Positions 1-64,000 of a stretch of 64,000 nucleotides of DNA are shown here, one piece after another; position 1 is the first letter of the stretch, and every line of letters begins with the position of its first letter. The position numbers and the translations under genes are program-made. This stretch comes from Paenacidovorax monticola (GTDB lineage: Bacteria > Pseudomonadota > Gammaproteobacteria > Burkholderiales > Burkholderiaceae_C), in NCBI RefSeq assembly GCF_014489595.1, contig NZ_CP060790.1, forward strand, positions 992,001 through 1,056,000, read 5' to 3'. The notes under the pieces were generated by a model. The model saw only the letters and a list, made by a program, of their open reading frames with translations. It did not search any database and was not told the DNA's origin.

Positions 1-321
1 CTGCGAGCCATTGCCGTGGGCTCGCCCCAGCGCGTGAGCGTGCTGCCGGAGGTGAAGACCATCGCGGAGCAGGGCATCAAGGGCTACGATGCGGTGTCCT
101 GGGGCGGGCTGCTGGCCCCCAAGGGAACCCCCAAGGCCGTAGTGGACCGCATCAGCGCCGAAGTCCAGCAGATCCTGTCCGAGAAAGAAACGCAGGACAA
201 GCTGCTCAACGCCGGCGCCATCGCCCACTTCCAGCCGCCGGCCCAGATCGGGCAGCGCATCCAGCAGGACTACGCCAAGTGGGGACAGGTGATCCGCGAA
301 AAGGGCATCGCGGTGGAATGA
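1..321 (+). CDS. Bug/TctC-family substrate-binding protein, C-terminal part (5' end outside window)
   Basis: The frame is open from base 1 to the TGA at 319-321, giving the last 106 residues of a periplasmic tripartite-tricarboxylate-type receptor (Bug/TctC family). The visible part carries family features: a 'LPEVKTIAEQG' segment (the LP-x-V-P-T/K-x-x-E motif), a 'GYDAVSWGGLLAPKGTP' strand-loop, and the usual C-terminal helix. These receptors bind small carboxylates or similar solutes in the periplasm. No TctA/TctB membrane subunits are visible, as is common for Burkholderiales 'orphan' Bug proteins. The next gene starts 10 bases downstream, so this is probably the upstream member of an operon with the flavin oxidoreductase and etfBA. 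The ligand cannot be inferred. Confidence 0.9.
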   Translation: MRAIAVGSPQRVSVLPEVKTIAEQGIKGYDAVSWGGLLAPKGTPKAVVDRISAEVQQILSEKETQDKLLNAGAIAHFQPPAQIGQRIQQDYAKWGQVIREKGIAVE

Positions 322-331
322 GGAGCACGCC

Positions 332-1306
332 ATGAAGACACGCATCACCGAACTCTTCGGCATCGAACACCCCATCATCCAGGGCGGCATGCACCACGTG
401 GGGCTGGCCGAGCTGGCTTCGGCCGTCTCCAATGCGGGGGGCCTGGGCATCATCACGGGCCTGACCCAGCGCACGCCCGAGCTGCTGGCGCGCGAGATCG
501 CGCGCTGCCGCGAGATGACCGACAAGCCCTTCGGCGTGAACCTGACCTTCCTGCCCTCGGTCAACCCGCCCGACTATCCCGGCTACGTCAAGGCCATCAT
601 CGAAGGCGGCGTGAAGGTCGTGGAGACGGCGGGCAACAACCCGCAGAAGTGGATGCCCGCGCTCAAAGAGGCCGGCATCAAGGTCATCCACAAGTGCACC
701 TCGGTGCGCCACGCGCTCAAGGCCGAGGCCATCGGCTGCGACGCCATCAGCGTGGACGGCTTCGAGTGCGGCGGCCACCCAGGCGAGGACGACATTCCCA
801 ACTTCATCCTGCTGCCGCGTGCGGCCGAAGAGCTGAAGATTCCTTTCGTCGCCTCGGGCGGCATGGCCGATGGCCGCTCGCTCGTGGCCGCGCTGGCGCT
901 GGGCGCCGAGGGCATGAACATGGGCACGCGCTTCATTGCCACGCAGGAGGCGCCGGTGCACGACAACGTGAAGCAGGCCATCGTGGCGGCCAGCGAGCTG
1001 GATACCCGCCTCGTGATGCGCCCCCTGCGCAACACCGAGCGGGTGCTGACCAATGCCGCCGTCGAGCGCCTGCTGCAAAAGGAGCGCGAGCTGGGCAGCG
1101 CCATCACCTTCGAGGACATCCTGCCCGAGGTGGCCGGCGTGTACCCGCGCATCATGCAGCAGGGCGATATGGAGGCCGGCGCGTGGTCCTGCGGCATGGT
1201 GGCTGGGCTGATCCGCGACGTGCCCACCGTGCGGCAGTTGATCGACGGCATCATGGACCAGGCCCATGCGCTGATCGCCAAGCGGCTGGCCGGCGTGCTC
1301 GGCTGA
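332..1306 (+). CDS. NAD(P)H-dependent flavin oxidoreductase / nitronate monooxygenase family
   Basis: A 324-residue TIM-barrel flavoprotein of the 2-nitropropane dioxygenase / nitronate monooxygenase family. Family marks are the N-terminal 'FGIEHPIIQGGMHHVG' segment, the 'VSNAGGLGII' FMN-binding loop, the 'DGFECGGHPGEDD' loop near residues 145-160, and the 'VASGGMADGRSLVAALALGA' phosphate-binding region. The ATG at 332 has an AGGAG about 8 bases upstream. Proteins of this group oxidise nitronates or act as enoyl-type flavin reductases. Lying just upstream of etfBA and in a block of acyl-CoA genes, it may serve a catabolic route, but the substrate is not readable from sequence. Confidence 0.9.
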   Translation: MKTRITELFGIEHPIIQGGMHHVGLAELASAVSNAGGLGIITGLTQRTPELLAREIARCREMTDKPFGVNLTFLPSVNPPDYPGYVKAIIEGGVKVVETAGNNPQKWMPALKEAGIKVIHKCTSVRHALKAEAIGCDAISVDGFECGGHPGEDDIPNFILLPRAAEELKIPFVASGGMADGRSLVAALALGAEGMNMGTRFIATQEAPVHDNVKQAIVAASELDTRLVMRPLRNTERVLTNAAVERLLQKERELGSAITFEDILPEVAGVYPRIMQQGDMEAGAWSCGMVAGLIRDVPTVRQLIDGIMDQAHALIAKRLAGVLG

Positions 1307-1342
1307 CACTCCTTCAGAGACCAACCAGGAAAGACTCTTCCC

Positions 1343-2092
1343 ATGAAAATCCTTGTACCCGTCAAGCGCGTGGTGGACTACAACGTGAAAGTCCGCGTGA
1401 AGTCGGACAACACGGGCGTGGACATCGCGAACGTGAAGATGAGCATGAACCCGTTTGACGAAATCGCCGTCGAAGAGGCCGTGCGCCTGAAGGAAAAAGG
1501 CATCGCCACCGAAGTCATCGCGGTGAGCTGCGGCGTGGCGCAGTGCCAGGAGACCCTGCGCACGGCGATGGCGATTGGTGCGGACCGGGGCATCCTGGTG
1601 GAGACCGACGCCGAACTGCAGCCCCTGGCGGTGGCCAAACTGCTCAAGGCGCTGGTGGACAAGGAACAGCCCGGCCTCATCATCCTGGGCAAACAGGCCA
1701 TCGACGACGACGCCAACCAGACGGGCCAGATGCTCGCGGCGCTGGCGGAACTGCCCCAGGCCACCTTTGCCAGCAAAGTGGAACTGGCTGCCGACAAAGT
1801 CAGCGTGACCCGCGAAGTGGACGGCGGCCTGGAAACCCTGGCGCTGACGCTGCCCGCCGTCATCACGACCGACCTGCGCCTGAACGAGCCGCGCTACGTG
1901 ACGCTGCCCAACATCATGAAGGCCAAGAAAAAGCAGCTGGACACCGTCAAGCCCGAAGAACTGGGCGTGGACGTGGCCCCGCGCCTGAAGACCCTCAAAG
2001 TGAGCGAGCCCGCCAAGCGCGGCGCCGGCGTCAAGGTGGCCGACGTGGCCGCCCTGGTGGACAAGCTCAAGAACGAAGCCAAGGTGATCTAA
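1343..2092 (+). CDS. etfB: Electron transfer flavoprotein beta subunit
   Basis: 249 residues, full length for EtfB. It starts '[16 protein letters not shown]', carries the conserved '[19 protein letters not shown]' segment near residues 34-52, the AMP-binding region '[15 protein letters not shown]' and the C-terminal recognition region '[13 protein letters not shown]'. With EtfA it forms a soluble FAD/AMP heterodimer that takes electrons from acyl-CoA dehydrogenases and passes them to ETF:ubiquinone oxidoreductase. It sits 36 bases after the flavin oxidoreductase and 12 bases before etfA. The acyl-CoA dehydrogenase at 5317-7022 is a plausible local electron donor. Confidence 0.97.
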
Positions 2093-2104
2093 GGAGTTGA
2101 TGGA

Positions 2105-3037
2105 ATGACCGCCCTCGTAATCGCAGAACACGACAACGCCTCCATCAAGGCCGCCACCCTCAACACCGTCACGGCCGCCAAGGCCTGCGGCGGCGACGTC
2201 CACGTGCTCGTGGCCGGCGACAACGCGGCTGCCGCGGCCGCGGCCGCGGCCCAGATCGCTGGCGTCGCCAAAGTGATCCACGCCGACGGCGCCAGCCTCA
2301 AGGACGGCCTGGCGGAAAACCTCGCGGCCCAGGTACTGGCCATCGCCGGCGGCTACAGCCACATCCTCTTCCCGGCCACGGCCAGCGGCAAGAACGTGGC
2401 GCCGCGCGTGGCCGCCAAACTCGACGTCGCGCAAATCAGCGACATCACCAAAGTCGACAGCCCGGACACCTTCGAGCGCCCCATCTACGCGGGCAACGCC
2501 ATCGCCACCGTACAAAGCGGCGACGCCGTCAAAGTCATCACCGTGCGCACCACGGGCTTCGACGCGGCGCCCGCCACGGGTGGCAGCGCAGCCGTGGAAA
2601 CCGCCGCGGTGGGGGCCGACAGCGGCAAGAGCAGCTTCGTGGGCCGCGAAGTGACCAAGAGCGACCGCCCCGAACTCACGGCGGCCAAGATCATCGTCTC
2701 GGGCGGCCGGGCGCTGGGCAGCGCGGAGAAATTCAACGAAGTGATGACCCCGCTGGCGGACAAGCTGGGGGCGGCCATAGGCGCGAGCCGGGCGGCGGTG
2801 GACGCGGGCTACGCGCCCAACGACCTGCAAGTGGGCCAGACGGGCAAGATCGTGGCGCCGCAGCTGTACGTGGCGTGCGGCATCTCGGGGGCGATCCAGC
2901 ACCTGGCGGGGATGAAGGACTCCAAGGTGATCGTGGCGATCAACAAGGACCCGGAGGCGCCGATCTTCTCGGTGGCGGACTACGGGCTGGAGGCCGATCT
3001 GTTCACGGCGGTGCCGGAACTCGTCAAGGCACTCTGA
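2105..3037 (+). CDS. etfA: Electron transfer flavoprotein alpha subunit
   Basis: 310 residues, full-length EtfA. The N-terminal domain resembles EtfB; the C-terminal FAD domain is clear, with '[12 protein letters not shown]' around residue 200 and '[19 protein letters not shown]' from about residue 242, followed by '[10 protein letters not shown]'. It holds the redox FAD of the ETF dimer. GGAG precedes the ATG (AAGGAG at 2092-2097) and the gene follows etfB by 12 bases, so the two are cotranscribed. A GCC/GCG repeat near bases 2226-2252 encodes a short poly-alanine stretch. Confidence 0.97.
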
Positions 3038-3053
3038 ACGCGCCCATCCGGCC

Positions 3054-4185
3054 TCAGCCGTGCGGGTCGAAGCCGGTTCCGGGCGTCAGCGGCGCATGCC
3101 GGTAGGTGGCCGGGGTGCGGCCCAGCTTGACCGGCGCGCCCAGCCCCCGGTAGCCGCCCGCCATTTCCACTACCATGCCCCGGTGCCGGGTGTGGGGGTG
3201 CTGCAGGGCCGCATCCACGGACAGCACCGGGGCCGCAGGTACGCCGGCGGCCATCAGCTCGTCCACCAGGGCGCGGCCATCGAGCGTGGCGAGTTGGGCT
3301 TCCAGCATTGACTTGAGGGCATCCCGGTGCACGGAACGGGCACCGGCGGTGGCGTAGTCCGGGGCCTGGGCCAGATCGGGCAGGCCGATCACCCGGCAGA
3401 AGGCCGCGAACTGCCGGTCATTGCCCACGGCGACGAACACCGGGTCGGTGCCGGTGCGCAGTGCGTCGTAGGGGTAGATGTTGGGGTGGGCATTGCCCGT
3501 GCGCCGTGGGTTGCGCCCATCCATGAACCAGTTGGCCGCGTGCGGATGCAGCAGCGACAGGCCGCTGTCGTACAGCGCCGCCTCCACGAACTGGCCTCGC
3601 CCGCTGCGCTGCCGCTCCTGCAGGGCCAGCAGCACGCCGATCACGGCGTTCAGGCCGGTCACCATGTCCACCACGGGCAGGCCCACGCGCAGGGGCCGCC
3701 GTCGGCCTCGCCGTTGATGCTCATGATGCCGGCCATGGCCTGCACGGCCGCGTCGTAGCCGGGCAGGGCGCCCAGCGGGCCGTCGCTGCCGAAGCCCGAG
3801 ACGCGGCACCACACCAGGCCCGGAAAGCGCTGGGAGAGCGCGTCGTAGCCGATGCCCCAGCGCTCCATGGTGCCGGTCTTGAAGTTCTCGATCAGCACAT
3901 CGGCCTCGGCCGCGAGGGCCAGCAGCTTCTCGCGGTCTTGCGCCGTGGTCAGGTCCAGCTGCTGGACGCGCTTGTTGCGGTTCAGCCCGTGGTAGTACGA
4001 GGCCACGCCATCGCGGAAGGGCGGGCCCCAGGTGCGCGTGTCGTCGCCGCCGGGCGGCTCGACCTTGAGCACGTCGGCGCCATGGTCACCCAGGATCTGG
4101 CCGCAGTACGGGCCGCCAAGGATGCGCGAGAGGTCGAGCACGCGGATGCCGGCCAGCGCGCCAGCGGAAGAGGGGGGATGTTCAT
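3054..4185 (-). CDS. CaiB/BaiF (class III) CoA-transferase, two apparent frameshifts
   Basis: The reading frame is broken twice. The N-terminal half (with 'GIRVLDLSRILGGPYCGQ' and 'ADVLKVEPPGGDDTR') and the C-terminal half (with 'VGLPVVDMVTGLNAVIGVL') lie in different frames. One added base in the G run at 3692-3695 joins them. A second added base in the six-G run at 4172-4177 connects the ATG at 4185 to the coding frame ('MNIPPSSAGALAG'). The restored protein is 377 residues, normal for the family, with the catalytic Asp in 'GYDAAVQAM' near residue 160. It moves CoA between organic acids. It is in the same orientation as the Bug receptor at 4228-5223, suggesting a shared substrate. The breaks look like sequence errors. 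Confidence 0.85.
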
Positions 4186-4227
4186 GGTGGGCAGATCGGT
4201 GGTGAAGGGGGGGGCGTTGGGGCCTCG

Positions 4228-5223
4228 TCAATCCAGTTGTGCGCCGGACTGGGACACCACGCCCTTCCATTTCGCCGTCTCGGCGGCGATGAAGCGTGCC
4301 AGTTGCTGCGGCGAATGGTCTGGCGCAGGCTCCAGGCCCTGCGAGGCGAACAGTTCCTTCACCTTCGGCGTGGCCAGCACGTCGACGAAAGCCTTGTTGA
4401 GCCGAGCGACGCGGTCGGCGGGCGTGCCGGCGGGCGCCACGATGCCGAAGAACACGCTCACGTCATAACCCTTGTAGCCCTGCTCCGCGATGGTGGGCAC
4501 CTCGGGCAGCGCCTGCGAGCGCGCCGCCGTGGCCACGCCCAGGGCGCGCAGCTTGCCGGCCTTGACGTAGGGCAGGGCGGTGAGGATGTCGGTAAAGGTC
4601 ATGCTCACCTGGCCGCCCAGCAGGTCGTTGAGCGCAGGGCCCGTCCCCTTGTAGGGAACATGCTGAATGTCGGTACCGGCCACCGAGTTGAACAGCACGC
4701 CCGCCAGGTGCGACGAGGCGCCGTTGCCCGACGAGGCATAGCTCAGCTTGCCTGGCTGGGCCTTGGCGTGGGCCACCAGCTCCTTCACATCCTTGGCCGG
4801 CAGCGAGGGGTGCACCACCAGGATGTTGGGCAGATGGCCCACCTGGATCACCGGTGCAAAGCTCTTGGTCTGGTCGTAGCCGATCTTGCGGTACAGGCTG
4901 GAGTTGATGGCCAGCGGGCCCGAGGTGCCGAACAGCAGCGTGTGGCCATCGGCCTCGGCGCGTGCCACGTACTCGGCGCCGATGTTGCCGCCCGCGCCGG
5001 CCCGGTTCTCCACCACCATGGGCTGGCCCAGGCGGTCCTTCAGTTCGGCGGCCAGCGTGCGGGCCATGGCATCGGTGGGGCCGCCGGGCGGAAAGGGCAC
5101 CACCAGCATGATCGGCTTGGAGGGGAAGGCGTTCTGCGCCAGCGCGGGCGGGACGGCCGCCACGGCGCTCCACAGCGCGGTGAGGGCGATCAGGGCGCGG
5201 CGAGAGGTCGGAAAGGGTTGCAT
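4228..5223 (-). CDS. Bug/TctC-family periplasmic substrate-binding protein
   Basis: 331 residues. A cleavable signal peptide ends near 'PPALAQ' at residue 30, then the family core follows: 'FPSKPIMLVVPFPPGGPTD', 'VVENRAGAGGNIG', 'HVPYKGTGPALNDLLGGQV' and 'LPEVPTIAEQGYKGYDVS'. The two-lobed fold encloses a carboxylate ligand in the periplasm. It lies between the CoA-transferase (42 bases downstream) and the acyl-CoA dehydrogenase (93 bases upstream) on the same strand, so the receptor probably recognises the acid that these enzymes activate and oxidise. No TctAB permease is nearby. Confidence 0.93.
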   Translation of the reverse strand: MQPFPTSRRALIALTALWSAVAAVPPALAQNAFPSKPIMLVVPFPPGGPTDAMARTLAAELKDRLGQPMVVENRAGAGGNIGAEYVARAEADGHTLLFGTSGPLAINSSLYRKIGYDQTKSFAPVIQVGHLPNILVVHPSLPAKDVKELVAHAKAQPGKLSYASSGNGASSHLAGVLFNSVAGTDIQHVPYKGTGPALNDLLGGQVSMTFTDILTALPYVKAGKLRALGVATAARSQALPEVPTIAEQGYKGYDVSVFFGIVAPAGTPADRVARLNKAFVDVLATPKVKELFASQGLEPAPDHSPQQLARFIAAETAKWKGVVSQSGAQLD

Positions 5224-5316
5224 GTCATGTCTCCTGGGGTCTTTTTTTGGTGTGGGATCGGCAGAGCCGGCCAGCGGCTGGCGCCGCTTCCGGAAAGCAG
5301 GGGGAACTGCGGGGGC

Positions 5317-7022
5317 TCAGGCCACGGCGGTGGCGGCCGGCGCGCCGCAGACGCTCCATGCCGCAGGCACGGCGTCGGGGCAGAGCGGGTCGCGCGGTAG
5401 CACACGGTGCAACAGCGCCAACTGTGTCCAGCGCATGCGCGCCGTCGACCCCGTGCGCGCGGCCTCCCAGGCCATGGCAATGGCGCTGGTGCAGTGGTAC
5501 AGGGCCGACGCCGCCTGGCGGGCCAGTACCTCGCCGCCTTCCTGGGCCGCGGTCTGGGCCAGCGCGCAGGCGCCGTCCATGGCCCGGCGCAACGCCTGCG
5601 CGAAGGCGGGGCGATGCCCGGCTCGGCCAGCATGGCCTCGGCATGCGCGCGCAACAGCGGCAGCGAGCCCTCTCGCTTGATGGCGCGGACCACGTCCAGC
5701 GCCACGATGTTGCTGGTGCCTTCCCAGATCGAGCCCAGGTGCGCATCGCGCACCAGGCGCGGGTCGCTCCATTCCTCGATGTAGCCGCAGCCGCCGCGCA
5801 CCTCCATGGCATCGCCCGTCACCTTGCGTGCGTCGCGGCAGGCTCTGAACTTGATGAGCGGCGTGAGGATGCGCAGCAACGCGTAGGCACCGTCCTCACC
5901 AGCGTCGGAGCGCTGCAGCGCCTGCGCGGTCTGGAACACCATGGTGCGGGCCTGCTCGGCCGGCACGCGCAGCTTGTCGAGCTGGCGCTGCATCAGCGGC
6001 ATGTCGGCCAGCCGTTTGCCGAAGGCGCGGCGCTCGCTGGCGATGTACTCGGCCTCGGCCACCGCGCGGCGCATCAGGCCGGCCGCGCGCACGCCGTTCG
6101 ACAGGCGCGAGTTGTTCACCATGTCGGCCATCTGCACGAAGCCGCGGCCTTGCTCGCCCACCAGGTACGCCACGGCGCCCTCCAGCCGGATCTCGCCGCT
6201 GGCCATGGAGCGCGTGCCCATCTTGTCCTTCAGACGAACGATGCGGTAGTGGTTGAGACGGCCATCGTCCAGGCGGCGCGGCAGCAGGAACAGCGAAACG
6301 CCTTTCATGCCCGGCGCTCCGCCATCCACACGCGCCAGCACCATGGCAAAGTCGGCGTCCGGATTGGAGCAGAACCACTTGTCGCCGGTCAGCCGCCATG
6401 CGCCGTCCTCGCCCTCGCGGGCCAGCGTGGTGGTGGCGGCGATGTCGGAGCCGGCCGCCTGCTCGGTCATGAACATTGCGCCCTGGGCCAGCTCGTCGAA
6501 GTCCAGCGATGTGAGGCGCGCCAGGAAGCGCTCCACCAGTTCCGGGCTGCCGAACTTCTTGAGCGTGCGTGTGAGCGAGTCGGTCATCGAGACCGGACAG
6601 CACAGGCCGAACTCGGCCTGCACGAACAAGTAGAACAGCGTGTACTTGATGGCCGGCGGCATCTTGCCTTGCCAACCAAAGGTTTCGTCGCGGTGCGAGA
6701 TCGAACCCATGGCGAACTCCGACAGCGCGAGGCGCTCCATCTCCACATAGGCCGGGTGCTTGACGATGCGCTGCACGTCCAGCCCGGTGCGGGTGCGGCT
6801 TTCGAGCACGGGCGGATTCCGGTCGGCCGTGGCGGCCAGTTCGTCCAGCCGGCCTCCCGCCAGGTGCCCCAGGCGCTCGAAGTGCGGCGCCATGTGGCGG
6901 CGCAGGTCGTCGGGCAGGTAGAGCACGAGCAGGCGCTGCAGTTCGGCATCGCCCGTGTAGAGGTTCTGGCCGTGGCGGTCGGGAATCGGGTGCGTGGCGG
7001 GCGGTTGGGGGTGCAAGGGCAT
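5317..7022 (-). CDS. AidB-like acyl-CoA dehydrogenase family protein, one apparent frameshift
   Basis: Most of the protein reads from the ATG at 7022 (GGAGA seven bases upstream). It includes 'FMTEQAAGSDIAATTTLA' (FAD/substrate loop), 'MGTRSMASGEI', 'GCGYIEEWSDPRLVRDAHL' and 'IWEGTSNIVALDV', the last being close to AidB and related long acyl-CoA dehydrogenases. The frame is lost at the four-G run 5608-5611; adding one base continues the C-terminal helical region to the TGA at 5317, giving 568 residues. Without the correction the frame runs on in a proline/arginine-rich nonsense tail overlapping the Bug gene. It would oxidise an acyl-CoA and pass electrons to EtfAB. The gene is divergent from the LysR regulator. 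Confidence 0.87.
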
Positions 7023-7074
7023 GGCGGTCTCCGTGTTTGGCCGGATTGTTGAAGCCACACCAATCTGTGTCCAA

Positions 7075-7097
7075 TATTGATTAATTCTTCTTCAATA
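7075..7097. promoter_or_regulatory. Candidate LysR-type operator between acyl-CoA dehydrogenase and lysR
   Basis: A perfect inverted repeat TATTGA - 11 bases - TCATA-type arm (TCAATA) lies in the 85-base divergent intergenic region, 10 bases before the LysR start and about 53 bases upstream of the acyl-CoA dehydrogenase start. It fits the T-N11-A rule for LysR-family recognition sites. The sequence is much more AT-rich than its surroundings. Function is inferred from position and symmetry only. Confidence 0.5.
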
Positions 7098-7107
7098 GGA
7101 TTGACGA

Positions 7108-8030
7108 ATGATGGAGCTGCGCCATCTGCGCTACTTCTCGGTGCTTGCCGATGAACTGCACTTCGGCCGTGCCGCGCAGCGGCTGGCGATCTCTCAGCCG
7201 CCGCTGTCGGTGGCCATCCGGCAGCTCGAGGAATCGGTCGGCGCGCGCCTCTTCGAGCGCAACAGCAAGGAGGTCCGGCTCACGCCAGCCGGCCAGGCAC
7301 TGCGCGAGTCCACGCGCAAACTGCTGCGCCAGGCCGAGGAGATGGCGCTGGAGGCCCGCGACGTGGCCTCCGGCTCGGCAGGCCGGCTGCGCATCGGTTT
7401 CGTGGGCGCCATGCTGTACCGCGGCCTGCCGCAGGCCCTGCGGACCTTCCAGGCGCGCCACCCGGGCGTGCGCATCAGCCTGGCGGAACTGAATACGGGA
7501 GAGCAGGTGGCGGAACTGTTGCGCGATCAATTGGACCTGGGGTTCGTGCACACGCACCGCATTCCGCAGGGGCTGGAGCAGCGCTTGCTGCTGTCGGAGC
7601 CCTTCGTGTGCTGCCTGCCAGAAGACCATGCGCTGGCAGGGCAGGGGGTGCTGTCGCCGGGGACCTGCGCGATGCGCCCTTCGTGCTGTTCTCGCGCAGC
7701 GCCTCGCCGCATTACCACGAGCGGGTGCTCTCCATCTGCTCGTCGGCCGGCTTCCTGCCCGAGGTGCGGCACGAGGCCCGGCATTGGCTGGCGGTGGTCT
7801 CCCTGGTGTCGCAAGGGCTGGGCGTCGCCCTGGTACCCGAGTCCATGCGGCGAAGCGCCCTGCAAGGCGCCGTGTTCCGTCCGCTCGACCGGGAGGTCGC
7901 AAGGTCGGAAACCTACGGCGTATGGCGGCCCGGACCACACAACGTGCTCGTGGAACGTCTGCTGGAGGCGCTGGCGGGCGTACTGCCTCCGGCTGCAGGG
8001 GCGCGTGGTGCCGGCCAGGACCCGCGTTGA
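7108..8030 (+). CDS. LysR-family transcriptional regulator, one apparent frameshift
   Basis: The N-terminal winged helix is typical: 'MELRHLRYFSVLADELHFG' then 'SQPPLSVAIRQLEESVGARLF' at residues 30-50. The effector domain starts near residue 90 ('GRLRIGFVGAMLYRGLP'). The frame is lost between the G runs at 7644-7648 and 7659-7662. One added base restores 'GDLRDAPFVLFSR', 'VSLVSQGLGVALVPESM' and a stop at 8028-8030, for 307 residues. The start is ATG 7108 or 7111, with AGGA at 7097-7100. Without the correction the frame runs on into the downstream GST gene and mimics a LysR-GST fusion. It probably regulates the divergent acyl-CoA dehydrogenase / Bug / CoA-transferase genes. Confidence 0.87.
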
Positions 8031-8055
8031 TGGGAGGATCTTCGCTGGATCAAAT

Positions 8056-8103
8056 ACTTTCCTTTTTTGGAAAGTTTCATTAAACTTTCCATCATCGGAA
8101 ACT
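8056..8103. promoter_or_regulatory. Interlocked palindromic operator array upstream of the GST-ArsR-SRPBCC operon
   Basis: Four alternating half-sites of the type ACTTTCC / GGAAAGT occupy 48 bases just before the GST start at 8116. ACTTTCC (8056-8062), six T, GGAAAGT (8069-8075) is a perfect palindrome. ACTTTCC (8084-8090), six bases, GGAAACT (8097-8103) is a near-perfect second copy 28 bases away. The inner arms GGAAAGTTT (8069-8077) and AAACTTTCC (8082-8090) form a third, nine-base palindrome around four bases. This is the arrangement expected of an operator array for a dimeric repressor, most likely the ArsR-type protein encoded in the operon. Confidence 0.6.
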
Positions 8104-8115
8104 ATAGGTTGCGCC

Positions 8116-8793
8116 ATGGCCCTGACCCTGCACTACCACCCGCTTTCCTCGTACTGCTGGAAAGTGCTGATCGCGCTTTACGAGAACGGCACGCCCTTCG
8201 AGGCGCGTCTCGTCAACCTTGGCGACCCGGCCGAACGCGCCGCCTACGCGGAGCTATGGCCGACGGCCAAGATCCCGCTGCTGGTCGATGGCGGCCGCGT
8301 GCTGCCCGAGACATCTCTGCAGATCGAATACGTCGACCGCCTGCACCCCGGTCGCCAGAAGCTCTTGCCAGAAGACTTTGAGGCTCAGCTCAATGTCCGC
8401 CTCTGGGACCGCCTCTTCGACAACTATGTGATGCGACCCATGCAGGGCTACGTCGCCCAATGGCTGCGTCCCGAAGCCCAGCGCGACGCCGCAGCGCTGG
8501 CCAGCACTGTCGAAGACCTTGGCATGGCCTACGACCTGATCGAAAGCCGCATGGGCGATGGTCCCTGGGCTGCAGGCCCCGGCTTCACGATGGCCGACTG
8601 CGCCGCCGCACCCGCGCTGTTCTATGCTGCCATCGTGCGGCCCTTCCCACCGGGCCATGCCAGACTGCATGCCTACTTCGAGCGGCTGCTGGAGCGCCCC
8701 TCGGTCTGGCGCTGCATTGTCGAAGCACGGCCCGTTTTCCAGTACTACCCCTTGCGACATGCGCTCCCTGCACGCTTCCTCGCCGACGCCTGA
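8116..8793 (+). CDS. Glutathione S-transferase family protein
   Basis: 225 residues. The N-terminal thioredoxin-like domain reads 'LHYHPLSSYCWKVLIALYE', with the cis-Pro region 'TAKIPLLVDGGRVLPETS' and then 'QIEYVDRLHP'; the C-terminal helical domain follows ('AQLNVRLWDRLFDNYVM'). The Ser/Tyr/Cys cluster at the first helix (S-S-Y-C) is the likely glutathione-activating site. ATG at 8116 is the first codon after the operator array. The gene overlaps the ArsR-type gene by 35 bases, showing tight coupling. The substrate is unknown; conjugation or thiol-dependent isomerisation of an electrophile is the family expectation. Confidence 0.88.
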   Translation: MALTLHYHPLSSYCWKVLIALYENGTPFEARLVNLGDPAERAAYAELWPTAKIPLLVDGGRVLPETSLQIEYVDRLHPGRQKLLPEDFEAQLNVRLWDRLFDNYVMRPMQGYVAQWLRPEAQRDAAALASTVEDLGMAYDLIESRMGDGPWAAGPGFTMADCAAAPALFYAAIVRPFPPGHARLHAYFERLLERPSVWRCIVEARPVFQYYPLRHALPARFLADA

Positions 8794-9109
8794 GCGGCTG
8801 GATCGGATCTTCATCGCACTGTCCGACGGCCATCGCCGTGCGATGGTGGACAGGCTGGCCCAGGGGGCAGCCTCGGTGTCCGATCTCGCCAAACCGCTGG
8901 CCATCGCGCTGCCATCCGCACTGAAGCACCTGGCCGTGCTGGAGGCCGGTGGCCTCGTACAGTCCCACAAGGCGGGCCGGGTGCGCACCTACCGCATCGC
9001 ACCCGACGCCTTCAACGGCCTGGAAGCCTGGGTCGCCGAGCGCAAGGCGATGTGGCACCGCCAGTTCGACGCCCTTGACGCTCTCTTGCAGGAACAGGAC
9101 CCACCGTGA
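8759..9109 (+). CDS. ArsR/SmtB-family winged-helix regulator
   Basis: 116 residues with the ArsR winged-helix core: 'LDRIFIALSDGHRRAMVDRL', 'SVSDLAKPLAIALPSALKHL', and the wing 'GLVQSHKAGRVRTYRI'. No cysteine metal site is visible at the usual alpha-3 position, so it is unlikely to be a classical metal sensor. The shape matches the ArsR subgroup encoded next to SRPBCC (AHSA1) proteins. The start at 8759 lies inside the GST gene and the stop overlaps the next gene by 4 bases (GTGA). It is the natural candidate for binding the palindromes at 8056-8103 and repressing its own operon. Confidence 0.9.
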   Translation: MRSLHASSPTPERLDRIFIALSDGHRRAMVDRLAQGAASVSDLAKPLAIALPSALKHLAVLEAGGLVQSHKAGRVRTYRIAPDAFNGLEAWVAERKAMWHRQFDALDALLQEQDPP

Positions 9110-9573
9110 CACCTCTCGCTACATCCGCCTCCCATACCAGCTTTGTGCTGGATCGCAGCTTCAAGGCCTCGGTTGCCCGTGTCTTCGCCGCCTGGGCCGA
9201 TCCGGCCGCCAAGCTGCGCTGGACGGACTGCCATGCCGCCACGAGCACACCCGAATACCACATGGACTTCCGCCCCGGCGGCCACGAGACCTACCGCAGC
9301 GTGACGGCCGATGGCACCCGCCTGGCGGTGGAAAAGGTCTTCCTCGATATCGTGCCCGCGGCCCGCATCGTCTTTGCCTACTCGATGGCCGCGAACGACC
9401 GCATGCTGTCGGCCTCGCTGGTCACCGTGGAGTTCACCGACGGCAGCGCCGGCTCGGCTCTGAAGCTGACCGAGCAACTGGTCTACCTGGACGGCCATCA
9501 CGATCTGGAGCAGCGCCGGCGAGGCACCGAGGAGGGCCTGGATCGGCTGCTGCTCGAGGTGGATGCCATGTAG
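9106..9573 (+). CDS. SRPBCC (AHSA1/START-like) family protein
   Basis: 155 residues, GTG start at 9106 overlapping the upstream TGA. The sequence 'LDRSFKASVARVFAAWADP' followed by 'MDFRPGGHETYRSV' and a C-terminal 'TEEGLDRLL' helix is the usual AHSA1 / Aha1-C-like helix-grip fold with a hydrophobic ligand cavity. Such proteins often pair with ArsR regulators, and some bind small hydrophobic molecules. The three-gene operon GST-ArsR-SRPBCC suggests sensing plus handling of a hydrophobic electrophile. The ligand is not predictable. Confidence 0.88.
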   Translation: MTPLATSASHTSFVLDRSFKASVARVFAAWADPAAKLRWTDCHAATSTPEYHMDFRPGGHETYRSVTADGTRLAVEKVFLDIVPAARIVFAYSMAANDRMLSASLVTVEFTDGSAGSALKLTEQLVYLDGHHDLEQRRRGTEEGLDRLLLEVDAM

Positions 9574-9602
9574 CCGGGCACCTTGCGCGCGTTCTGGATC
9601 GT

Positions 9603-9629
9603 CCCCAGCCTTTTGCCGCATGGCTGGGG
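9603..9629 (+). terminator. Hairpin after the SRPBCC gene
   Basis: CCCCAGCC (9603-9610) and GGCTGGGG (9622-9629) form an eight-base perfect stem 30 bases after the SRPBCC stop. There is no T run, so it may be an mRNA end structure rather than a full intrinsic terminator. Confidence 0.4.
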
Positions 9630-9700
9630 TCACTGCTCTTGACGCAGTGGCACTTCCCGGCAAAGTCCCTCTAGGCTCCTGTTCGAAAGGTTTTAACCCA

Positions 9701-10081
9701 ATGCAAGCATTGCAAGGCATGGCTTGGCTTCTGGTGCTGCAGCTCGCCGGTGAGGCTCTGGCGCACATGCTGGGCCTGCCGTTCCCAGGGCCGGTCGTCG
9801 GCATGCTGCTTCTGGCGGTCGCGCTGCAATTCCCCCTGGTGCGCGAACCAGTGCATGTTGCCGCGAGCTTTCTGTTGTCGCATCTGTCGCTGCTGTTCGT
9901 GCCCGTGGGGGTAGGGGTCATCACCCACCTGGATCTGCTGCGCGACTACGGGCTCAAGCTGATGCTGGTCATTGCCCTGTCCACCTGGGCCGGCATGGGG
10001 GTCACGGTGCTGCTGGTGCGCGCCTTGATGCGCGGCCAGTTCCCGGCCAGGGAAGAGGAGGGGGGCGCTACCGATGCCTGA
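9701..10081 (+). CDS. cidA: CidA/LrgA-family holin-like membrane protein
   Basis: 126 residues, nearly all hydrophobic, about four membrane segments. Family signature is 'GLPFPGPVVGMLLLAVALQ' near residues 25-43, followed by the 'LLSHLSLLFVPVGVGVI' helix. The ATG at 9701 begins right at the conserved first helix; the upstream in-frame extension to 9563 lacks conserved sequence. CidA/LrgA proteins associate with LrgB in the inner membrane and are linked to holin-like control of murein hydrolases and to pyruvate or overflow metabolite transport. It overlaps the lrgB gene by 8 bases. Confidence 0.88.
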   Translation: MQALQGMAWLLVLQLAGEALAHMLGLPFPGPVVGMLLLAVALQFPLVREPVHVAASFLLSHLSLLFVPVGVGVITHLDLLRDYGLKLMLVIALSTWAGMGVTVLLVRALMRGQFPAREEEGGATDA

Positions 10082-10801
10082 CTTTGTGCAGCTCTGGGTC
10101 TACCTTTCGTCCGCACCGCTGTTCGGGCTGACGGCCACGCTGGTTGTCTATGTGATGGCGCAAGGGCTGTATGTACGCTCCGGTCAGGCGCCATGGGCCA
10201 ATCCGGTGCTGTGGTCGGTGGTGGTCCTGGGATCGGCGCTGTGGGTCACGCATGTGCCTTACCCCACGTATTTTGCCGGCGCGCAGTTCATCCATTTCCT
10301 GCTGGGGCCGGCCGTCGTCGCGCTGGGGTTTCCGTTGTGGGAGCGGCGTGCAGCGCTTCAACGCAACTGGGGGCGCTTTCTGCTGGCAGCGCTGGCGGGG
10401 GCGCCACGGCTGCCGTGGTCGCTGTGAGTCTGGGGTGGGCCGTGGGCCTGCCGGCCGAGGTTCTGCGCTCCCTGGCGCCCAAGTCGGTCACGGCCCCGGT
10501 GGCCATGGGCGTGGCAGAGAAGATCGGCGGCGTCCCCGCCCTGGCCGCCGTGTTCGCGGTGCTGACAGGCCTGATTGGGGCCCTGTCTGCCCGCTTGCTG
10601 TTCCGGATCCTGGGCATTGGCACGAGCGGTATGGATTGGGTCGCCCGCGGCTTTGGACTGGGCACGGTGTCGCATGGCATCGGCGCGGCGCGAGCGCTGC
10701 AGGTGAATGCCGATGCCGGGGCATACGCGGGCCTGGCGCTGAGCTTGCAGGTGCTGCTGGCGGCCTTGCTCATGCCGTTGGTGGCGCGCCGGTTCTCATA
10801 G
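10074..10801 (+). CDS. lrgB: LrgB-family membrane protein, one apparent frameshift
   Basis: The N-terminal part reads from ATG 10074 ('VYVMAQGLYVRSGQAPWANP', 'VPYPTYFAGAQFIHFLLGPA'). The frame breaks in the five-G run 10397-10401; one added base continues 'GGATAAVVAVSLGWAVGLP', then the family hallmark 'LRSLAPKSVTAPVAMGVAE' and 'GFGLGTVSHGIGAARAL'. The restored length is 242 residues, normal for LrgB, with multiple membrane segments. It overlaps cidA by 8 bases and pairs with it in the membrane. The single-base loss in a homopolymer looks like an assembly error. Confidence 0.87.
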
Positions 10802-10880
10802 TTTTGTACAGACAGTGAGCGGCTCCCGGACGGAGGGGTTGTCAGCACTTGAATGAGGCTCGTGCGGCTTGGCCCTTAGA

Positions 10881-11273
10881 TCACTTCGGCCGGAACAAGG
10901 CACAGAGCTTGTTGCCATCGGGGTCACGCACGTAGGCCAGGTACATTGCTCCCAGCTTGCCTTCGCGGAGGCCAGGAGGCTCTTCAATCGATGTGCCACC
11001 GTGTGCCACTGCGACATCATGAAACTGCAGGACTTGCTCTGGCGAACCACACTTGAAGCCGATGGTGCCGCCATTGGCGAACGAAGCAGACTCTCCATTG
11101 ATCGGTTGACTGACACAGAACGTTCCACCGTCCTGTCGATAGAACAGACGGAATTGCCCGGTAGCGTTTTGATTTCGGATCGGCTCTCCGGCACCAAGGA
11201 CGGCGAGGACGGCGTCGTAGAAGCGCTTCGAGCGTTCGATGTCGTTCGATCCGACCATTACGTGGCTGAACAT
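10881..11273 (-). CDS. VOC family (glyoxalase/bleomycin-resistance-like) protein
   Basis: 130 residues. Starts 'MFSHVMVGSNDIERSKRFYDAVL', the usual first beta-alpha-beta of a VOC domain, and ends with 'AYVRDPDGNKLCALFR'. Metal-ligand positions would be His4 and the acidic residue in the last strand, which here is Leu-Cys rather than Glu, so the usual metal site may be incomplete. ATG 11273 is preferred over TTG 11276 because AAGGAG lies eight bases upstream of it. It is convergent with lrgB. The function is unknown; proteins of this size are often small-molecule binding or detoxifying. Confidence 0.85.
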   Translation of the reverse strand: MFSHVMVGSNDIERSKRFYDAVLAVLGAGEPIRNQNATGQFRLFYRQDGGTFCVSQPINGESASFANGGTIGFKCGSPEQVLQFHDVAVAHGGTSIEEPPGLREGKLGAMYLAYVRDPDGNKLCALFRPK

Positions 11274-11635
11274 CAAGTTATCTCCTTAGAGTAGGGCGTT
11301 GCAGTTGAGTTGGGTAAGGTGCGAGACAGCGCCTCGTGCTGCCTAACGTAATGTAGACAGCTCCAAGCCGCAGGCCATATATACACGAAGCGCCCCCGGG
11401 CTGAGACCGCTTGCCGCGTGCTCCGCCAGCAACAGATCGCGCCAGCGCTGGCTGACAGAGTTGTTCTATGCTGAAGTCAACGCAATACGCTCCCGTGCCG
11501 AGGAAGGTAACGCACGCTTCTATGCGCTCACTTCGGGTTGACCGTGCAGGTGGTCATCTGCGCACTGATCGCCGCTACCGTCGATCAATGGCCCGTCTCG
11601 GGCTGAAAGCTGAATTGTTCAGGGCGGACGAAAGA
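11274..11635. other. Gap of about 360 bases; possible remnant open stretch
   Basis: No complete gene. Plus-strand sequence from about 11400 to the TGA at 11539-11541 is open and encodes a charged, gene-like segment containing 'RWLTELFYAEVNAIRSRAEE', without an identifiable start. It may be the tail of a decayed gene. The stretch leads into the histidine kinase at 11636 and probably also carries its promoter, which I cannot place. Confidence 0.3.
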
Positions 11636-13021
11636 ATGAATTTGAATCTGGTCACTGCTGCGCTCTTCTGCGCTTTGGTGGAATTTTCCCTTTGCATTGG
11701 TATGTTGGTATTATGGCGGAGAGAAAAATCACACTACCTCATTTACTGGAGTACAGGTTTTCTTTCTTTTGGAATCGGCTCATTGCTGATCTCATTGCGA
11801 GACAAGATTCCTGATTTTTTAAGTATTTTCATCGCCAATGTGAGCACGATGCTAAGCGCCGTGCTCTTCTACATCGGTATTTGCATTTTCTTCGGTCGGC
11901 GCCGCACGTGGCTGCCCTGGATGCTGACGATCGTAAGCCTGGCTGCAATATTGCTGATTTACTACTCGCACTTCAGCTACAACACCTTGGCGCGGATCTA
12001 TGTATATAGCACTGCCCAAACACTGCTCGCGCTGATGACGGTGCAGGCGTTGTTCACCCTGATTCGCGAGCGCGACGCCATCGTCAACCCCGAAGTCGTT
12101 GTCGTCAGCTTGTTGTTTCTGGCGGCGCATGGTGCGCGCATCGCCGGTACACCGTTGTTTTCCGTGCCGCAGGATTTTTTGGCGTCAGGCAATTTTCAGA
12201 CACTGCTGGCTTTTGGACTAATGGTGATTCACATCAGTTACGCCCTGGCCTTCGGCAACATGCACTCATCTGCTTTGCATGCCAAACTGAGTGCAGCACT
12301 CGCCGACGTCAAAGCAAAGGATCGACAGAAAGTTGAAGTCCTCGGCTACGTCAGCCATGACTTGCGTACGCCGCTGACGGCGATAAGCGTGTGTTCCGCA
12401 CTTTTGCTCACCGATGCACAAGAGGAACAAGACAGGCCGCTGCAGGTGATCCAGCGCAGTGTCAAATATCAGACAGACCTGATCGACGAATTGCTGGAAT
12501 ACACCAAGACCGAACTTCAACCTCTGGCGATTCAGCCCGTCACCACAGACCTACTCTTCCTGCTGGACGATATTTCAGAATATTCCATCGCCCTGTGCTC
12601 GCAGCAGAACAACCGTTTCCACTACCACTCTTCCGACCGAATTCCCCGCCAGGTCAGCCTGGACGGAAAACGCTTGCAGCAGGTGCTGCTAAACCTGCTC
12701 TCCAATGCCGCCAAATTCACGCGCGATGGCGAGGTGACTCTGTCGGTCGTAGCCAGCAAGCCCGAGGACGGCTTCTGCACCCTGCACTTCGCTGTCAGCG
12801 ACACAGGGGAAGGGATCGACCTGAATCAAGGCATCGATATTTTCAGCGCCTTCCAGCAAATACAGGCCACGAACGGAAGCACCGGATTAGGCCTGTTCAT
12901 CGCGCAGCGCATTGTCTCGGCCATGGGTGGGGCTCTGGGCGTAGCCAGCACTTCCGGTCAAGGTACCCGATTTTCGTTCGAGTTTTCCGCACCAGTCATC
13001 AAGGTATCTGAATCGGACTAG
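11636..13021 (+). CDS. Membrane-bound sensor histidine kinase (orphan)
   Basis: 461 residues from ATG 11636. The first 210 residues form about seven hydrophobic helices ('LVTAALFCALVEFSLCIGML' onward), resembling a 7TM/MASE-like sensory module. The kinase core follows: phospho-acceptor His241 in 'SHDLRTPLTA', N-box around Asn357 in 'LLNLLSNAAKF', G1 'DTGEGID' and G2 'GSTGLGLFIAQRI'. No receiver domain or adjacent response regulator is present, so it is an orphan that must act through a distant partner. Codon use is visibly more AT-rich than the surrounding genes, suggesting acquisition. In-frame starts further upstream (11468, 11588) lack the hydrophobic N-terminus and any good ribosome site. 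Confidence 0.85.
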   Translation: MNLNLVTAALFCALVEFSLCIGMLVLWRREKSHYLIYWSTGFLSFGIGSLLISLRDKIPDFLSIFIANVSTMLSAVLFYIGICIFFGRRRTWLPWMLTIVSLAAILLIYYSHFSYNTLARIYVYSTAQTLLALMTVQALFTLIRERDAIVNPEVVVVSLLFLAAHGARIAGTPLFSVPQDFLASGNFQTLLAFGLMVIHISYALAFGNMHSSALHAKLSAALADVKAKDRQKVEVLGYVSHDLRTPLTAISVCSALLLTDAQEEQDRPLQVIQRSVKYQTDLIDELLEYTKTELQPLAIQPVTTDLLFLLDDISEYSIALCSQQNNRFHYHSSDRIPRQVSLDGKRLQQVLLNLLSNAAKFTRDGEVTLSVVASKPEDGFCTLHFAVSDTGEGIDLNQGIDIFSAFQQIQATNGSTGLGLFIAQRIVSAMGGALGVASTSGQGTRFSFEFSAPVIKVSESD

Positions 13022-13108
13022 TCTCCCGCCGTGCGAAGGGAAGCAGCGCCCGGGGCGTGCCATCACCGACACCCACACGGCTTCGAAAACCCATGCTGAC
13101 ACTACTTC

Positions 13109-13165
13109 TGCGGCGAGAACACCAAGCTCAAGCGCATGCACGCCGACCTGGCGCTGATGCACCAG
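13109..13165 (+). mobile_element. IS3-family transposase OrfA fragment (remnant)
   Basis: A 57-base stretch translates as 'CGENTKLKRMHADLALMHQ'. This matches the coiled-coil segment of IS3-type OrfA proteins (E-N-x-x-L-K-R-M-Y-A-D-L-A-L pattern). Nothing else of the element is recognisable and the frame is not part of a longer gene. It marks past insertion-sequence activity between the histidine kinase and polB. Identification rests on this short motif alone. Confidence 0.5.
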
Positions 13166-13400
13166 CCTCAGGCTGTCGGTACGGACAGTCCGCACTCTTG
13201 GCTTCCCGCAGGCCAGGCACGGCCCAGTGGCGCAAGATGTCGGGGCATCATGGTGGCCGGCGAAGGCTGACCCATGTAGCGCTGCAGCGCTGGCTCAGAA
13301 CCATGCCCAGATGCGGCGCAGCAATGCGGGAGCTGGTCGGGGAGGACGGAATACATAGCGGGATGGTTTGTACATGGTCTTCTCGGTGTCATTTTTCTCG

Positions 13401-13422
13401 ATACTGTACAAAACATCAGTAT
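13401..13422. promoter_or_regulatory. LexA-type SOS box upstream of polB
   Basis: ATACTG - 10 bases - CAGTAT is a perfect six-base inverted repeat containing the CTGT...(A)CAG core spacing of gammaproteobacterial/betaproteobacterial LexA boxes (CTG-N10-CAG, with an AT-rich interior). It lies 86 bases before the polB start codon. In Escherichia coli polB is a known LexA regulon gene, so the pairing of site and gene is strong support. Confidence 0.7.
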
Positions 13423-13507
13423 CATAGGCAAGAGCGCCTCGGTACCCTTCAACCGGCTCGCCCAAGGCGTCAGAATTGGCGCGCGTTAGCGTCCTCCGCT
13501 CTACCTG

Positions 13508-15898
13508 ATGTCCTCAGCAGCCCTCGCACCCGCCGAACTCCCGGGCTTCATCCTTACGCGCCACTGGCGCGATCTCCCAGACGGCACCGAGATCGAATAC
13601 TGGCTGGCCACCGACGAGGGGCCGAAGAAGGTGCTTCTGACACAGCAGACCTCGGTCGCCTTCCTGCCAGCCCGCCATCGGGCTGCGGCACAAGCTCCTC
13701 TGGCGGGCTTGGAGGTGAAGGAGCTTGGTCTGAAGACGTTCGATCAGGAGCCCGTCCTCGGCGTCTACGCCCGCAGGTTCCGTGATCTCGGCAAGCTGGC
13801 GCGCGCACTCCAGCCTCTGGGGATCCCGCTCTACGAAGCGGATGTCCGCCCGCACGACCGCTATCTGATGGAGCGGTTCATCACGGCCGGCGTTGTGGTC
13901 GAGGGAGGCCTGCGGAAAGGGCAGGGCATCATCGACTGCCGGTTGAAGCCCGCGTCCGGTTGGCGCCCGGTGATGAAGGTGGTGTCGCTGGACATCGAGA
14001 CGAGCGCGACTGAGGAGCTGTACTCCATTGCTCTGGATGGTGCGGGTGACCGGGTGGTCTTCATGCTGGGGGAGGTGACTGCATCAGCGTCGGCGCCAGC
14101 CGCGTCACCGATGGACTTCAGGCTTCTTTATTGCCCGACGCGCCGGGACATGGTCGAGCAGCTCAATGCCTGGTTTGAGGCCCACGATCCGGACGTCATC
14201 ATCGGCTGGAACGTGATCCAGTTCGACCTGCGGGTGCTACAGAAGGCGGCCGATGCGAGCTCCGTGCCGCTGCAGCTCGGACGCGAACGCCGTCCCATCG
14301 CGTGGCGCACGCACCCGGGTCGGCAGGGCTACCTGTTCGCACCCATGCCCGGGCGCGTGGTCGTCGATGGCATCGAAGCGCTGCGGGCGGGCATGTGGAG
14401 CTTCCCGTCGTTCAGCCTCGAAGCGGTCTCGCAGGAACTGCTCGGCGAGGGCAAGGAGATCGGCGATGCCTACGACAAGATGGCCGAGATCGAGCGGCGC
14501 TACCAGGCAAACAAGCCGGCGCTGGCCCGCTACAACATCCGCGACTGCGCGCTCGTCCTGCGCATCTTCGACCAACTGGAGCTGCTGCCGTTCGTGCTCG
14601 AGCGCGCGCAGACGACGGGCCTGCAGGTGGACCATTTTGGCGGCTCCATCGCCGCGTTCAGCCACCATTACCTGCCGCGCATGCACCGCCTGGGCTACGT
14701 GGCACCGAACGTGGGTGACATCGCGGCCAAGGCCTTCCCTGGCGGCTATGTGATGGACTCCACGCCGGGCTTCTACGACTCCGTCCTGGTCCTGGACTAC
14801 AAGAGCCTGTACCCCTCCATCATCCGGACCTTCCTGGTGGACCCCGTGGGCCTGGCCGAGGGAGAGAGCACTGACATCCAGACCGGGCTCGTGCAAGGAC
14901 CACAAGGCACGCTGTTCTCACGCGACAAGCACTGCCTGCCGGACATCGTGACCACCCTCTCGAATGCCCGGGACGAGGCCAAGCGGGCGCGCAACCAGCC
15001 GCTGTCGCAGGCCCTGAAGCTGCTCATGAACTCATTCGCCGGAGTGCTGGGCGCATCCGAGTGCCGCTTCTTCAATCCGAAACTGGTGTCCGCCATCACC
15101 CTGCGCGGCCACGAGGTGATGAAGCTGACCCGCGCGTTCGTGGAGCAGCGCGGATACCAGGTCATCTACGGAGACACCGACTCCATCTTCATCTGGCTCA
15201 AACGCCCCCATTCCACCGCGGAGGCGCACGCCGTTGCAGCCAGCCTAGTGCAGGACATCAACGCCTGGTGGGCCCGCAAGCTGCGCGAGGAGCAGCAGCT
15301 GGAGAGCTTCCTCGAAATCGAGTTCGACACCCACTACGCCAAGTTCTTCATGCCCACCATCCGGGGATCGGACGTGGGCAGCAAGAAGCGCTACGCCGGC
15401 CTGAGCATCGATGAAGAGGGGCGAGAGGAGATGGTCTATCGCGGGCTGGAGATGGCCCGCAGCGACTGGACCCCGTTGGCACGCCAGTTCCAGGAGGGCT
15501 TGCTCTCGCGCATCTTCCACGGTGAGCCCTACCGTGCGTTCGTGGCCGACTATGCGCGGTCGATGCTGGATGGCCGGATGGATGCGCTGCTCGTCTACCG
15601 CAAACGCCTGCGCCACCGGCTCGATGCCTACCAGGTCAACGTGCCGCCCCAGGTGCGCGCGGCGCGCATCGCTGACGCGCACAACGCGAAGTTGAACCGT
15701 CCCCAGCAGTACCAGCGCGGTGGCTGGATCCAGTATGTGATGACGCAGAGTGGTCCCGAGCCCCTGGAAGCGCGGCATTCCCGCATTGACTATGAACACT
15801 ACCTCGTCAAGCAGCTCCAGCCCATCGCCGACGCGATTCTCCAGCCATTGGGGGACAGCTTTGTGGCATTGACGAGTGCGCAGAAGGTGCTTTTCTAG
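13508..15898 (+). CDS. polB: DNA polymerase II (family B)
   Basis: 796 residues, close to the 783 of E. coli Pol II. The 3'-5' exonuclease domain shows Exo I 'VSLDIETS' (Asp162, Glu164) and Exo II 'IIGWNVIQFDLRVL'. Polymerase motif A is 'DYKSLYPSII' (Asp430), motif B includes 'ALKLLMNSFAGVLG', and motif C is 'YGDTDS' (Asp556, Asp558). All catalytic acids are present, so both activities should be intact. It would carry out high-fidelity or translesion synthesis during replication restart after DNA damage. There is no clear ribosome site before ATG 13508. An SOS box sits upstream, and the gene lies in an accessory-looking segment, so it may be horizontally acquired. Confidence 0.95.
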   Translation: MSSAALAPAELPGFILTRHWRDLPDGTEIEYWLATDEGPKKVLLTQQTSVAFLPARHRAAAQAPLAGLEVKELGLKTFDQEPVLGVYARRFRDLGKLARALQPLGIPLYEADVRPHDRYLMERFITAGVVVEGGLRKGQGIIDCRLKPASGWRPVMKVVSLDIETSATEELYSIALDGAGDRVVFMLGEVTASASAPAASPMDFRLLYCPTRRDMVEQLNAWFEAHDPDVIIGWNVIQFDLRVLQKAADASSVPLQLGRERRPIAWRTHPGRQGYLFAPMPGRVVVDGIEALRAGMWSFPSFSLEAVSQELLGEGKEIGDAYDKMAEIERRYQANKPALARYNIRDCALVLRIFDQLELLPFVLERAQTTGLQVDHFGGSIAAFSHHYLPRMHRLGYVAPNVGDIAAKAFPGGYVMDSTPGFYDSVLVLDYKSLYPSIIRTFLVDPVGLAEGESTDIQTGLVQGPQGTLFSRDKHCLPDIVTTLSNARDEAKRARNQPLSQALKLLMNSFAGVLGASECRFFNPKLVSAITLRGHEVMKLTRAFVEQRGYQVIYGDTDSIFIWLKRPHSTAEAHAVAASLVQDINAWWARKLREEQQLESFLEIEFDTHYAKFFMPTIRGSDVGSKKRYAGLSIDEEGREEMVYRGLEMARSDWTPLARQFQEGLLSRIFHGEPYRAFVADYARSMLDGRMDALLVYRKRLRHRLDAYQVNVPPQVRAARIADAHNAKLNRPQQYQRGGWIQYVMTQSGPEPLEARHSRIDYEHYLVKQLQPIADAILQPLGDSFVALTSAQKVLF

Positions 15899-16198
15899 GG
15901 GGCAGGGGGAGCAATCTGGTGCGATACCCAACGTCACAGCACTTCAGCAATGCAACATGTGCTACTCCAGCGACGGCCTTCCTATCACCTGTGCTGGCGG
16001 TTCCGACCCGTTGCGGTCCAATGCGGACGTCTGCTTGCAGCTTCATTGCGGGCGCTGTGTGACAAGTTCGATCCGCACTCGCCAACTTGCCTGTTGTGCC
16101 TGATATTCGCAAACCTGCGCAGCGAAGCTCGTGAGACGCTTGCATTGGTGGACGACTTGAATATATGATTCATATATGTTTTATGTGTGGAGGACTGC
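15899..16198. other. Gap of 300 bases after polB
   Basis: I see no convincing gene. Short open stretches exist on both strands but lack family sequence and ribosome sites. The last 40 bases turn sharply AT-rich and carry the operator and promoter of the ParD-like gene. Confidence 0.5.
16161..16177. promoter_or_regulatory. Palindromic operator of the ParD-like/MetAP pair
   Basis: ATATATGA - T - TCATATAT is a perfect eight-base inverted repeat around a single base, ending 21 bases before the ParD-like start. It overlaps the only plausible -10 region (TATATG/TATGTT). Ribbon-helix-helix antitoxins characteristically bind such sites to repress their own operons, so autoregulation is likely. Confidence 0.6.
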
Positions 16199-16405
16199 AT
16201 GGGCATCGTGAACATCGACGATGATCTGCACGATCAGATCCGCAAAGCCAGTGCCGTCTCGTGTCGGTCGATCAACGCGCAAGCGGCGTTCTGGATCAAG
16301 GTTGGCATGTTGTGCGAAACAAATCCAACGCTGAGCTTCAACGAGATCGTGACCCGTGAACTGAAAGGTGCCGGCGTCAGGGTGCAGACCGTCAAGGGGC
16401 TTTGA
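16199..16405 (+). CDS. ParD-like (ribbon-helix-helix type) small protein
   Basis: 68 residues from ATG 16199, with GGAGG at 16189-16193. Begins 'MGIVNIDDDLHDQIRKAS', a beta strand plus helix as in RHH antitoxins, then 'RSINAQAAFWIKVGML' as the second helix; the C-terminus is variable. This matches the family described as ParD-like antitoxins. No ParE toxin follows: the next gene, one base after the stop, is a methionine aminopeptidase. The protein would dimerise and bind the palindrome at 16161-16177. Whether it also contacts the aminopeptidase is unknown. Confidence 0.8.
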   Translation: MGIVNIDDDLHDQIRKASAVSCRSINAQAAFWIKVGMLCETNPTLSFNEIVTRELKGAGVRVQTVKGL

Positions 16406-16406
16406 C

Positions 16407-17174
16407 TTGACCAAGCGACCCGAAGAAATCGCCTTGATGGCGGAGTCCGGCCGCTTGCTGGCGGACGTGTTTGGCTATCTGGATCAGATGAACCTGATCG
16501 GCATGTCCACTATGCAGGTCAACGATCTGATCGATGGCTTCATCGTCAACGAACTCCAGGCGCGCCCGGCCAGCAAAGGACAGTATGGCTACGCCTACGC
16601 GCTCAACGCTTCACGTAACAACGTTGTGTGCCACGGTGTGCCGTCCACAACCGACATCCTGCAAAGCGGGGACATCGTCAACTTCGACATCACGTTGGAG
16701 AAAAATGGCTACATCGCCGATTCCAGTAAGACTTATCTGGTGGGTGAGGTGTCTCCCATGGCCAAACGGCTCGTGCAAGTGACCCATGAAGCGATGTGGA
16801 AAGGGATCAAGATGGTTCGTCCCGGCGCACGACTTGGCGATGTAGGTCACGCCATCGAGCGCCACGCGCGCAGAAACGGCTATTCAGTTGTGAGGGAATA
16901 TTGCGGGCACGGCATCGGGCGCGAGATGCACGAAGAGCCGCAAGTGCTGCACTGGGGCAAGCCGAAAACGGGGTTGGTTTTGCGCGAAGGCATGGTGTTC
17001 ACCATCGAGCCCATGATCAACCAGGGGCGAGCCGCGGTTCACACCCAAGAAGACGGTTGGACGGTCGTCACGTGCGATGAGCAACTGTCGGCACAGTTTG
17101 AACACACCGTGGCCGTGACACAGAACGGTGTGCAGGTTTTGACTTTGCGATCCGGGGAGAGGGTGCCCAACTGA
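16407..17174 (+). CDS. map: Type I methionine aminopeptidase (paralogue coupled to a ParD-like gene)
   Basis: 255 residues from TTG 16407, chosen because AAGGGG at 16394-16399 is seven bases upstream and the protein then begins 'MTKRPEEIALMAESGRLLAD', as type I enzymes do. All five metal ligands are in place: Asp94 and Asp105 ('VNFDITLEKNGYIADSS'), His168 ('CGHGIGREMHEEP'), Glu201 ('FTIEPMI') and Glu232 ('FEHTVAV'), with spacings matching E. coli Map. It should remove N-terminal Met from nascent proteins. The housekeeping map is normally near rpsB, so this is probably a second copy. Translational coupling to the ParD-like gene is essentially certain. Confidence 0.92.
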   Translation: MTKRPEEIALMAESGRLLADVFGYLDQMNLIGMSTMQVNDLIDGFIVNELQARPASKGQYGYAYALNASRNNVVCHGVPSTTDILQSGDIVNFDITLEKNGYIADSSKTYLVGEVSPMAKRLVQVTHEAMWKGIKMVRPGARLGDVGHAIERHARRNGYSVVREYCGHGIGREMHEEPQVLHWGKPKTGLVLREGMVFTIEPMINQGRAAVHTQEDGWTVVTCDEQLSAQFEHTVAVTQNGVQVLTLRSGERVPN

Positions 17175-17263
17175 TGAAGCGCTAAATGCCATTAGCAGGA
17201 TAAAAAACTTTATTTGACATAATATACATCGTATCTATCTAAAGAAAGACCATCCAGAAATGA

Positions 17264-17310
17264 TGTCAAACTACTTTTGACAGTCTGTCAATTGGCTATG
17301 CGACTGTCAA
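17264..17310. promoter_or_regulatory. Cluster of TGTCAA half-sites before the acyl-CoA synthetase
   Basis: TGTCAA occurs at 17264-17269, 17286-17291 and 17305-17310, and inverted (TTGACA) at 17277-17282 and 17214-17219. The pair at 17277-17291, TTGACA-GTC-TGTCAA, is a perfect palindrome. The region is AT-rich and ends 50 bases before the synthetase start. Repeated half-sites at about two-turn spacing suggest a regulator binding region; TTGACA may also be a -35 element. Confidence 0.45.
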
Positions 17311-17359
17311 AGCCGTTCTTCTGCTGAAAGAATGCCCGCTTCGCCCTGGAGACAAACCG

Positions 17360-19294
17360 ATGGCCCCGATTCCTGCTGCAGCGCCTTTCAGCGCATCCTT
17401 TCCCATCCGCAAGGTCGCGGACGTGCAACGGCTTGAGCAGACGCCGCTTTCCCAGGCGTTGACCGTGCGCAGCACCTACGAAATCTTCCGGAATTCGGCC
17501 GCCGCCTTTGGCGACAAGACGGCCTTGACCTTTCTTCGGACGGGAAACCCTGCCGATGAACCGATCCGTTGGTCCTACGCGGAATTGCTGGCGGGAATTC
17601 ACCGCACCGCCAACCTGTTGCACCGGCTCGGCGTGGGCTCCCATGACGCCGTGGCGATTCTGTTGCCTGGCTGTCTTGAATACCACCTGGCGCTCTGGGG
17701 CGCAGGCGCTGCCGGCATCGCGCAGCCTCTCAACCCGCTGCTGACCGACGAGAAGCTGGTGGCTCTGATGACGGCAGGCCGTGCCAAGGTGCTGATTGCC
17801 TATGGCGCGGAGGGCGATGCCGGCTACTGGAGCAAGGCGCTGCGGCTGCGAGACCAGGTTCCTACGCTCACCACCGTGCTGCGTGTGGCGCCGCACGACG
17901 AGGCGGCGGGCAGCGTCGGTGCGCTGCCCGAAGGCGTGCTGGACTTCACTGTGGCATGCACGGCCGAACCGGCCGACCGTCTTGTCAGCGGCCGCGACAT
18001 CGCGCCGGACGATATCTGCGCCTACTTTCACACCGGTGGGACCACGGGCGCACCCAAGCTGGCGCGCCACAGCCATGGCGCACAAGTCTTCACGGCATGG
18101 GCCAATGTCATGATGGTCGGGCTCGGGCCACAGGACATTTCGATCAACGGCTATCCCCTGTTCCATGTCGCGGGCGTGTTGCCGGCCTCGCTGGCCTCGC
18201 TGTCGGCCGGCGTGGAGGTCGTCATGCCCACCACGACCCTTCTGCGCAACCGGGAGGTGCTGTCCAACTACTGGAAGCTGGTCGAAAAATACCGCCCCAC
18301 CTCGCTGTCGGCCGTGCCCACCGTGCTGGCGGCGCTGGCCAATGTGCCACTCGATGGGGCCGACATTTCCTCCATACGCTACTGCCGCACGGGCGCCGCC
18401 GTGCTGCCTCCCGAGCTGGCCCAGCGCTTTGAGCAGCTGTTCGGCCTGCACGTGCACGAAAGCCTGGGCATGACCGAGATGGCGGGCATCTCCACGATCA
18501 CTCCGCCGGGAGTGGCGGGACCAGCGGGCTGCGTGGGACTGCGCCTGCCCCACTCCCAGCTGCGAATCGTCGCGCTCGATCCGCAAGGCCAGGCCACCCA
18601 TCGTGACCTGCCCATCGGGGAACAAGGCATGGTGCTGTTCAAGTCGCCCAACCTGTTCTCCGGTTTTGTCGACCCGGCTGACAACGCCAAGGCCTTCACC
18701 GACGACGGGTGGCTGATCACCGGGGACCTGGGCTGGCTCGATGCCGGACAGCGCCTGCACCTCAGCGGCCGCGCGAAAGACCTGATCATCCGCAGCGGCC
18801 ACAACATCGACCCCAAGGCCATCGAGGATGCGCTGGGCGCGCACCCCGCAGTGCAGCTGTGCGCCGCGGTCGGCGCACCGGATGCCTATGCCGGCGAGCT
18901 GCCCGTGGTTTTCGCCACCCTGGCTCCGGGCGCCAGCGCGACCGAGGAAGAGTTGCTGGCCTTCACGGCCGAACGCGTGGACGAGGCCCCGGCACGCCCC
19001 AAGGCAGTCGTCCTGATTCCACAGATGCCGATGACCAATGTTGGCAAGATTTTCAAGCCCGAGTTGCGCGCACTGGCCGCGCGCCGCGTGGCCGAAGCTC
19101 TGGTTGGCGAGGCTTGTGCGGCACTGGGTCTGCTTGCCGGCACGCATCCCCTGGTGCGGGCCGAGAGCGACAAGGCGCTCCAGGTGACCATCGACACCGC
19201 TGCGGTGGGCGCGCAGCAGGCCGCGGCCCTTCAGGCCCACCTGCAGCAGACGCTGGGCCGGCTACCGCTCAGGGTGCAGATCGTGCTGCATTGA
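17360..19294 (+). CDS. Acyl-CoA synthetase (AMP-forming)
   Basis: 644 residues of the ANL superfamily. The ATP-binding P-loop is 'TGGTTGAPK' at 225-233; A5 'GMTEMAG' follows the 'LFGLHVHESLGM' segment; A7 appears as 'GWLITGDLGWLDAGQRL' and A8 as 'SGRAKDLIIRSGHNI'. The A10 lysine is in 'MPMTNVGKIFKPELR'. It activates a carboxylic acid to its CoA thioester through an acyl-adenylate. The following Bug receptor and SDR suggest an import, activation and oxidation route. The N-terminus is longer than usual by about 40 residues. Substrate chain type is not assignable. Confidence 0.92.
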   Translation: MAPIPAAAPFSASFPIRKVADVQRLEQTPLSQALTVRSTYEIFRNSAAAFGDKTALTFLRTGNPADEPIRWSYAELLAGIHRTANLLHRLGVGSHDAVAILLPGCLEYHLALWGAGAAGIAQPLNPLLTDEKLVALMTAGRAKVLIAYGAEGDAGYWSKALRLRDQVPTLTTVLRVAPHDEAAGSVGALPEGVLDFTVACTAEPADRLVSGRDIAPDDICAYFHTGGTTGAPKLARHSHGAQVFTAWANVMMVGLGPQDISINGYPLFHVAGVLPASLASLSAGVEVVMPTTTLLRNREVLSNYWKLVEKYRPTSLSAVPTVLAALANVPLDGADISSIRYCRTGAAVLPPELAQRFEQLFGLHVHESLGMTEMAGISTITPPGVAGPAGCVGLRLPHSQLRIVALDPQGQATHRDLPIGEQGMVLFKSPNLFSGFVDPADNAKAFTDDGWLITGDLGWLDAGQRLHLSGRAKDLIIRSGHNIDPKAIEDALGAHPAVQLCAAVGAPDAYAGELPVVFATLAPGASATEEELLAFTAERVDEAPARPKAVVLIPQMPMTNVGKIFKPELRALAARRVAEALVGEACAALGLLAGTHPLVRAESDKALQVTIDTAAVGAQQAAALQAHLQQTLGRLPLRVQIVLH

Positions 19295-19352
19295 CGTGTC
19301 CGGCCCTTCGTGCCCTCCCTTTTCCCATAGAACCACAAACATAGGAGACAAC

Positions 19353-20351
19353 ATGAACTTCGCACCAAACCGCCGCAACCTGCTGGCAGCCGCCTCGGCC
19401 TTCGCGCTCGCGGGCTGCGCTGCCTCGGCACTGGCCCAGACGGGCTACCCCAGCAAACCCATTCGCATGATCGTGCCGTTCGCCGCCGGGGGCGGCACGG
19501 ACGTGCTGGCCCGCGTGATCGGAGAAAAGCTGTCGGCCAGCCTGGGCCAGCCCGTGGTGATCGACAACCGGCCGGGCGCGGCCGGCATCATCGGCACCGA
19601 TGCCGTGGCCAAGGCCGCCCCCGACGGGCATACCATCGTGCTCTCGCTTTCCAACGCGCTGATGACCAACCAGTTCCTCTACGAGAAACTGCCCTACCAC
19701 CCCGAGCGCGATCTCGCGCTGGTCTATCAGATCGCGATGGGCCCCCTGGTGCTGGTCACGCACCCGAGCATCCCGGCCAAGACGGCTCCCGACCTGCTCA
19801 AGTACATGGCCGCCAACAAGGGCAAGCTCGCTTATGGCTCCTATGGGCTGGGGGCCTATCCGCACCTGGCGGGTGCCCACATGAGCACGGCGCAGAACGC
19901 CGACATGAGCCACGCGGCGTACAAGGGCGAAGCGCCGATGGTGCAAGACCTGATCGGAGGCCAGATCCAGATGGCTTTCGCCAGCGCATTGCAGGCCAAG
20001 CCACACATCGAAGCCGGAAAGCTCAACGCGATCGGCGTAAGTGGCGAACGGCGGCTCTCCACCCTGCCGAATGTCCCCACGCTGGCAGAACAGGGGTTGA
20101 AGGACGAAGCCTATCGGCTCACGGGATGGCTGGCGATCGCTGCACCGGCGAAGACGCCCTCCCCCATCGTGCGGCGCCTGGCAGATGAGGTGCGCAAGGC
20201 CACACAGCAACCCGATGTACAGCAGCGCGTGGCCGCCATGGGCTTCGAACTGCTGCCCGACAGCTCCCCCGAAGCCTTTGCCGCGGCCTACCGAAAAGAG
20301 CGCCCGGCCTGGGAACTGCTCATCAAGCAGTCGGGCGTGAAGCTGGACTGA
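19353..20351 (+). CDS. Bug/TctC-family periplasmic substrate-binding protein
   Basis: 332 residues from ATG 19353 with TAGGAGA seven bases upstream. The signal peptide begins 'MNFAPNRRNLLAAASAFALA', with twin arginine, and cleavage is expected after 'SALAQ'. The core motifs are 'YPSKPIRMIVPFAAGGGTD', 'VVIDNRPGAAGIIGTD' and 'LPNVPTLAEQGLK'. A Cys in 'LAGCAAS' could also suggest a lipobox, but the position is not ideal. It lies 58 bases after the acyl-CoA synthetase, so the bound ligand is plausibly the acid that the synthetase activates. Confidence 0.93.
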   Translation: MNFAPNRRNLLAAASAFALAGCAASALAQTGYPSKPIRMIVPFAAGGGTDVLARVIGEKLSASLGQPVVIDNRPGAAGIIGTDAVAKAAPDGHTIVLSLSNALMTNQFLYEKLPYHPERDLALVYQIAMGPLVLVTHPSIPAKTAPDLLKYMAANKGKLAYGSYGLGAYPHLAGAHMSTAQNADMSHAAYKGEAPMVQDLIGGQIQMAFASALQAKPHIEAGKLNAIGVSGERRLSTLPNVPTLAEQGLKDEAYRLTGWLAIAAPAKTPSPIVRRLADEVRKATQQPDVQQRVAAMGFELLPDSSPEAFAAAYRKERPAWELLIKQSGVKLD

Positions 20352-20418
20352 AGGCGCCGTGCGCCGCCAAGACGGCCACAGTGCAGCTCCGACGGGCGCA
20401 ACCGGCTACCATGGGGCC

Positions 20419-21210
20419 ATGTCTGCACCTACCCACTCCCCATCTATTTCCTTTGGCCACCAGGGCCGTGTCTGCATCGTGACGGGCGGCGCCCAGGGCA
20501 TTGGCGAAGCGTGTGTACGGCGCTTTGCGCGCGATGGCGCCAAGGTCGTGATCGCCGACGTGGACGATGCCCGGGGCCAGGCGCTCGCGGCAGCAGTGGC
20601 CGGCGCGGCCTACGTGCACTGCGACGTGGGCAGCAAGGCCCAGGTGGATGCGCTGGTGCAGCACGCGCTGGCGCTGCACGGGCGTATCGACGTGCTGGTG
20701 AACAACGCGGGCATCTTCCGCGCTGCCAACTTTCTGGATGTGACCGAGGAAGACTTCGATGCCGTGCTGCGCGTCAACCTCAAGGGCGCATTCCTCATGG
20801 GCCAGGCCGTGGCGCGGGAAATGGCGCGTGCGGGCAGCGGCAGCATCGTCAACATGAGCTCGGTCAACGGCGTCCTGGCCATTCCCAATATCTCCAGCTA
20901 CAACGTGAGCAAGGGCGGTATCAACCAGCTCACGCGGGTCATGGCGCTGTCATTGGCCGATCAGGGCGTGCGCGTGAATGCGGTCGCGCCCGGCACGATC
21001 GCCACCGAACTGGCGGCCAAGGCCGTGCTGACCAGCGAGGAGGCCCGCCTCAAGATCATGAGCCGCACGCCCATGAAGCGCCTGGGCGAGCCCTCGGAAA
21101 TCGCCGACGTGGTGGCCTGGCTCGCCAGCGATGCAGCCAGTTACGTCACCGGCGAGATCGTCACCGTGGATGGCGGGCGCATGACGCTGAACTACACCGT
21201 CCCCGTCTAG
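20419..21210 (+). CDS. Short-chain dehydrogenase/reductase (SDR)
   Basis: 263 residues. Classical SDR: cofactor motif TGGAQGIG at 22-29, 'NNAG' near residue 95, catalytic Ser in 'NMSSVNGV', Tyr161 and Lys165 in 'SSYNVSKGG', and the C-terminal 'ASYVTGEIVTVDGG'. The Asp in 'VVIADVDD' after the second strand indicates NAD(H) preference. ATG 20419 is taken as the start; no strong ribosome site is visible. It follows the Bug receptor by 67 bases and probably completes an acid-oxidation operon with the acyl-CoA synthetase. Confidence 0.92.
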   Translation: MSAPTHSPSISFGHQGRVCIVTGGAQGIGEACVRRFARDGAKVVIADVDDARGQALAAAVAGAAYVHCDVGSKAQVDALVQHALALHGRIDVLVNNAGIFRAANFLDVTEEDFDAVLRVNLKGAFLMGQAVAREMARAGSGSIVNMSSVNGVLAIPNISSYNVSKGGINQLTRVMALSLADQGVRVNAVAPGTIATELAAKAVLTSEEARLKIMSRTPMKRLGEPSEIADVVAWLASDAASYVTGEIVTVDGGRMTLNYTVPV

Positions 21211-21217
21211 GCCCTGC

Positions 21218-22434
21218 TCAGGCCATGGCCGGACGCGCCACCCTGCCCTCGCGGATGGGCAGGTGCACCAGGGCGGCGCCCACAGCCAGCACGATGTCGA
21301 TGTACCAAACCCAGTCGTAGGCGCCGGTCAGCTCGAACACCTTACCGCCCAGCCACGCCCCCAGGAAGCCGCCAATCTGGTGCGCAAGCATCACGATGCC
21401 GAACAGCGTGGCCATGTTCGCGGGGCCGAAGAACTTGGCCACCAGGCCGGCCGTGGGGGCACCGTGGCCAGAAAGGTCAGGCCCATGACGGCCGCGAACA
21501 GCAGCACCACGGCCTCGGTCTTGGGTGCCAGCAAGAAAACCAGCACAGCCACGCCGCGCGCCAGGTAGATGAGCGAGAGCACGGACTTCATGCGCCAGCG
21601 CCCCACGGCCCAGCCCACGGCAAAGCTGCCGACGATGTTGAACAGGCCGATGAGGGCCAGCGCCCAGGCGCCCACAGGTGCTGGCAGGCCGCACGACGCG
21701 ATCACGCCGGGCAAGTGCGTGGCGAGGAAGGCCACGTGGAAGCCGCACACCAGAAATCCTATGGACAGCATGCGGTAGCCCGGATGGGCCAGCGCCTCGC
21801 GCACGGCTTCGCGCGTGCCCTTGGGCCGGGCGCCGGGCGCTGCCCCCTGCAGCGCGTTGCCGCGCAGCACCAGGGCCGCCGGCAGCACCAGAAGTACCAG
21901 CAGGCCCAGTACCTGCAGCGCGCCGGCCCATCCCATCTGCGCGGTCAGGAAACCTGCCAGGGGGGCCATGAGGAACTGGCCGAACGATCCTCCGGCATTG
22001 ACGAAGCCCGTGGCCAGCCCCCGCCTTTCGGGTGGAACGAGGCGCATGGTCGCGGCCATCAGCACCGAGGGCCCCGCCATGCCCGCACCGCCCGCCGACA
22101 GGATGCCGATGGCGAGAATCAGGCCCGCCGTGCTGGTCATCCAGGGCGTGATGAAGGTGCCGATCGCGACGAGCACGGCCCCCACCAACAGCACGCGCCC
22201 TGCCCCGATGCGGTCCGCCACGATGCCCGCGAACGGCTGGGTCAGGCCCCACCAGAGCTGCCCGAAGGCGAATGCCAGGCTGATGCTGCCCAGCCCCAGA
22301 CCCGTGGCCGTGTTGAGCGGCGAGAGGAACAGGCCCATGGTCTGGCGCGTGCCCATGGTCAACGCGAAGGTACCGCCGGCGGCGGCCAGCACCAGCCAGA
22401 GGGCCAGCGAACGTTGGGGTGTGGAGGGCGTCAT
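21218..22434 (-). CDS. MFS transporter, one apparent frameshift
   Basis: From ATG 22434 the frame encodes a 12-helix major facilitator ('LVLAAAGGTFALTMGTRQTM', 'GIVADRIGAGRVLLVG' as the loop 2-3 signature). The frame is lost in the five-G run 21455-21459; one added base restores 'TVPPTAGLVAKFFGPANMA', 'HQIGGFLGAWLGG' and a normal end at 21218, 405 residues in all. The 'HQIGGFLGAWLGG' motif is typical of the monocarboxylate/oxalate-formate-like MFS group. The start overlaps the upstream MarR stop by 4 bases, so the two genes are cotranscribed and the exporter is probably MarR-controlled. Confidence 0.88.
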
Positions 22435-22898
22435 TCGTCGTCCTTGGATTCGTCCGGCGCCAGCAGCGCCATGCAGTCGTCGACCATGGCGTGCAGGGCC
22501 ACGACGCGCTCCGGGCCCAGGGCCTGGTTCAGCGCCTCCTGCGCGGCCCGCCAGTGGCGCTGTGCCTGCTGGCGCTTGGCCTGCCCCAGCTCGGTGGCTG
22601 CCACCAGGCGGCTGCGCGCGTCGCCGCCCGCGCCCAGTTCCACCCAGCCCGCCGCGATCAGCGGCTTGAGGTTGCGCGAGAGCGTGGACGCGTCCATGCA
22701 CATGGCCTGGGCCAGCGCACCGGGGCGGATGGGGCCCAGCCGCACCACATACGACAGCAGCGAGTACTGCGTGGTCTTGAGGCCCGACTTGCCCATCTCG
22801 GTGTCGTAGTGCTGCGCCACGCGGCGCATGAGCTGGCGCAGCTTGAGGTTGGTGCAGCCCTGGGGCCTGACGCCCGGGGGATTGACAGCGGTGGTCAT
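22431..22898 (-). CDS. MarR-family transcriptional regulator
   Basis: 155 residues from ATG 22898. Winged-helix pattern: 'LLSYVVRLGPIRPGALAQAM', recognition helix 'MDASTLSRNLKPLIAAGWV', and wing 'GAGGDARSRLVAATELG'. The N-terminal 'CTNLKLRQLMRRVAQHYD' helix is used for dimerisation in this subgroup. The gene overlaps the MFS transporter by 4 bases and is divergent from a thioesterase gene 49 bases away. The palindromes between them are the obvious operator. The longer in-frame extension upstream overlaps the divergent gene and is not needed. Confidence 0.92.
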   Translation of the reverse strand: MTTAVNPPGVRPQGCTNLKLRQLMRRVAQHYDTEMGKSGLKTTQYSLLSYVVRLGPIRPGALAQAMCMDASTLSRNLKPLIAAGWVELGAGGDARSRLVAATELGQAKRQQAQRHWRAAQEALNQALGPERVVALHAMVDDCMALLAPDESKDDE

Positions 22899-22906
22899 GC
22901 CAACTA

Positions 22907-22933
22907 TTGTACCTACAACATTTGTATATGCAA
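22907..22933. promoter_or_regulatory. MarR operator pair in the divergent marR/thioesterase promoter
   Basis: TTGTA-CC-TACAA (22907-22918) is a perfect palindrome 9 bases from the marR start. TTG-TATATG-CAA (22922-22933) is a second, slightly imperfect one 15 bases from the thioesterase start. Both share the TTG...CAA frame of MarR-family sites. One repressor could therefore control both directions. Confidence 0.6.
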
Positions 22934-22947
22934 CCAATGGGGAATCC

Positions 22948-23502
22948 ATGACGCAGAACTCTGCCCTTGAACTCTGGCTCGCGCAGGAACGTGAGATCGC
23001 CGCCCGCCTCGACGCTGGCCCCGGCCCTGGCGTGGCGCGGCCCGACCAGGTGGCAGGCAAGACTGGCCTCGGCCTCCTTCAATCAATGCTGCGCGGCGAG
23101 CTTCCCTACGCGGCGATCGCCAAGACGCTCGACTTCATGCTGATCGAGGTGGACGAGGGGCGCGCGATGTTCCAGGGAACCCCGGGCCCGACCCACCTGA
23201 ATCCCATGGGCACGATCCACGGCGGCTGGTATGCAACGCTGCTCGACTCGGCCCTGGGCTGTGCCGTGCACACGATGCTCCCGCCCGGCCGCGCCTACAC
23301 CACGGCCGAGCTGGGGGTGAACCTCGTGCGGGCGATCAACCCCGCCAAGGCGCCCCGCGTGCGCGCCGAGGGCAAGGTGCTGCACTGCGGGCGCCAGCTC
23401 GCCACGGCGGAGGCGCGCCTGTACGGGCCCGACGGCACGCTCTACGCCCACGCCACCACGACCTGCCTGGTGTTCGAGATGCCATCACCCAAGGCGGCCT
23501 GA
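22948..23502 (+). CDS. PaaI-type hotdog thioesterase
   Basis: 184 residues from ATG 22948 with GGGGA seven bases upstream. The hotdog fold and PaaI-like signature are visible: 'GPTHLNPMGTIHGGWYATLLDSALGCAV', with the G-x-x-H-G-G motif and the following Asp as catalytic residue. An N-terminal extension of about 40 residues precedes the domain. It would hydrolyse acyl- or aryl-CoA thioesters. The shared palindromic promoter with marR suggests joint control of the thioesterase and the MFS pump, for example release and export of an acid. Confidence 0.87.
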   Translation: MTQNSALELWLAQEREIAARLDAGPGPGVARPDQVAGKTGLGLLQSMLRGELPYAAIAKTLDFMLIEVDEGRAMFQGTPGPTHLNPMGTIHGGWYATLLDSALGCAVHTMLPPGRAYTTAELGVNLVRAINPAKAPRVRAEGKVLHCGRQLATAEARLYGPDGTLYAHATTTCLVFEMPSPKAA

Positions 23503-23577
23503 GCGGCACTTGAACACCGCATGGGGATGTTGCGCAGGGGCCTGCATGCTGGCCTCATGGCCCGGATAATCGGCCCC

Positions 23578-23991
23578 ATGCGATTCCTTCACACCATGCT
23601 GCGCGTTGGCAATCTCCAGCGCTCCATCGATTTCTATACCCAGGTGCTGGGCATGCAACTGCTGCGCACCTCTGAAAACTCCGAGTACAAGTATTCGCTG
23701 GCCTTTCTGGGCTTCGCGGGCGGCAACCCAGGCCAGGCAGAGATCGAGCTGACCTACAACTGGGGCGTGGAGAGCTACGAACTCGGTACGGCCTATGGCC
23801 ACATCGCCCTGGGCGTGCCGGATGCCTATGCGGCCTGCGAGAAGATCAAGGCCGCCGGCGGCAACGTGACGCGCGAGGCCGGCCCTGTGAAAGGCGGCAC
23901 CACCGTGATCGCCTTCGTGACCGACCCCGACGGCTACAAGATCGAGCTGATCCAGCGCGCGGAAGACGCCGGCGGCGCAGGCCTGCGCTGA
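23578..23991 (+). CDS. gloA: Lactoylglutathione lyase (glyoxalase I)
   Basis: 137 residues. '[20 protein letters not shown]' is the standard GloA start. All four metal ligands are present: His5, Glu57 ('EIELTYN'), His75 ('GHIALG') and Glu123 ('YKIELIQ'). It isomerises the methylglyoxal-glutathione hemithioacetal to S-lactoylglutathione in the cytoplasm. The short form without the long-loop insertion is typical of the Ni-dependent bacterial enzyme. An in-frame extension upstream to 23521 shows no conserved sequence. Confidence 0.95.
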
Positions 23992-24004
23992 AGCGCCCAG
24001 GGTG

Positions 24005-24034
24005 AAGGGCGCGCTTGCCCCCGGCTGCGCCCTT
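24005..24034 (+). terminator. Hairpin after gloA
   Basis: AAGGGCGC (24005-24012) pairs with GCGCCCTT (24027-24034) across a 14-base loop, ending with a short T tract. It lies 14 bases after the gloA stop. The position fits a weak intrinsic terminator. Confidence 0.45.
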
Positions 24035-24128
24035 TGCCGCACCTTGCGCTTACCCTGGAGCAAGCGTATAAGTCAATCGAGGTTTGTCCGATTTCCTCAA
24101 GTCACATTCCGTGGTTGCAGGAGGGCCT

Positions 24129-24644
24129 ATGAGCAGACGAATCTACTGGTTGATCCCCGATGTGGCGAGCGCCCGGCGGACGGTTGATGAACTGCTGCTG
24201 GCACGCGTTCCCATGAAGCAGATTCACTGCGTGGGACGTGAGAGCCTGAGCCTCTCGGGCCTGCATCCCGCCAATGTGCTGCAGACGACGGACGTGATCT
24301 ACGCGGCCGAACTGGGCCTCCTGGTGGGCGGCACGATCGGCGCCGTTGCCGGCGTGCTGGTGGCCCTCTACTACCCTCTCGGTTTCCCGTCGATGCAATG
24401 GGGCGTCGTGGCCGTCCTGGGCGCGCTGGGAGCCCTGATGGGCGCTTGGTCGTCCAGCCTGATCGGCATCTCCGTTCCCAGCCACAGGCTCAAACGCTTC
24501 AAGGCCGCCATCGAGCGGGGAGAGATCCTGCTGATGGTGGACGTGCCCAGCCTGCAGGTCAAGGAGATTGAGAGCCTGCTGCAGGCTTCGCACCCCGAAG
24601 CGCATCTGGAGGGCGAGGATCCGGACACCCCGGTCTTCCCCTGA
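24129..24644 (+). CDS. Membrane protein of unknown function (DUF1269-like)
   Basis: 171 residues from ATG 24129, GGAGG at 24120-24124. The first 50 residues ('RRIYWLIPDVASARRTVDEL') form a soluble alpha/beta segment. Two hydrophobic helices follow ('LGLLVGGTIGAVAGVLVALY' and 'WGVVAVLGALGALMGAWSS'), then a soluble tail 'LLMVDVPSLQVKEIESLLQ'. This soluble, two-helix glycine-rich hairpin, soluble layout resembles DUF1269 / general-stress membrane proteins, but I cannot name the family firmly. It precedes another unknown membrane protein and the oxidase operon, and may belong to the same respiratory unit. Confidence 0.75.
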   Translation: MSRRIYWLIPDVASARRTVDELLLARVPMKQIHCVGRESLSLSGLHPANVLQTTDVIYAAELGLLVGGTIGAVAGVLVALYYPLGFPSMQWGVVAVLGALGALMGAWSSSLIGISVPSHRLKRFKAAIERGEILLMVDVPSLQVKEIESLLQASHPEAHLEGEDPDTPVFP

Positions 24645-24708
24645 AGCAAGCGGACCGCGCTCCCGCCGCTGCCGGCGCGGGGCCGGCCCAGATTTCGCGG
24701 AGGCGATC

Positions 24709-25199
24709 ATGGACCTCAAGCTGCATTCATACCCCCGGCTGCGCCATCCCGACTGGGCTGCCGCAGCGACCGCCGGACTGGCCGCTGGCGCGGTCGTGAT
24801 GGTGCTGGAACTCGTCTGGTCGTCGCTGGCCTCCGCGCATGGCCCGTGGCTGGTGTCGCACCAGATCGCCGCCATCGTGATGGACCGGCGGTACTGCAAT
24901 CGGCCAGCTTCAACATGGCCGTGGTGACCGTGGCGCTGCTGGCCCACTACGTCCTGGGCATTGTGTTCGGTCTGGTGCTCGCGGCCATCATGGCGGCCTT
25001 CATGCCGGATTCGAACCCAGGCAAGGCATCGCTGGCGGGTGCCGTGTTCGGTGCCGCACTGTACCTGCTGAACTTCCATGGCATGACCCGTTTCTTTCCC
25101 TGGTTCATCGAAGCACGGGGACTTGAAGCCCTGTTCACGCACCTGGTCTTCGGCGTGACTGCGGCGCTCCTGTACTGGAAGCTCCAGCGCCGGACCTGA
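24709..25199 (+). CDS. Membrane protein of unknown function, one apparent frameshift
   Basis: Reads from ATG 24709 (GGAGG at 24699-24703) as a polytopic protein: 'WAAAATAGLAAGAVVMVLEL' then, after the break, 'MAVVTVALLAHYVLGIVFGL', 'LAGAVFGAALYLLNFHGMTR' and 'FTHLVFGVTAALLYWKL'. The frame is lost near 24882-24883, where one added G gives a continuous 163-residue, four-helix protein. I do not recognise the family by name; proteins of this shape occur next to caa3-type oxidase genes in betaproteobacteria. It lies 79 bases before ctaC in the same direction. Confidence 0.7.
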
Positions 25200-25278
25200 C
25201 CCCTGCCGCCGCTGGCCTGCCACTGCCAGCAGCGGCCACGGCCCGCGGAACGGCCCACGTGGCGCCAAGGGGAAGCAC

Positions 25279-26436
25279 ATGCTTTTCGCCGCCGTGCTCA
25301 TCGCCATCGTGGTCGCCTCGGTGGTGTTCCATCTGGTCAGCCCCTGGTGGACGACCCCGCTTGCCTCGAACTGGCAGTCGATGGACGACACGCTGACGAT
25401 CACGCTGCTGGTCACGGGTTTCTTCTTCATTGCCGTCAACCTGTTCCTGGCCTATACGCTGCTGCGCTATCGCCACCGCGAGCGTGCGCGGGCCGCCTAT
25501 GAGCCCGAGAACAAGCGGCTGGAACGCTGGCTGACCGCGATCACCACGGTCGGCATCGCCGCCCTGCTCGCCCCCGGCCTGCTGGTGTATGCCAGCTATG
25601 TCAGCGCCCCGCGCGACGCCCTGGTGCTGGAGGTGCTGGGCCAGCAATGGCAGTGGCGCTACCGCTTTCCTGGCGCGGGGGGCAAGCTGGGGGCGACGGA
25701 TCCCCGCTTCGTCAGCGCCACCAACCCCTTCGGGCTCGATCCGGCCGATCCGGCGGGCCGCGCCAACATCCTCGTCGACAGCAACGAAGTGCACCTGCCG
25801 CTGGGCAGGCCCGTGAAGGTGCTGCTGCGCTCGCACGACGTGCTGCACGACTTCTACGTGCCGCCCATCCGGGCCCGCATGAATCTGGTGCCGGGCATGG
25901 TCACGTCGTTCTGGTTCACGCCCACCCAGGCAGGCCGCTACGAGGTGCTGTGCGCCCAGCTCTGCGGCGTGGGGCACAGCCAGATGCGCGGCGCCATGGT
26001 GGTGGAGGACGAGGCCCGCTTCCAGGCCTGGCTCCAGGCACAGCCGACCTTTGCCATGGCTCTGGCCGGACCGGCAACCGGCACCTTGGCGGGTGCCGCA
26101 GGCGGCGATGCCGCAAAGATCTCCCAGGGCCAGGCGCTGTCCCAGTCCAAGGGCTGCGTGGCCTGCCATACCGTGGACGGCAGCCCCCGGGTGGGGCCGA
26201 CCTGGAAGGGCCTGTACGGCAAGCACGAAACCATGAAGGACGGCTCCACGGCCCTGGTCGACGAAGCCTATCTGCGCAGCTTCATCCGCGACCCGCAGGC
26301 CCGCCAGGTCAAGGGCTTCCAGCCCATCATGCCCAGGATCGAGCTGAGCGACGAAGAGCTGGCCGCGCTGGTGGCCTACATCCAGTCGCTTGGCGGACCT
26401 GCCCCGGCCGATTCCGCGCAGAAGGCGCAGCGATGA
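25279..26436 (+). CDS. ctaC: Cytochrome c oxidase subunit II with fused cytochrome c domain (caa3-type)
   Basis: 385 residues. Three hydrophobic helices occupy roughly residues 1-20, 40-65 and 88-108. The periplasmic cupredoxin domain carries the CuA site: His186 ('SHDVLHDFYVPP'), Cys225, Cys229, His233 and Met236 ('CAQLCGVGHSQM'). A C-terminal cytochrome c domain has the heme motif C-V-A-C-H at 293-297 and a distal Met in 'IMPRIELSDEEL'. This fusion defines caa3-type oxidases, which accept electrons at the attached heme c. It is the first structural gene of the operon at 25279-29834. Confidence 0.95.
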   Translation: MLFAAVLIAIVVASVVFHLVSPWWTTPLASNWQSMDDTLTITLLVTGFFFIAVNLFLAYTLLRYRHRERARAAYEPENKRLERWLTAITTVGIAALLAPGLLVYASYVSAPRDALVLEVLGQQWQWRYRFPGAGGKLGATDPRFVSATNPFGLDPADPAGRANILVDSNEVHLPLGRPVKVLLRSHDVLHDFYVPPIRARMNLVPGMVTSFWFTPTQAGRYEVLCAQLCGVGHSQMRGAMVVEDEARFQAWLQAQPTFAMALAGPATGTLAGAAGGDAAKISQGQALSQSKGCVACHTVDGSPRVGPTWKGLYGKHETMKDGSTALVDEAYLRSFIRDPQARQVKGFQPIMPRIELSDEELAALVAYIQSLGGPAPADSAQKAQR

Positions 26437-26458
26437 ACACTGCCCCGAGGGACATGCC

Positions 26459-28225
26459 ATGGCCTACGCCGACGACCACACCCAGCACCACCCCGCGCAG
26501 AGCTTCTGGACCCGCTACGTGTGGAGCCAGGACCACAAGGTGATCGCGATCCAGTACGCGTGCACCGCCATCGCAGTGGGCCTGGTGGGCCTGGTGCTGT
26601 CGAACCTGATGCGCCTGCAGCTGGGCTTCCCGGGCCGGTTCGAGTTCATCAGCGCCGACCGCTACTACCAGTTCGTCACCATGCACGGCATGATCATGGT
26701 GATCTACCTGCTCACCGCGCTCTTCCTGGGCGGCTTTGGCAACTACATGATCCCGCTGATGGTGGGGGCGCGCGACATGGTGTTCCCCTTCCTCAACATG
26801 CTGAGCTACTGGGTCTACCTGCTGGCGGTGGTGGTGCTGCTGGCAAGCTTCTTCGTGGCGGGCGGCCCCACAGGGGCGGGCTGGACGCTGTACCCGCCGC
26901 AGGCCATCCTGCCTGGAACGCCGGGCCATGACGGGGGCATCGTCCTGATGCTGGTGTCGCTGGTGATCTTCATCGTCGCGGCGACCATGGGCGGCCTCAA
27001 CTACGTGACCACCGTGCTGCAGGCGCGCTGCGAGGGCATGACGCTGATGCGCATGCCGCTCACGGTGTGGGGCATCTTCGTCGCCTCCATCCTGGCGCTC
27101 GTCGGCTTTCCGGCACTGTTCGTCAGCGGGGTGATGATGCTGCTCGACAAGACCCTGGGCACCAGCTTCTTCATGCCGGCGCTGCTGTCGATGGGCCAGG
27201 CCACGGCCTACAAGGGCGGCAGCCCGCTGCTGTTCCAGCACCTGTTCTGGTTCTTCGGCCACCCCGAGGTCTACATCGTCGCGCTGCCGGCCTTCGGCAT
27301 CGTGTCCGACCTGATCAGCGTGCACGCGCGCAAGAGCATCTTCGGCTACCGCACCATGGTCTGGGCCATCCTGGCCATCGGCGTGCTCAGCGTGCTGGTA
27401 TGGGCGCACCACATGTTCATCAGCGGCATGAACCCGTACTTCGGCTTCTTCTTCGCCACGACCACCCTGATCATCGCCGTGCCGACCGCGCTCAAGGTCT
27501 ACAACTGGCTGCTGACCCTGTGGCGCGGCGACATCCACCTGTCGGTGCCCATGCTGTTCGCGCTGGCCTTCATCAGCACCTTCGTCATCGGAGGGCTCAC
27601 GGGTCTGTTCCTGGGCAACGTCAGCGTGGACATTCCCCTGTCGGGCACCTATTTCGTGGTGGCGCATTTCCACATGGTGATGGGCGTGGCGCCGCTGCTG
27701 GTGGTCTTTGGCGGCATCTACCACTGGTTCCCCAAGATCACCGGCCGCATGCTCGACGACCGACTAGGCCGCCTGCATTTCTGGATCACCTTCCTGGGCA
27801 CCTATGCGATCTACTTCCCCATGCACTACCTGGGCGTGCTGGGCATGCCGAGGCGCTACTACAACTACGACAGCTACCAGTTCATCCCGGCATCGGCGCA
27901 TGCGCTCAACACCTTCATCACCATCGCCGCGCTCGTCGTCGGCGTGACGCAGCTGCTGTTCCTCTTCAACCTGGGCTGGAGCGCCTGGCGCGGGCGCCGG
28001 GCCGAGGCCAATCCCTGGCGCGCCGCGTCGCTCGAATGGCAGACGCCCGAGACGCCCCCGGGCCACGGCAACTGGGGCGCCCATACGCCGGTCGCCTACC
28101 GCTGGGCCTACGCCTACAGCGTGCCGGGGGCGGCGCAGGACTTCATCGCACAGAACACGCCGCCCGGGCCCGGTGCCCCGGAACCTGAAGGCGTCACAGC
28201 CGCCGCACGGGGAGCCGCACCATGA
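26459..28225 (+). CDS. ctaD: Cytochrome c oxidase subunit I
   Basis: 588 residues, about 12 membrane helices. Heme a ligands are His76 ('MHGMIM') and His405. The heme a3 ligand is His403 ('HFHMVM'). CuB ligands are His268 ('GHPEVY'), His317 and His318 ('AHHMF'), with cross-linkable Tyr272. A complete set means a working heme-copper oxidase of the A family that reduces oxygen and pumps protons. ATG 26459 has GAGGGAC just upstream. The gene overlaps the next by 4 bases. The N-terminal His-rich 'DDHTQHHPAQ' may bind metal. Confidence 0.97.
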   Translation: MAYADDHTQHHPAQSFWTRYVWSQDHKVIAIQYACTAIAVGLVGLVLSNLMRLQLGFPGRFEFISADRYYQFVTMHGMIMVIYLLTALFLGGFGNYMIPLMVGARDMVFPFLNMLSYWVYLLAVVVLLASFFVAGGPTGAGWTLYPPQAILPGTPGHDGGIVLMLVSLVIFIVAATMGGLNYVTTVLQARCEGMTLMRMPLTVWGIFVASILALVGFPALFVSGVMMLLDKTLGTSFFMPALLSMGQATAYKGGSPLLFQHLFWFFGHPEVYIVALPAFGIVSDLISVHARKSIFGYRTMVWAILAIGVLSVLVWAHHMFISGMNPYFGFFFATTTLIIAVPTALKVYNWLLTLWRGDIHLSVPMLFALAFISTFVIGGLTGLFLGNVSVDIPLSGTYFVVAHFHMVMGVAPLLVVFGGIYHWFPKITGRMLDDRLGRLHFWITFLGTYAIYFPMHYLGVLGMPRRYYNYDSYQFIPASAHALNTFITIAALVVGVTQLLFLFNLGWSAWRGRRAEANPWRAASLEWQTPETPPGHGNWGAHTPVAYRWAYAYSVPGAAQDFIAQNTPPGPGAPEPEGVTAAARGAAP

Positions 28226-28800
28226 ATGCCGGCATCGCCCCCCTGCATGCACCCTCCCCTGCGGGCATGGGCCTGTGGGTGTTCATGGGAACGGCCGGCA
28301 TGCTGTTCCTGCTGTTCATCGCGGCCTACCTGATGCGCATGGAGGGCAGCGACTGGTCGACCATCGCCATGCCGTGGCAGCTGTGGCTCAGCACGGGCCT
28401 GCTGGTGGCGGGCAGCGCGGCCATGCAGGGGGCTGCCGGGGCCACGCGCCATGGGCAGGGCCGCCGCGCCCACCACCTGCTGTGGGCGGGCGGCGACTGC
28501 GCCTGGGCCTTCCTGGGCGTTCAACTGTGGGCGTGGCAGGCGCTGCATGCGGCGCAAGTGATGCCGGCGGGCAATCCGGCCGCGAGCTTCTTCTACCTGC
28601 TGACGGCCCTGCACGGCCTGCATGTGGCGGGAGGGCTCGTCGCCTGGGGCATGGCGGTGGGCAGTGCCTCGCGCCTGGGCCCGCGCACCGGGCTGTGCGC
28701 GCGCTACTGGCATTTCCTGCTGGCCGTCTGGCTCCTGCTGTTCGCCACGCTGGGCGGGGTGACGCCGCAGGTCGTGCGCTATCTCTGCGGTACCGCCTGA
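28222..28800 (+). CDS. Cytochrome c oxidase subunit III-like protein (first of two)
   Basis: 192 residues, five hydrophobic helices. The subunit III signature is present: 'GLWVFMGTAGMLFLLFIAAY', 'FYLLTALHGLHVAGGLVAWG' (the H-G-x-H-V motif) and 'YWHFLLAVWLLLFATL'. ATG 28222 overlaps ctaD by 4 bases. It is shorter than standard subunit III and is followed at once by a second subunit III gene. Paired subunit III genes occur in some alternative caa3-type operons. Its separate role is unknown. Confidence 0.88.
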   Translation: MNAGIAPLHAPSPAGMGLWVFMGTAGMLFLLFIAAYLMRMEGSDWSTIAMPWQLWLSTGLLVAGSAAMQGAAGATRHGQGRRAHHLLWAGGDCAWAFLGVQLWAWQALHAAQVMPAGNPAASFFYLLTALHGLHVAGGLVAWGMAVGSASRLGPRTGLCARYWHFLLAVWLLLFATLGGVTPQVVRYLCGTA

Positions 28801-28816
28801 GGGAAGGAGGCTGACC

Positions 28817-29514
28817 ATGGCCCTTGCCGCCCACACCACCGCCGCGCCCCTGGCGCCCGAGCCGCCCGAAGGCTGGCGCGGGCTTGTGGCGGACTGGTCG
28901 TCCGACCGCGAAGCCTTCCGCGTGTCCTGGGGCAAGGCGATGATGTGGATCTTCCTGCTCTCCGACACCTTCGTCTTCAGCTGCTTTCTCACCGGCTATA
29001 TGGCGGTGCGGGGCGCAACCACCGTGCCCTGGCCCAACCCGAGCGAGGTGTTTGCCCTGCACATCGCGGGCACGGACGTGCCCTTGCTGCTCATCGCGCT
29101 GATGACCTTCGTGCTCATCACCAGCAGCGGCACCATGGCGATGGCGGTGAACTTCGCCTACCGCCGCGACCGCGTGAACGCCGCCACGCTGATGCTGGTG
29201 ACCGCCACCCTGGGCGAGGTCTTCGTCGCCATGCAGGCCTTCGAGTGGTCCAAGCTGATCCTGGAGGAAGGCATCCGGCCCTGGGGCAACCCGATGGGCG
29301 CGGCGCAGTTCGGCTCGGCCTTCTTCATGATCACGGGCTTCCACGGCCTGCACGTGTCGATCGGCGTGGCCTACCTGTTCACCGTGGCCTACCGGCTGGT
29401 GCGGGGGACTACGAAAAGAGCGGCAACTACCAGATCGTCGAGATCGCGGGCCTGTACTGGCACTTCGTCGATCTGGTCTGGGTGTTCATCTTCGCACTGT
29501 TCTACCTATGGTGA
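28817..29514 (+). CDS. ctaE: Cytochrome c oxidase subunit III (second copy), one apparent frameshift
   Basis: Starts at ATG 28817 with GGAGG upstream and reads 'WGKAMMWIFLLSDTFVFSCF', 'LGEVFVAMQAFEWSKLI' and 'ITGFHGLHVSIGVAYLF'. The frame breaks in the five-G run 29403-29407; with one base added it ends 'GLYWHFVDLVWVFIFALFYLW', the normal subunit III C-terminus, at 29514. The restored length is 232 residues. Without correction the frame runs into the next gene. It stabilises subunit I and proton uptake and sits in the inner membrane. Confidence 0.9.
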
Positions 29515-29522
29515 GGCTCCGT

Positions 29523-29834
29523 ATGCCATCCCCCGGCCAGCAACATCCGATCGGCCTCTACCTGCGGGTCTGGGGCCTGCTGTTCGTGCTCAGCACGCTG
29601 TCGTACCTGGTGGACTACTTCCAGTTCGCGGGCTACCTGCGCTGGGGTCTGATCGTGGCGCTCATGCTGGCGAAGGCGGGCCTGATCGTTGCGGTCTTCA
29701 TGCACATGGCCTGGGAGCGGCTGGCGCTGGTCTGCGCCATCCTGCTGCCGCCCCTGTGCCTGCTGGTGCTCGTGGCCCTGATGGCGCTGGAGGCCGAGCA
29801 CACGTTCGCCATCCGTTCGCTGTTCTTCCACTGA
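29523..29834 (+). CDS. Cytochrome c oxidase subunit IV (small membrane subunit)
   Basis: 103 residues with three hydrophobic helices ('VWGLLFVLSTLSYLVDYF', 'LIVALMLAKAGLIVAVFMHM' and 'ALVCAILLPPLCLLVLVALM'), matching the prokaryotic COX4 small subunit with its conserved 'KAGLIVAVFMHM'. ATG 29523 is favoured because TGAGG lies six bases upstream; ATG 29508 in the same frame overlaps the upstream subunit III end and is an alternative. It closes the oxidase operon and probably aids assembly. Confidence 0.87.
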   Translation: MPSPGQQHPIGLYLRVWGLLFVLSTLSYLVDYFQFAGYLRWGLIVALMLAKAGLIVAVFMHMAWERLALVCAILLPPLCLLVLVALMALEAEHTFAIRSLFFH

Positions 29835-29848
29835 GGCTTGCGGGCAAG

Positions 29849-29919
29849 CAGATGCTATATTTTTAATAGCTGTTTGCGCCTATCCCCATTGCGCTGGATG
29901 GATATTTTTCCCAGCTCCC
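29849..29919. repeat. AT-rich intergenic element with small hairpin, Comamonadaceae-type
   Basis: Between the convergent oxidase operon and eda lies an AT-rich block containing GCTAT-ATTTTTA-ATAGC (29854-29870), then TGTTTGCGCC and a second AT-rich tail. Similar 'GATAGC...GCTTGCGC' blocks are, from memory, widespread between genes in Comamonadaceae. Here it probably also ends transcription in both directions. Family membership needs a genome-wide comparison. Confidence 0.4.
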
Positions 29920-30564
29920 TCAGCCCGGCCGCCGCTGCAGCTCGCAGGCCTGCCGGGCCAACGCCGTCACCTGCGCCCAGTCGCCCCGTGCCAGCGCATC
30001 CGCCGGGGTGAGCCAGGAGCCGCCCACGCAGGCCACATTGGGCAGCGCGAGGAACTCGGCCGCATTGGCCGTCGAGATACCGCCGGTGGGACAGAATCTC
30101 ACGTCGCCGAACGGACCGCTCCAGGCCTTGAGCATGGCGGGGCCGCCGGCCTGCATGGCCGGGAAGAACTTCAGTTCGGTGAAGCCATCCTCCTGCGCCT
30201 GCATGATCTCGCTGCCGGTGGCCACACCGGGCAGCAGCGGCAGGCCCGCATCGCGGCAGGCCTGGCCCACGGCCCGCGTGTAGCCGGGACTGACCGCGAA
30301 GCGCGCGCCCGCGCGTGCGGCCGCCGCCGCATCTGCCGCGCTGCGCACGGTGCCCGCACCCGCCACGGCCTGGGGCACCTGGCGGGCAATGGCCTCAATG
30401 CAGGCAAGCGCCTGCGGCGTGCGCAGGGTCACCTCCAGCATGCGGATGCCGCCCGCCACCAGGGCCTCGGCCAGGGGCACGGCATGCGCCACGTCGTTCA
30501 GCACGATCACGGGAATCACCGGCGCGTCGCGCATCACGTCCAGCGCCGTCAACGTCACAGCCAT
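29920..30564 (-). CDS. eda: 2-dehydro-3-deoxy-6-phosphogluconate (KDPG) aldolase
   Basis: 214 residues. Catalytic Glu is in '[12 protein letters not shown]' and the Schiff-base Lys in '[11 protein letters not shown]'; 'CPTGGIS' supplies the phosphate-binding loop. It splits KDPG into pyruvate and glyceraldehyde-3-phosphate, the last step of the Entner-Doudoroff pathway. It overlaps edd by 10 bases and is the last gene of the gluconate operon. Confidence 0.97.
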
Positions 30565-32399
30565 GAGCAGGCCCCCTCTTCCGCGCCGAGCGCGTTGCGC
30601 CGGAAACCGGCAAACAGTTCACGCCCAAAGCCCAGGCCGTTGGCCTGGCGCACGTGTTCGGGCAGGGTGTCGGGCACGCGCGCATTCCATTCGGCATCGG
30701 GCACCAGAGCGGCGAGCACGCCCGCATCGGCATCGACACGGACGCGGTCGCCGTTGCGCAGGCGCGCCAGCGGCCCGCCAGCCGCGGCCTCGGGCGACAC
30801 GTGAATGGCGGCAGGCACCTTGCCCGAAGCGCCGCTCATGCGCCCGTCGGTCACCAGCGCCACACGGTAGCCCTTGCCTTGCAGTACGGCCAGCGGTGGC
30901 GTGAGCTTGTGCAGCTCGGGCATGCCATTGGCCTGCGGCCCCTGCCAGCGCACCACGCAGACCAGGCCGTTGGCGCCCCCCTCCTGGCACAGGCGCTCCA
31001 GTGATCCGTCCTGGAAGGCAGCGAGCAGCGCCTCCTGCGAATCGAAGACCTGGGCGGGCGCCTCGACCACGTGGCGGTCGTCGGGAATGGCGGACACCTT
31101 GAGCACGCTGCGCCCCAGGTTGCCCGCCAGCAGGCTCAGTCCCCCCGTTGCGCTGAAGGGCTCCGACGCGGGGCGCAGCACGGCCGCATCGCGGCTAGCA
31201 CCGGGGTCGGCCCAGTGGAGCGTGCCGCTTCCGCCGTCCTGCGGCACGCGGGTGAAGGCCCGCAGCCCCTCGGGGCGCACGGTGAGCACGTCGGCGTGCA
31301 TGAGTCCGGCGTCGAGCAGTTCGCGGATCACATAGCCCGGGCCGCCGGCGGCCTGGAACTGGTTCACGTCGGCGCTGCCGTTGGGGTACACCCGTGCCAG
31401 CAGCGGCACCACGGCCGAGAGGTCGGCAAAGTCGTTCCAGTCGATGGTGATGCCCGCGGCGCGCGCCACGGCCACCCAATGGATCAGGTGGTTGGTGGAG
31501 CCGCCCGTGGCCAGCAGGGCCACCATGGCGTTGACGATGGCGCGCTCGTCCACCACCTGCCCGATGGGCGCGAAGCGCTGGGCGCGCGTGCAGGCCAGCG
31601 CGGTGCGCGCGGCCTCGCGCGTGAGTTCCTCGCGCAGGGCGTTGCCGGGGTTCACGAAGGCCGTGCCCGGCACATGCAGGCCCATGGCCTCCAGCAGCAT
31701 CTGGTTGCTGTTGGCCGTGCCGTAGAAGGTGCAGGTGCCCTCGCCGTGGTAGGCGGCGGACTCGGCAGCCAGCAGCTCGGGGCGGCCTACCAGGCCCTGG
31801 GCCGCCTGCTCGCGCACCTTGGCCTTGGCGTTGTTCGACAGGCCCGAGGTCATGGGGCCGGCCGGCACGAACACCGTGGGCAGGTGCCCGAACTGCAGCG
31901 CGCCGATGAGCAGGCCCGGCACGATCTTGTCGCACACGCCCAGCATGAGCGCGGCATCGAACACGTCATGAGACAGCGCCACCGCCGTGGCCATGGCGAT
32001 CACGTCGCGGCTGAAGAGAGACAGCTCCATGCCCGGCGTGCCCTGGGTCACGCCATCGCACATGGCCGGCACGCCGCCCGCCACCTGGGCCGTGGCGCCA
32101 TGCCTGCGCGCCTCGTCCTTCACGAGGTCGGGGTAGTGCTGCAGCGGCGCATGGGCCGAGAGCACGTCGTTGAAGGCCGTGACGATGCCGATGTTGGGCG
32201 CCCGCTCGGCCACGATGCGCAGCTTGTCGTTGCCCGGCAGGCCCGCGAAGGCATGCGCCACGTTGGCGCAGCCCAGGCGCTGGGCGCCGGGCGGGCGCTG
32301 CGCCAGGGCGTCCAGGCGCTGCAGATAGGCGCCGCGCGCGGGGGCGCTGCGCTCGCGGATACGGCGCGTGACCGCGTCGACGGTGGCGTGGAGTGTCAT
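30555..32399 (-). CDS. edd: Phosphogluconate dehydratase
   Basis: 614 residues from ATG 32399, normal for Edd (about 603-610). IlvD/Edd family sequence is clear: '[20 protein letters not shown]', '[20 protein letters not shown]', '[20 protein letters not shown]' and '[20 protein letters not shown]'. The conserved cysteines of the [4Fe-4S] cluster are within these motifs. It converts 6-phosphogluconate to KDPG. It is coupled to eda and preceded by a hairpin after dctP. An upstream in-frame ATG at 32441 would overlap that hairpin and is less likely. Confidence 0.96.
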
Positions 32400-32433
32400 G
32401 CGGGCTCTGTCTTCCCTGTGATGGATCGTGGAA

Positions 32434-32461
32434 CGCCCCATCGTAGTCGAGCGATGGGGCG
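32434..32461 (-). terminator. Intercistronic hairpin between dctP and edd
   Basis: CGCCCCATCG (32434-32443) and CGATGGGGCG (32452-32461) form a perfect ten-base stem with an eight-base loop, 22 bases after the dctP stop and before the edd start. There is no T run. Such hairpins usually stabilise the upstream binding-protein message or reduce downstream expression, so that receptor is made in excess over enzymes. Confidence 0.55.
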
Positions 32462-32483
32462 GATGGGAGCGGACCTCGCCCGC

Positions 32484-33491
32484 TTACTTGCCGCGCGCCT
32501 GGGCCACGGCGCCCTGCACGGCGTCCCAGGTTCCCTGGCCCACGCTCTTGGCGATACCGGCGTTCACCGCGGTGAGCTTCTCGCGCATGCGGTTGGCTTC
32601 GGCGGCCGGCAGCTCGTTCACCTGCATGCCCTTGGTCTTGAGTTCGGCCAGGGCCTTGGCAGCCTCCTCGCGCGTGTCCTTGCGCTCGAAGTCGCGGCTC
32701 TTCACGGCGGCGTCCTGCAGCACCTTCTTCTCGGCGGGGGTCAGCGTGTCCCACCATTTCTTGCTCACCGTGACGATCCACGGGCTGTAGACGTGGTTGG
32801 TCACCGTGAGGTACTTCTGCACTTCATAGAACTTGCTCGACACCACGGTGTTGAACGGATTCTCCTGGCCGTCCACGGCCTTGGTCTCGAGCGCGGTGAA
32901 CAGTTCCGAGAACGGCAGCGGCACGGCGTTGGCGCCCAGGGTCTTGAAGCTGTCGAGGAACACGTTGTTCTGCATCACGCGCAGCTTGATGTCGCTCATG
33001 TCTTCCAGCTTGGTCACCGGGCGCTTGTTGTTGGTGAGGTTGCGGAAGCCGTTCTCCCAGTACACCAGGCCCACCAGGCCCTTGGGCTCCAGCGTGGCCT
33101 TGACCTTCTCGCCCACGGGACCGTCGAGCACGGCGTCGGCCTCGCGCGTGTTGTTGAAGAGGAAGGGCGTGTCCCAGACCGCCATCTCGGGGGAGATGCC
33201 CACGAGCGTGGCGGTGGACCCCACCATCATCTCCTGCGCGCCGCCGATCAGCGCCTGCTGCATCTGCGTGTCCGAACCCAGCGAGGCGTTGCCGATGGCA
33301 CGGATCTTCATCTTGCCGCCCGTGGCCTTCTCCACTTCCTTGGCGAAGAAGCGCACCGCGCGGCCCTGGTTGGATTCATCGACCAGGCCAAAGCCGAAGC
33401 GCACGATGCGCGGCTTGAAGTCCTGGGCCTGCACGGCACCAGCGGCGGTGAGAGCGGCCATCACACCGGCCAGAAGGAATTTGCGTCGCAT
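32484..33491 (-). CDS. dctP: TRAP transporter solute-binding protein (DctP family)
   Basis: 335 residues with a signal peptide 'MRRKFLLAGVMAALTAAG' cleaved near 'AVQAQ'. TRAP-SBP motifs are 'VRFGFGLVDESNQGRAVRF', 'QQALIGGAQEMMVGS', the carboxylate-contact region 'GFRNLTNNKRPV' with its conserved Arg, and 'LPFSELFTALETKAVDGQENP'. It hands a sugar acid to DctQM. With gntK, edd and eda in the same operon the likely ligand is gluconate or a close aldonate. It is the third TRAP gene after dctQ and dctM. Confidence 0.95.
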   Translation of the reverse strand: MRRKFLLAGVMAALTAAGAVQAQDFKPRIVRFGFGLVDESNQGRAVRFFAKEVEKATGGKMKIRAIGNASLGSDTQMQQALIGGAQEMMVGSTATLVGISPEMAVWDTPFLFNNTREADAVLDGPVGEKVKATLEPKGLVGLVYWENGFRNLTNNKRPVTKLEDMSDIKLRVMQNNVFLDSFKTLGANAVPLPFSELFTALETKAVDGQENPFNTVVSSKFYEVQKYLTVTNHVYSPWIVTVSKKWWDTLTPAEKKVLQDAAVKSRDFERKDTREEAAKALAELKTKGMQVNELPAAEANRMREKLTAVNAGIAKSVGQGTWDAVQGAVAQARGK

Positions 33492-33539
33492 GGAAGTCTC
33501 CTTGGGGAAAAAGTCGTTGGCGGGAAAAGAAGAGGGAAA

Positions 33540-34820
33540 TCAGTGCATCCAGCGCAGCGGCGCCGTGATGAGCGAGGGGAAGACCACGAAAAGCACGAGC
33601 AGCGCCACGTACACGATCAGGAACGGGTTGGTGCCCTTGATGACGGTTTCCATGCGCAGGCGCCCCACGCCCGCCACCACGTTCTGCACCGTGCCCACGG
33701 GCGGGGTGATGAGGCCCAGGCAGCCCACGTAGATGAACATGAAGCCGAAGTACACGGGGTCGATGCCGGCCTTGACCGCCAGCGGCGCGCACACGGGGCC
33801 GAAGATCAGGATGGTCGGCGTGAGGTCCATGGCCGTGCCCACGACGAGCAGGAACACCATCATCAGCGCCATGAACAGCATGGGGTTGCCCAGCACGCCC
33901 GAGAAGGTGTCGGCCAGCATGGCGGGCAAGTCGGCCAGCGTGATCATGTAGGCCGTCACGGTGGCGGCGCCGCACAGGAACATCACCACCGCCGTGGTCT
34001 TGGCCGCCCCCAGGAACACGGCATACAGCTTGGTCCAGCTCATCTCGCGGTAGATCACCATCGAGACAAACAGCGCATACACGGCCGCGACCACGGCCGC
34101 CTCGGTGGGCGTGAACACCCCACCCTTCAAGCCGCCCAGGATGATGACCGGCATCATCATGGCCCAGAAGCTGTGCACCAGCGCCTTCATGCGCTCGCCC
34201 CAGCCCACGCGGCGGCCGCTGGCAAGCTGGTACTTGCGCGAGATCCACCACCAGGCGAACACCAGGAAGAAGCCCATGATCAGGCCCGGCACGACGCCCG
34301 AGAGGAAGAGCTTGCTGATCGAGGTGTTGGTCGTCACGCCGTAGATCACGAACGGCATGGACGGCGGAATGATCGGCGCGATGATGCCGCCCGAGGCCAG
34401 CAGGCCCGCGCTGTAGCTGTCAGGGTACTTCTGGTCGCGCATCATGGGCAGCAGGATGGTGGCCAGCGCCGCCGTGTCGGCGATGGCCGAGCCACTCATC
34501 GACGCGAGCAGCACCGCCGCGCCGATGGCCACATAGCCCAGGCCGCCACGGATATGGCCCACGAAGGCCCCGGCCAGGTCGATGATGCGGCGCGAGAGGC
34601 CGCCCGCGTTCATGAGCTCGCCGGCCAGGATGAAGAACGGCACCGCGAGCAGCGGGAAATTGTCGAAGCCGGCCTGCAGGTTCTGCGCGAGCAGTTGCGA
34701 GTCGAAGAAATCGAGGTGCCACATCAGCGCCACGCCGGTGAGCACCAGCGCCTGCGCGATGGGCATGCCGATCACCATGCCGCCGATCAGCACGGCCAGG
34801 AAGATGAGGGTTACGACCAT
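33540..34820 (-). CDS. dctM: TRAP transporter large permease (DctM)
   Basis: 426 residues with about 12 hydrophobic helices ('LIFLAVLIGGMVIGMPIAQA', 'HIRGGLGYVAIGAAVLLASM', 'GLITPPVGTVQNVVAGV'). 'SGSAIADTAALATILLP' and 'GGIIAPIIPPSMPFVIYGV' are DctM hallmarks. It is the Na+-coupled channel subunit in the inner membrane. It starts 12 bases after the dctQ stop. It ends 48 bases before dctP. Confidence 0.96.
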   Translation of the reverse strand: MVVTLIFLAVLIGGMVIGMPIAQALVLTGVALMWHLDFFDSQLLAQNLQAGFDNFPLLAVPFFILAGELMNAGGLSRRIIDLAGAFVGHIRGGLGYVAIGAAVLLASMSGSAIADTAALATILLPMMRDQKYPDSYSAGLLASGGIIAPIIPPSMPFVIYGVTTNTSISKLFLSGVVPGLIMGFFLVFAWWWISRKYQLASGRRVGWGERMKALVHSFWAMMMPVIILGGLKGGVFTPTEAAVVAAVYALFVSMVIYREMSWTKLYAVFLGAAKTTAVVMFLCGAATVTAYMITLADLPAMLADTFSGVLGNPMLFMALMMVFLLVVGTAMDLTPTILIFGPVCAPLAVKAGIDPVYFGFMFIYVGCLGLITPPVGTVQNVVAGVGRLRMETVIKGTNPFLIVYVALLVLFVVFPSLITAPLRWMH

Positions 34821-34832
34821 GGTCCGTGTTCC

Positions 34833-35351
34833 TTATTCGATGTCGAGGGCATCGCCATGCGACTCGGCGGGCGTGCCGCGCCGCATGTCGCGCACGGCCA
34901 CCACCAGCATGCCCACGGCCAGCACCAGCGTGGCCGCCGCACCCAGCGCCAGGGGGTAGCCCAGCACCGTGCTGTAGCTGGACAGGCCCGCCTGCACCTG
35001 GGCCCACGACCCCCACAGCAGCAGCGCCATGCACAGCACCACCAGCGCCTGGGACACCCAGAACAGCACCTTGCGCCCCACCGGGCCCACGCGCGAGGTC
35101 ACGAGATCAAAGCCCAGGTGGCTGCCTTCGAAGGCCGCGACGATGGCGCCGATCGCCACCAGCCACACGAAAAGCAGGCGCGAGATTTCCTCGTACGAGA
35201 CGATGCTCGTGTTGAACACGTAGCGCAGCACGACATTGACGAACACGGCGATCACCATGCCCGCGAGCGCGAGCACCATGGTCAGTTCGGCCAGCCGCTG
35301 CAGGCGTGGCTTGGCCCGCGGGCTGGATGAAGGATCTTGGGGCAGGCTCAT
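34833..35351 (-). CDS. dctQ: TRAP transporter small permease (DctQ)
   Basis: 172 residues with four hydrophobic helices and family motifs 'VFVNVVLRYVFNTSIVSYEE' and 'FVWLVAIGAIVAAFEGSHLG'. DctQ is the small membrane subunit that pairs with DctM. It overlaps gntK by 4 bases (ATGA), so kinase and transporter are made together. Confidence 0.95.
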   Translation of the reverse strand: MSLPQDPSSSPRAKPRLQRLAELTMVLALAGMVIAVFVNVVLRYVFNTSIVSYEEISRLLFVWLVAIGAIVAAFEGSHLGFDLVTSRVGPVGRKVLFWVSQALVVLCMALLLWGSWAQVQAGLSSYSTVLGYPLALGAAATLVLAVGMLVVAVRDMRRGTPAESHGDALDIE

Positions 35352-35920
35352 GCGGCACCTCCGGAGGCAGGTTCAGTCGGTTGCGGGGCGGTGGACGCGC
35401 CCCCGTGCACCCATTGCACGATGGCGTCCACCAGTTCGGACACGGGGCGCGTGGCGTCGAGCGTCAGCACGCCCGGCTCGCCCACGGGCGGCTCCAGCGT
35501 TGCGAACTGGTCGGCCACCAGCGCCGGTGAGAAGAAATGCCCGGGGCGGGCCTGCACCCGCGCCAGCGCGGCCTCGAAGTCCAGTTGCAGAAAGACGAAG
35601 CCCAGGGCGGGCTGGGCCTGGCGCAGCCGGTCGCGGTACTTGCGGCGCAGTGCCGAGCAGGTCAGCACCACGCCCTGCGGGGCCGCCTGCGGTGCGAGCA
35701 GCGCAGCCAGGCGGTCCAGCCAGCCGGTGCGGTCCGCATCGGTCAGGGCAATGCCGGCACGCATCTTGGCGATGCTTTCCGGCGCGTGGTAGGCGTCGCC
35801 CTCGTGCAGCGCCCAGCCCAGTGCCTGCGCGCAGGCCTGTGCCACGCTGGACTTGCCGCAGCCGGACACCCCCATGACCACGAGGGCGCTGGGCTGGAAT
35901 GATGAGATAGCGCTATCCAT
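35348..35920 (-). CDS. gntK: Gluconokinase
   Basis: 190 residues. The P-loop is 'MGVSGCGKSSVAQ', then 'LHEGDAYHAPESIAKMRAGI' (substrate-binding, D-x-x-H), 'RTGWLDRL' and 'VLTCSALRRKYRDRLR'. It phosphorylates gluconate to 6-phosphogluconate for Edd. The chosen start, ATG 35920, has no ribosome site: the upstream 15 bases are a T-rich run after a hairpin. The second to fifth codons are an operator palindrome. Alternative starts are ATG 35998, which would read through the hairpin, and the ATG at the P-loop; neither has a better ribosome site. Confidence 0.93.
   Translation of the reverse strand: MDSAISSFQPSALVVMGVSGCGKSSVAQACAQALGWALHEGDAYHAPESIAKMRAGIALTDADRTGWLDRLAALLAPQAAPQGVVLTCSALRRKYRDRLRQAQPALGFVFLQLDFEAALARVQARPGHFFSPALVADQFATLEPPVGEPGVLTLDATRPVSELVDAIVQWVHGGASTAPQPTEPASGGAA
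35906..35917. promoter_or_regulatory. LacI-family operator inside the gntK start region
   Basis: GATAGCGCTATC is a perfect 12-base palindrome with the central CG common to LacI-family sites. It forms codons 2-5 of gntK. An identical copy lies 148 bases away at 36054-36065. The shared sequence extends to TGGATAGCGCTATC. A repressor bound here would block elongation or translation start rather than RNA polymerase binding alone. Confidence 0.65.
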
Positions 35921-35935
35921 AGAGAAAAATAAAAA

Positions 35936-35955
35936 GCGAGGCCGTTTTTCCTCGC
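35936..35955 (-). terminator. Terminator-like hairpin in the gntK leader
   Basis: Read on the minus strand: GCGAGG, eight-base loop, CCTCGC, then a run of T with one A and finally the gntK ATG. This looks like an intrinsic terminator placed between the promoter region and the first codon of the operon. It may act as an attenuator, or as a structure controlling translation. Confidence 0.5.
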
Positions 35956-36053
35956 ACTGAATACAACACGGGGCGAATCGACGCCCTTCCCTCTTCATTT
36001 GCCACGGCAGTGAGCCCGTGGCCGAGGGTTAACAGCGATGTGTTCCGTGTTTG

Positions 36054-36065
36054 GATAGCGCTATC
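36054..36065. promoter_or_regulatory. LacI-family operator upstream of the regulator gene
   Basis: GATAGCGCTATC, identical to the copy at 35906-35917, ends 38 bases before the TTG start of the LacI-family gene. Centre-to-centre distance of the two copies is 148 bases, close to 14 helical turns, which would put them on one face of the DNA and permit looping. Confidence 0.7.
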
Positions 36066-36103
36066 ATAACCGCCACGATTCCATGATCCATCAGGACTAA
36101 CCC

Positions 36104-37132
36104 TTGACCGCCTCCCCCCGCCGCGCGCGCCGCTCCAGCGGCCGCATCACCCTCGCCGACGTGGCCCAGGCTGCGGGGGTGAGCCCGATCACGGTGTCTC
36201 GCGCCCTGCGCGAGGAGCGCAGCGTGGACCCGGTCCTGGTCCAGCGCGTGCGCGAGGCGGCCGATGCCCTGGGCTACGTGCCCGACCCCGCCGCGCGCGC
36301 CCTGGCCTCGCAGCGCAGCACCCAGGTGCTGGTGCTCGTGCCCATGCTGTCGAACACGCTGTTCGTCGATCTGCTTGAATCCGTGCACCGCGTGCTCTTT
36401 CCTGCAGGCTTCCAGCCGCTGATCGGCGTGACCCACTACGACAGCGCCGAGGAGGAACTGCTGCTGCGCACCTACCTGCCCCACCGCCCCGCAGGGCTGC
36501 TGGTGACAGGGTTCGACCGCAGCGAGACCGCGCGCCAGCTCATCGCGCGCAGCGGCGTGCCCTGCGTGCACCTCATGGAAACCAGCGAGGCGCCCGGCGT
36601 GCACTGCGTGGGCTTCTCGCAGGTGGATGCGGGCGCGGCCATCACGGGCCATCTGCTCGCACGCGGACGGCGGCGCATCGCGTTCTGCGCGGCCCAGCTG
36701 GACCCGCGCACCTTGCAGCGCGCCGAAGGCTACCGCCGCGCGCTGCGCGAAGCGGGCCTGTACGACCCGCAGCTTGAACTGCTGAGCCCGGAAAGCTCCT
36801 CCATCTCGCTGGGGGCACGCCTGTTCGAAGAGATGCTGCAGCGCATGCCGGGCATCGATGCGATCTTCTTCTGCAACGATGACATCGCCCAGGGAGGCCT
36901 GCTGGCCGCCAACCGCCTGCAGGTGCCCGTGCCCCAGCGCATCGCCGTGGCGGGCTTCAACGACCTGGCCGGCAGCGACCAGATGGTCCCGCCCCTCACC
37001 ACCGTGCGCACCCCGCGCGGCGAGGTCGGCCAGGCTGGCGCTTCCATGCTGCTGGGCCTGATGCGTGGCACCCCGGCCCCGGCCAGCTGCATTCAGCTGG
37101 GCTACGAACTCGTGGTGCGCGGCAGCACCTGA
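36104..37132 (+). CDS. LacI-family transcriptional regulator (GntR-like gluconate repressor)
   Basis: 342 residues from TTG 36104; the only in-frame ATG upstream is cut off by a stop. The HTH reads 'ITLADVAQAAGVSPITVSRALR' (residues 15-36) with hinge helix 'PDPAARALASQ'. The periplasmic-binding-protein-like effector domain includes 'GLLVTGFDRSETARQLIA' and 'FFCNDDIAQGGLLAANRL'. It is divergent from gntK-dctQMP-edd-eda and flanked by two identical palindromes, so it is very probably the gluconate repressor of this operon and of itself. Confidence 0.93.
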   Translation: MTASPRRARRSSGRITLADVAQAAGVSPITVSRALREERSVDPVLVQRVREAADALGYVPDPAARALASQRSTQVLVLVPMLSNTLFVDLLESVHRVLFPAGFQPLIGVTHYDSAEEELLLRTYLPHRPAGLLVTGFDRSETARQLIARSGVPCVHLMETSEAPGVHCVGFSQVDAGAAITGHLLARGRRRIAFCAAQLDPRTLQRAEGYRRALREAGLYDPQLELLSPESSSISLGARLFEEMLQRMPGIDAIFFCNDDIAQGGLLAANRLQVPVPQRIAVAGFNDLAGSDQMVPPLTTVRTPRGEVGQAGASMLLGLMRGTPAPASCIQLGYELVVRGST

Positions 37133-37148
37133 GCGGAACCAAAAAAGC

Positions 37149-37173
37149 AAAAGCCCGGCGTGGCCGGGCTTTT
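37149..37173. terminator. Bidirectional intrinsic terminator
   Basis: AAAAGCCCGGC (37149-37159), GTG loop, GCCGGGCTTTT (37163-37173). Perfect stem with A run before and T run after, so it works for the LacI-family gene on the plus strand and the OmpA-like gene on the minus strand. Confidence 0.85.
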
Positions 37174-37194
37174 GCGGTGGGCGCCGAAGGCTGC

Positions 37195-37716
37195 TCAGGG
37201 GGCCAGCGTGACTTCCACGCGGCGGGCCTGGGCGTTGGTGCCGCTGGCCTGGGTTTCCTCGGGCTTCTTGAGGTCGATCATGTCCTCGGCCACGCCCAGG
37301 GCCTTGAGGGCGTCGCGCACGGCGACGGCACGCTGCTTGGCCAGCTCGGCGTTCAGTGCCGCGTCGCCGGTGGCGTCGTGGAAGCCCGAGACCACGGCCT
37401 TCTTGCCGCCGGCCACGCCCTTGACCACGTCGGCCAGCGCCTCATTGGCGCCCGCAGCCAGTTCGGCCTTGGCCGTGGCGAAGTAGAACTTCACCACGCC
37501 GCCTTCGACCACCACCAGGGCCTCTTCGGCCACCACGGCGGCAGGCTGGGCAGCAGCGGGTGCGGCCGCTGCCGGCTTGGCGGCAGGCGCATGGGCAATG
37601 CCGCGCTTGTAGACCGTCACCCCCACGACGGTGGACACCACCAGCGCGATCAGGGCGAACAGGAACCCGAGGGCAAAGCGCTGCTGGCTATCGTCGTCAG
37701 AACTGCTGAAGGACAT
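37195..37716 (-). CDS. OmpA-family peptidoglycan-associated protein
   Basis: 173 residues from ATG 37716. One N-terminal membrane helix ('FALGFLFALIALVVSTVVGV'), a linker rich in Ala/Pro/Lys, then an OmpA_C-like domain: 'VVKFYFATAKAELAAGANEA', 'VVSGFHDATGDAALNAELAK' (with the peptidoglycan-contact Asp) and 'QRAVAVRDALKALGV'. It appears anchored in the inner membrane by an uncleaved helix rather than being an outer-membrane barrel. Divergent from the ChaC-like gene. Confidence 0.88.
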   Translation of the reverse strand: MSFSSSDDDSQQRFALGFLFALIALVVSTVVGVTVYKRGIAHAPAAKPAAAAPAAAQPAAVVAEEALVVVEGGVVKFYFATAKAELAAGANEALADVVKGVAGGKKAVVSGFHDATGDAALNAELAKQRAVAVRDALKALGVAEDMIDLKKPEETQASGTNAQARRVEVTLAP

Positions 37717-37775
37717 CTTCGAAACTCCGTAAATAATGGGGTGTTGGACAAAGCCATAGATTGTAGAGTGAAGCC

Positions 37776-38444
37776 ATGACGATGCTCGCTGCCCCCCTGC
37801 GCGATCCGGCCCCCATGCTGGCACGGGCCCTGGACGAATGGGGCGGCCGGCAGGACCTGTGGGTGTTCGGCTACGGTTCGCTGATCTGGCGGCCCGACTT
37901 CGATTTCGCCGAGCAGCGCCCCGCACGCGTGCACGGCTGGCACCGCGCGCTGAAGATGTGGAGCCGCATCAACCGGGGGACGCCCGAGTGCCCGGGCCTG
38001 GTGTTCGGCATGCTCTCGGGCGGCAGCTGCCGGGGCATGGTCTTCCGCGTGGAGCAGGCGCAGGTGCGCCAGGTGCTCGTCAACCTCTGGCAGCGCGAGA
38101 TGGCGATGGGCGTGTACGACCCGCGCTGGCTGCCCTGCCACACCGACCAGGGCGCGGTGCGCGCGCTGGCGTTCACGCTCTCGCGCAAGAGCCCGAGCCA
38201 CACGGGCGAACTGGCCGAGGGCGAATACCGGCGCATCTTCGCGCAGGCCCGGGGCATCTACGGCACCACGCACGACTATGCGCGGGCCACCTTCGACGAG
38301 CTGCGGCGCATGGGCATCCACGATCGGGCGCTGGGGCGCCTGCTCTCGTATGCCATGCAGCCAGGCCAAAAGACCGAGGACTTTTCCACGGATGCGGGAA
38401 ATAATGCCGAACCGCTGCGCAGCCCGGGCCCGGAGGGGGCCTAA
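37776..38444 (+). CDS. ChaC-like gamma-glutamylcyclotransferase
   Basis: 222 residues. Begins with the family hallmark 'WVFGYGSLIWRPDFDF', then 'RVHGWHRALKMWS' and 'CRGMVFRVE'. The catalytic Glu is expected in 'LWQREMAMGVYDPRWLP'. ChaC proteins cleave glutathione to 5-oxoproline and Cys-Gly in the cytoplasm. Start is ATG 37776 or the in-frame ATG 37782; neither has a strong ribosome site. It is 49 bases upstream of sodC on the same strand. Confidence 0.9.
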   Translation: MTMLAAPLRDPAPMLARALDEWGGRQDLWVFGYGSLIWRPDFDFAEQRPARVHGWHRALKMWSRINRGTPECPGLVFGMLSGGSCRGMVFRVEQAQVRQVLVNLWQREMAMGVYDPRWLPCHTDQGAVRALAFTLSRKSPSHTGELAEGEYRRIFAQARGIYGTTHDYARATFDELRRMGIHDRALGRLLSYAMQPGQKTEDFSTDAGNNAEPLRSPGPEGA

Positions 38445-38493
38445 AGTGCCGGGCGGATCAACCAACCACTACCCCCTACGGAGGAGTCTCGCC

Positions 38494-39018
38494 ATGAATG
38501 CACGCCTTACCCTTGTCTGCGCCGCCGCCCTCGCCCTGGCGGCCTGCGCCAGCACCCCTTCGGCCTCGGGGCCCGCTGCCGTCGCCAAGCTGGAGTCCAC
38601 GCGGGGCAACAGCACCACGGGCACCCTGCGCTTCGTCCAGGCGGGCGACGTGGTGCTGGTAAGCGGCGAGGTCCGCGGCCTCAAGCCCGGAGCCGAGCAC
38701 GGTTTTCACATCCATGAGAAGGGCGACTGCTCCAGCGGCGACGGCATGAGCGCTGGCGGCCACTTCAACCCGGGCGGCCAGCAGCACGGCCACTTCGGCC
38801 ACGGTGCCCACCACTCGGGCGACCTGCCCAGCCTGCGTGCCGACGCCAACGGCGTGGCCGTGGTGAAGTTCGAGTCGCGCACCTTCAGCGTGGGCAGCGG
38901 CGCCGCCGACATCGTCGGCCGGGGCCTGATCGTGCACCGCGACCCCGACGACTACACCACCCAGCCCACGGGCAACTCGGGCCCGCGCCTGGCCTGCGCC
39001 GTCATCACGCGCGGCTGA
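38494..39018 (+). CDS. sodC: Cu,Zn superoxide dismutase, periplasmic lipoprotein
   Basis: 174 residues from ATG 38494 with GGAGGAG upstream. A lipobox 'LAAC' near residue 17 indicates lipid anchoring. The metal-binding motifs are 'HGFHIHEKGDCS' (Cu ligands and bridging region), 'GGHFNPGGQQHG' (bridging and Zn His), 'HHSGDLPSLRADANG' (Zn His/Asp) and 'GLIVHRDPDDYTTQP'; the disulfide Cys is in 'RLACAVITRG'. It dismutates superoxide outside the inner membrane. Confidence 0.95.
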   Translation: MNARLTLVCAAALALAACASTPSASGPAAVAKLESTRGNSTTGTLRFVQAGDVVLVSGEVRGLKPGAEHGFHIHEKGDCSSGDGMSAGGHFNPGGQQHGHFGHGAHHSGDLPSLRADANGVAVVKFESRTFSVGSGAADIVGRGLIVHRDPDDYTTQPTGNSGPRLACAVITRG

Positions 39019-39031
39019 TCTCCGGCCGCCG

Positions 39032-39594
39032 TCAGCGCCGCGCCGCGCGTGCACGCAGCAGCGCGGCGGCCTGTGCCAGCGCCTGCACGGTGTCCACATC
39101 GACCACCGTGCCCTCGTCCTCGACGGTCACGAGCCGCAAACCGCCCAGGCGCGCCTGCTCACGCACTACAGGCGCGGCCCCCTGCTCTCCGCTCAGCCGG
39201 CCCAGTTCGGCACCGCAGGCCGCGCTGAATCCCACGGGGTGGCCTCGCTGCCCCTGGTAGACGGGCACGGCCACGGCGCAGGACCGCAGCGCCTCGGCCA
39301 CGGCGTGCAGTGTTTCGGGCTGCACCAGGGGGAGGTCGCCCGGCAGCACGAGCCAGCCGGGGGCGCCGGCCGTGGCCCGCACCGCCGCGGCGATCGAGTC
39401 ACCCATGCCCGGATGCCCCGGTCCTCCAGATGCCAGGGCAGGCCGCTGGCGCGCACGGCGTCGAGCGTGCGCTCCAGCACCTCGCGGCCTTCCAGCAGGG
39501 CCCGCAGCTTGTGCACCTGTCCGCCCGAGGCGCGAAAGCGCTCGCCCCGGCCTGAGGCCAGGACCAGCACCACGGGGCGGCCGGTGGCGGACAT
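39032..39594 (-). CDS. MobA/MocA-like nucleotidyltransferase, one apparent frameshift
   Basis: From ATG 39594 the frame reads 'VVLVLASGRGERFRASGG', the nucleotide-binding loop (L-A-x-G-x-G-x-R), breaks in the four-C run 39416-39419, and continues with 'HPGMGDSIAAAVRATAG', 'WLVLPGDLPLVQPETL' and 'GHPVGFSAACGAELGRLSG'. Restored length is 187 residues. This is the MocA / MobA-like group that transfers CTP or GTP to molybdopterin. It shares one base with the stop of the molybdenum-hydroxylase large subunit, so it is likely the dedicated cofactor-maturation enzyme. Confidence 0.87.
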
Positions 39595-41867
39595 CAGGCC
39601 AGCTTGAACGGCAGTTCGCGCGGCACCTTGCCCGTGAGGCGTGCCACGGCGTTGGCAAAGGCCGGCGCCAGCGGCGGCAGGCCCGGTTCGCCCATGCCCG
39701 TGGGCGGTTCGGCGCTGGGCACGATGTGCACGGCCATCTGCGGCATGTCGGTGATGCGCGGCACGGCGAAGTCGCCAAAGTTGCTCTGCTCCACCACGCC
39801 GTCCTTGAGCGTGATGGCCGCACCCGGCAGGCACATCGACAGGCCCATCAGCGCCCCGCCCTGCACCTGGGCTTCCACGCTCCTCGGGTTGACGGCCAGG
39901 TTGCAGTGCACGCCGGCCGTCACGCTGTGCAGCTTCGGCGTGCCGTCCTTCACCGAGGCCTCGACCACATAGGCCACCACCGAGCTGAACGACTCGTGCA
40001 GCGCCACGCCCCAGGCGCGGCCGGGTGCGAGCTTCTTCTTGCCATAGCCCGAGCGCTCCACCGCGAGCTGCAGCGCCGCCTTGTGGCGCGGGTGCTTGTC
40101 GCCCATGAGGCGCAGGCGGTAGGCCACGGGGTCCTGCTTCGTCGCGCGGGCCACCTCGTCGATCAGCGTCTCCATGGCGTAGGCCGTGTGGGTGGAGCCC
40201 ACGCTGCGCCACCAGAGCACGGGCACGTTGACCTGCGGGTGGTGCACCGACAGGCGCATGGGCACGTCGTAGGGCTCCTTCATGCCCTCGATGGCCGTGG
40301 CGTCCACGCCGTTCTTGACCATGAGGCCCTCGAACGGAGAGCCCTTGATGATGGACTGGCCCACGATCACATGGTCCCAGGCCAGGATGCGGCCCTGGTC
40401 GTCGAAACCGATCTCGGCGCGGTGCACGTGCAGGGGGCGGTAGTAGCCACCCTTGATGTCGTCCTCGCGGCTCCAGAGCGTGCGCACCGGGGCGCTGATG
40501 CCCGCCGCGCGCGCGGCCTTGGCCACGCCGCAGGCTTCCACCACGTAGTCGCTGGTGGGAATGGCGCGGCGGCCGAAGCCGCCACCGGCCATCTGCGTGT
40601 GCACCTTGATGGCCTGCGGCTGCAGGCCCAGCGTCTGTGCGGCAGCCATGGCGTCCAGGCCGGGCATCTGCGTGCCCATCCAGAGTTCGGCCTTGTCCGC
40701 ATCGAGCTTCACCGTGCAGTTCAAGGGCTCCATGGGCGCATGCGCGAGGTAGGGGAACACGAATTCGGCACTGATCCTGTGCGGCGCCCGGGCCAGCGGC
40801 GCCACGTCGCCCTCCATGGCCACCATGCCGGGCTTGGAGGCCAGTTCGCGGTACTGGGCCAGCAATTGCGCACTGTCGGCCTTCTCCACGGCACTGGTAT
40901 CCCATTCGAGCTTGAGCGCGTCGCGCCCCTGCTTGGCACTCCAGTAGCCGTCGGCCAGCACGGCCACGCCCTCGCCGCCCCGGTCGGTGGGCACGCGCAG
41001 CACGGCCTTGACCCCCTTGATGGCCTTGGCAGCGCTGTCGTCCACCGATTTCACCTTGGCGCCGAACACGGGCGGGCGCGCGACCACGGCCGTGAGCATG
41101 CCGGGCAGGCGCACGTCGATGCCGTAATCCTGCCGGCCGCTGGACTTGGCCTGGGCGTCCAATCGGCCCGTGGGCCTGCCGATGATGCGGAACTGCCTGG
41201 GGTCCTTGAGCACCACCTTCTCGGGCACGGGCAGCTTCATGGCGGCCTCGGCCAGATCGCCGTAGCCCAGCTTCTTGCCACCGGGGCCAATCACGAAGCC
41301 GCCCTGGGTGCGCAGCGCCGCAGCGCCCACGCCCCACTGCGCCGCAGCGGCCGAGACCAGCATGGCGCGCGTGCGCGCGCCCAGTTCGCGGTACTGCGTG
41401 AACGAGTTCTTGATCGAATTCGAGCCGCCCGTGAGGTGCATGCCGAAGGCCGGGTCCGCATAGGCCGGATCGGCGTCACCGTGCACGCTGCGCACCTTGG
41501 ACCAGTCGGCATCCAGTTCCTCGGCCAGGATCATGGGCAGGCCGGTCTGCACGCCCTGGCCGAAGTCCAGGCGGTTGATGGTGACCGTGACGGTGCCGTC
41601 GCGGTCGATGCGCACGAAGGCCGTGGGTTGCTCGAAGGGCTTGAGTCCGCCGGCCGCGGCAGCGCCCGCCCCCTGGGCCTGGCCCGCGAGCGGAAACGCG
41701 CCCAGCGCAAATCCCGAGGCGGCGGCCACTTTCAGGAAGGTGCGGCGCGCCAGTCCCTCGGTTGCTTCTGATTCCATAGCGCCCTGCGCTTGCTGCATGA
41801 GCGCGCGCAGGTGCCTGGGCATATGGGCACGGGCCTCGGCCCGGAAAGCGTCGGAGTCGAAATGCAT
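39594..41867 (-). CDS. iorB: Molybdenum hydroxylase large subunit (isoquinoline 1-oxidoreductase beta-like)
   Basis: 757 residues from ATG 41867, AGGAG upstream. A twin-arginine signal 'RRTFLKVAAASGFALGAF' lies at about residues 44-61 after an unusual soluble leader, pointing to periplasmic or membrane-facing location. Molybdopterin-binding motifs include 'GGGFGRRA', 'AHAPMEPLNCTVKLD', 'YRPLHVHRAEIGFD' and 'GMGEPGLPPLAPAFANAVA', with the catalytic Glu in the last. It hydroxylates N-heteroaromatic or aldehyde substrates with water oxygen. It pairs with the [2Fe-2S] subunit just upstream. Confidence 0.93.
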   Translation of the reverse strand: MHFDSDAFRAEARAHMPRHLRALMQQAQGAMESEATEGLARRTFLKVAAASGFALGAFPLAGQAQGAGAAAAGGLKPFEQPTAFVRIDRDGTVTVTINRLDFGQGVQTGLPMILAEELDADWSKVRSVHGDADPAYADPAFGMHLTGGSNSIKNSFTQYRELGARTRAMLVSAAAAQWGVGAAALRTQGGFVIGPGGKKLGYGDLAEAAMKLPVPEKVVLKDPRQFRIIGRPTGRLDAQAKSSGRQDYGIDVRLPGMLTAVVARPPVFGAKVKSVDDSAAKAIKGVKAVLRVPTDRGGEGVAVLADGYWSAKQGRDALKLEWDTSAVEKADSAQLLAQYRELASKPGMVAMEGDVAPLARAPHRISAEFVFPYLAHAPMEPLNCTVKLDADKAELWMGTQMPGLDAMAAAQTLGLQPQAIKVHTQMAGGGFGRRAIPTSDYVVEACGVAKAARAAGISAPVRTLWSREDDIKGGYYRPLHVHRAEIGFDDQGRILAWDHVIVGQSIIKGSPFEGLMVKNGVDATAIEGMKEPYDVPMRLSVHHPQVNVPVLWWRSVGSTHTAYAMETLIDEVARATKQDPVAYRLRLMGDKHPRHKAALQLAVERSGYGKKKLAPGRAWGVALHESFSSVVAYVVEASVKDGTPKLHSVTAGVHCNLAVNPRSVEAQVQGGALMGLSMCLPGAAITLKDGVVEQSNFGDFAVPRITDMPQMAVHIVPSAEPPTGMGEPGLPPLAPAFANAVARLTGKVPRELPFKLA

Positions 41868-41898
41868 GGTGTTCTCCTGGTGCGTTGCGGGCCGGCGC

Positions 41899-42360
<462 letters not shown>

Positions 42361-42451
42361 CGTGAGGCTCCTAGGGTTTGAAAGGCGGCGCTCAAAAGAA
42401 CAGCGCAAGCGGTTTGCGGCCCTGGAGGCAGCCGCTTTTGTCTTTTTAAAA

Positions 42452-42465
42452 GAATATTTATTCGA
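42452..42465. promoter_or_regulatory. TetR operator copy upstream of iorA
   Basis: GAATATTTATTCGA, an inverted repeat of GAAT/ATTC, is 92 bases before the iorA start and matches 13 of 14 bases of the site at 43088-43101 just upstream of the tetR-type gene. Two copies at the two promoters point to one shared repressor. Confidence 0.6.
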
Positions 42466-42496
42466 TTAAAGCAGGAAACGATGGTCTGTGCCAGCC

Positions 42497-43069
42497 TCAG
42501 GCCTTGAGCGCATCCCAGCACAGCCCGAAGGCCATCTGCTGCACGGCCTCGGTGTCGGGCAGCACCCTGGAGCGGATCAGGTTGCCCGTCTCTCGCACCG
42601 AACCGACCAGGCTGGCCGTGAGCAGCGGCACGGGAACGGGCTTGAGGATCTCCTGCCTCTGCCCCTCCTCCATGAGCGCGTAGAAGCCGGCCATGAGGCG
42701 GGCGGAGAATTCGCGATTGCCCTCGCTGAACCAGGGCGAGTTGTAGTACTGCTCCTGGAACACCACCTCGGCGTACTGGTCCAGCCGGTGGCGCAGCAGA
42801 TTGCTCCAGATGCGGCGCACCCGGGCGCGGTATGGCAGCCCGGGCTCCACGCCCTGCATGATGCGCGCGGCCGTCACGGTCTTGGCGTCCTGGTAGAGCT
42901 GGCTGATGAGCTCGTCCTTGGAGGGGTAGTAGACGTAGAGCGTGCTCGTGGCAATGCCCGCGGCGCGCGCGATCTCGGCCATGGTCAGGCCGCTCAGGCC
43001 CGTGCGGGCCACCAGATCGAAGGTGGCCTGCGCAATGGCCCGCTGCTTCTCGTCGTCCTTGGGTTTCAT
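42497..43069 (-). CDS. TetR-family regulator
   Basis: 190 residues. HTH domain is 'RAIAQATFDLVARTGLSG' then 'MAEIARAAGIATSTLYVYYPSKDEL' (residues 29-53). The ligand domain is a helical C-terminus with 'VVFQEQYYNSPWFSEG'. It is in the same direction as iorAB-mobA, 136 bases upstream, with its own operator. It is likely the repressor of the molybdenum-hydroxylase operon responding to a substrate or aromatic compound. Confidence 0.92.
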   Translation of the reverse strand: MKPKDDEKQRAIAQATFDLVARTGLSGLTMAEIARAAGIATSTLYVYYPSKDELISQLYQDAKTVTAARIMQGVEPGLPYRARVRRIWSNLLRHRLDQYAEVVFQEQYYNSPWFSEGNREFSARLMAGFYALMEEGQRQEILKPVPVPLLTASLVGSVRETGNLIRSRVLPDTEAVQQMAFGLCWDALKA

Positions 43070-43087
43070 CGAGCAACGACTATAGGC

Positions 43088-43101
43088 GAATATTCATTCG
43101 A
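43088..43101. promoter_or_regulatory. TetR operator at the tetR promoter
   Basis: GAATATTCATTCGA lies 18 bases upstream of the TetR start, with arms CGAAT/ATTCG. It is the second copy of the element at 42452-42465. Autoregulation is the simplest reading. Confidence 0.6.
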
Positions 43102-43185
43102 CAACAATGGACCTGAGCGGCATCCACACGCCAGCCTTGACGCCCGCCATCTTGCCTGCCCCACGCGAGGGGCACAATCAGGGGC

Positions 43186-43824
43186 ATGAACACCACCATC
43201 GCAGACCTGCGCAAGAGCTACGAGCGCGCCGAACTCAACGAAGAAGCCTCGCACGCCGACCCGCTGCAGCAATTCGACCAGTGGCTCAAGGAAGCCATGG
43301 CCGCCCAGGTGCCCGAGCCCAATGCCATGACGCTGGCCACCGTGGGCAGCGACCTGCGCCCCAGCACCCGCATCGTGCTCATCAAGGGCTACGACGCGCG
43401 CGGCATCGTCTGGTACACCAACTACGACAGCCGCAAGGGCCGCGAGCTGGCGGGCAACCCCTTCGCCGCGCTGCAGTTCCACTGGATCGAGCTGGAGCGC
43501 GTGGTGCGCATCGAGGGCCGCGTCGAGAAAGCCGGCGACACCGAGAGCGACGAGTATTTCCACAGCCGCCCGCTCGACTCGCGCATCGGCGCCTGGGCCA
43601 GCCCGCAAAGCCAGGTGATCGCGGGGCGCGGCGTGCTGGTGTCGAACGCCGCCAAGTACGGCGCCCAGTTCCTGCTCAAGCCGCCGCGCCCGCCGCACTG
43701 GGGCGGCTACCGCCTCGTGCCGGACCGCTGGGAGTTCTGGCAGGGCCGCAAGAGCCGCCTGCACGACCGCCTGCGCTACCGCCTGGACGGCGGCGCCTGG
43801 GTGCGCGAGCGCCTGGCGCCCTGA
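43186..43824 (+). CDS. pdxH: Pyridoxamine 5'-phosphate oxidase
   Basis: 212 residues, full length. FMN/PLP-binding motifs are '[21 protein letters not shown]', '[20 protein letters not shown]', 'WASPQSQVI' and the C-terminal '[16 protein letters not shown]'. It oxidises pyridoxamine- or pyridoxine-5'-phosphate to PLP in the cytoplasm. It is monocistronic here, convergent with the AEC permease. Confidence 0.97.
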
Positions 43825-43844
43825 AGCGGCAGCAGCGCGCCGCT

Positions 43845-44798
43845 TCAGCCCATGAAACGCTGGGCCATGACCAGCATCAGCGGCACCGTGGCCAGCGCCA
43901 GCGCCGTGGACACGGCGATGCTGGCCGACACTTCCTCCTGCATCACGCCGTAGCGCTGCGTGAACAGGAACACATTGGCCCCGACGGGCAGCGAGGCCGC
44001 CGTGAACATCACCGCCACCGACAGGCCCGAAAGCCCGAACGCCCAGGCCAGCACCGCCAGCAGCAGCGGGTGCGCGATATTCTTCACGAGCGCAATGCCC
44101 CAGGCGCCGCGCAGGTGCTGGCCCACGGGGGTGTAAGCCAGCGTCACGCCCACCAGCAGCAGCGCCATGGGGCCCAGCGCCTGGCCCAGCACCTGCAGCG
44201 AGCTGTCCACCACGCCGGGCAGCGCGAGGCCCGTCTGCGCGAACAGCAGCCCGGCCAGAATGGGCAGCGGCACCGGATGCACGATGCCGTTGCGCACGGC
44301 CTGCAGCACCGTGCGCCACATGGGGGCCGCGGCACTCTGGCCCGAGCGCTGGCGCTCGCGCGCCTCGGCCAGCTCGAACACCACCGTGGCCGCCGTGAGC
44401 AGGATCAGCGCATGCAGCGAGATCAGCGTGAACAGCGTGACCAGGCCGTCCTTGCCGTACACCAGGCCCACGAGCGGCACGCCGATCATGATGGTGTTGC
44501 TGAACATGTTGGCCAGGCTGCGCGCGGCCGAGCGCGTGGAAAAGCCCGCGAACGCCATCGACACCGCGAACACCAGCCCTGCGGCCAGGAAGTACAGCGC
44601 CACGGGGCGAAAGTTGAGTTCCTGCACGCGCACCGCGCCCATGGTGCGGAACAGCAGCGCCGGCGTGAGCACCAGGAACACGAGGTTGGACAGGTCCTTG
44701 ATGGCCGCCGACCGCACCCAGCCCAGGCGCGCCGCCAGAAAGCCGATGCCGATGCACAGGATCACCGGAATGAGGGAGGAGAAGACGGGGAAATTCAC
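43845..44798 (-). CDS. AEC-family (auxin efflux carrier-like) permease
   Basis: 317 residues from GTG 44798, ten hydrophobic helices. Family marks are 'LIPVILCIGIGFLAARLG', 'MFSNTIMIGVPLVGLVYGKDG' (the N-x-x-x-x-G-x-P-L motif) and 'VMFTAASLPVGANVFLFTQRYG'. AEC carriers move organic acids or amino acids across the inner membrane. No linked enzyme suggests the substrate. Confidence 0.92.
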   Translation of the reverse strand: MNFPVFSSLIPVILCIGIGFLAARLGWVRSAAIKDLSNLVFLVLTPALLFRTMGAVRVQELNFRPVALYFLAAGLVFAVSMAFAGFSTRSAARSLANMFSNTIMIGVPLVGLVYGKDGLVTLFTLISLHALILLTAATVVFELAEARERQRSGQSAAAPMWRTVLQAVRNGIVHPVPLPILAGLLFAQTGLALPGVVDSSLQVLGQALGPMALLLVGVTLAYTPVGQHLRGAWGIALVKNIAHPLLLAVLAWAFGLSGLSVAVMFTAASLPVGANVFLFTQRYGVMQEEVSASIAVSTALALATVPLMLVMAQRFMG

Positions 44799-44820
44799 GG
44801 TGCGGGATCGGGGGCACGGC

Positions 44821-44840
44821 GCCGCGCCCCAGGGCGCGGC
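44821..44840. terminator. GC hairpin between chrA and the AEC gene
   Basis: GCCGCGCCC, two bases, GGGCGCGGC: a nine-base perfect stem in the 108-base gap, upstream of the AEC gene and after chrA. It lacks a T run. A transcription end or message-stabilising role is likely. Confidence 0.4.
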
Positions 44841-44906
44841 AGAACGAGGGAGGGTGGATTATCCGTTCTCGGAAGCCAGCCCGCGCTCCGGCACCGCGCA
44901 CCGGCA

Positions 44907-46124
44907 TCAGGCCCAGCGCGCCCACAGCCCACCCAGGGCTCCGCAGGCCAGCACCACGGCCCAGGGCGGCAGTTTGGCGCGCTGCAGGGCCCAGAACGCC
45001 GCCAGGGCCAGCGCCACATCCGCCCAGCCTTGCAGGGCGCCCGTGCCCACGGGATCGATCAGCGCCGCAAGCAGCAGCCCCACCACGGCCGCATTCACCC
45101 CCGCAAGCGCCCCCTGCGCCGCACGGCTGGCACGCAGCGGCTCCCAGAATGGCAGGGCCCCAGCCACCAGCAGAAAGGCAGGCGCAAAGATGGACACCAG
45201 GCACACGGCCGCGCCCAGCGCCCCGCTGGGCCAGCCCTGCACCGAAGCCCCCAGGAATGCCGCGAAGGTGAACAACGGCCCCGGCACGGCCTGCGCCACG
45301 CCATAGCCGGCCAGGAAGGTATCGGGCGCGACCCAGCCCGTCTGCACCACCTCGGCCTGCAGCAGCGGCAACACCACGTGCCCGCCCCCGAACACCAGCG
45401 CCCCGGCGCGGTAGAAAGCGTCCACCAGGGCCCATAGCTGGCCCGGCCCCCGGTGGGCCAGCAGCGGCAGCAGCACGAGCAGGGCTGCAAACAACACCAG
45501 CAGCACCGCCCCACCCCGCCGCCCCAGCGGCAAGGGCAGCGGAGCTTCGGCGTGCGCCGGGCCCGCTCCTGCGCCCCGCCCCCACAGCCTCCAGCCCAGC
45601 AGGCCCGCCAGCAGCATCACGCCCACCTGGGCTGCCACGCCGCCCCAGCGCCACAGCAGGGCTGCCGACACGAACATGAACGCCATGCGCGCAGGCCCCT
45701 TGCACAGCGTGCGAGCCATGCCCCAGACGGCCTGCGCCACGACCGCCACGGCCACCACCTTGAGGCCGTGCAGCACGCCCGGCGGCACCCAGTCGCCCCG
45801 GGCCGACAGACCTGCCGCCAGCGCCGCGAGCAGCAGCGCCGAGGGCAGCGTGAACCCCGCCCACGCCGCCAGCGCCCCGCCCCACCCGCCGCGCACCAGG
45901 CCCAGCGCCATGCCCACCTGGCTGCTGGCCGGGCCGGGCAGAAACTGGCACAGCGCCACCAGATCGGCGTAGGCCCGCTCGCCAAGCCAGCGGCGGCGCT
46001 GCACAAACTCGTCGCGGAAGTAGCCCAGGTGCGCCACCGGTCCGCCAAAGGACGTGAGGCCCAGGCGCAGGAAGACAAGGAAAATCTGGGGCCAGGAGGT
46101 TGATACGGGCGGGGTGGCTCTCAT
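44907..46124 (-). CDS. chrA: Chromate transporter ChrA (long, two-domain CHR)
   Basis: 405 residues from ATG 46124. Two CHR domains are visible: the first has 'FLRLGLTSFGGPVAHLGYFR' with 'LVALCQFLPGPASSQVGMAL'; the second has 'FYRAGALVFGGGHVVLPLLQ' with 'FLAGYGVAQAVPGPLFTFAA'. Both keep the F-G-G and P-G-P motifs. It exports chromate (and probably other oxyanions) by proton exchange. Single gene, no chrB regulator next to it. Confidence 0.94.
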   Translation of the reverse strand: MRATPPVSTSWPQIFLVFLRLGLTSFGGPVAHLGYFRDEFVQRRRWLGERAYADLVALCQFLPGPASSQVGMALGLVRGGWGGALAAWAGFTLPSALLLAALAAGLSARGDWVPPGVLHGLKVVAVAVVAQAVWGMARTLCKGPARMAFMFVSAALLWRWGGVAAQVGVMLLAGLLGWRLWGRGAGAGPAHAEAPLPLPLGRRGGAVLLVLFAALLVLLPLLAHRGPGQLWALVDAFYRAGALVFGGGHVVLPLLQAEVVQTGWVAPDTFLAGYGVAQAVPGPLFTFAAFLGASVQGWPSGALGAAVCLVSIFAPAFLLVAGALPFWEPLRASRAAQGALAGVNAAVVGLLLAALIDPVGTGALQGWADVALALAAFWALQRAKLPPWAVVLACGALGGLWARWA

Positions 46125-46254
46125 GCAGGCGTGCCAAGAAAAGTGGATGCACTTTGCCACAGGCGTGCATGCACCACGTGCCATGAAAGGCACCGGAAGG
46201 ACGGAGAATGGCGCTCCATGTGCCTCGCCGGGGCGCCATGTTTCAGGAGACGCC

Positions 46255-46631
46255 ATGTTCGACCACGTCAAGTTCGGAGTCAGCGACTATGCCGCGAGCA
46301 AGGCGTTCTACCTCAGAGCCCTCGAACCGCTGGGCGTGGCGGTTGTCTCGGAGGGCGATCCGGCGTACGGCGTGGAGCTGAGCAGCCAAGGGGGCAAGGC
46401 TTCGCTGTGCCTGTTCCACACGCTGGAAAAGCCGGCACATCTCCACCTGGCCTTCAAGGCCGAGAGCCGCCAGCAGGTCGATGCCTTCTATCGCGCCGCG
46501 CTGGCGGCAGGGGCAAGGACAATGGCGCGCCCGGCCTGCGCCCCCACTACCACGCGAACTACTACGCGGCCTTTGTCATTGGCCCGGACGGGCACAACAT
46601 CGAAGCGGTCTGCAGCGAACCCGAGGCCTGA
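46255..46631 (+). CDS. VOC-family protein, one apparent frameshift
   Basis: Starts at ATG 46255 with AGGAGA seven bases upstream: 'MFDHVKFGVSDYAASKAFYL' is the VOC first strand and helix. The frame breaks in the four-G run 46510-46513; one added base restores 'GLRPHYHANYYAAFVIGPDG' and 'HNIEAVCSEPEA', with a stop at 46629-46631. The 125-residue restored protein has His4 and the terminal Glu of the metal site. Glyoxalase-like, function unknown. Confidence 0.87.
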
Positions 46632-46764
46632 GGCCCATTCCCCCCGCTCATCCGGCCTTCACCTTCTCCCAAAGGCACCAAGCTGTCGTCTGTCCACGTC
46701 CTTCCACCCGCCTGCATGCGGGATGGGCCGTGTTCATTCTGCTTGTTGGACGCCAGGAGGCCCC

Positions 46765-46881
46765 ATGCTGTACACCGAAACCGAGATCCACGCGGCCGTG
46801 AAGCGGCTGGTGGCCATGGGCTACGCGGCGCTCACGGTGCGCGAGCAGCGCATCGTGGACACACTGTCGGCCGTGTGCTGA
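46765..46881 (+). CDS. Small protein, 38 residues, unknown function
   Basis: ATG 46765 follows an ideal AGGAGG with a four-to-five base spacer, which is unusually strong for this window. The product begins 'MLYTETEIHAAVKRLVAMGY' and ends 'REQRIVDTLSAVC'; it is amphipathic helical and ends in Cys. No known family. The 133-base gap upstream leaves room for its own promoter, and hairpins follow it. Too short for most automated callers. Plausible as a real gene, though not proven. Confidence 0.55.
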   Translation: MLYTETEIHAAVKRLVAMGYAALTVREQRIVDTLSAVC

Positions 46882-46895
46882 GCACCCGCTGAACA

Positions 46896-46957
46896 CTTCG
46901 GCGGCGCCCAGGGAGCCGCCGAAGCGCCGCAGGCCCTGCCGGCCGCGCGGCCGGCAG
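46896..46957. terminator. Tandem hairpins between the small ORF and the TonB receptor
   Basis: CTTCGGCGGC (46896-46905) pairs with GCCGCCGAAG (46915-46924). CTGCCGGCC (46936-46944) pairs with GGCCGGCAG (46949-46957). Both stems are perfect and lie between convergent genes, so they probably end transcription both ways, though T runs are absent. Confidence 0.5.
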
Positions 46958-46962
46958 AGGCG

Positions 46963-49079
46963 TCAGAACGACACCTTCATCCCCACCGTGATGTTGCGCC
47001 CCATGAGCGGCGCGGCGTTCTTGATGAACGAGGTGTGGGCATAGGCCAGCCGATTGGTCAGGTTGTTGGCCTTCACGTAGAGCTGCCAGGGTGTGCCGCC
47101 CGCGAAGCGGCTGCTGTAGGTCACGCCCAGGTTGAGCATGCCGTAGCCGGGCGTGGCGGTTTCGAAGTCGGCGATCCGGTTCTGGCGCGCCACCTGCACC
47201 CATTCAACTTGGCCATCCCAGGCCTGCCAGCTCGCATCCAGGCGCACGCCCGCGCGCGCGGCGGGGATGCGCGGCAGGTTGCCGCCCCCCGTATCGAGCT
47301 TGGCACGCACCAGGTCGCCAAACAGCGCCACGCCCAGGTTGCGCGTGAGGCGCTGGCGCACCTGGGCCTCCAGGCCCGTGAAGGTGGCATCGGCCTGGCT
47401 GTATTGCAGCAGTTGCAGCCCGTCGAGTTGGTCCAGAGTGCGGCCGTAGATGTAGTCCTTCACGCGGTTGCGGAACACGCTCACGCCGAAGGTGGTGTCG
47501 CCCGTCGTCTTGCGCAGGGCCAGGTCGATGGACTGTGCCGTTTCGGGCTTGAGGTCCGGGTTGCCGCGCTCGAAGGTGCTGGTGGCCATGTGCAGGCCGT
47601 TGGCGTACAGCTCTTCGGCCGTGGGCATGCGGCGCGCCTGGGTCCACGAGGTGGAGAACTGGTAGCCCGGCGTGAATTTCCACACGGCGCTCAGCGATGC
47701 CGAGGTGCCGTTGTGGCTGCTCGACAGGCCCGACTCCAGCGCGTCCACGGTCTGGCGCTCATGGCGCAGCGCGGCGGCAAAGCGCCATTGCTGCCATTGG
47801 TATTCCTCCAGCAGGAACAGGCCCGTGCGGCGTGTCTGCGTGGGCTGCACGTAGGCCTCATCGCCGTCGGCGCTGAACTTGCGCTGGGTGGCCTGCACGC
47901 CGAACACGCCGCGCCAGCCCGCAATGGGCTCGTGCTGCAGCTCCACACGCACATCGTGCGCCTTGTTGCGGAAGGTGGTGGCCACGCTGCCGTCCTCCAC
48001 CTCGTCGTGCTTGTAGTCGGTCACACCCGCACGCAGACGCAGGGCCGAGAAACCCGCGAACGGATTGCGCAGTTCGCCGCGCACGTCCCAGCGCTCGCTG
48101 CGCAGATCCACCACGGGCACGTCGCCCGCGCCGTGCTCTTCCTCGCTGCCATGGTCGTGCCCGTCGTGGCTGCCGCAGTGCAGGTGGTCGCCATGGGTGT
48201 GGCAGCCTTCGAAGCTGTGGTTGTGGCCCGGCAGGCCGTACTTGGCCATCTGGCGTGTGTAGGCCAGGCCCAGGTAGCCCTGGTCGCCGATCCAGGACAG
48301 GCCCACGCTGCCCGAGTCGGTGCGGTTGAAGCTGCCGGGCACCTTGCTGCCGCCGGACCAGCCCTTGCCCACACGGTAGTCGTCCGCATCGCGCGCCAGG
48401 CCTTCGACGTGCACGGCCACGTTGCCCGCGCCGCCCGTGAGCTGGAAGGCGCCGGTCTTCTCGCCTGCCGCGCTGCCCGCACGCACTTCGGCACTGCCCT
48501 CGTAGCCCTTTTGCGGGATGGCGGTGGGGATCTTGTCGTCGAGCACGTTCACCACGCCGCCAATGGCGCCGCCGCCATGGATCAGCGCCGAGGGCCGCGC
48601 AGCACCTCGATCTGGCGTGCGAGCATGGGCTCGGACACGACGGCATGGTCGGGACTCACGGTGGAGGCGTCCTGCACCTCGGCACCGTCGGAGAGCACCT
48701 GCACGCGCGGGCCGTCCATGCCGCGGATCACAGGGCGGCTCGCGCCCGCGCCGAAGTGGGTGGACTGGATGCCAGGCTCGCTGTTCAGCGTCTCGCCCAA
48801 CGTGCCCTCGCGGCGGCGCACGAGTTCATCGCCTTCGAGCACGCTCACCGGCGTGGCCATGTCGCTGCTGCCTAGCTGCAGGCCGCTGGCGGAGACGGTA
48901 ACCTCGGACAGCGTGCCCGGGGCCTGCTGGGCCCGGGCCTCCTGGCCAAGGGTGGTGATGAGCAAGGCCACGGCCAGCGCGGCGGCGGTCTGCCCCGCAT
49001 GGAGCATGCCGGAGCGCGCCGAGGGGCGCCACGGCACCAGGCCATGGCCCATGAGGGAGGTTGTCAACGGGTGGTTCAT
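46963..49079 (-). CDS. TonB-dependent receptor with His-rich loop (ZnuD-like), one apparent frameshift
   Basis: From ATG 49079: signal peptide, TonB box/plug ('LSEVTVSASGLQLG', 'GMDGPRVQVLSDGAEVQD', 'IEVLRGPSALIHGGGA' across the break). The frame is lost in the three-G run 48592-48594; one added base continues the plug into a 22-strand barrel ending 'ITVGMKVSF', 705 residues. An extracellular loop near residues 283-318 holds ten His and two Cys in about 36 residues ('HNHSFEGCHTHGDHLHC' and beyond). This fits ZnuD-like zinc receptors. It probably forms a unit with the small protein at 49227-49604. Confidence 0.9.
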
Positions 49080-49172
49080 CGGTCGAATTCCAGTCAGGCC
49101 AGCACCGCCATCCAGGGCGGCATGCGCGGCCGGCCCCGTACGCCACAGGGCATTCGGAGCAAAAAAGAGGAG

Positions 49173-49204
49173 ATAGCGCAGCAGCGGCCTGCGCTGTGCG
49201 CTAT
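49173..49204 (-). terminator. Long hairpin between 49227-49604 gene and the TonB receptor
   Basis: ATAGCGCA (49173-49180) and TGCGCTAT (49197-49204) pair, with an inner CAGCG/CGCTG stem, giving about 13 base pairs with one bulge. On the minus strand a C/T-rich tract ending in six T follows. It may be a terminator or attenuator that sets the ratio of the upstream small protein to the receptor. Confidence 0.5.
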
Positions 49205-49226
49205 GAAAAAAGGAGTAATCGCTGCG

Positions 49227-49604
49227 TCAGGCGACGGGCGGGGCGCGTGCCTGGAACGGCAGCGCGGCACGCGGCAGCAGCGGCTGGGCGGCTGGCGCGA
49301 GAGGACATGCCGGGGCGGGGGCCGAGGCCAGCGCGGGCCATTCGGCGACAGGCGCCCCGCCCTGGGTCAACTGGTCGAGCAGTTGGCAGTCCGCCGGGTT
49401 GTGGCCCGCGAACAACGCGCCCACCCCATGGCCATGGGCCGAGGCCGCTTGCACTCCCAGCTCCGCCGGCAGGTGCACCACGCGGTGCATGCGCCCCAAC
49501 GCGGGCGCCAGCGCCAGGGCGAGCAGCAGCCACCAGACGCCAAGGCGGCGTGCCAGCGGGTTGCGCGGGGCGTTCAGGGCGGGGTGTCGGGACATGGCGG
49601 GCAT
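49227..49604 (-). CDS. Small membrane or exported protein of unknown function
   Basis: 125 residues from ATG 49604 (in-frame ATG 49595 is an alternative). One hydrophobic helix 'RRLGVWWLLLALALAPALG' near residues 18-37 could be an export signal or membrane anchor. The rest is Ala/Pro-rich with scattered His ('GRMHRVVHLPAE', 'ASAHGHGVGALFAGHNPADC'). The His-rich exported character and location 148 bases upstream of a His-rich metal receptor suggest a role in metal handling. The family is not recognised. No clear ribosome site. Confidence 0.6.
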   Translation of the reverse strand: MPAMSRHPALNAPRNPLARRLGVWWLLLALALAPALGRMHRVVHLPAELGVQAASAHGHGVGALFAGHNPADCQLLDQLTQGGAPVAEWPALASAPAPACPLAPAAQPLLPRAALPFQARAPPVA

Positions 49605-49683
49605 GGCGCCACCGAGGCGCCATGGGCCCAAGAGCTTAAACCAGTTTGGCGGCCCGCGCGGGCCATTCACCCATGGCGGAGTG

Positions 49684-50223
49684 TCAATCCGGCTTCAGGT
49701 AGCGCGCAAAGGTGGCCTGGAACTTCTGCACCTTGGGGCCCACCACGAAGGCGCAATAGCCCTGGTGGGGATGCTTGAGGAAATAGTCCTGGTGGTAGTC
49801 CTCGGCGGGCCAGTAGGAGGTGAGGGGCAATACCTCGGTCACCGCCGGGGCGCCGTAGTGGCCGCCCTGGTCCAGCTCGCGCAGCACCTCGCGTGCCACC
49901 GCCTCGTGCGCGGGGACCGAATAGTAGATGCCGCTGCGGTACTGGGGTCCCACGTCGTTGCCCTGGCGGTTGCGCGTGGTGGGGTCGTGCGTGGCGAAGA
50001 AGATCTCCAGGATCTCGCGCACGCCGATCTGCGCGGGGTCGAAGGTCACACGCACGACCTCGGCGTGGCCCGTGTCGGCGCCGCACACCTGCTCATAGCT
50101 TGGGTTGGGCACGTGCCCGTTGGCGTAGCCGCTTTCCACATCGGTGACGCCGCGCACGCGGTCGAAGATGGCCTCGGTGCACCAGAAGCAGCCGCCGCCC
50201 AGGGTGATGGTTTCAAGGGCCAT
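49684..50223 (-). CDS. msrA: Peptide methionine sulfoxide reductase A
   Basis: 179 residues from ATG 50223 with AAGGAGAG upstream. The catalytic motif 'GGGCFWCTE' places Cys12 as nucleophile. 'SGYANGHVPNPSYEQVC', 'HAEVVRVTFDP', 'YRSGIYY' and 'AEDYHQDYF' complete the family pattern. It reduces methionine S-sulfoxide in proteins. A large inverted repeat precedes it. Confidence 0.97.
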   Translation of the reverse strand: MALETITLGGGCFWCTEAIFDRVRGVTDVESGYANGHVPNPSYEQVCGADTGHAEVVRVTFDPAQIGVREILEIFFATHDPTTRNRQGNDVGPQYRSGIYYSVPAHEAVAREVLRELDQGGHYGAPAVTEVLPLTSYWPAEDYHQDYFLKHPHQGYCAFVVGPKVQKFQATFARYLKPD

Positions 50224-50251
50224 GGTGTCACTCTCCTTCGTTCGGGATGGG

Positions 50252-50287
50252 CATGGCCGCCGAGCCTACCTGAATACGGCGGCCATG
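50252..50287. repeat. Eleven-base perfect inverted repeat upstream of msrA
   Basis: CATGGCCGCCG (50252-50262) and CGGCGGCCATG (50277-50287) are perfect arms around 14 bases. It lies in the msrA leader on one strand and ahead of the TetR gene on the other. Possible terminator or mRNA structure; no T run. Confidence 0.45.
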
Positions 50288-50349
50288 TTTCTACACTCGG
50301 GCATCCGCCACCCCGCTATTGACGCTCTCATGCGGGGCGCGCTAATATT

Positions 50350-50363
50350 ACTAACCAGTCAGT
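50350..50363. promoter_or_regulatory. Candidate TetR operator at the efflux regulator promoter
   Basis: ACTAACCAGTCAGT is an imperfect palindrome of the form ACT-x-AC-xx-GT-x-AGT, only ten bases before the GTG start of the TetR gene. It lies next to the AT-rich 'TAATATTA' that may be its -10 region. Typical placement for autorepression. Confidence 0.5.
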
Positions 50364-50373
50364 CATTAAAAAC

Positions 50374-51057
50374 GTGCCCACGACCTCCACCGATCCCTCT
50401 CAGGCCGAACCCGGCAAGCGCAGCCGTCGCAAGGAAGCCCGCCCTGGCGAGTTGCTCGACGCCGCGCTGGACCTGTTCGTCGAAAAAGGGTTCGCCGCCA
50501 CCCGGGTGGAGGAAGTGGCGGCGCGCGCCGGGGTATCGAAGGGCACGCTGTTCCTCTATTTTCCGAGCAAGCTGGAATTGTTCAAGGCCGTCGTGCGGCT
50601 GAACATCGCGGGCCGTTTCGACGAGTGGAAGCTGGAGCTGCAGACCTTCGAGGGCAGTTCGAGCGAGTTGCTGCGCTACTGCTTCACCGTATGGTGGGAG
50701 CGCATCGGCTCCACCAAGGCCTCCGGCATCACCAAGCTGATCCTCAGCGAGGCCGGCAATTTTCCCGAGATCGCCTCCTTCTACCGCCAGGAGGTGATCG
50801 AGGTCGGGCAGGACCTGATCCGCTGCATCCTGCAGCGCGGCATGGCCAGCGGCGAGTTCCGCGAGGTCGACATGAACTACGCGATCTACCTCGTGCTCGC
50901 ACCCATGATCTTCCTCATGATGTGGCGCCATTCGATCGGCATGTGCGTGCCCGACGAACTGGGGATCACCCCCGAGGGCTACATCCGCCTGCAGGTGGAC
51001 AACATCCTGCAGGGGCTGTGCGTGCGCGCGCAGCCGCCCTCCCCCTCCACTCCCTGA
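50374..51057 (+). CDS. TetR-family regulator of the RND efflux genes
   Basis: 227 residues from GTG 50374. HTH: 'LDAALDLFVEKGFAATRVEE' and 'VAARAGVSKGTLFLYFPSKLEL'. The C-terminal domain has 'IARTYP'-free helical sequence with 'IYLVLAPMIFLMMWRHSIG'. No ribosome site is visible before the GTG, and the likely -10 is close, so a leaderless or near-leaderless message is possible. It is followed after 8 bases by the membrane-fusion-protein gene, so it is probably the repressor of the pump. Confidence 0.9.
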   Translation: MPTTSTDPSQAEPGKRSRRKEARPGELLDAALDLFVEKGFAATRVEEVAARAGVSKGTLFLYFPSKLELFKAVVRLNIAGRFDEWKLELQTFEGSSSELLRYCFTVWWERIGSTKASGITKLILSEAGNFPEIASFYRQEVIEVGQDLIRCILQRGMASGEFREVDMNYAIYLVLAPMIFLMMWRHSIGMCVPDELGITPEGYIRLQVDNILQGLCVRAQPPSPSTP

Positions 51058-51065
51058 CGTTCCCC

Positions 51066-52220
51066 ATGAAGCGCTGGATTCCCTGGGTGGCCACGGCCAT
51101 CGTGATCGTGGTGCTCGGCAGCGGCGTCTGGCGCGCCGTGGCCGCGCGCAAGGCGCAGCAGCAGGCGCTGACCGAATCCACGCAGCGCGGTGAAGCCGTG
51201 CTGGCGCTCCAGCCGTCCGAACTGCTCACCGTGCGCCGCCAGGCACTGGCGCTGGGCCTGCCGGTATCGGGCGCGCTGCGTGCGCTGCACTCGGCCAGCG
51301 TGAAGGCGCGCGTGGCCGGCGAGCTGCAGGACCTTGCCGTGCGCGAGGGCGACAGCGTGCGCGCGGGCCAGGTAGTGGCGCGCATCGACGCCACCGAGAC
51401 CGCGGCCCGCCTGCGCCAGGCACAGCAGCAGGCCGACGCCGCCAAGGCCCAGGTAGACATCAGCCAGCGCCAGTTCAACAACAACCGTGCGCTCGTGGAC
51501 CAGGGCTTCATCTCCACCACCGCGCTCGAAACCTCGCAAGCCAGCCTGCAGTCGGCCCAGGCCAGCTACCAGGCCGCGACGGCCGCTGCCGACGTGGCAC
51601 GCAAGGCCCTGGAGGACACGGTGCTGCGCAGCCCGATCAACGGCCTGGTGGCGCAGAGGCTGGCGCAGAACGGCGAGCGCGTGGGCGTGGACCTGCGCGT
51701 GCTGGAGATCGTCGATCTCTCGCGCCTGGAGCTGGAGGCCCTGATCGCCCCCGTCGATGCTGCCCAGGTGCGCGTGGGCCAGCAAGCCAGCCTGCGGATC
51801 GAAGGCAGCAGCCTGCCCGTGGCGGCCACCGTGGTGCGCATCAACCCCAGCGCCCAGTCGGGCAGCCGTTCCGTGCCGGTCTACCTGGAGATCGACACCG
51901 CCGGCGCCGGCGCCGCGCGGCCGCTGCTGCGCCAGGGCCTGTTCGTGCAGGGCGTGCTCGAAACCGGCCGCGCCGAGCCACTGGCCGTACCGCTCGATGC
52001 CGTGCGCACCGACAAGCCGCGGCCCTATGTGCAGGCCGTGGAAAACGACCGCATCGTGCACCGCGAGGTGCAGACGGGCGCACGCGCCCAGCTGGAGGGC
52101 GCCACCATGGTTGCCATCGAGGGGCTGCCCGAAGGCACGGCCATCGTGGCCGGGTCGCTGGGCCCGCTGCGCGAGGGCACGGCCGTGCGCGGCGCTCCCA
52201 GCGCATCCACCACCCGCTGA
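51066..52220 (+). CDS. RND efflux periplasmic adaptor (membrane fusion protein)
   Basis: 384 residues from ATG 51066. One N-terminal membrane helix ('WVATAIVIVVLGSGVWRAV') anchors it. The lipoyl half-motifs are 'ASVKARVAGELQDLAVREGD' and 'TVLRSPINGLVAQRLAQNGE', flanking a coiled-coil of about 90 residues; then a beta-barrel and membrane-proximal domain with 'PLAVPLDAVRTDKPRPYVQ'. It joins the RND pump to an outer-membrane channel. The tolC-like gene at 56632 is a candidate partner. Confidence 0.93.
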   Translation: MKRWIPWVATAIVIVVLGSGVWRAVAARKAQQQALTESTQRGEAVLALQPSELLTVRRQALALGLPVSGALRALHSASVKARVAGELQDLAVREGDSVRAGQVVARIDATETAARLRQAQQQADAAKAQVDISQRQFNNNRALVDQGFISTTALETSQASLQSAQASYQAATAAADVARKALEDTVLRSPINGLVAQRLAQNGERVGVDLRVLEIVDLSRLELEALIAPVDAAQVRVGQQASLRIEGSSLPVAATVVRINPSAQSGSRSVPVYLEIDTAGAGAARPLLRQGLFVQGVLETGRAEPLAVPLDAVRTDKPRPYVQAVENDRIVHREVQTGARAQLEGATMVAIEGLPEGTAIVAGSLGPLREGTAVRGAPSASTTR

Positions 52221-52235
52221 GCCCGAGTCGCCGCC

Positions 52236-55200
52236 ATGTGGTTCACGAAAGTCAGCCTGCGCAATCCGGTGTTCGCCACCATGGTCATGCTTGCCCTGGT
52301 GGTGCTGGGCCTGTTCTCGTACCAGCGCCTCAAGGTGGACCAGTTCCCCGACATCGACTTTCCCGTGGTGGTCGTCACCGTGGACTATCCGGGCGCATCG
52401 CCCGAGATCGTGGAGAGCGAGGTCACCAAGAAGATCGAGGAGGCCGTGAACTCGATCGCGGGCATCAATGCCCTCACCTCGCGCAGCTACGAGGGCACCT
52501 CGGTCGTCATCATCGAATTCCAGCTGCACATCGACGGCCGCAAGGCCGCCGAGGATGTGCGCGAGAAGGTGGCCACGGTGCGCCCCAACCTGCGCACCGA
52601 GGTCAAGGAGCCGCGCGTGCTGCGCTTCGACCCCGCGAGCCGCGCCGTGTGGTCGCTGGCCGTGCTGCCCGACGCCACGGCAGGCAAGGCCCCCAGCGCG
52701 GTGGAGCTGACCACCTGGGCCGAACAGGTGCTCAAGAAGCGGCTGGAGAACGTGCGCGGCGTGGGCGCGGTGAACCTCGTGGGCGCCACCAAGCGCGAGA
52801 TCAACATCTACCTCAATCCCCAGGCGCTCGAAGCCTTCGGCATCACGCCCGACCAGGTGGCTGCCGCCGTTCGCAACGAGAACCAGGACCTGCCCCTGGG
52901 CGCGATCCGCTCGCTCGTGCGGGAGCGTGTGGTGCAGATCGACGCGCGCATGGAGCGGCCCGAGGACTTTGGCCGGATCATCGTCGCCCGCAAGGGATCG
53001 GCCGCCGCCGGACAGGCAGGCGCAGGCGCAGGCGCCCCCGTGCGCGTGGACCAGCTCGCGCGCGTGCAGGACGGCGCGCAGGAGCTCGACAGCCTGGCGC
53101 TCTACAACGGCGAGCGCACGCTGCTGCTCACCGTGCAGAAGTCGCAGGGCGAAAACACCATCGAGGTCGTGGACGGACTCAACAAGACCATCGCCGAGAT
53201 GCAGGGCCAGTTGCCGCCGGGCGTCCGGCTGGAGCCCATCGGCGACAGCTCGCGCCCCATCCGCGTGGCGGTGGACAACGTGCGCCAGACGCTCATCGAG
53301 GGCGCGCTGCTCACCGTGCTGATCGTGTTCCTGTTCCTGAACTCGTGGCGTTCCACGGTGATCACCGGCCTCACGCTGCCCATCGCGCTCATCGGCACCT
53401 TCCTGTTCATGTACTGGCTCGGCTTCACCATCAACATGATCACGCTGATGGCGCTGTCGCTGTGCGTGGGCCTGCTGATCGACGATGCCATCGTCGTGCG
53501 CGAGAACATCGTGCGCCACGTGCAGATGGGCAAGGGCGCCTACCAGGCCGCCATGGAAGGCACGCAGGAGATCGGCCTCGCGGTGCTCGCCACCACGCTG
53601 TCCATCGTGGCGGTGTTCCTGCCCATCGGCTTCATGGGCGGCATCATCGGCAAGTTCTTCCACGAGTTCGGCATCACCATCGTCGCGGCGGTGTTGATCT
53701 CGATGTTCGTGAGCTTCACGCTCGACCCCATGCTGTCGAGCGTCTGGCACGACCCGAGCATCCATGCCCACGGCCAGGCGGCCACGGGAGGCCGCTCGCT
53801 CTACGACCGCACGCTGGGCCGGCTCACGGGCTGGTTCGACCGTGCGACCGACGCTCTGGCCGAGGTGTACCAGCACATCCTGCGCTGGTCGCTGGCACAC
53901 AAGCTGGCCACGCTGGCGCTCGCCGTGGCGGTCTTCGTGGGCAGCGTGTTCATGCTGCCGCTGCTGGGGACCGAATTCGTGCCCAAGGCCGACTTCTCGG
54001 AAACCACGATCAACTTCTACACCCCCGTGGGCTCGTCGCTGGAGACCACCGAGGCCAAGGCCCGGCAGGTGGAGGCCATCGTGCGCGAGTTCCCCGAGGT
54101 GCGCTACACGCTCACCACCATCAACACCGGCAACGCGCAGGGCAAGATGTACGCCAGCCTCTATGTGCGCCTGGTGGACCGCAAGGCCCGCACGCGCAAC
54201 GTGGATGCGATGTCCGGCGTGCTGCGCGAACGCCTGCGCGAAGTGGCGGGCATCACCGTCACGCACGTGGGCCTGCTCGACCCCGTGGGGGGCAGAAGCA
54301 GATCGAATTCTCCATCCAGGGCTCCGACCTGCAGGAGCTGGAACGCCTCACCAAGCTCGTGACCGAGAAACTGCGCGGCATCCCGGGCCTCGTGGACCTC
54401 GATTCGAGCCTCAAGCCCGACAAGCCCGTGATCGCCGTGGACGTGCGGCGCGACGCCGCCTCCGACCTGGGCCTGTCGGTGGCCTCCATGGCCGCCTCGC
54501 TGCGCACCCTGGTGGCAGGCCAGACCGTGGGCAACTGGCGCGCGGCCGACGACCAGACCTACGACGTGAACGTGCGCCTGGCCCCCGAGTCGCGCGACAC
54601 GCCGCAGGACCTGGAACGCCTGCCCTTCGCGCTGGCCAGCACCGGGGCCGACGGGAGCACGCGCATCGTGCGCCTGAACCAGGTGGCCAGCGTGCGCGAG
54701 ACCACGGGCCCCAACCAGATCAACCGGCGCGACCTCTCGCGCGAGGTGGCCGTGAACGCCAATGTCTACCAGCGCTCGGCGGGCGAGGTGTCGGCCGACA
54801 TCCGCCGCGCGCTCGACACGGTGGCCTTCCCGCCCGGCTACCGCTACCAGTTCAGCGGCTCCACCAAGAACATGGCCGAATCGTTCGGCTACGCCGTTTC
54901 GGCGCTCGCGCTGGCCATCGTGTTCATCTACATGATCCTCGCGAGCCAGTTCAAGAGCTTCCTGCAGCCGCTCGCGCTCATGACCGCCCTGCCCCTCACG
55001 CTCATCGGCGTGGTGCTCGCGCTCATGATGTTCGGCTCCACGCTGTCGATGTTCTCCATCATCGGCATCGTCATGCTCATGGGCCTGGTGACCAAGAACG
55101 CCATCCTGCTCGTGGACTTCGCGATCCGGGCGCGCGAAGAGCACACGGACGACGCCGGCCGCCCCGCCCCGGGCCTGCCGCGCGAGCAGGCGCTGCTGCT

Positions 55201-55477
55201 GGCCGCGCGCGTACGCCTGCGCCCCATCCTCATGACCACGCTGGCCATGATCTTCGGCATGGTGCCGCTCGCGTTCGCGCTCAGCGAGGGCTCGGAGCAG
55301 CGCGCCCCCATGGGCCAGGCCGTGATCGGCGGGGTGATTACCTCGTCGCTGCTCACGCTGGTGGTCGTGCCCGTCGTGTACTGCTACATGGACGATCTGG
55401 CGCGCTGGGCCCGCAGGCGCTTCGCCGCCCCGGCCCACCAGCCCGCCGCGCCCCGTAAAATCGAGGGTTTGTCCTGA
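52236..55477 (+). CDS. RND efflux transporter (AcrB/MdtBC-type), one apparent frameshift
   Basis: From ATG 52236 it reads '[20 protein letters not shown]', '[20 protein letters not shown]' and the intramembrane region with '[20 protein letters not shown]' (TM4 Asp pair). The frame is lost in the six-G run 54287-54292; one added base continues with '[19 protein letters not shown]', '[19 protein letters not shown]' and '[19 protein letters not shown]', ending 'APRKIEGLS'. Restored length 1080. It exports hydrophobic compounds by proton antiport. Substrate unknown. Confidence 0.93.
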
Positions 55478-55499
55478 ACGCCCTCCCCCGGAGTACCCC

Positions 55500-56210
55500 A
55501 TGAACATGCCCCTGAACACGTCCGCCAACATCAACGACCCGATCGCGCAGGCCCGCTTCAACATGATCGAGCAGCAGATCCGTCCCTGGGACGTGCTGGA
55601 CAGCGACGTGCTGGACCTGCTGGCCGTGGTGCGCCGCGAGGAATTCGTGCCCCAGGCCTACCGCGGCATGGCCTTCATGGACATGGAAATCCCCCTGCTG
55701 GGCAACGCCGAGGAAGCGCTGCGCCAGGGCCACTGCATGCTGGCCCCCAAGATCGAGGCCCGCCTGCTGCAGGACCTGCAAGTGCAGCCCACCGACCGCG
55801 TGCTGGAGATCGGCGCCGGCTCCGGCTACATGGCCGCCCTGCTCGCGCACCGCGCCGAGCGCGTGGTGTCCCTCGAAATCGTGCCCGAACTGGCCCAGAT
55901 GGCGCGCGAGAACCTGCGCCGCGCCGGCATCCAGAACGCCGATGTACGCCAGGCCGATGGCGCCCTGGACGCCATTCCCGACGGTCCGTTCGACGTGATC
56001 GTGCTCAGCGGCTCGGTGGCCGAGGTGCCCCAGGCGCTGCTCGCGCTGCTGCGCGAGGGGGGCCGCCTGGCCGCCATCGTGGGCACGGACCCCGTGATGC
56101 GCGCCACCTTCGTGCGCCGCACGGGCGAGCGCTTCGAGACCACCCAGCCCTGGGACACGCTGGCTCCGCGCCTCGTGAACTTCCCCGAGCCCTCGCGCTT
56201 CACGTTCTAA
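55500..56210 (+). CDS. pcm: Protein-L-isoaspartate O-methyltransferase
   Basis: 236 residues from ATG 55500 (or in-frame ATG 55506), 22 bases after the RND stop. 'FNMIEQQIRPWDVLDSDVLD' begins the family; SAM motif I is 'VLEIGAGSGYMAALLA'; 'RVVSLEIVPELAQMARENL' and 'DVIVLSGSVAEVPQ' follow. It methylates isoaspartyl residues in damaged proteins. The group with rhodanese and tolC downstream is, from memory, a common betaproteobacterial gene order. Confidence 0.94.
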   Translation: MNMPLNTSANINDPIAQARFNMIEQQIRPWDVLDSDVLDLLAVVRREEFVPQAYRGMAFMDMEIPLLGNAEEALRQGHCMLAPKIEARLLQDLQVQPTDRVLEIGAGSGYMAALLAHRAERVVSLEIVPELAQMARENLRRAGIQNADVRQADGALDAIPDGPFDVIVLSGSVAEVPQALLALLREGGRLAAIVGTDPVMRATFVRRTGERFETTQPWDTLAPRLVNFPEPSRFTF

Positions 56211-56231
56211 CCGTCCTCACTGGAGAGCCGC

Positions 56232-56573
56232 ATGATCGCCCACGTCCGCCCCGCCCAACTGACCGAATGGCTGGCCCTGGCCCGCGCCGACGGTGAACCG
56301 CTGGTGCTGGACGTGCGCGAGCCTTGGGAACTGCAAACCGCCAGCGTGCGCGCCGAGGGGTTCGACCTGCTCGCCATCCCCATGGGCGAGTTGCCCGCGC
56401 GCCTGCATGAACTCGACAAGGACCGCCCCATCGCCTGCCTGTGCCACCACGGTGCACGCAGCCTGCGCGTGGCGGCCTTTCTGGAACACAACGGCTTCGC
56501 ACAGGTGGCCAACGTCACCGGAGGCATCGATGCCTGGTCGCACGAACGCGACCCGGGCGTGCCCCGCTACTGA
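56232..56573 (+). CDS. Single-domain rhodanese-like sulfurtransferase
   Basis: 113 residues from ATG 56232 with GGAGA upstream. The rhodanese fold runs from 'LVLDVREPWELQTASVRAEG' to 'VANVTGGIDAWS'. The active loop is C-H-H-G-A-R with Cys71. It transfers sulfane sulfur, for example from thiosulfate, to thiols. It lies 21 bases after pcm and 58 before tolC. Confidence 0.93.
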   Translation: MIAHVRPAQLTEWLALARADGEPLVLDVREPWELQTASVRAEGFDLLAIPMGELPARLHELDKDRPIACLCHHGARSLRVAAFLEHNGFAQVANVTGGIDAWSHERDPGVPRY

Positions 56574-56631
56574 GCGTTCCGTCTTCCCGGGTTTCCCATC
56601 GCGCATGCGCAGACTTTCCTGAAGGACTTTC

Positions 56632-57966
56632 ATGACCCTGTTACGGCATCTCCCTCTCACTCTGGCGCTGGGCGCCGCCCTGGCATCGCTGGCTTCCGGC
56701 GCGCAAGCGCAAAGCCTGCTGGCGCTGGTGGACCAGGCCCGGGGCTACGACGCCACCTGGCAGTCTGCCAAGGCCCAGTACGACGCGGCCGTGAGCCGCG
56801 CGGACCAGGCGCGGGCGGGCCTGCTGCCCACGGCAGGGCTGTCGGCCGGGGTGTCGTCGGCCCATACGGAGCTGAGCCGTCCCTCGACCAGCATCACCAC
56901 GCCGAACCAGACCGCCACGCTGTCGGCGTCGCAGCCGCTGTACCGCCCGGCCAACCGCATCAGCTACGAACAGGGGCAGCGCGGCATCGACGTTGCCCAG
57001 GCGCAGCTCGACAGTGCCACGCAGGACCTGCTGGTGCGCGTGAGCCAGGCCTATTTCGACGTGCTGGCCGCGCAGGACACGCTGACCTTCGTGGGTGCCC
57101 AGAAAACGGCCGTGGCCGAGCAGCTCGCGGCCGCCAAGCGCAATTTCGAGGTCGGTACGTCCACCATCACCGACACGCGCGAAGCCCAGGCCCGCTATGA
57201 CCTCGTGATCGCCCAGGAGATCGCGGCAGAGAACGACCTTCGCGTCAAGCGTCTGGCGCTCGACCAGCTCGTGGGCCAGACCGGCACCCAGCCGCAGCCG
57301 CTGGCACTGCCCGTGCGCCTGCCCGACGTGGCACCGGACGACGTGATGGCCTGGGTGCAGAAATCCCAGGACCAGCAGCCGCAGGTGCGCCAGGCCGCCA
57401 TTGCGCTGAACATCGCCCAGCTCGAAACCAGAAAGGCCCGCACCGGCCATCTGCCCACGGTGGATCTGCAGGCCGGCTACGCGGTCAACCACTACCCCAA
57501 CGGCACCGTCACCGCCCAGCGCCTGAATACGCGCAACACCACGGCCAGCGTGGGCGTGGCGCTGAACATGCCGCTGTTCGCGGGCTTCGCCGTGCAGAAC
57601 CGCATCAAGGAAACCCTGGCGCTGGAGGAAAAGGCCCGCGCCGACCTCGAAGCCACGCGCCGCGCGCTGGCGCAGAGCACGCGCGCGGCCTTCTTCGGCG
57701 TGCAGTCCGGCCAGAGCCAGGTCAAGGCCCTGGAGGCCGCCGAGGCCTCCAGCCAGAGCGCGCTGGACGCGAACAAGCTGGGCTACCAGGTGGGCGTGCG
57801 CATCAACATCGATGTGCTCAACGCGCAGAGCCAGCTCTATCAGACCAAGCGCGACCTCGCCGCAGCCCGCTACAACGTGCTGCTGGGCACGCTGCGGCTG
57901 CGCCAGGCGGCCGGCACGCTGGTGCAGGAAGACGTCCAGGCCATCGACGCGCTGCTGGCCAAATGA
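56632..57966 (+). CDS. tolC: TolC-family outer-membrane channel protein
   Basis: 444 residues from ATG 56632 with GAAGGA upstream. Signal peptide 'TLGAALASLASGAQAQS' region, then the two repeated OEP domains. 'LVRVSQAYFDVLAAQDTLTF', 'NFEVGTSTITDTREAQARYD' and 'AGFAVQNRIKETLALEEKAR' mark the long helices, and 'QVGVRINIDVLNAQSQLYQ' the second repeat. It is the trimeric exit duct for type I secretion and RND pumps, and a likely partner of the RND/adaptor genes upstream. Confidence 0.95.
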   Translation: MTLLRHLPLTLALGAALASLASGAQAQSLLALVDQARGYDATWQSAKAQYDAAVSRADQARAGLLPTAGLSAGVSSAHTELSRPSTSITTPNQTATLSASQPLYRPANRISYEQGQRGIDVAQAQLDSATQDLLVRVSQAYFDVLAAQDTLTFVGAQKTAVAEQLAAAKRNFEVGTSTITDTREAQARYDLVIAQEIAAENDLRVKRLALDQLVGQTGTQPQPLALPVRLPDVAPDDVMAWVQKSQDQQPQVRQAAIALNIAQLETRKARTGHLPTVDLQAGYAVNHYPNGTVTAQRLNTRNTTASVGVALNMPLFAGFAVQNRIKETLALEEKARADLEATRRALAQSTRAAFFGVQSGQSQVKALEAAEASSQSALDANKLGYQVGVRINIDVLNAQSQLYQTKRDLAAARYNVLLGTLRLRQAAGTLVQEDVQAIDALLAK

Positions 57967-57970
57967 AAAA

Positions 57971-57996
57971 GGGGCGGCCCCGCGAGGAGCCGCCCC
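57971..57996. terminator. Terminator between tolC and the OmpW-like gene
   Basis: GGGGCGGC (57971-57978), ten-base loop, GCCGCCCC (57989-57996), preceded by five A (57966-57970) and followed by AAGCTTTT. It lies five bases after the tolC stop and serves convergent genes. Confidence 0.75.
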
Positions 57997-58041
57997 AAGC
58001 TTTTCACCCGAGGGCCTTGGCGGCCCCATGCCCTGGCCGCG

Positions 58042-58629
58042 TCAGAAGCTCGCGCGCAGGCCCACCGTCCACAGTCCGCCCTTGGCATTGCGCGAGAGCT
58101 TGCCGAAATGGTCGTAGTCGGCCGTGACGGCCAGGTTGCGCGAGAGGCTGTACTCCACGCCCAGGCCCACCATCAGGTCGCGCTTGCTGCCGATGGGGTT
58201 GGCGCCGGCCGAGAGCGCATTCGTGCCCGACACCCGGCCGAAGGCCACGCCCGCGCGCCCGTTGAGCGCGAACGACTCCGACAGCGGATAGCGCCCCGTG
58301 ACCGCGCCGTAGAACACGCGGCCGTTGCCGCGCTGCTCAACCTCGGTGCTTCCGAGGCGCACGCGCTCGCTGAACTTTCCCAGGCGGGCGTAGCCCCCTT
58401 CCACGCCGAAATGCTCGTTGAAGCGCCAGCCGCCGTAGAGCTTGAGGCCCGTGCCCGTGGAATCCTTGTTCACCACCGGCCCGCCGGCGTCGGCCAGGCT
58501 GTAGCGCGAGCCGCCCACCGCGCCCCCCACATAGAAGCCCGTATGGGGGGCGGGCTCTGCGGCCTGGGCCATGGAGGTGCCCGCCAGGGCCAGACCGGCC
58601 AGGCAGACTGCGGCAATGTGTTTGTGCAT
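58042..58629 (-). CDS. OmpW/opacity-like outer-membrane beta-barrel protein
   Basis: 195 residues. Signal peptide 'MHKHIAAVCLAGLALAGTSM' cut after 'AQAAE'. Then an eight-strand barrel: 'GFYVGGAVGGSRYSLA', 'LKLYGGWRFNEHFGVEGGYA', 'FALNGRAGVAFGRV' and 'SRNLAVTADYDHFG', ending in the terminal aromatic 'LWTVGLRASF'. The OmpA-like / opacity family barrel has unknown ligand. It is divergent from the response regulator, 208 bases apart. Confidence 0.9.
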   Translation of the reverse strand: MHKHIAAVCLAGLALAGTSMAQAAEPAPHTGFYVGGAVGGSRYSLADAGGPVVNKDSTGTGLKLYGGWRFNEHFGVEGGYARLGKFSERVRLGSTEVEQRGNGRVFYGAVTGRYPLSESFALNGRAGVAFGRVSGTNALSAGANPIGSKRDLMVGLGVEYSLSRNLAVTADYDHFGKLSRNAKGGLWTVGLRASF

Positions 58630-58837
58630 AGCGAATATCCAGTTTCAAAGGTTGTAGATGCGGCTGACAGCCGGTGCCGCCATGGCGCCGAAGCCGCGTG
58701 GACTCAGCCACACAGGGCAGTGTGTTGCGCGCACCTGAATCCTCGCTGCGGTTTGCATGAAGAGAGGCTGAAGACCGGCCCCGCCGCGTCGCGGATACTG
58801 CGGGCCGCATGAAACGGATGGACGCGGAGAACTGGCC

Positions 58838-59527
58838 ATGAAACTGCTGCTGGTGGAAGACGACCTGGACCTGGGCAACGGGGTGCGCATCGCCCTGGCC
58901 GACCAGGACCTGGAGGTGGTGTGGGTGCGGCGCCTGGACGACGCCATGCGTGCGCTGGACAGCGGCCTGTTCGACATGGTGATCCTCGACCTGGGCCTGC
59001 CCGATGGCGACGGGCTCGACCTGCTGCTGAGCCTGCGTCGCAACCGCCAGCGCCTGCCCGTGCTGATCCTGAGCGCGCGCGACAGCCTGCAGGACCGCCT
59101 GCAGGGCCTGGACGACGGCGCCGACGACTACCTCGTCAAGCCCTTCGTGCTGGCCGAACTGCTCTCGCGCGTGCGGGCGCTCGCGCGGCGCAGCTACGGC
59201 TTCAACGACGACATGCTTGCACTGCGCGGCCTGGCGCTGCACGAGCCTACGCGCCGCGTCAGCGTCGAGGGGCGGGCGGTAGAGCTCTCACGCTGCGAAT
59301 TCGACCTGCTCGCGCTGCTGCTCAAGCGCGTGGACCGCGTCATCACGCGCCGCCTGCTCGAGGAGCAGGTGCTGCCCGGCGGGCCCGACAACGGCAGCAA
59401 CGCGCTGGAGGTGCATGTGTCCAACCTGCGCCGCAAGATCGGCCCAGGCTACATTCGCACCGTGCGCGGCATCGGCTACGTGATCGACGCCCAGCCCATG
59501 GCCGCCTCCGAAGCAAGGGGACGCTGA
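58838..59527 (+). CDS. OmpR/PhoB-family response regulator (QseB-like)
   Basis: 229 residues. Receiver: acidic Asp8/Asp9, phospho-acceptor Asp51 ('MVILDLGLPDGDG'), Thr/Ser-like 'LSARD', and Lys in 'LVKPF'. The DNA-binding winged helix includes 'LSRCEFDLLALLLKRVDRV' and 'VHVSNLRRKIGPGYIRTVRG'. It overlaps the kinase by one base (TGATG). The subgroup resembles QseB/TctD-type regulators paired with QseC-like kinases. Target genes unknown. Confidence 0.95.
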   Translation: MKLLLVEDDLDLGNGVRIALADQDLEVVWVRRLDDAMRALDSGLFDMVILDLGLPDGDGLDLLLSLRRNRQRLPVLILSARDSLQDRLQGLDDGADDYLVKPFVLAELLSRVRALARRSYGFNDDMLALRGLALHEPTRRVSVEGRAVELSRCEFDLLALLLKRVDRVITRRLLEEQVLPGGPDNGSNALEVHVSNLRRKIGPGYIRTVRGIGYVIDAQPMAASEARGR

Positions 59528-60952
59528 TGCGTGGCCTCCGCCCGCGGCCCTGGCGCCGCCCGCTCGCATGGCTGCGCCGCTGGCTGCAACCCTCGCTGGG
59601 CCGCCGCCTGCTGCTGGCGCAGATGGCGGTGCTCACCTCGCTCTGGACCCTCTTCATCGTCGGGCTGATCTACGCCGCCCACGTGGACAACGAATTGCTC
59701 ACGAGCGATCCGGTGTTCGACCTCGTGATCTCGATCGCCGACAACCTGGCCGATGCGCCCGAGCGCCAGCAGCAAAGCCTGCAGGCCTTCAACAATGCCC
59801 TGAACAAGGAGTACGGCGATGGCGTGGACGACGGCCGCTTCACCCCCGTGGTGCTGGTCTGGCAGCGCGGCGAACTCATCTACCGGTCGGCTCCTTCCGT
59901 GCCTGCCATGCACAACACCCGGCTGGGCGAGGTGGAGGACATCGAAGCGGACGGCAAGGTCTGGCGCCTGCGCACCCAGCAATCACCGCGCAGCGACACG
60001 CAGGTGGCGATCGCGCTGCCCGAGTTCAAGGAACTCCTGATCACCTTCCACTCGCGCGGCTACTACCTGCTGCCGCTGCTCATCAGCCTGCCCTTCCTCG
60101 CGTTCCCGGCCTGGTGGTCGGTGCGCCTGGCACTGCGCCCCTGGCGGCGCGTGAGCGACGAGATCGCCATGCGCGGCCCCAACGACCTGGCCCCCTCACC
60201 GACCAGCCCCGGCACGCGGAGCTGCAGCCCTTCGTGCAGAACATCAACACGCTGCTGCAGCGGGTACGCGACAGCGCGGCGCGCGAGCGCAGTCTCATCG
60301 CCGATGCCGCGCACGAGCTGCGCACCCCCTGGCCGCCATGCGCGTCAACGTGGAGGCCCTGCGCCAGCAGGCCAGCGATGCCCGCCAGCGCGAACTGATG
60401 GACAGCCTGCTGCGCAGCAACCAGCGCGCCACGCGCATGGTGTCGCAACTGCTGCAGCTCATGCGCAGCGACGCTGCCACCGACAGCGATGCCAGCGCCG
60501 TGCTGCGCCTGGATGCGCTCGTGCAGGACCGCCTGGCCGTGCTCGACGGCCTGGCGGCCGCCAGCGGCGTGGAGCTGGAACTCGCAGCCGAGGAACCACT
60601 CTCTATCTGGGGAGAGCGTGAAAGCCTGGTGTCCATGATCGACAACCTGGTGGACAACGCCATCAAGTACAGCCCCCGGGGCGCCACGGTGCTGGTCCGG
60701 CTCGTGCGCCAGGGCGCCAGTGCGCTCCTGAGCGTGGCCGATGCCGGCCCGGGCATTCCGCCCCATCTGCACGCCCGCGTGTTCGACCGATTCTTCCGCG
60801 TTCCGGACCAGGCACAAAGCGGCAGCGGCCTGGGCCTGGCGATCGTGAAGGCGGCCGTGGACAAGCACGGCGGCCAGATCGCGCTGGACGGCGCCGGGGG
60901 CGGCTTGCGGGTGTGCGTGACGCTCCCCCTGGCCGAGACCCCGGCCGCTTGA
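59527..60952 (+). CDS. Two-component sensor histidine kinase (QseC-like), two apparent frameshifts
   Basis: N-terminus: 'RRLLLAQMAVLTSLWTLFIV' helix, a periplasmic domain of about 150 residues, second helix 'YYLLPLLISLPFLAFPAWW', then a HAMP-like linker. The frame is lost in the five-C run 60191-60195 and again at 60325-60329. With a base added at each it reads through 'LIADAAHELRTPLAAMRVNV' (phospho-acceptor His) and 'LVDNAIKYSPRG', 'DAGPGIP', 'GSGLGLAIVK'. Restored length 475. It is the partner of the upstream response regulator. Confidence 0.9.
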
Positions 60953-60967
60953 ATCCAGGAGAACCCG

Positions 60968-61405
60968 ATGCCCTTTTTTTCTTTCCCGGCCCCGATGGCC
61001 AGCGCGGCCCTGGCCGCCATCGTGGCAGCCTGCCCCGCCGCCTTCGCGCAGCAGGCCCAGGATGTTGCACAGGCCGAGCGCGCGGCCGAGCAATGGCTGC
61101 ACCAGGCCGATGAGGGCCAGTACGGCGCCGCATGGGACGCCAGCGCCCCGGTGCTGCACGCCACCGTGCCCCGCGCCCAGTGGCTGTCCACCATGGAGGC
61201 CGTGCGCACCCCGCTGGGCGCCGTGCGGCAGCGCGTGCGCCGCAGCGCCACCTTCATGCGCGAAATGCCGGGGGTGCCCGACGGCGAGTACGTGGTGATC
61301 CAGTACGAGACCGTGTTCGAGAACAAGGCCAAGTCGGTCGAGACGATCACGCCCCTGCGCGACAAGGACGGCAAGTGGCGCGTGTCCGGCTACTTCATCC
61401 AGTAG
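60968..61405 (+). CDS. DUF4019 domain secreted protein
   Basis: 145 residues from ATG 60968 with AGGAGA upstream, 15 bases after the kinase stop. A signal peptide ends near 'PAAFAQQ'; 'AAEQWLHQADEGQYGAAWD' starts the DUF4019 domain, and 'VIQYETVFENKAKSVETITP' with 'DGKWRVSGYFIQ' ends it. The fold is NTF2/cystatin-like. Likely periplasmic and co-expressed with the two-component system. Function unknown. Confidence 0.88.
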   Translation: MPFFSFPAPMASAALAAIVAACPAAFAQQAQDVAQAERAAEQWLHQADEGQYGAAWDASAPVLHATVPRAQWLSTMEAVRTPLGAVRQRVRRSATFMREMPGVPDGEYVVIQYETVFENKAKSVETITPLRDKDGKWRVSGYFIQ

Positions 61406-61435
61406 AGCCTGGCCCTGCAAAGGGCGTCCAAGGCA

Positions 61436-61461
61436 AAGCGGGCCCGCAGGCCCGCTTTTTT
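61436..61461. terminator. Intrinsic terminator after the DUF4019 gene
   Basis: AAGCGGGCC (61436-61444), CGCA loop, GGCCCGCTT (61449-61457) and a T run to 61461. It lies between the convergent DUF4019 and penicillin-acylase genes and is a textbook Rho-independent terminator for the plus strand. Confidence 0.85.
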
Positions 61462-61483
61462 CATGGCCAAGCCAGGGCCGGCA

Positions 61484-63874
61484 TCACTCGGAAATCACCG
61501 TGCGCGCCCCCACCGCCTGGGCCTCGATCTGCGAGGGGGTGAAGGGCAGCTCCACCCACTCGCGGCGCGAGAACTTCTCGGTCTGATCCGCGTAGTACGG
61601 CGAATCCGGATTCGCCGACTGCGAGTACGCCAGCAGCGCGCGGGCGCGGGGCCCTTCGGCCGTGAAGCCCACAGCCTGCAGGTAGCTGGTGCCGAAGAGG
61701 GCCTCGCGCTGGCCCTGGCCTGCGGTATCGCGGCTCACCATCATGTTGTAGACGCCCAGCTCCTCGTCGCCCCCGGCACCGGCACGCGGCGCGTGCCCCG
61801 CGTGGCAACCTGGATCTCGCCCCAGCGCTGGCCGGGCTTCCAGCCGCTGGCGGCCACGCGGCGCACCGCATCCTCCAGCCCGCCCGCACCTGGGCTGCCA
61901 CCTGTGGCTGCTCCATGCGCAGGCCGCGCGGGGTATGGACCGGGTCGGCCGGGTCGAAGGGCACACGCCAGACTTCGGGCGCGCCGCGCAGAAAATTCAG
62001 TGCGAAAGCCTCCAGATAGCCATAGCCGATGCCCGCGTTCAGGCCTGCAGTGCGGTCCCAGGCTGCCAGCGCGGCACAGGCCTGGGCCAGTTCGGCACTG
62101 CCCGCGCGCCGGCATGGGTGCCTCCGGGGCACAGCGACAGCAGATCATCCAGCACGAGGCCGGCCAGGTGCACGCGGTTGTCCAGCGCCATGGCTTGCAA
62201 CTGTTCGAGCGTGATGCGCCGCGTGGGCTTGCCCTCCTGCCGCTGCAGCGCGTCCTCCAGCCAGGTGATGCCCTGGCGCGTGCGCAGGCCCTGCGGCGTA
62301 CCGGCCACGCTCAGCACGGGCGAGAAGCCCGTGAGCGGCGCATGGGGGTTGGTGAGCCAGGCGCTGTCGTTGGAGTTCTGCACATAGTCGCGGCGCTCCA
62401 GCAACGGCAGCGCGCGGCCCGCGACGATGCCCGTCTGCGGCGCGGCGGGGTCACGCGCCCATTGGCAGCGCGAGGCGTCGCCGCGCAGCACGGGGGCCGG
62501 GGCGTCCTCGAAGGCCTCGGCCCGATCAGGCCGGCAGGCGTCCATCTGGGCCTGCGACAGGTGGGGCGCGGGCGTGGCGCTCATGAACACGGTGCGGCCC
62601 TGGGCGTCGGCCGCGATGGTGTTGTTCCAGGGGTTGCCCACGATGCGCAGCACCGCCTCCTTCATCTCCTCCAGCGAGCCAGCCCGGTTCATGGCCAGCC
62701 ACTGGTCCGCCAGGCGGTGGTTGTCGGAGTTCGTGTCGCGCACGGCATAGGCGTTGCGCCCGTCCCAGGCCAGTTCGCGGAAGGCCAGCACGGGGCCGAA
62801 CTCCGTGGCGTACAGGTCGCGCGCGACCGTTTCCAGCCGCCCGTCGGCGCGGCGCACCTCCACGCGCAGCGTCTTGCGCTCCATGGGCTTGCTCTGCCCG
62901 TCCACGAGGTAGCGCGTGGCGTCCTGGGGGTCCAGCCGCAGCTGGTAGAACGTGAGCCGCGCTGCGGTGTTGGTGGTGTGTGTCCACGCGAAGTCCTGTG
63001 TGAAGCCGATCCCCACCATGGGCAGGCCCGGCAGCGTGGCGCCCATCACGTCCATGCGGCCCGGAATGCGCAGGTGCAGCTGGTACATGCGCAGCGCGCC
63101 AAACCAGGGGAAATGGGGGTTGCCCAGCACCATGCCGCGCCCGTTGTCGGTGGCCTCGCTGCCCAGGGCGATGCCGTTGCTGCCGGTGCGGGGAGCGCCG
63201 CGCAGCGCCGTGCGCCAGTTGCCCGCCGCCAGGCCCTTGGCCGCACTGGGCGGTTGCGCAGCCACCAGGGCCGGTGCCAGGTCGCCCATGCCGTTGAGGG
63301 CCGCGTAGTCGCGCATGAGGCGCACCAGGTCCAGCTCGTCGATCGCGCGCGCCCAGGGCTGGCCGCGGCAGTCGGCGGGCAGTTGGGCGGCGCCGGTTTC
63401 GCGCAGGTAGCGGTTGTAGCCAGCGGCAAAGCCCTTGAACAGGTCCTGCGCGGCCGGGCTATAGCCGTTCCAGGCGGCGCGCACGCGGGCATCCTCGTTG
63501 TGCAGGCGGTAGAAGAAGTCCGAGGTCAGGTTCTGCGGCAAGCCGCCCACCTCGGATTCGGGCGCAGCGCCTTCCCCGAAGTGGCGCGCGCGCTCGCCGC
63601 GCACGGTGGTGAAGTGTTCGGCCAGCATGCAGAAGTTGTCCTGCGCGTAGGCATAGCCCACGCCATAGCCTATGCCCTTCTCGTTGGCGGCCTCGATGTG
63701 CGGGATGCCATGGGCCGTGCGCCGGATGTCGGCCTTGAAGCCGCTGGCACCGCCCGAGCCTCCGCCCCCGCAGGCCGCGAGCAGGGCCGCGGCGCAGGCC
63801 ACGGCGCCCAGCCGGTAGGAGTGCCGCCCCGCGCGGCCGGGGAGAGGATGGGTAGGAGAACGAAATGAGTGCAT
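61484..63874 (-). CDS. Penicillin acylase-family lipoprotein, three apparent frameshifts
   Basis: From ATG 63874: signal sequence with lipobox 'LLAAC', then a Gly/Ser linker. The family Ntn-hydrolase body follows: 'DIRRTAHGIPHIEAANEKG', 'YAYAQDNFCMLAEHFTTVRG', the autocatalytic junction 'TGSNGIALGSEATDNG' with nucleophile Ser232, and 'MVLGNPHFPWFGALRMYQLH'. The frame breaks near 62101-62103, 61879-61881 and 61770-61774; adding one base at each gives 797 residues ending 'QAVGARTVISE'. Such enzymes cleave amides, including acyl-homoserine lactones or penicillins in some members. Confidence 0.9.
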
Positions 63875-64000
63875 GGTGAGCCCAGAAGGGTTTTGAAGCC
63901 GCCACGGCCCCATGCCGTGGCACCGCACCCACCATAGAAAGCGTGCCTGGGCCTCGCGTGAAGGCTTGCTGAACGGACGCTGAACACCCCGCTCCCGGCG

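Follow-up and report, generated by a model that had tools for sequence, protein, structure and literature searches.

In type II toxin-antitoxin (TA) modules, toxins should seldom occur apart from their antitoxins, and the Pfam family PF11903 supplies antitoxins to such modules from the same operon position as the small gene studied here. Ribbon-helix-helix proteins insert an N-terminal strand into the DNA groove, and methionine aminopeptidase (MetAP), which accepts small penultimate residues such as Gly, ordinarily serves a housekeeping function. Mobile elements can carry drug-insensitive second copies of essential target enzymes. For a second MetAP with a repressor, the nearest precedent that we met is, by analogy, Bacillus subtilis YflG, a second MetAP that is non-essential, expressed at a low level, and weakly repressed by YvoA, according to the accessible part of the source (PMC1266368).

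The gene pair and its specific coupling

The locus lies in a window of 64 kb (the whole stretch of DNA that was analyzed), belonging to a 4.68-Mb genome in one contig. An earlier note on this DNA had described a ParD-like gene followed one base later by a second, TTG-started MetAP gene, with no ParE toxin present, and profile searches bore out this description. The ParD-like gene (16199..16405, plus strand; ATG at 16199, stop codon at 16403-16405) encodes a predicted ribbon-helix-helix autorepressor of 68 amino acids, which matches PF11903 with 73.9 bits (cut-off, 23) and is the only such match in the genome. Separated from it by a single base (16406), the gene for an accessory type I MetAP (16407..17174, plus strand) encodes 255 amino acids, reaching 295 bits against TIGR00500 (cut-off, 171) with all five metal ligands present (Asp94, Asp105, His168, Glu201, and Glu232); it belongs to clade A, described below. 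Its TTG start is supported, because the same codon is ATG in six close relatives. The genome contains two type I MetAPs above the cut-off, the other being encoded at C1:563883-564641.

The pair is flanked by genes for DNA polymerase II and a CoA-ligase-type protein, with ParE absent, and its G+C content is 57.5% versus 67.9% for the window, 4% of equal-length windows being as low. The gene directly upstream (13508-15898) encodes a family B DNA polymerase II, and the A+T-rich gap before the CoA-ligase-type gene (17360) carries TTTGACA/TGTCAAA inverted repeats at 17213-17270 and 17276-17311; this repeat region (17213-17311) looks like the operator of another regulator. No tRNA was found within the 64-kb window and no known RNA family within 14000-20000. 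Neither protein matched an anti-phage defence family of PADLOC at an E value of 1, and a defence function of the pair was rejected on this basis.

To place the pair within its family, we surveyed 60 relatives, of which 20 contained PF11903, and 398 genomes from the phylum, of which 109 did, and we examined 131 of the 133 listed PF11903 places, the two left out being among the weakest (G291, 22.7 bits; second place of G415, 22.2 bits). Results revealed that 54 of the 131 places lay directly upstream of a same-strand MetAP gene, while 77 did not, including L111, which was counted as uncoupled with a MetAP gene 797 nt downstream. The gene just downstream of these 77 places was ParE-like in 49 cases, zeta-like in 11, and neither in 17 (a group that includes contig ends and one or more doubtful hits, such as L134); the corresponding downstream-gene clusters numbered 51 and 11, with Pfam names taken from one member each. 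The 54 coupled ParD-like proteins formed one clade (FastTree support of 0.989, for a short protein and a midpoint root). Thus, for the statement in the earlier note that ParD-like genes occur next to map paralogues, the outcome was mixed over the family as a whole (54/131) and clear-cut for one clade (54/54). Profile comparison related the coupled to the ParE-partnered members with a probability of 98.9%. In the 11 zeta-type loci (L019, L020, L021, L026, L127, L128, and others), the gene upstream of the zeta-toxin-like one encoded a PF11903 protein of at least 100 amino acids, so that this antitoxin family has a second type of partner.

A further 84 loci were collected, namely, the best 80 of at least 592 relatives from a scan of genome_contigs and 4 from a scan of viral_contigs; 3 of them were already among the 54, and L158 and L159 are identical around the pair. 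In 83 of these 84 loci, the MetAP gene was directly downstream on the same strand, as in 54/54 of the profile-found loci, so that the small antitoxin-type gene occupies the upstream operon position that characterizes type II TA modules. The remaining locus had the two genes head-to-head, sharing a 54-bp promoter region (L237, 1-1185). A stop-start overlap of the NTGA type was present in 106 of the 137 same-strand coupled loci. Named carriers among the matches listed were Paraburkholderia, Massilia, Cupriavidus, Bordetella, Stenotrophomonas, Sphingomonas, Novosphingobium, Mesorhizobium, and Pseudomonas.

A conserved operator and an invariant Met-Gly start

The perfect palindrome ATATATGA-T-TCATATAT that the earlier note had placed over the promoter (16161..16177, no strand) was recovered by sequence scan as one of three perfect 8+1+8 palindromes in the 64-kb window. 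It exceeds chance expectation, since its score was not reached in any of 100 shuffled versions of the upstream 100 bp and since the larger operator is conserved. The comparison also amended the original description: a 26-bp operator with three boxes occupies this place (16162..16187, no strand; consensus TATAYGNWWCRTATAYGNWWCRTATA), the palindrome accounting for two of the boxes, and the window matches 21 of the 24 specified positions. The design consists of three TATA boxes 11 bp apart, with the centre mostly ∼24 or ∼34 bp before the start. At a threshold of 19/24, the operator was present in 51/54 coupled loci of the PF11903 profile set and in 81/82 further coupled loci, one more locus having too little upstream DNA, and in 0/76 uncoupled PF11903 loci (best, 18); shuffles reached the threshold in 0.06 to 0.28% of cases.

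Moreover, TTG was enriched ∼20 nt before the operator among 132 aligned loci. In the window, this corresponds to a putative -35-like element, TTGCAT (16140..16145, plus strand), spaced by 16 nt from TATATG or by 18 nt from TATGAT inside the operator. A consensus promoter scan found no site here. Based on the position of the -35-like TTG, the operator probably covers the -10 region. The 17-nt operator core occurred nowhere else in the 4.68-Mb genome with up to one mismatch, the operator was not found before the other map of the genome (best, 12/24), and 20 other housekeeping loci scored at most 17 on both strands. On these grounds, the possibility that the operator serves a wider regulon was rejected. 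A palindromic operator before the repressor's own gene is the arrangement expected of a ribbon-helix-helix autorepressor at the sequence level, and we infer that the ParD-like protein binds 16162-16187 and represses transcription.

The second conserved feature lies at the N terminus of the ParD-like protein. Among the 54 coupled proteins, the start codon was ATG in 52 and TTG and GTG in one each, residues 2 and 3 were Gly-Ile or Gly-Leu in all, and the N-terminal length did not vary. Invariant residues were Met1, Gly2, His11, Arg15, Arg23, Ser24, Asn26, Gln28, Ala29, Trp32, Gly36, and Glu40; the Met1-Gly2 codons, invariant across the MetAP-coupled clade, occupy 16199..16204 (plus strand) in the window. 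Gly2 was encoded by GGC (30), GGT (15), GGA (8), or GGG (1), and since all four Gly codons are used, it is the protein rather than the DNA that is conserved here. A start codon for Met, Val, or Leu followed by Gly-[IL]-[VI] at a fixed distance was found at 54/54 coupled loci and at 84/84 of the further loci; the latter N termini are biased because one of the two patterns used in the genome_contigs scan was MGI[VI], whereas the 54 profile-found loci are unbiased. At 28 of the 54 coupled loci, no upstream in-frame start precedes a stop, while in the rest an earlier start is possible. In database searches, G-I-[VI] after M, V, or L was present in 240/240 proteins (the best 120 of 2,338 plus the best 120 of 7,145, the window's included), at the annotated start in 205 and after an annotated extension in 35. 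Uncoupled PF11903 proteins had Ala, Pro, Ser, or Thr at position 2 in 71/77 cases, with variable spacing.

An AlphaFold2 model of the ParD-like protein, of moderate confidence (pLDDT, 83), contained helices at 8-21, 25-41, and 47-57 and is in keeping with the predicted ribbon-helix-helix fold. No structural match to this model was found, no solved relative was detected by sequence at an E value of 10, and the ParE-partnered members gave one chance-level hit among solved structures. The predicted strand would start at about residue 3, one residue past Met1-Gly2. It is possible, though rather unlikely, that the N terminus is purely structural and that the pair is a plain autoregulated accessory isozyme whose signal is a ligand, a metal, antitoxin-like proteolysis, or MetAP itself acting as corepressor. 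All sequence findings except the sensing step proposed below fit such an isozyme equally, and YflG, in the accessible part of PMC1266368, is a second MetAP that is functional but weakly expressed and that the repressor YvoA modulates. However, this account leaves unexplained the fixed N-terminal length and Gly2, which vary among uncoupled relatives, as well as why the partner is always a MetAP.

Two lineages of mobile accessory MetAPs

All 48 coupled genomes of the phylum sample had at least two MetAPs (tables read by eye), while among the other 350 phylum genomes 33 had two, 2 of these including contig-end fragments. MetAP sequences were extracted from 135 of the 137 same-strand coupled loci (L060 and L230 were missed), and a tree of 110 rows resolved the coupled MetAPs into two lineages. 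Clade A (48 rows plus an orphan, L244; support, 96/92) stood apart from the housekeeping MetAPs, whereas clade B (20 rows; support, 100/97) nested among them, and one repressor clade has therefore been joined to two MetAP lineages. These may have arisen by two couplings or by one coupling with later replacement, and under either history the pairing seems to revolve around MetAP.

The clearest difference between the lineages concerned the P1 pocket, which holds the methionine side chain and comprises positions 59, 62, 65, 70, 177, and 221 of the Escherichia coli enzyme (PMC10724148, Table 2, the part of that source used here). Alignment placed four clade A residues of the window at these positions (plus strand): Ser56 (E. 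coli Cys59; 16572..16574), Gln59 (Tyr62; 16581..16583), Asn67 (Cys70; 16605..16607), and Met174 (Phe177; 16926..16928). Across 112 intact clade A enzymes, the six positions read Ser (in 111), Gln, Tyr/Phe, Asn, Met, and Trp, with Gln62, Asn70, and Met177 fixed in 112/112, the window's enzyme included. The same signature was present in all 17 MetAPs (E value of 1e-100) from a further sample, 198 genomes in the family of G334, of which two genomes overlap the first sample. In contrast, all 21 housekeeping MetAPs had Cys70 and Phe or Tyr177, and Tyr62 was counted in 20 or 21 of them according to the alignment used, while position 59 varied (P in 8, C in 7, N in 5, and T in 1). The window's MetAP thus departs from the canonical P1 pocket (Tyr62, Cys70, and Phe/Tyr177), which is typical of, though not defining for, TIGR00500. 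Clade A keeps the P1' residues, both active-site histidines, and the metal ligands, and clade B has a near-normal P1 pocket (Asn, Tyr, Tyr/Phe, Cys/Leu, Tyr, and Trp). In addition, the mean net charge at E. coli positions 208-230, which we take to be the ribosome-docking residues of MetAP, was -0.15 in clade A, +0.79 in the group then called B, and +2.14 in the 21 housekeeping enzymes, with overlapping ranges, a mere hint that clade A may dock more weakly on the ribosome.

Two interpretations of the altered pocket were considered. The first, a doubtful one that is nevertheless compatible with our preferred explanation, is target replacement, in which the clade A MetAP would be an inducible, inhibitor-tolerant spare. 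Consistent with this, positions 62, 70, and 177, which are conserved in housekeeping enzymes, are changed and fixed (112/112 and 17/17) with metals and P1' residues kept, and the pair is carried by plasmids and conjugative elements. Moreover, as far as the accessible parts of the two sources go, a bengamide analogue occupies the P1 pocket of human MetAP2 with its terminal alkyl group (PMC3967228), and a terrestrial myxobacterium is a producer of bengamides (PMC9228497). On the other hand, the P1 pocket of clade B is nearly normal, position 59 differs in clade A but varies in housekeeping enzymes too, and the residue-level match to the human MetAP2 pocket is presumed in this sequence-based reading. 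The second interpretation, which we regard as improbable, is altered specificity, whereby clade A would remove another N-terminal residue, e.g., oxidised methionine, in a more polar P1 pocket. The fixed Gln62, Asn70, and Met177 in place of Tyr, Cys, and Phe (112/112) are compatible with it, but the proposal derives from residue identity, and clade B is without these changes.

Twenty MetAP copies without a ParD-like neighbour were fetched, one from each of 19 of the 33 genomes with two MetAPs and no coupled pair and another from G376. Among them, the clade A signature was confined to L244 (also listed as L264), which keeps a partial operator (19/24). A divergent MetAP lineage without a ParD-like neighbour (L250-L262) accounted for 13 of these 20 copies, with P1' changes Ala78, Leu168, and Phe206 in 13/20 each. 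In the G334-family sample, 15 of the 17 clade A MetAP genes had a ParD-like gene just upstream, and two (L264 and L279) did not.

These data bear on whether the pair is an addiction module, in which free MetAP would be toxic and the ParD-like protein would neutralise it, a possibility that we regard as very remote. The operon layout, the PF11903 membership of the small gene, and plasmid carriage all fit such a module, and orphan and broken copies are few. Nevertheless, the partner is kept without an antitoxin gene in 2/17 carriers of one family sample (L264 and L279), an intact ParD-like gene stands beside an apparently broken MetAP gene in L166 and L183, and another MetAP is present in all 48 coupled genomes of the phylum sample. 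MetAP, moreover, serves the carriers as a housekeeping activity. A weaker indication is that the Y-x-F C-terminal tail, which suggests contact with a toxin, occurs in 33/49 ParE-partnered and 0/54 coupled proteins; lacking it is compatible with being an antitoxin, because it is also missing from zeta-partnered proteins (0/11). The pair is probably not an addiction module, because orphan MetAPs exist and because two MetAP lineages share one repressor clade. Of the TA-like reading in the earlier note, the specific coupling and the layout of an autoregulated TA pair with MetAP in the toxin slot stood, and other PF11903 genes precede toxin-like genes; addiction was not supported, given the orphan MetAPs and the intact ParD-like genes beside apparently broken partners.

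The pair was also mobile. Plasmid records matching the ParD-like protein numbered 162 of 72,556, and the pair was present in all five plasmid regions opened (a conjugative Klebsiella IncFII plasmid, Acinetobacter, Psychrobacter, Pantoea, and a second Klebsiella plasmid). A stretch of 12.2 kb around the pair was common to Solimonas and Cupriavidus at 97.2%, and 5.1 kb to Halotalea and a Klebsiella plasmid at 99.8%; the Solimonas stretch carries TraU and TraG_N genes. Within the window's own family, a clade A-like MetAP (E value of 1e-95) occurred in 3/80 genomes, its own included. None of the window's neighbour genes lay beside the pair in a comparison of eight loci (representing six distinct places, for some of which the flank was just 1.5 kb), the sole match being a distant CoA-ligase homologue (27% identity) in L157. 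These comparisons indicate that the pair moves as a unit. On an Acinetobacter seifertii plasmid (L240, 2541-5979), the pair and blaOXA-58 are ∼1.6 kb apart, separated by an IS982-type transposase gene. A phage origin was rejected, with no match in 50,697 phage records at an E value of 0.01 and 4 relatives in viral contigs. The pair from the Klebsiella plasmid had no match in the ecoli_genomes collection, and carriage by E. coli was rejected accordingly; PF11903 gave no hit in 14 control genomes.

Proposed control of the accessory MetAP and known systems

With moderate confidence, we propose that an antitoxin-derived autorepressor with its own operator controls an accessory MetAP, and we favour processing of Met1-Gly2 as the signal. 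The pair would be a self-contained, horizontally mobile operon in which MetAP stands in the toxin slot, and the predicted ribbon-helix-helix repressor would bind the three-box operator over its own promoter to control the enzyme. The latter is an extra isozyme that has kept its catalytic metals and P1' site and that, in the window's clade, has an altered methionine side-chain pocket. Met1-Gly2 would present a good MetAP substrate at the start of the DNA-contacting strand, and because the DNA-reading end of the repressor would be a substrate of the enzyme that it controls, it would report methionine excision. The processed form, with Gly2 at the N terminus, would repress. If methionine removal failed, through an inhibitor, metal shortage, or too little enzyme, the Met1 form would release the operator, and synthesis of the spare enzyme would go on until processing recovered. 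Certain penultimate residues are disfavoured by MetAP, according to the accessible part of PMC8185961. More tentatively, the ParD-like protein may be a gauge of N-terminal methionine excision that switches on a mobile spare isozyme with an altered, possibly inhibitor-tolerant pocket. If this is true, a mobile antitoxin-derived repressor senses the failure of an essential co-translational enzyme. To our knowledge, little is known of how bacteria adjust methionine excision to need, and the pair would make this question experimentally approachable. For MetAP as a drug target, it is also relevant that a plasmid-borne MetAP has an altered methionine pocket.

No paper on a ParD-like/MetAP pair was found in a literature search that mostly covered sources other than subscription papers; the accessible part of PMC3948609 describes one fosmid that contains a MetAP gene and, separately from it, a RelBE pair. 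YflG differs from the present system in having another kind of regulator, YvoA, which its authors tied to N-acetylglucosamine metabolism, and a ParD-like gene is not mentioned in the accessible part of PMC1266368. The window's MetAP resembles E. coli Map of TIGR00500 in its profile, five metal ligands, both active-site histidines, and P1' residues, but it is an extra copy in a TA-like operon with the altered P1 pocket of clade A. It is likewise similar to drug-insensitive second target copies in being accessory and mobile with a changed active-site pocket, although the clade A MetAP is without a known inhibitor phenotype. Finally, the small gene shares its Pfam family and operon position with the PF11903 antitoxins of type II TA modules, whereas its partner is a MetAP instead of a ParE-like or zeta-like protein, and the coupled clade is separate, with a fixed Met-Gly start, its own operator, and no Y-x-F tail, the tail being a feature of most ParE-partnered members. 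What appears to be new is an antitoxin-family autorepressor employed to control an accessory MetAP, in a branch of the family that has an essential-type enzyme as its partner and two MetAP lineages in the partner slot and that has kept the operon logic of its TA relatives.
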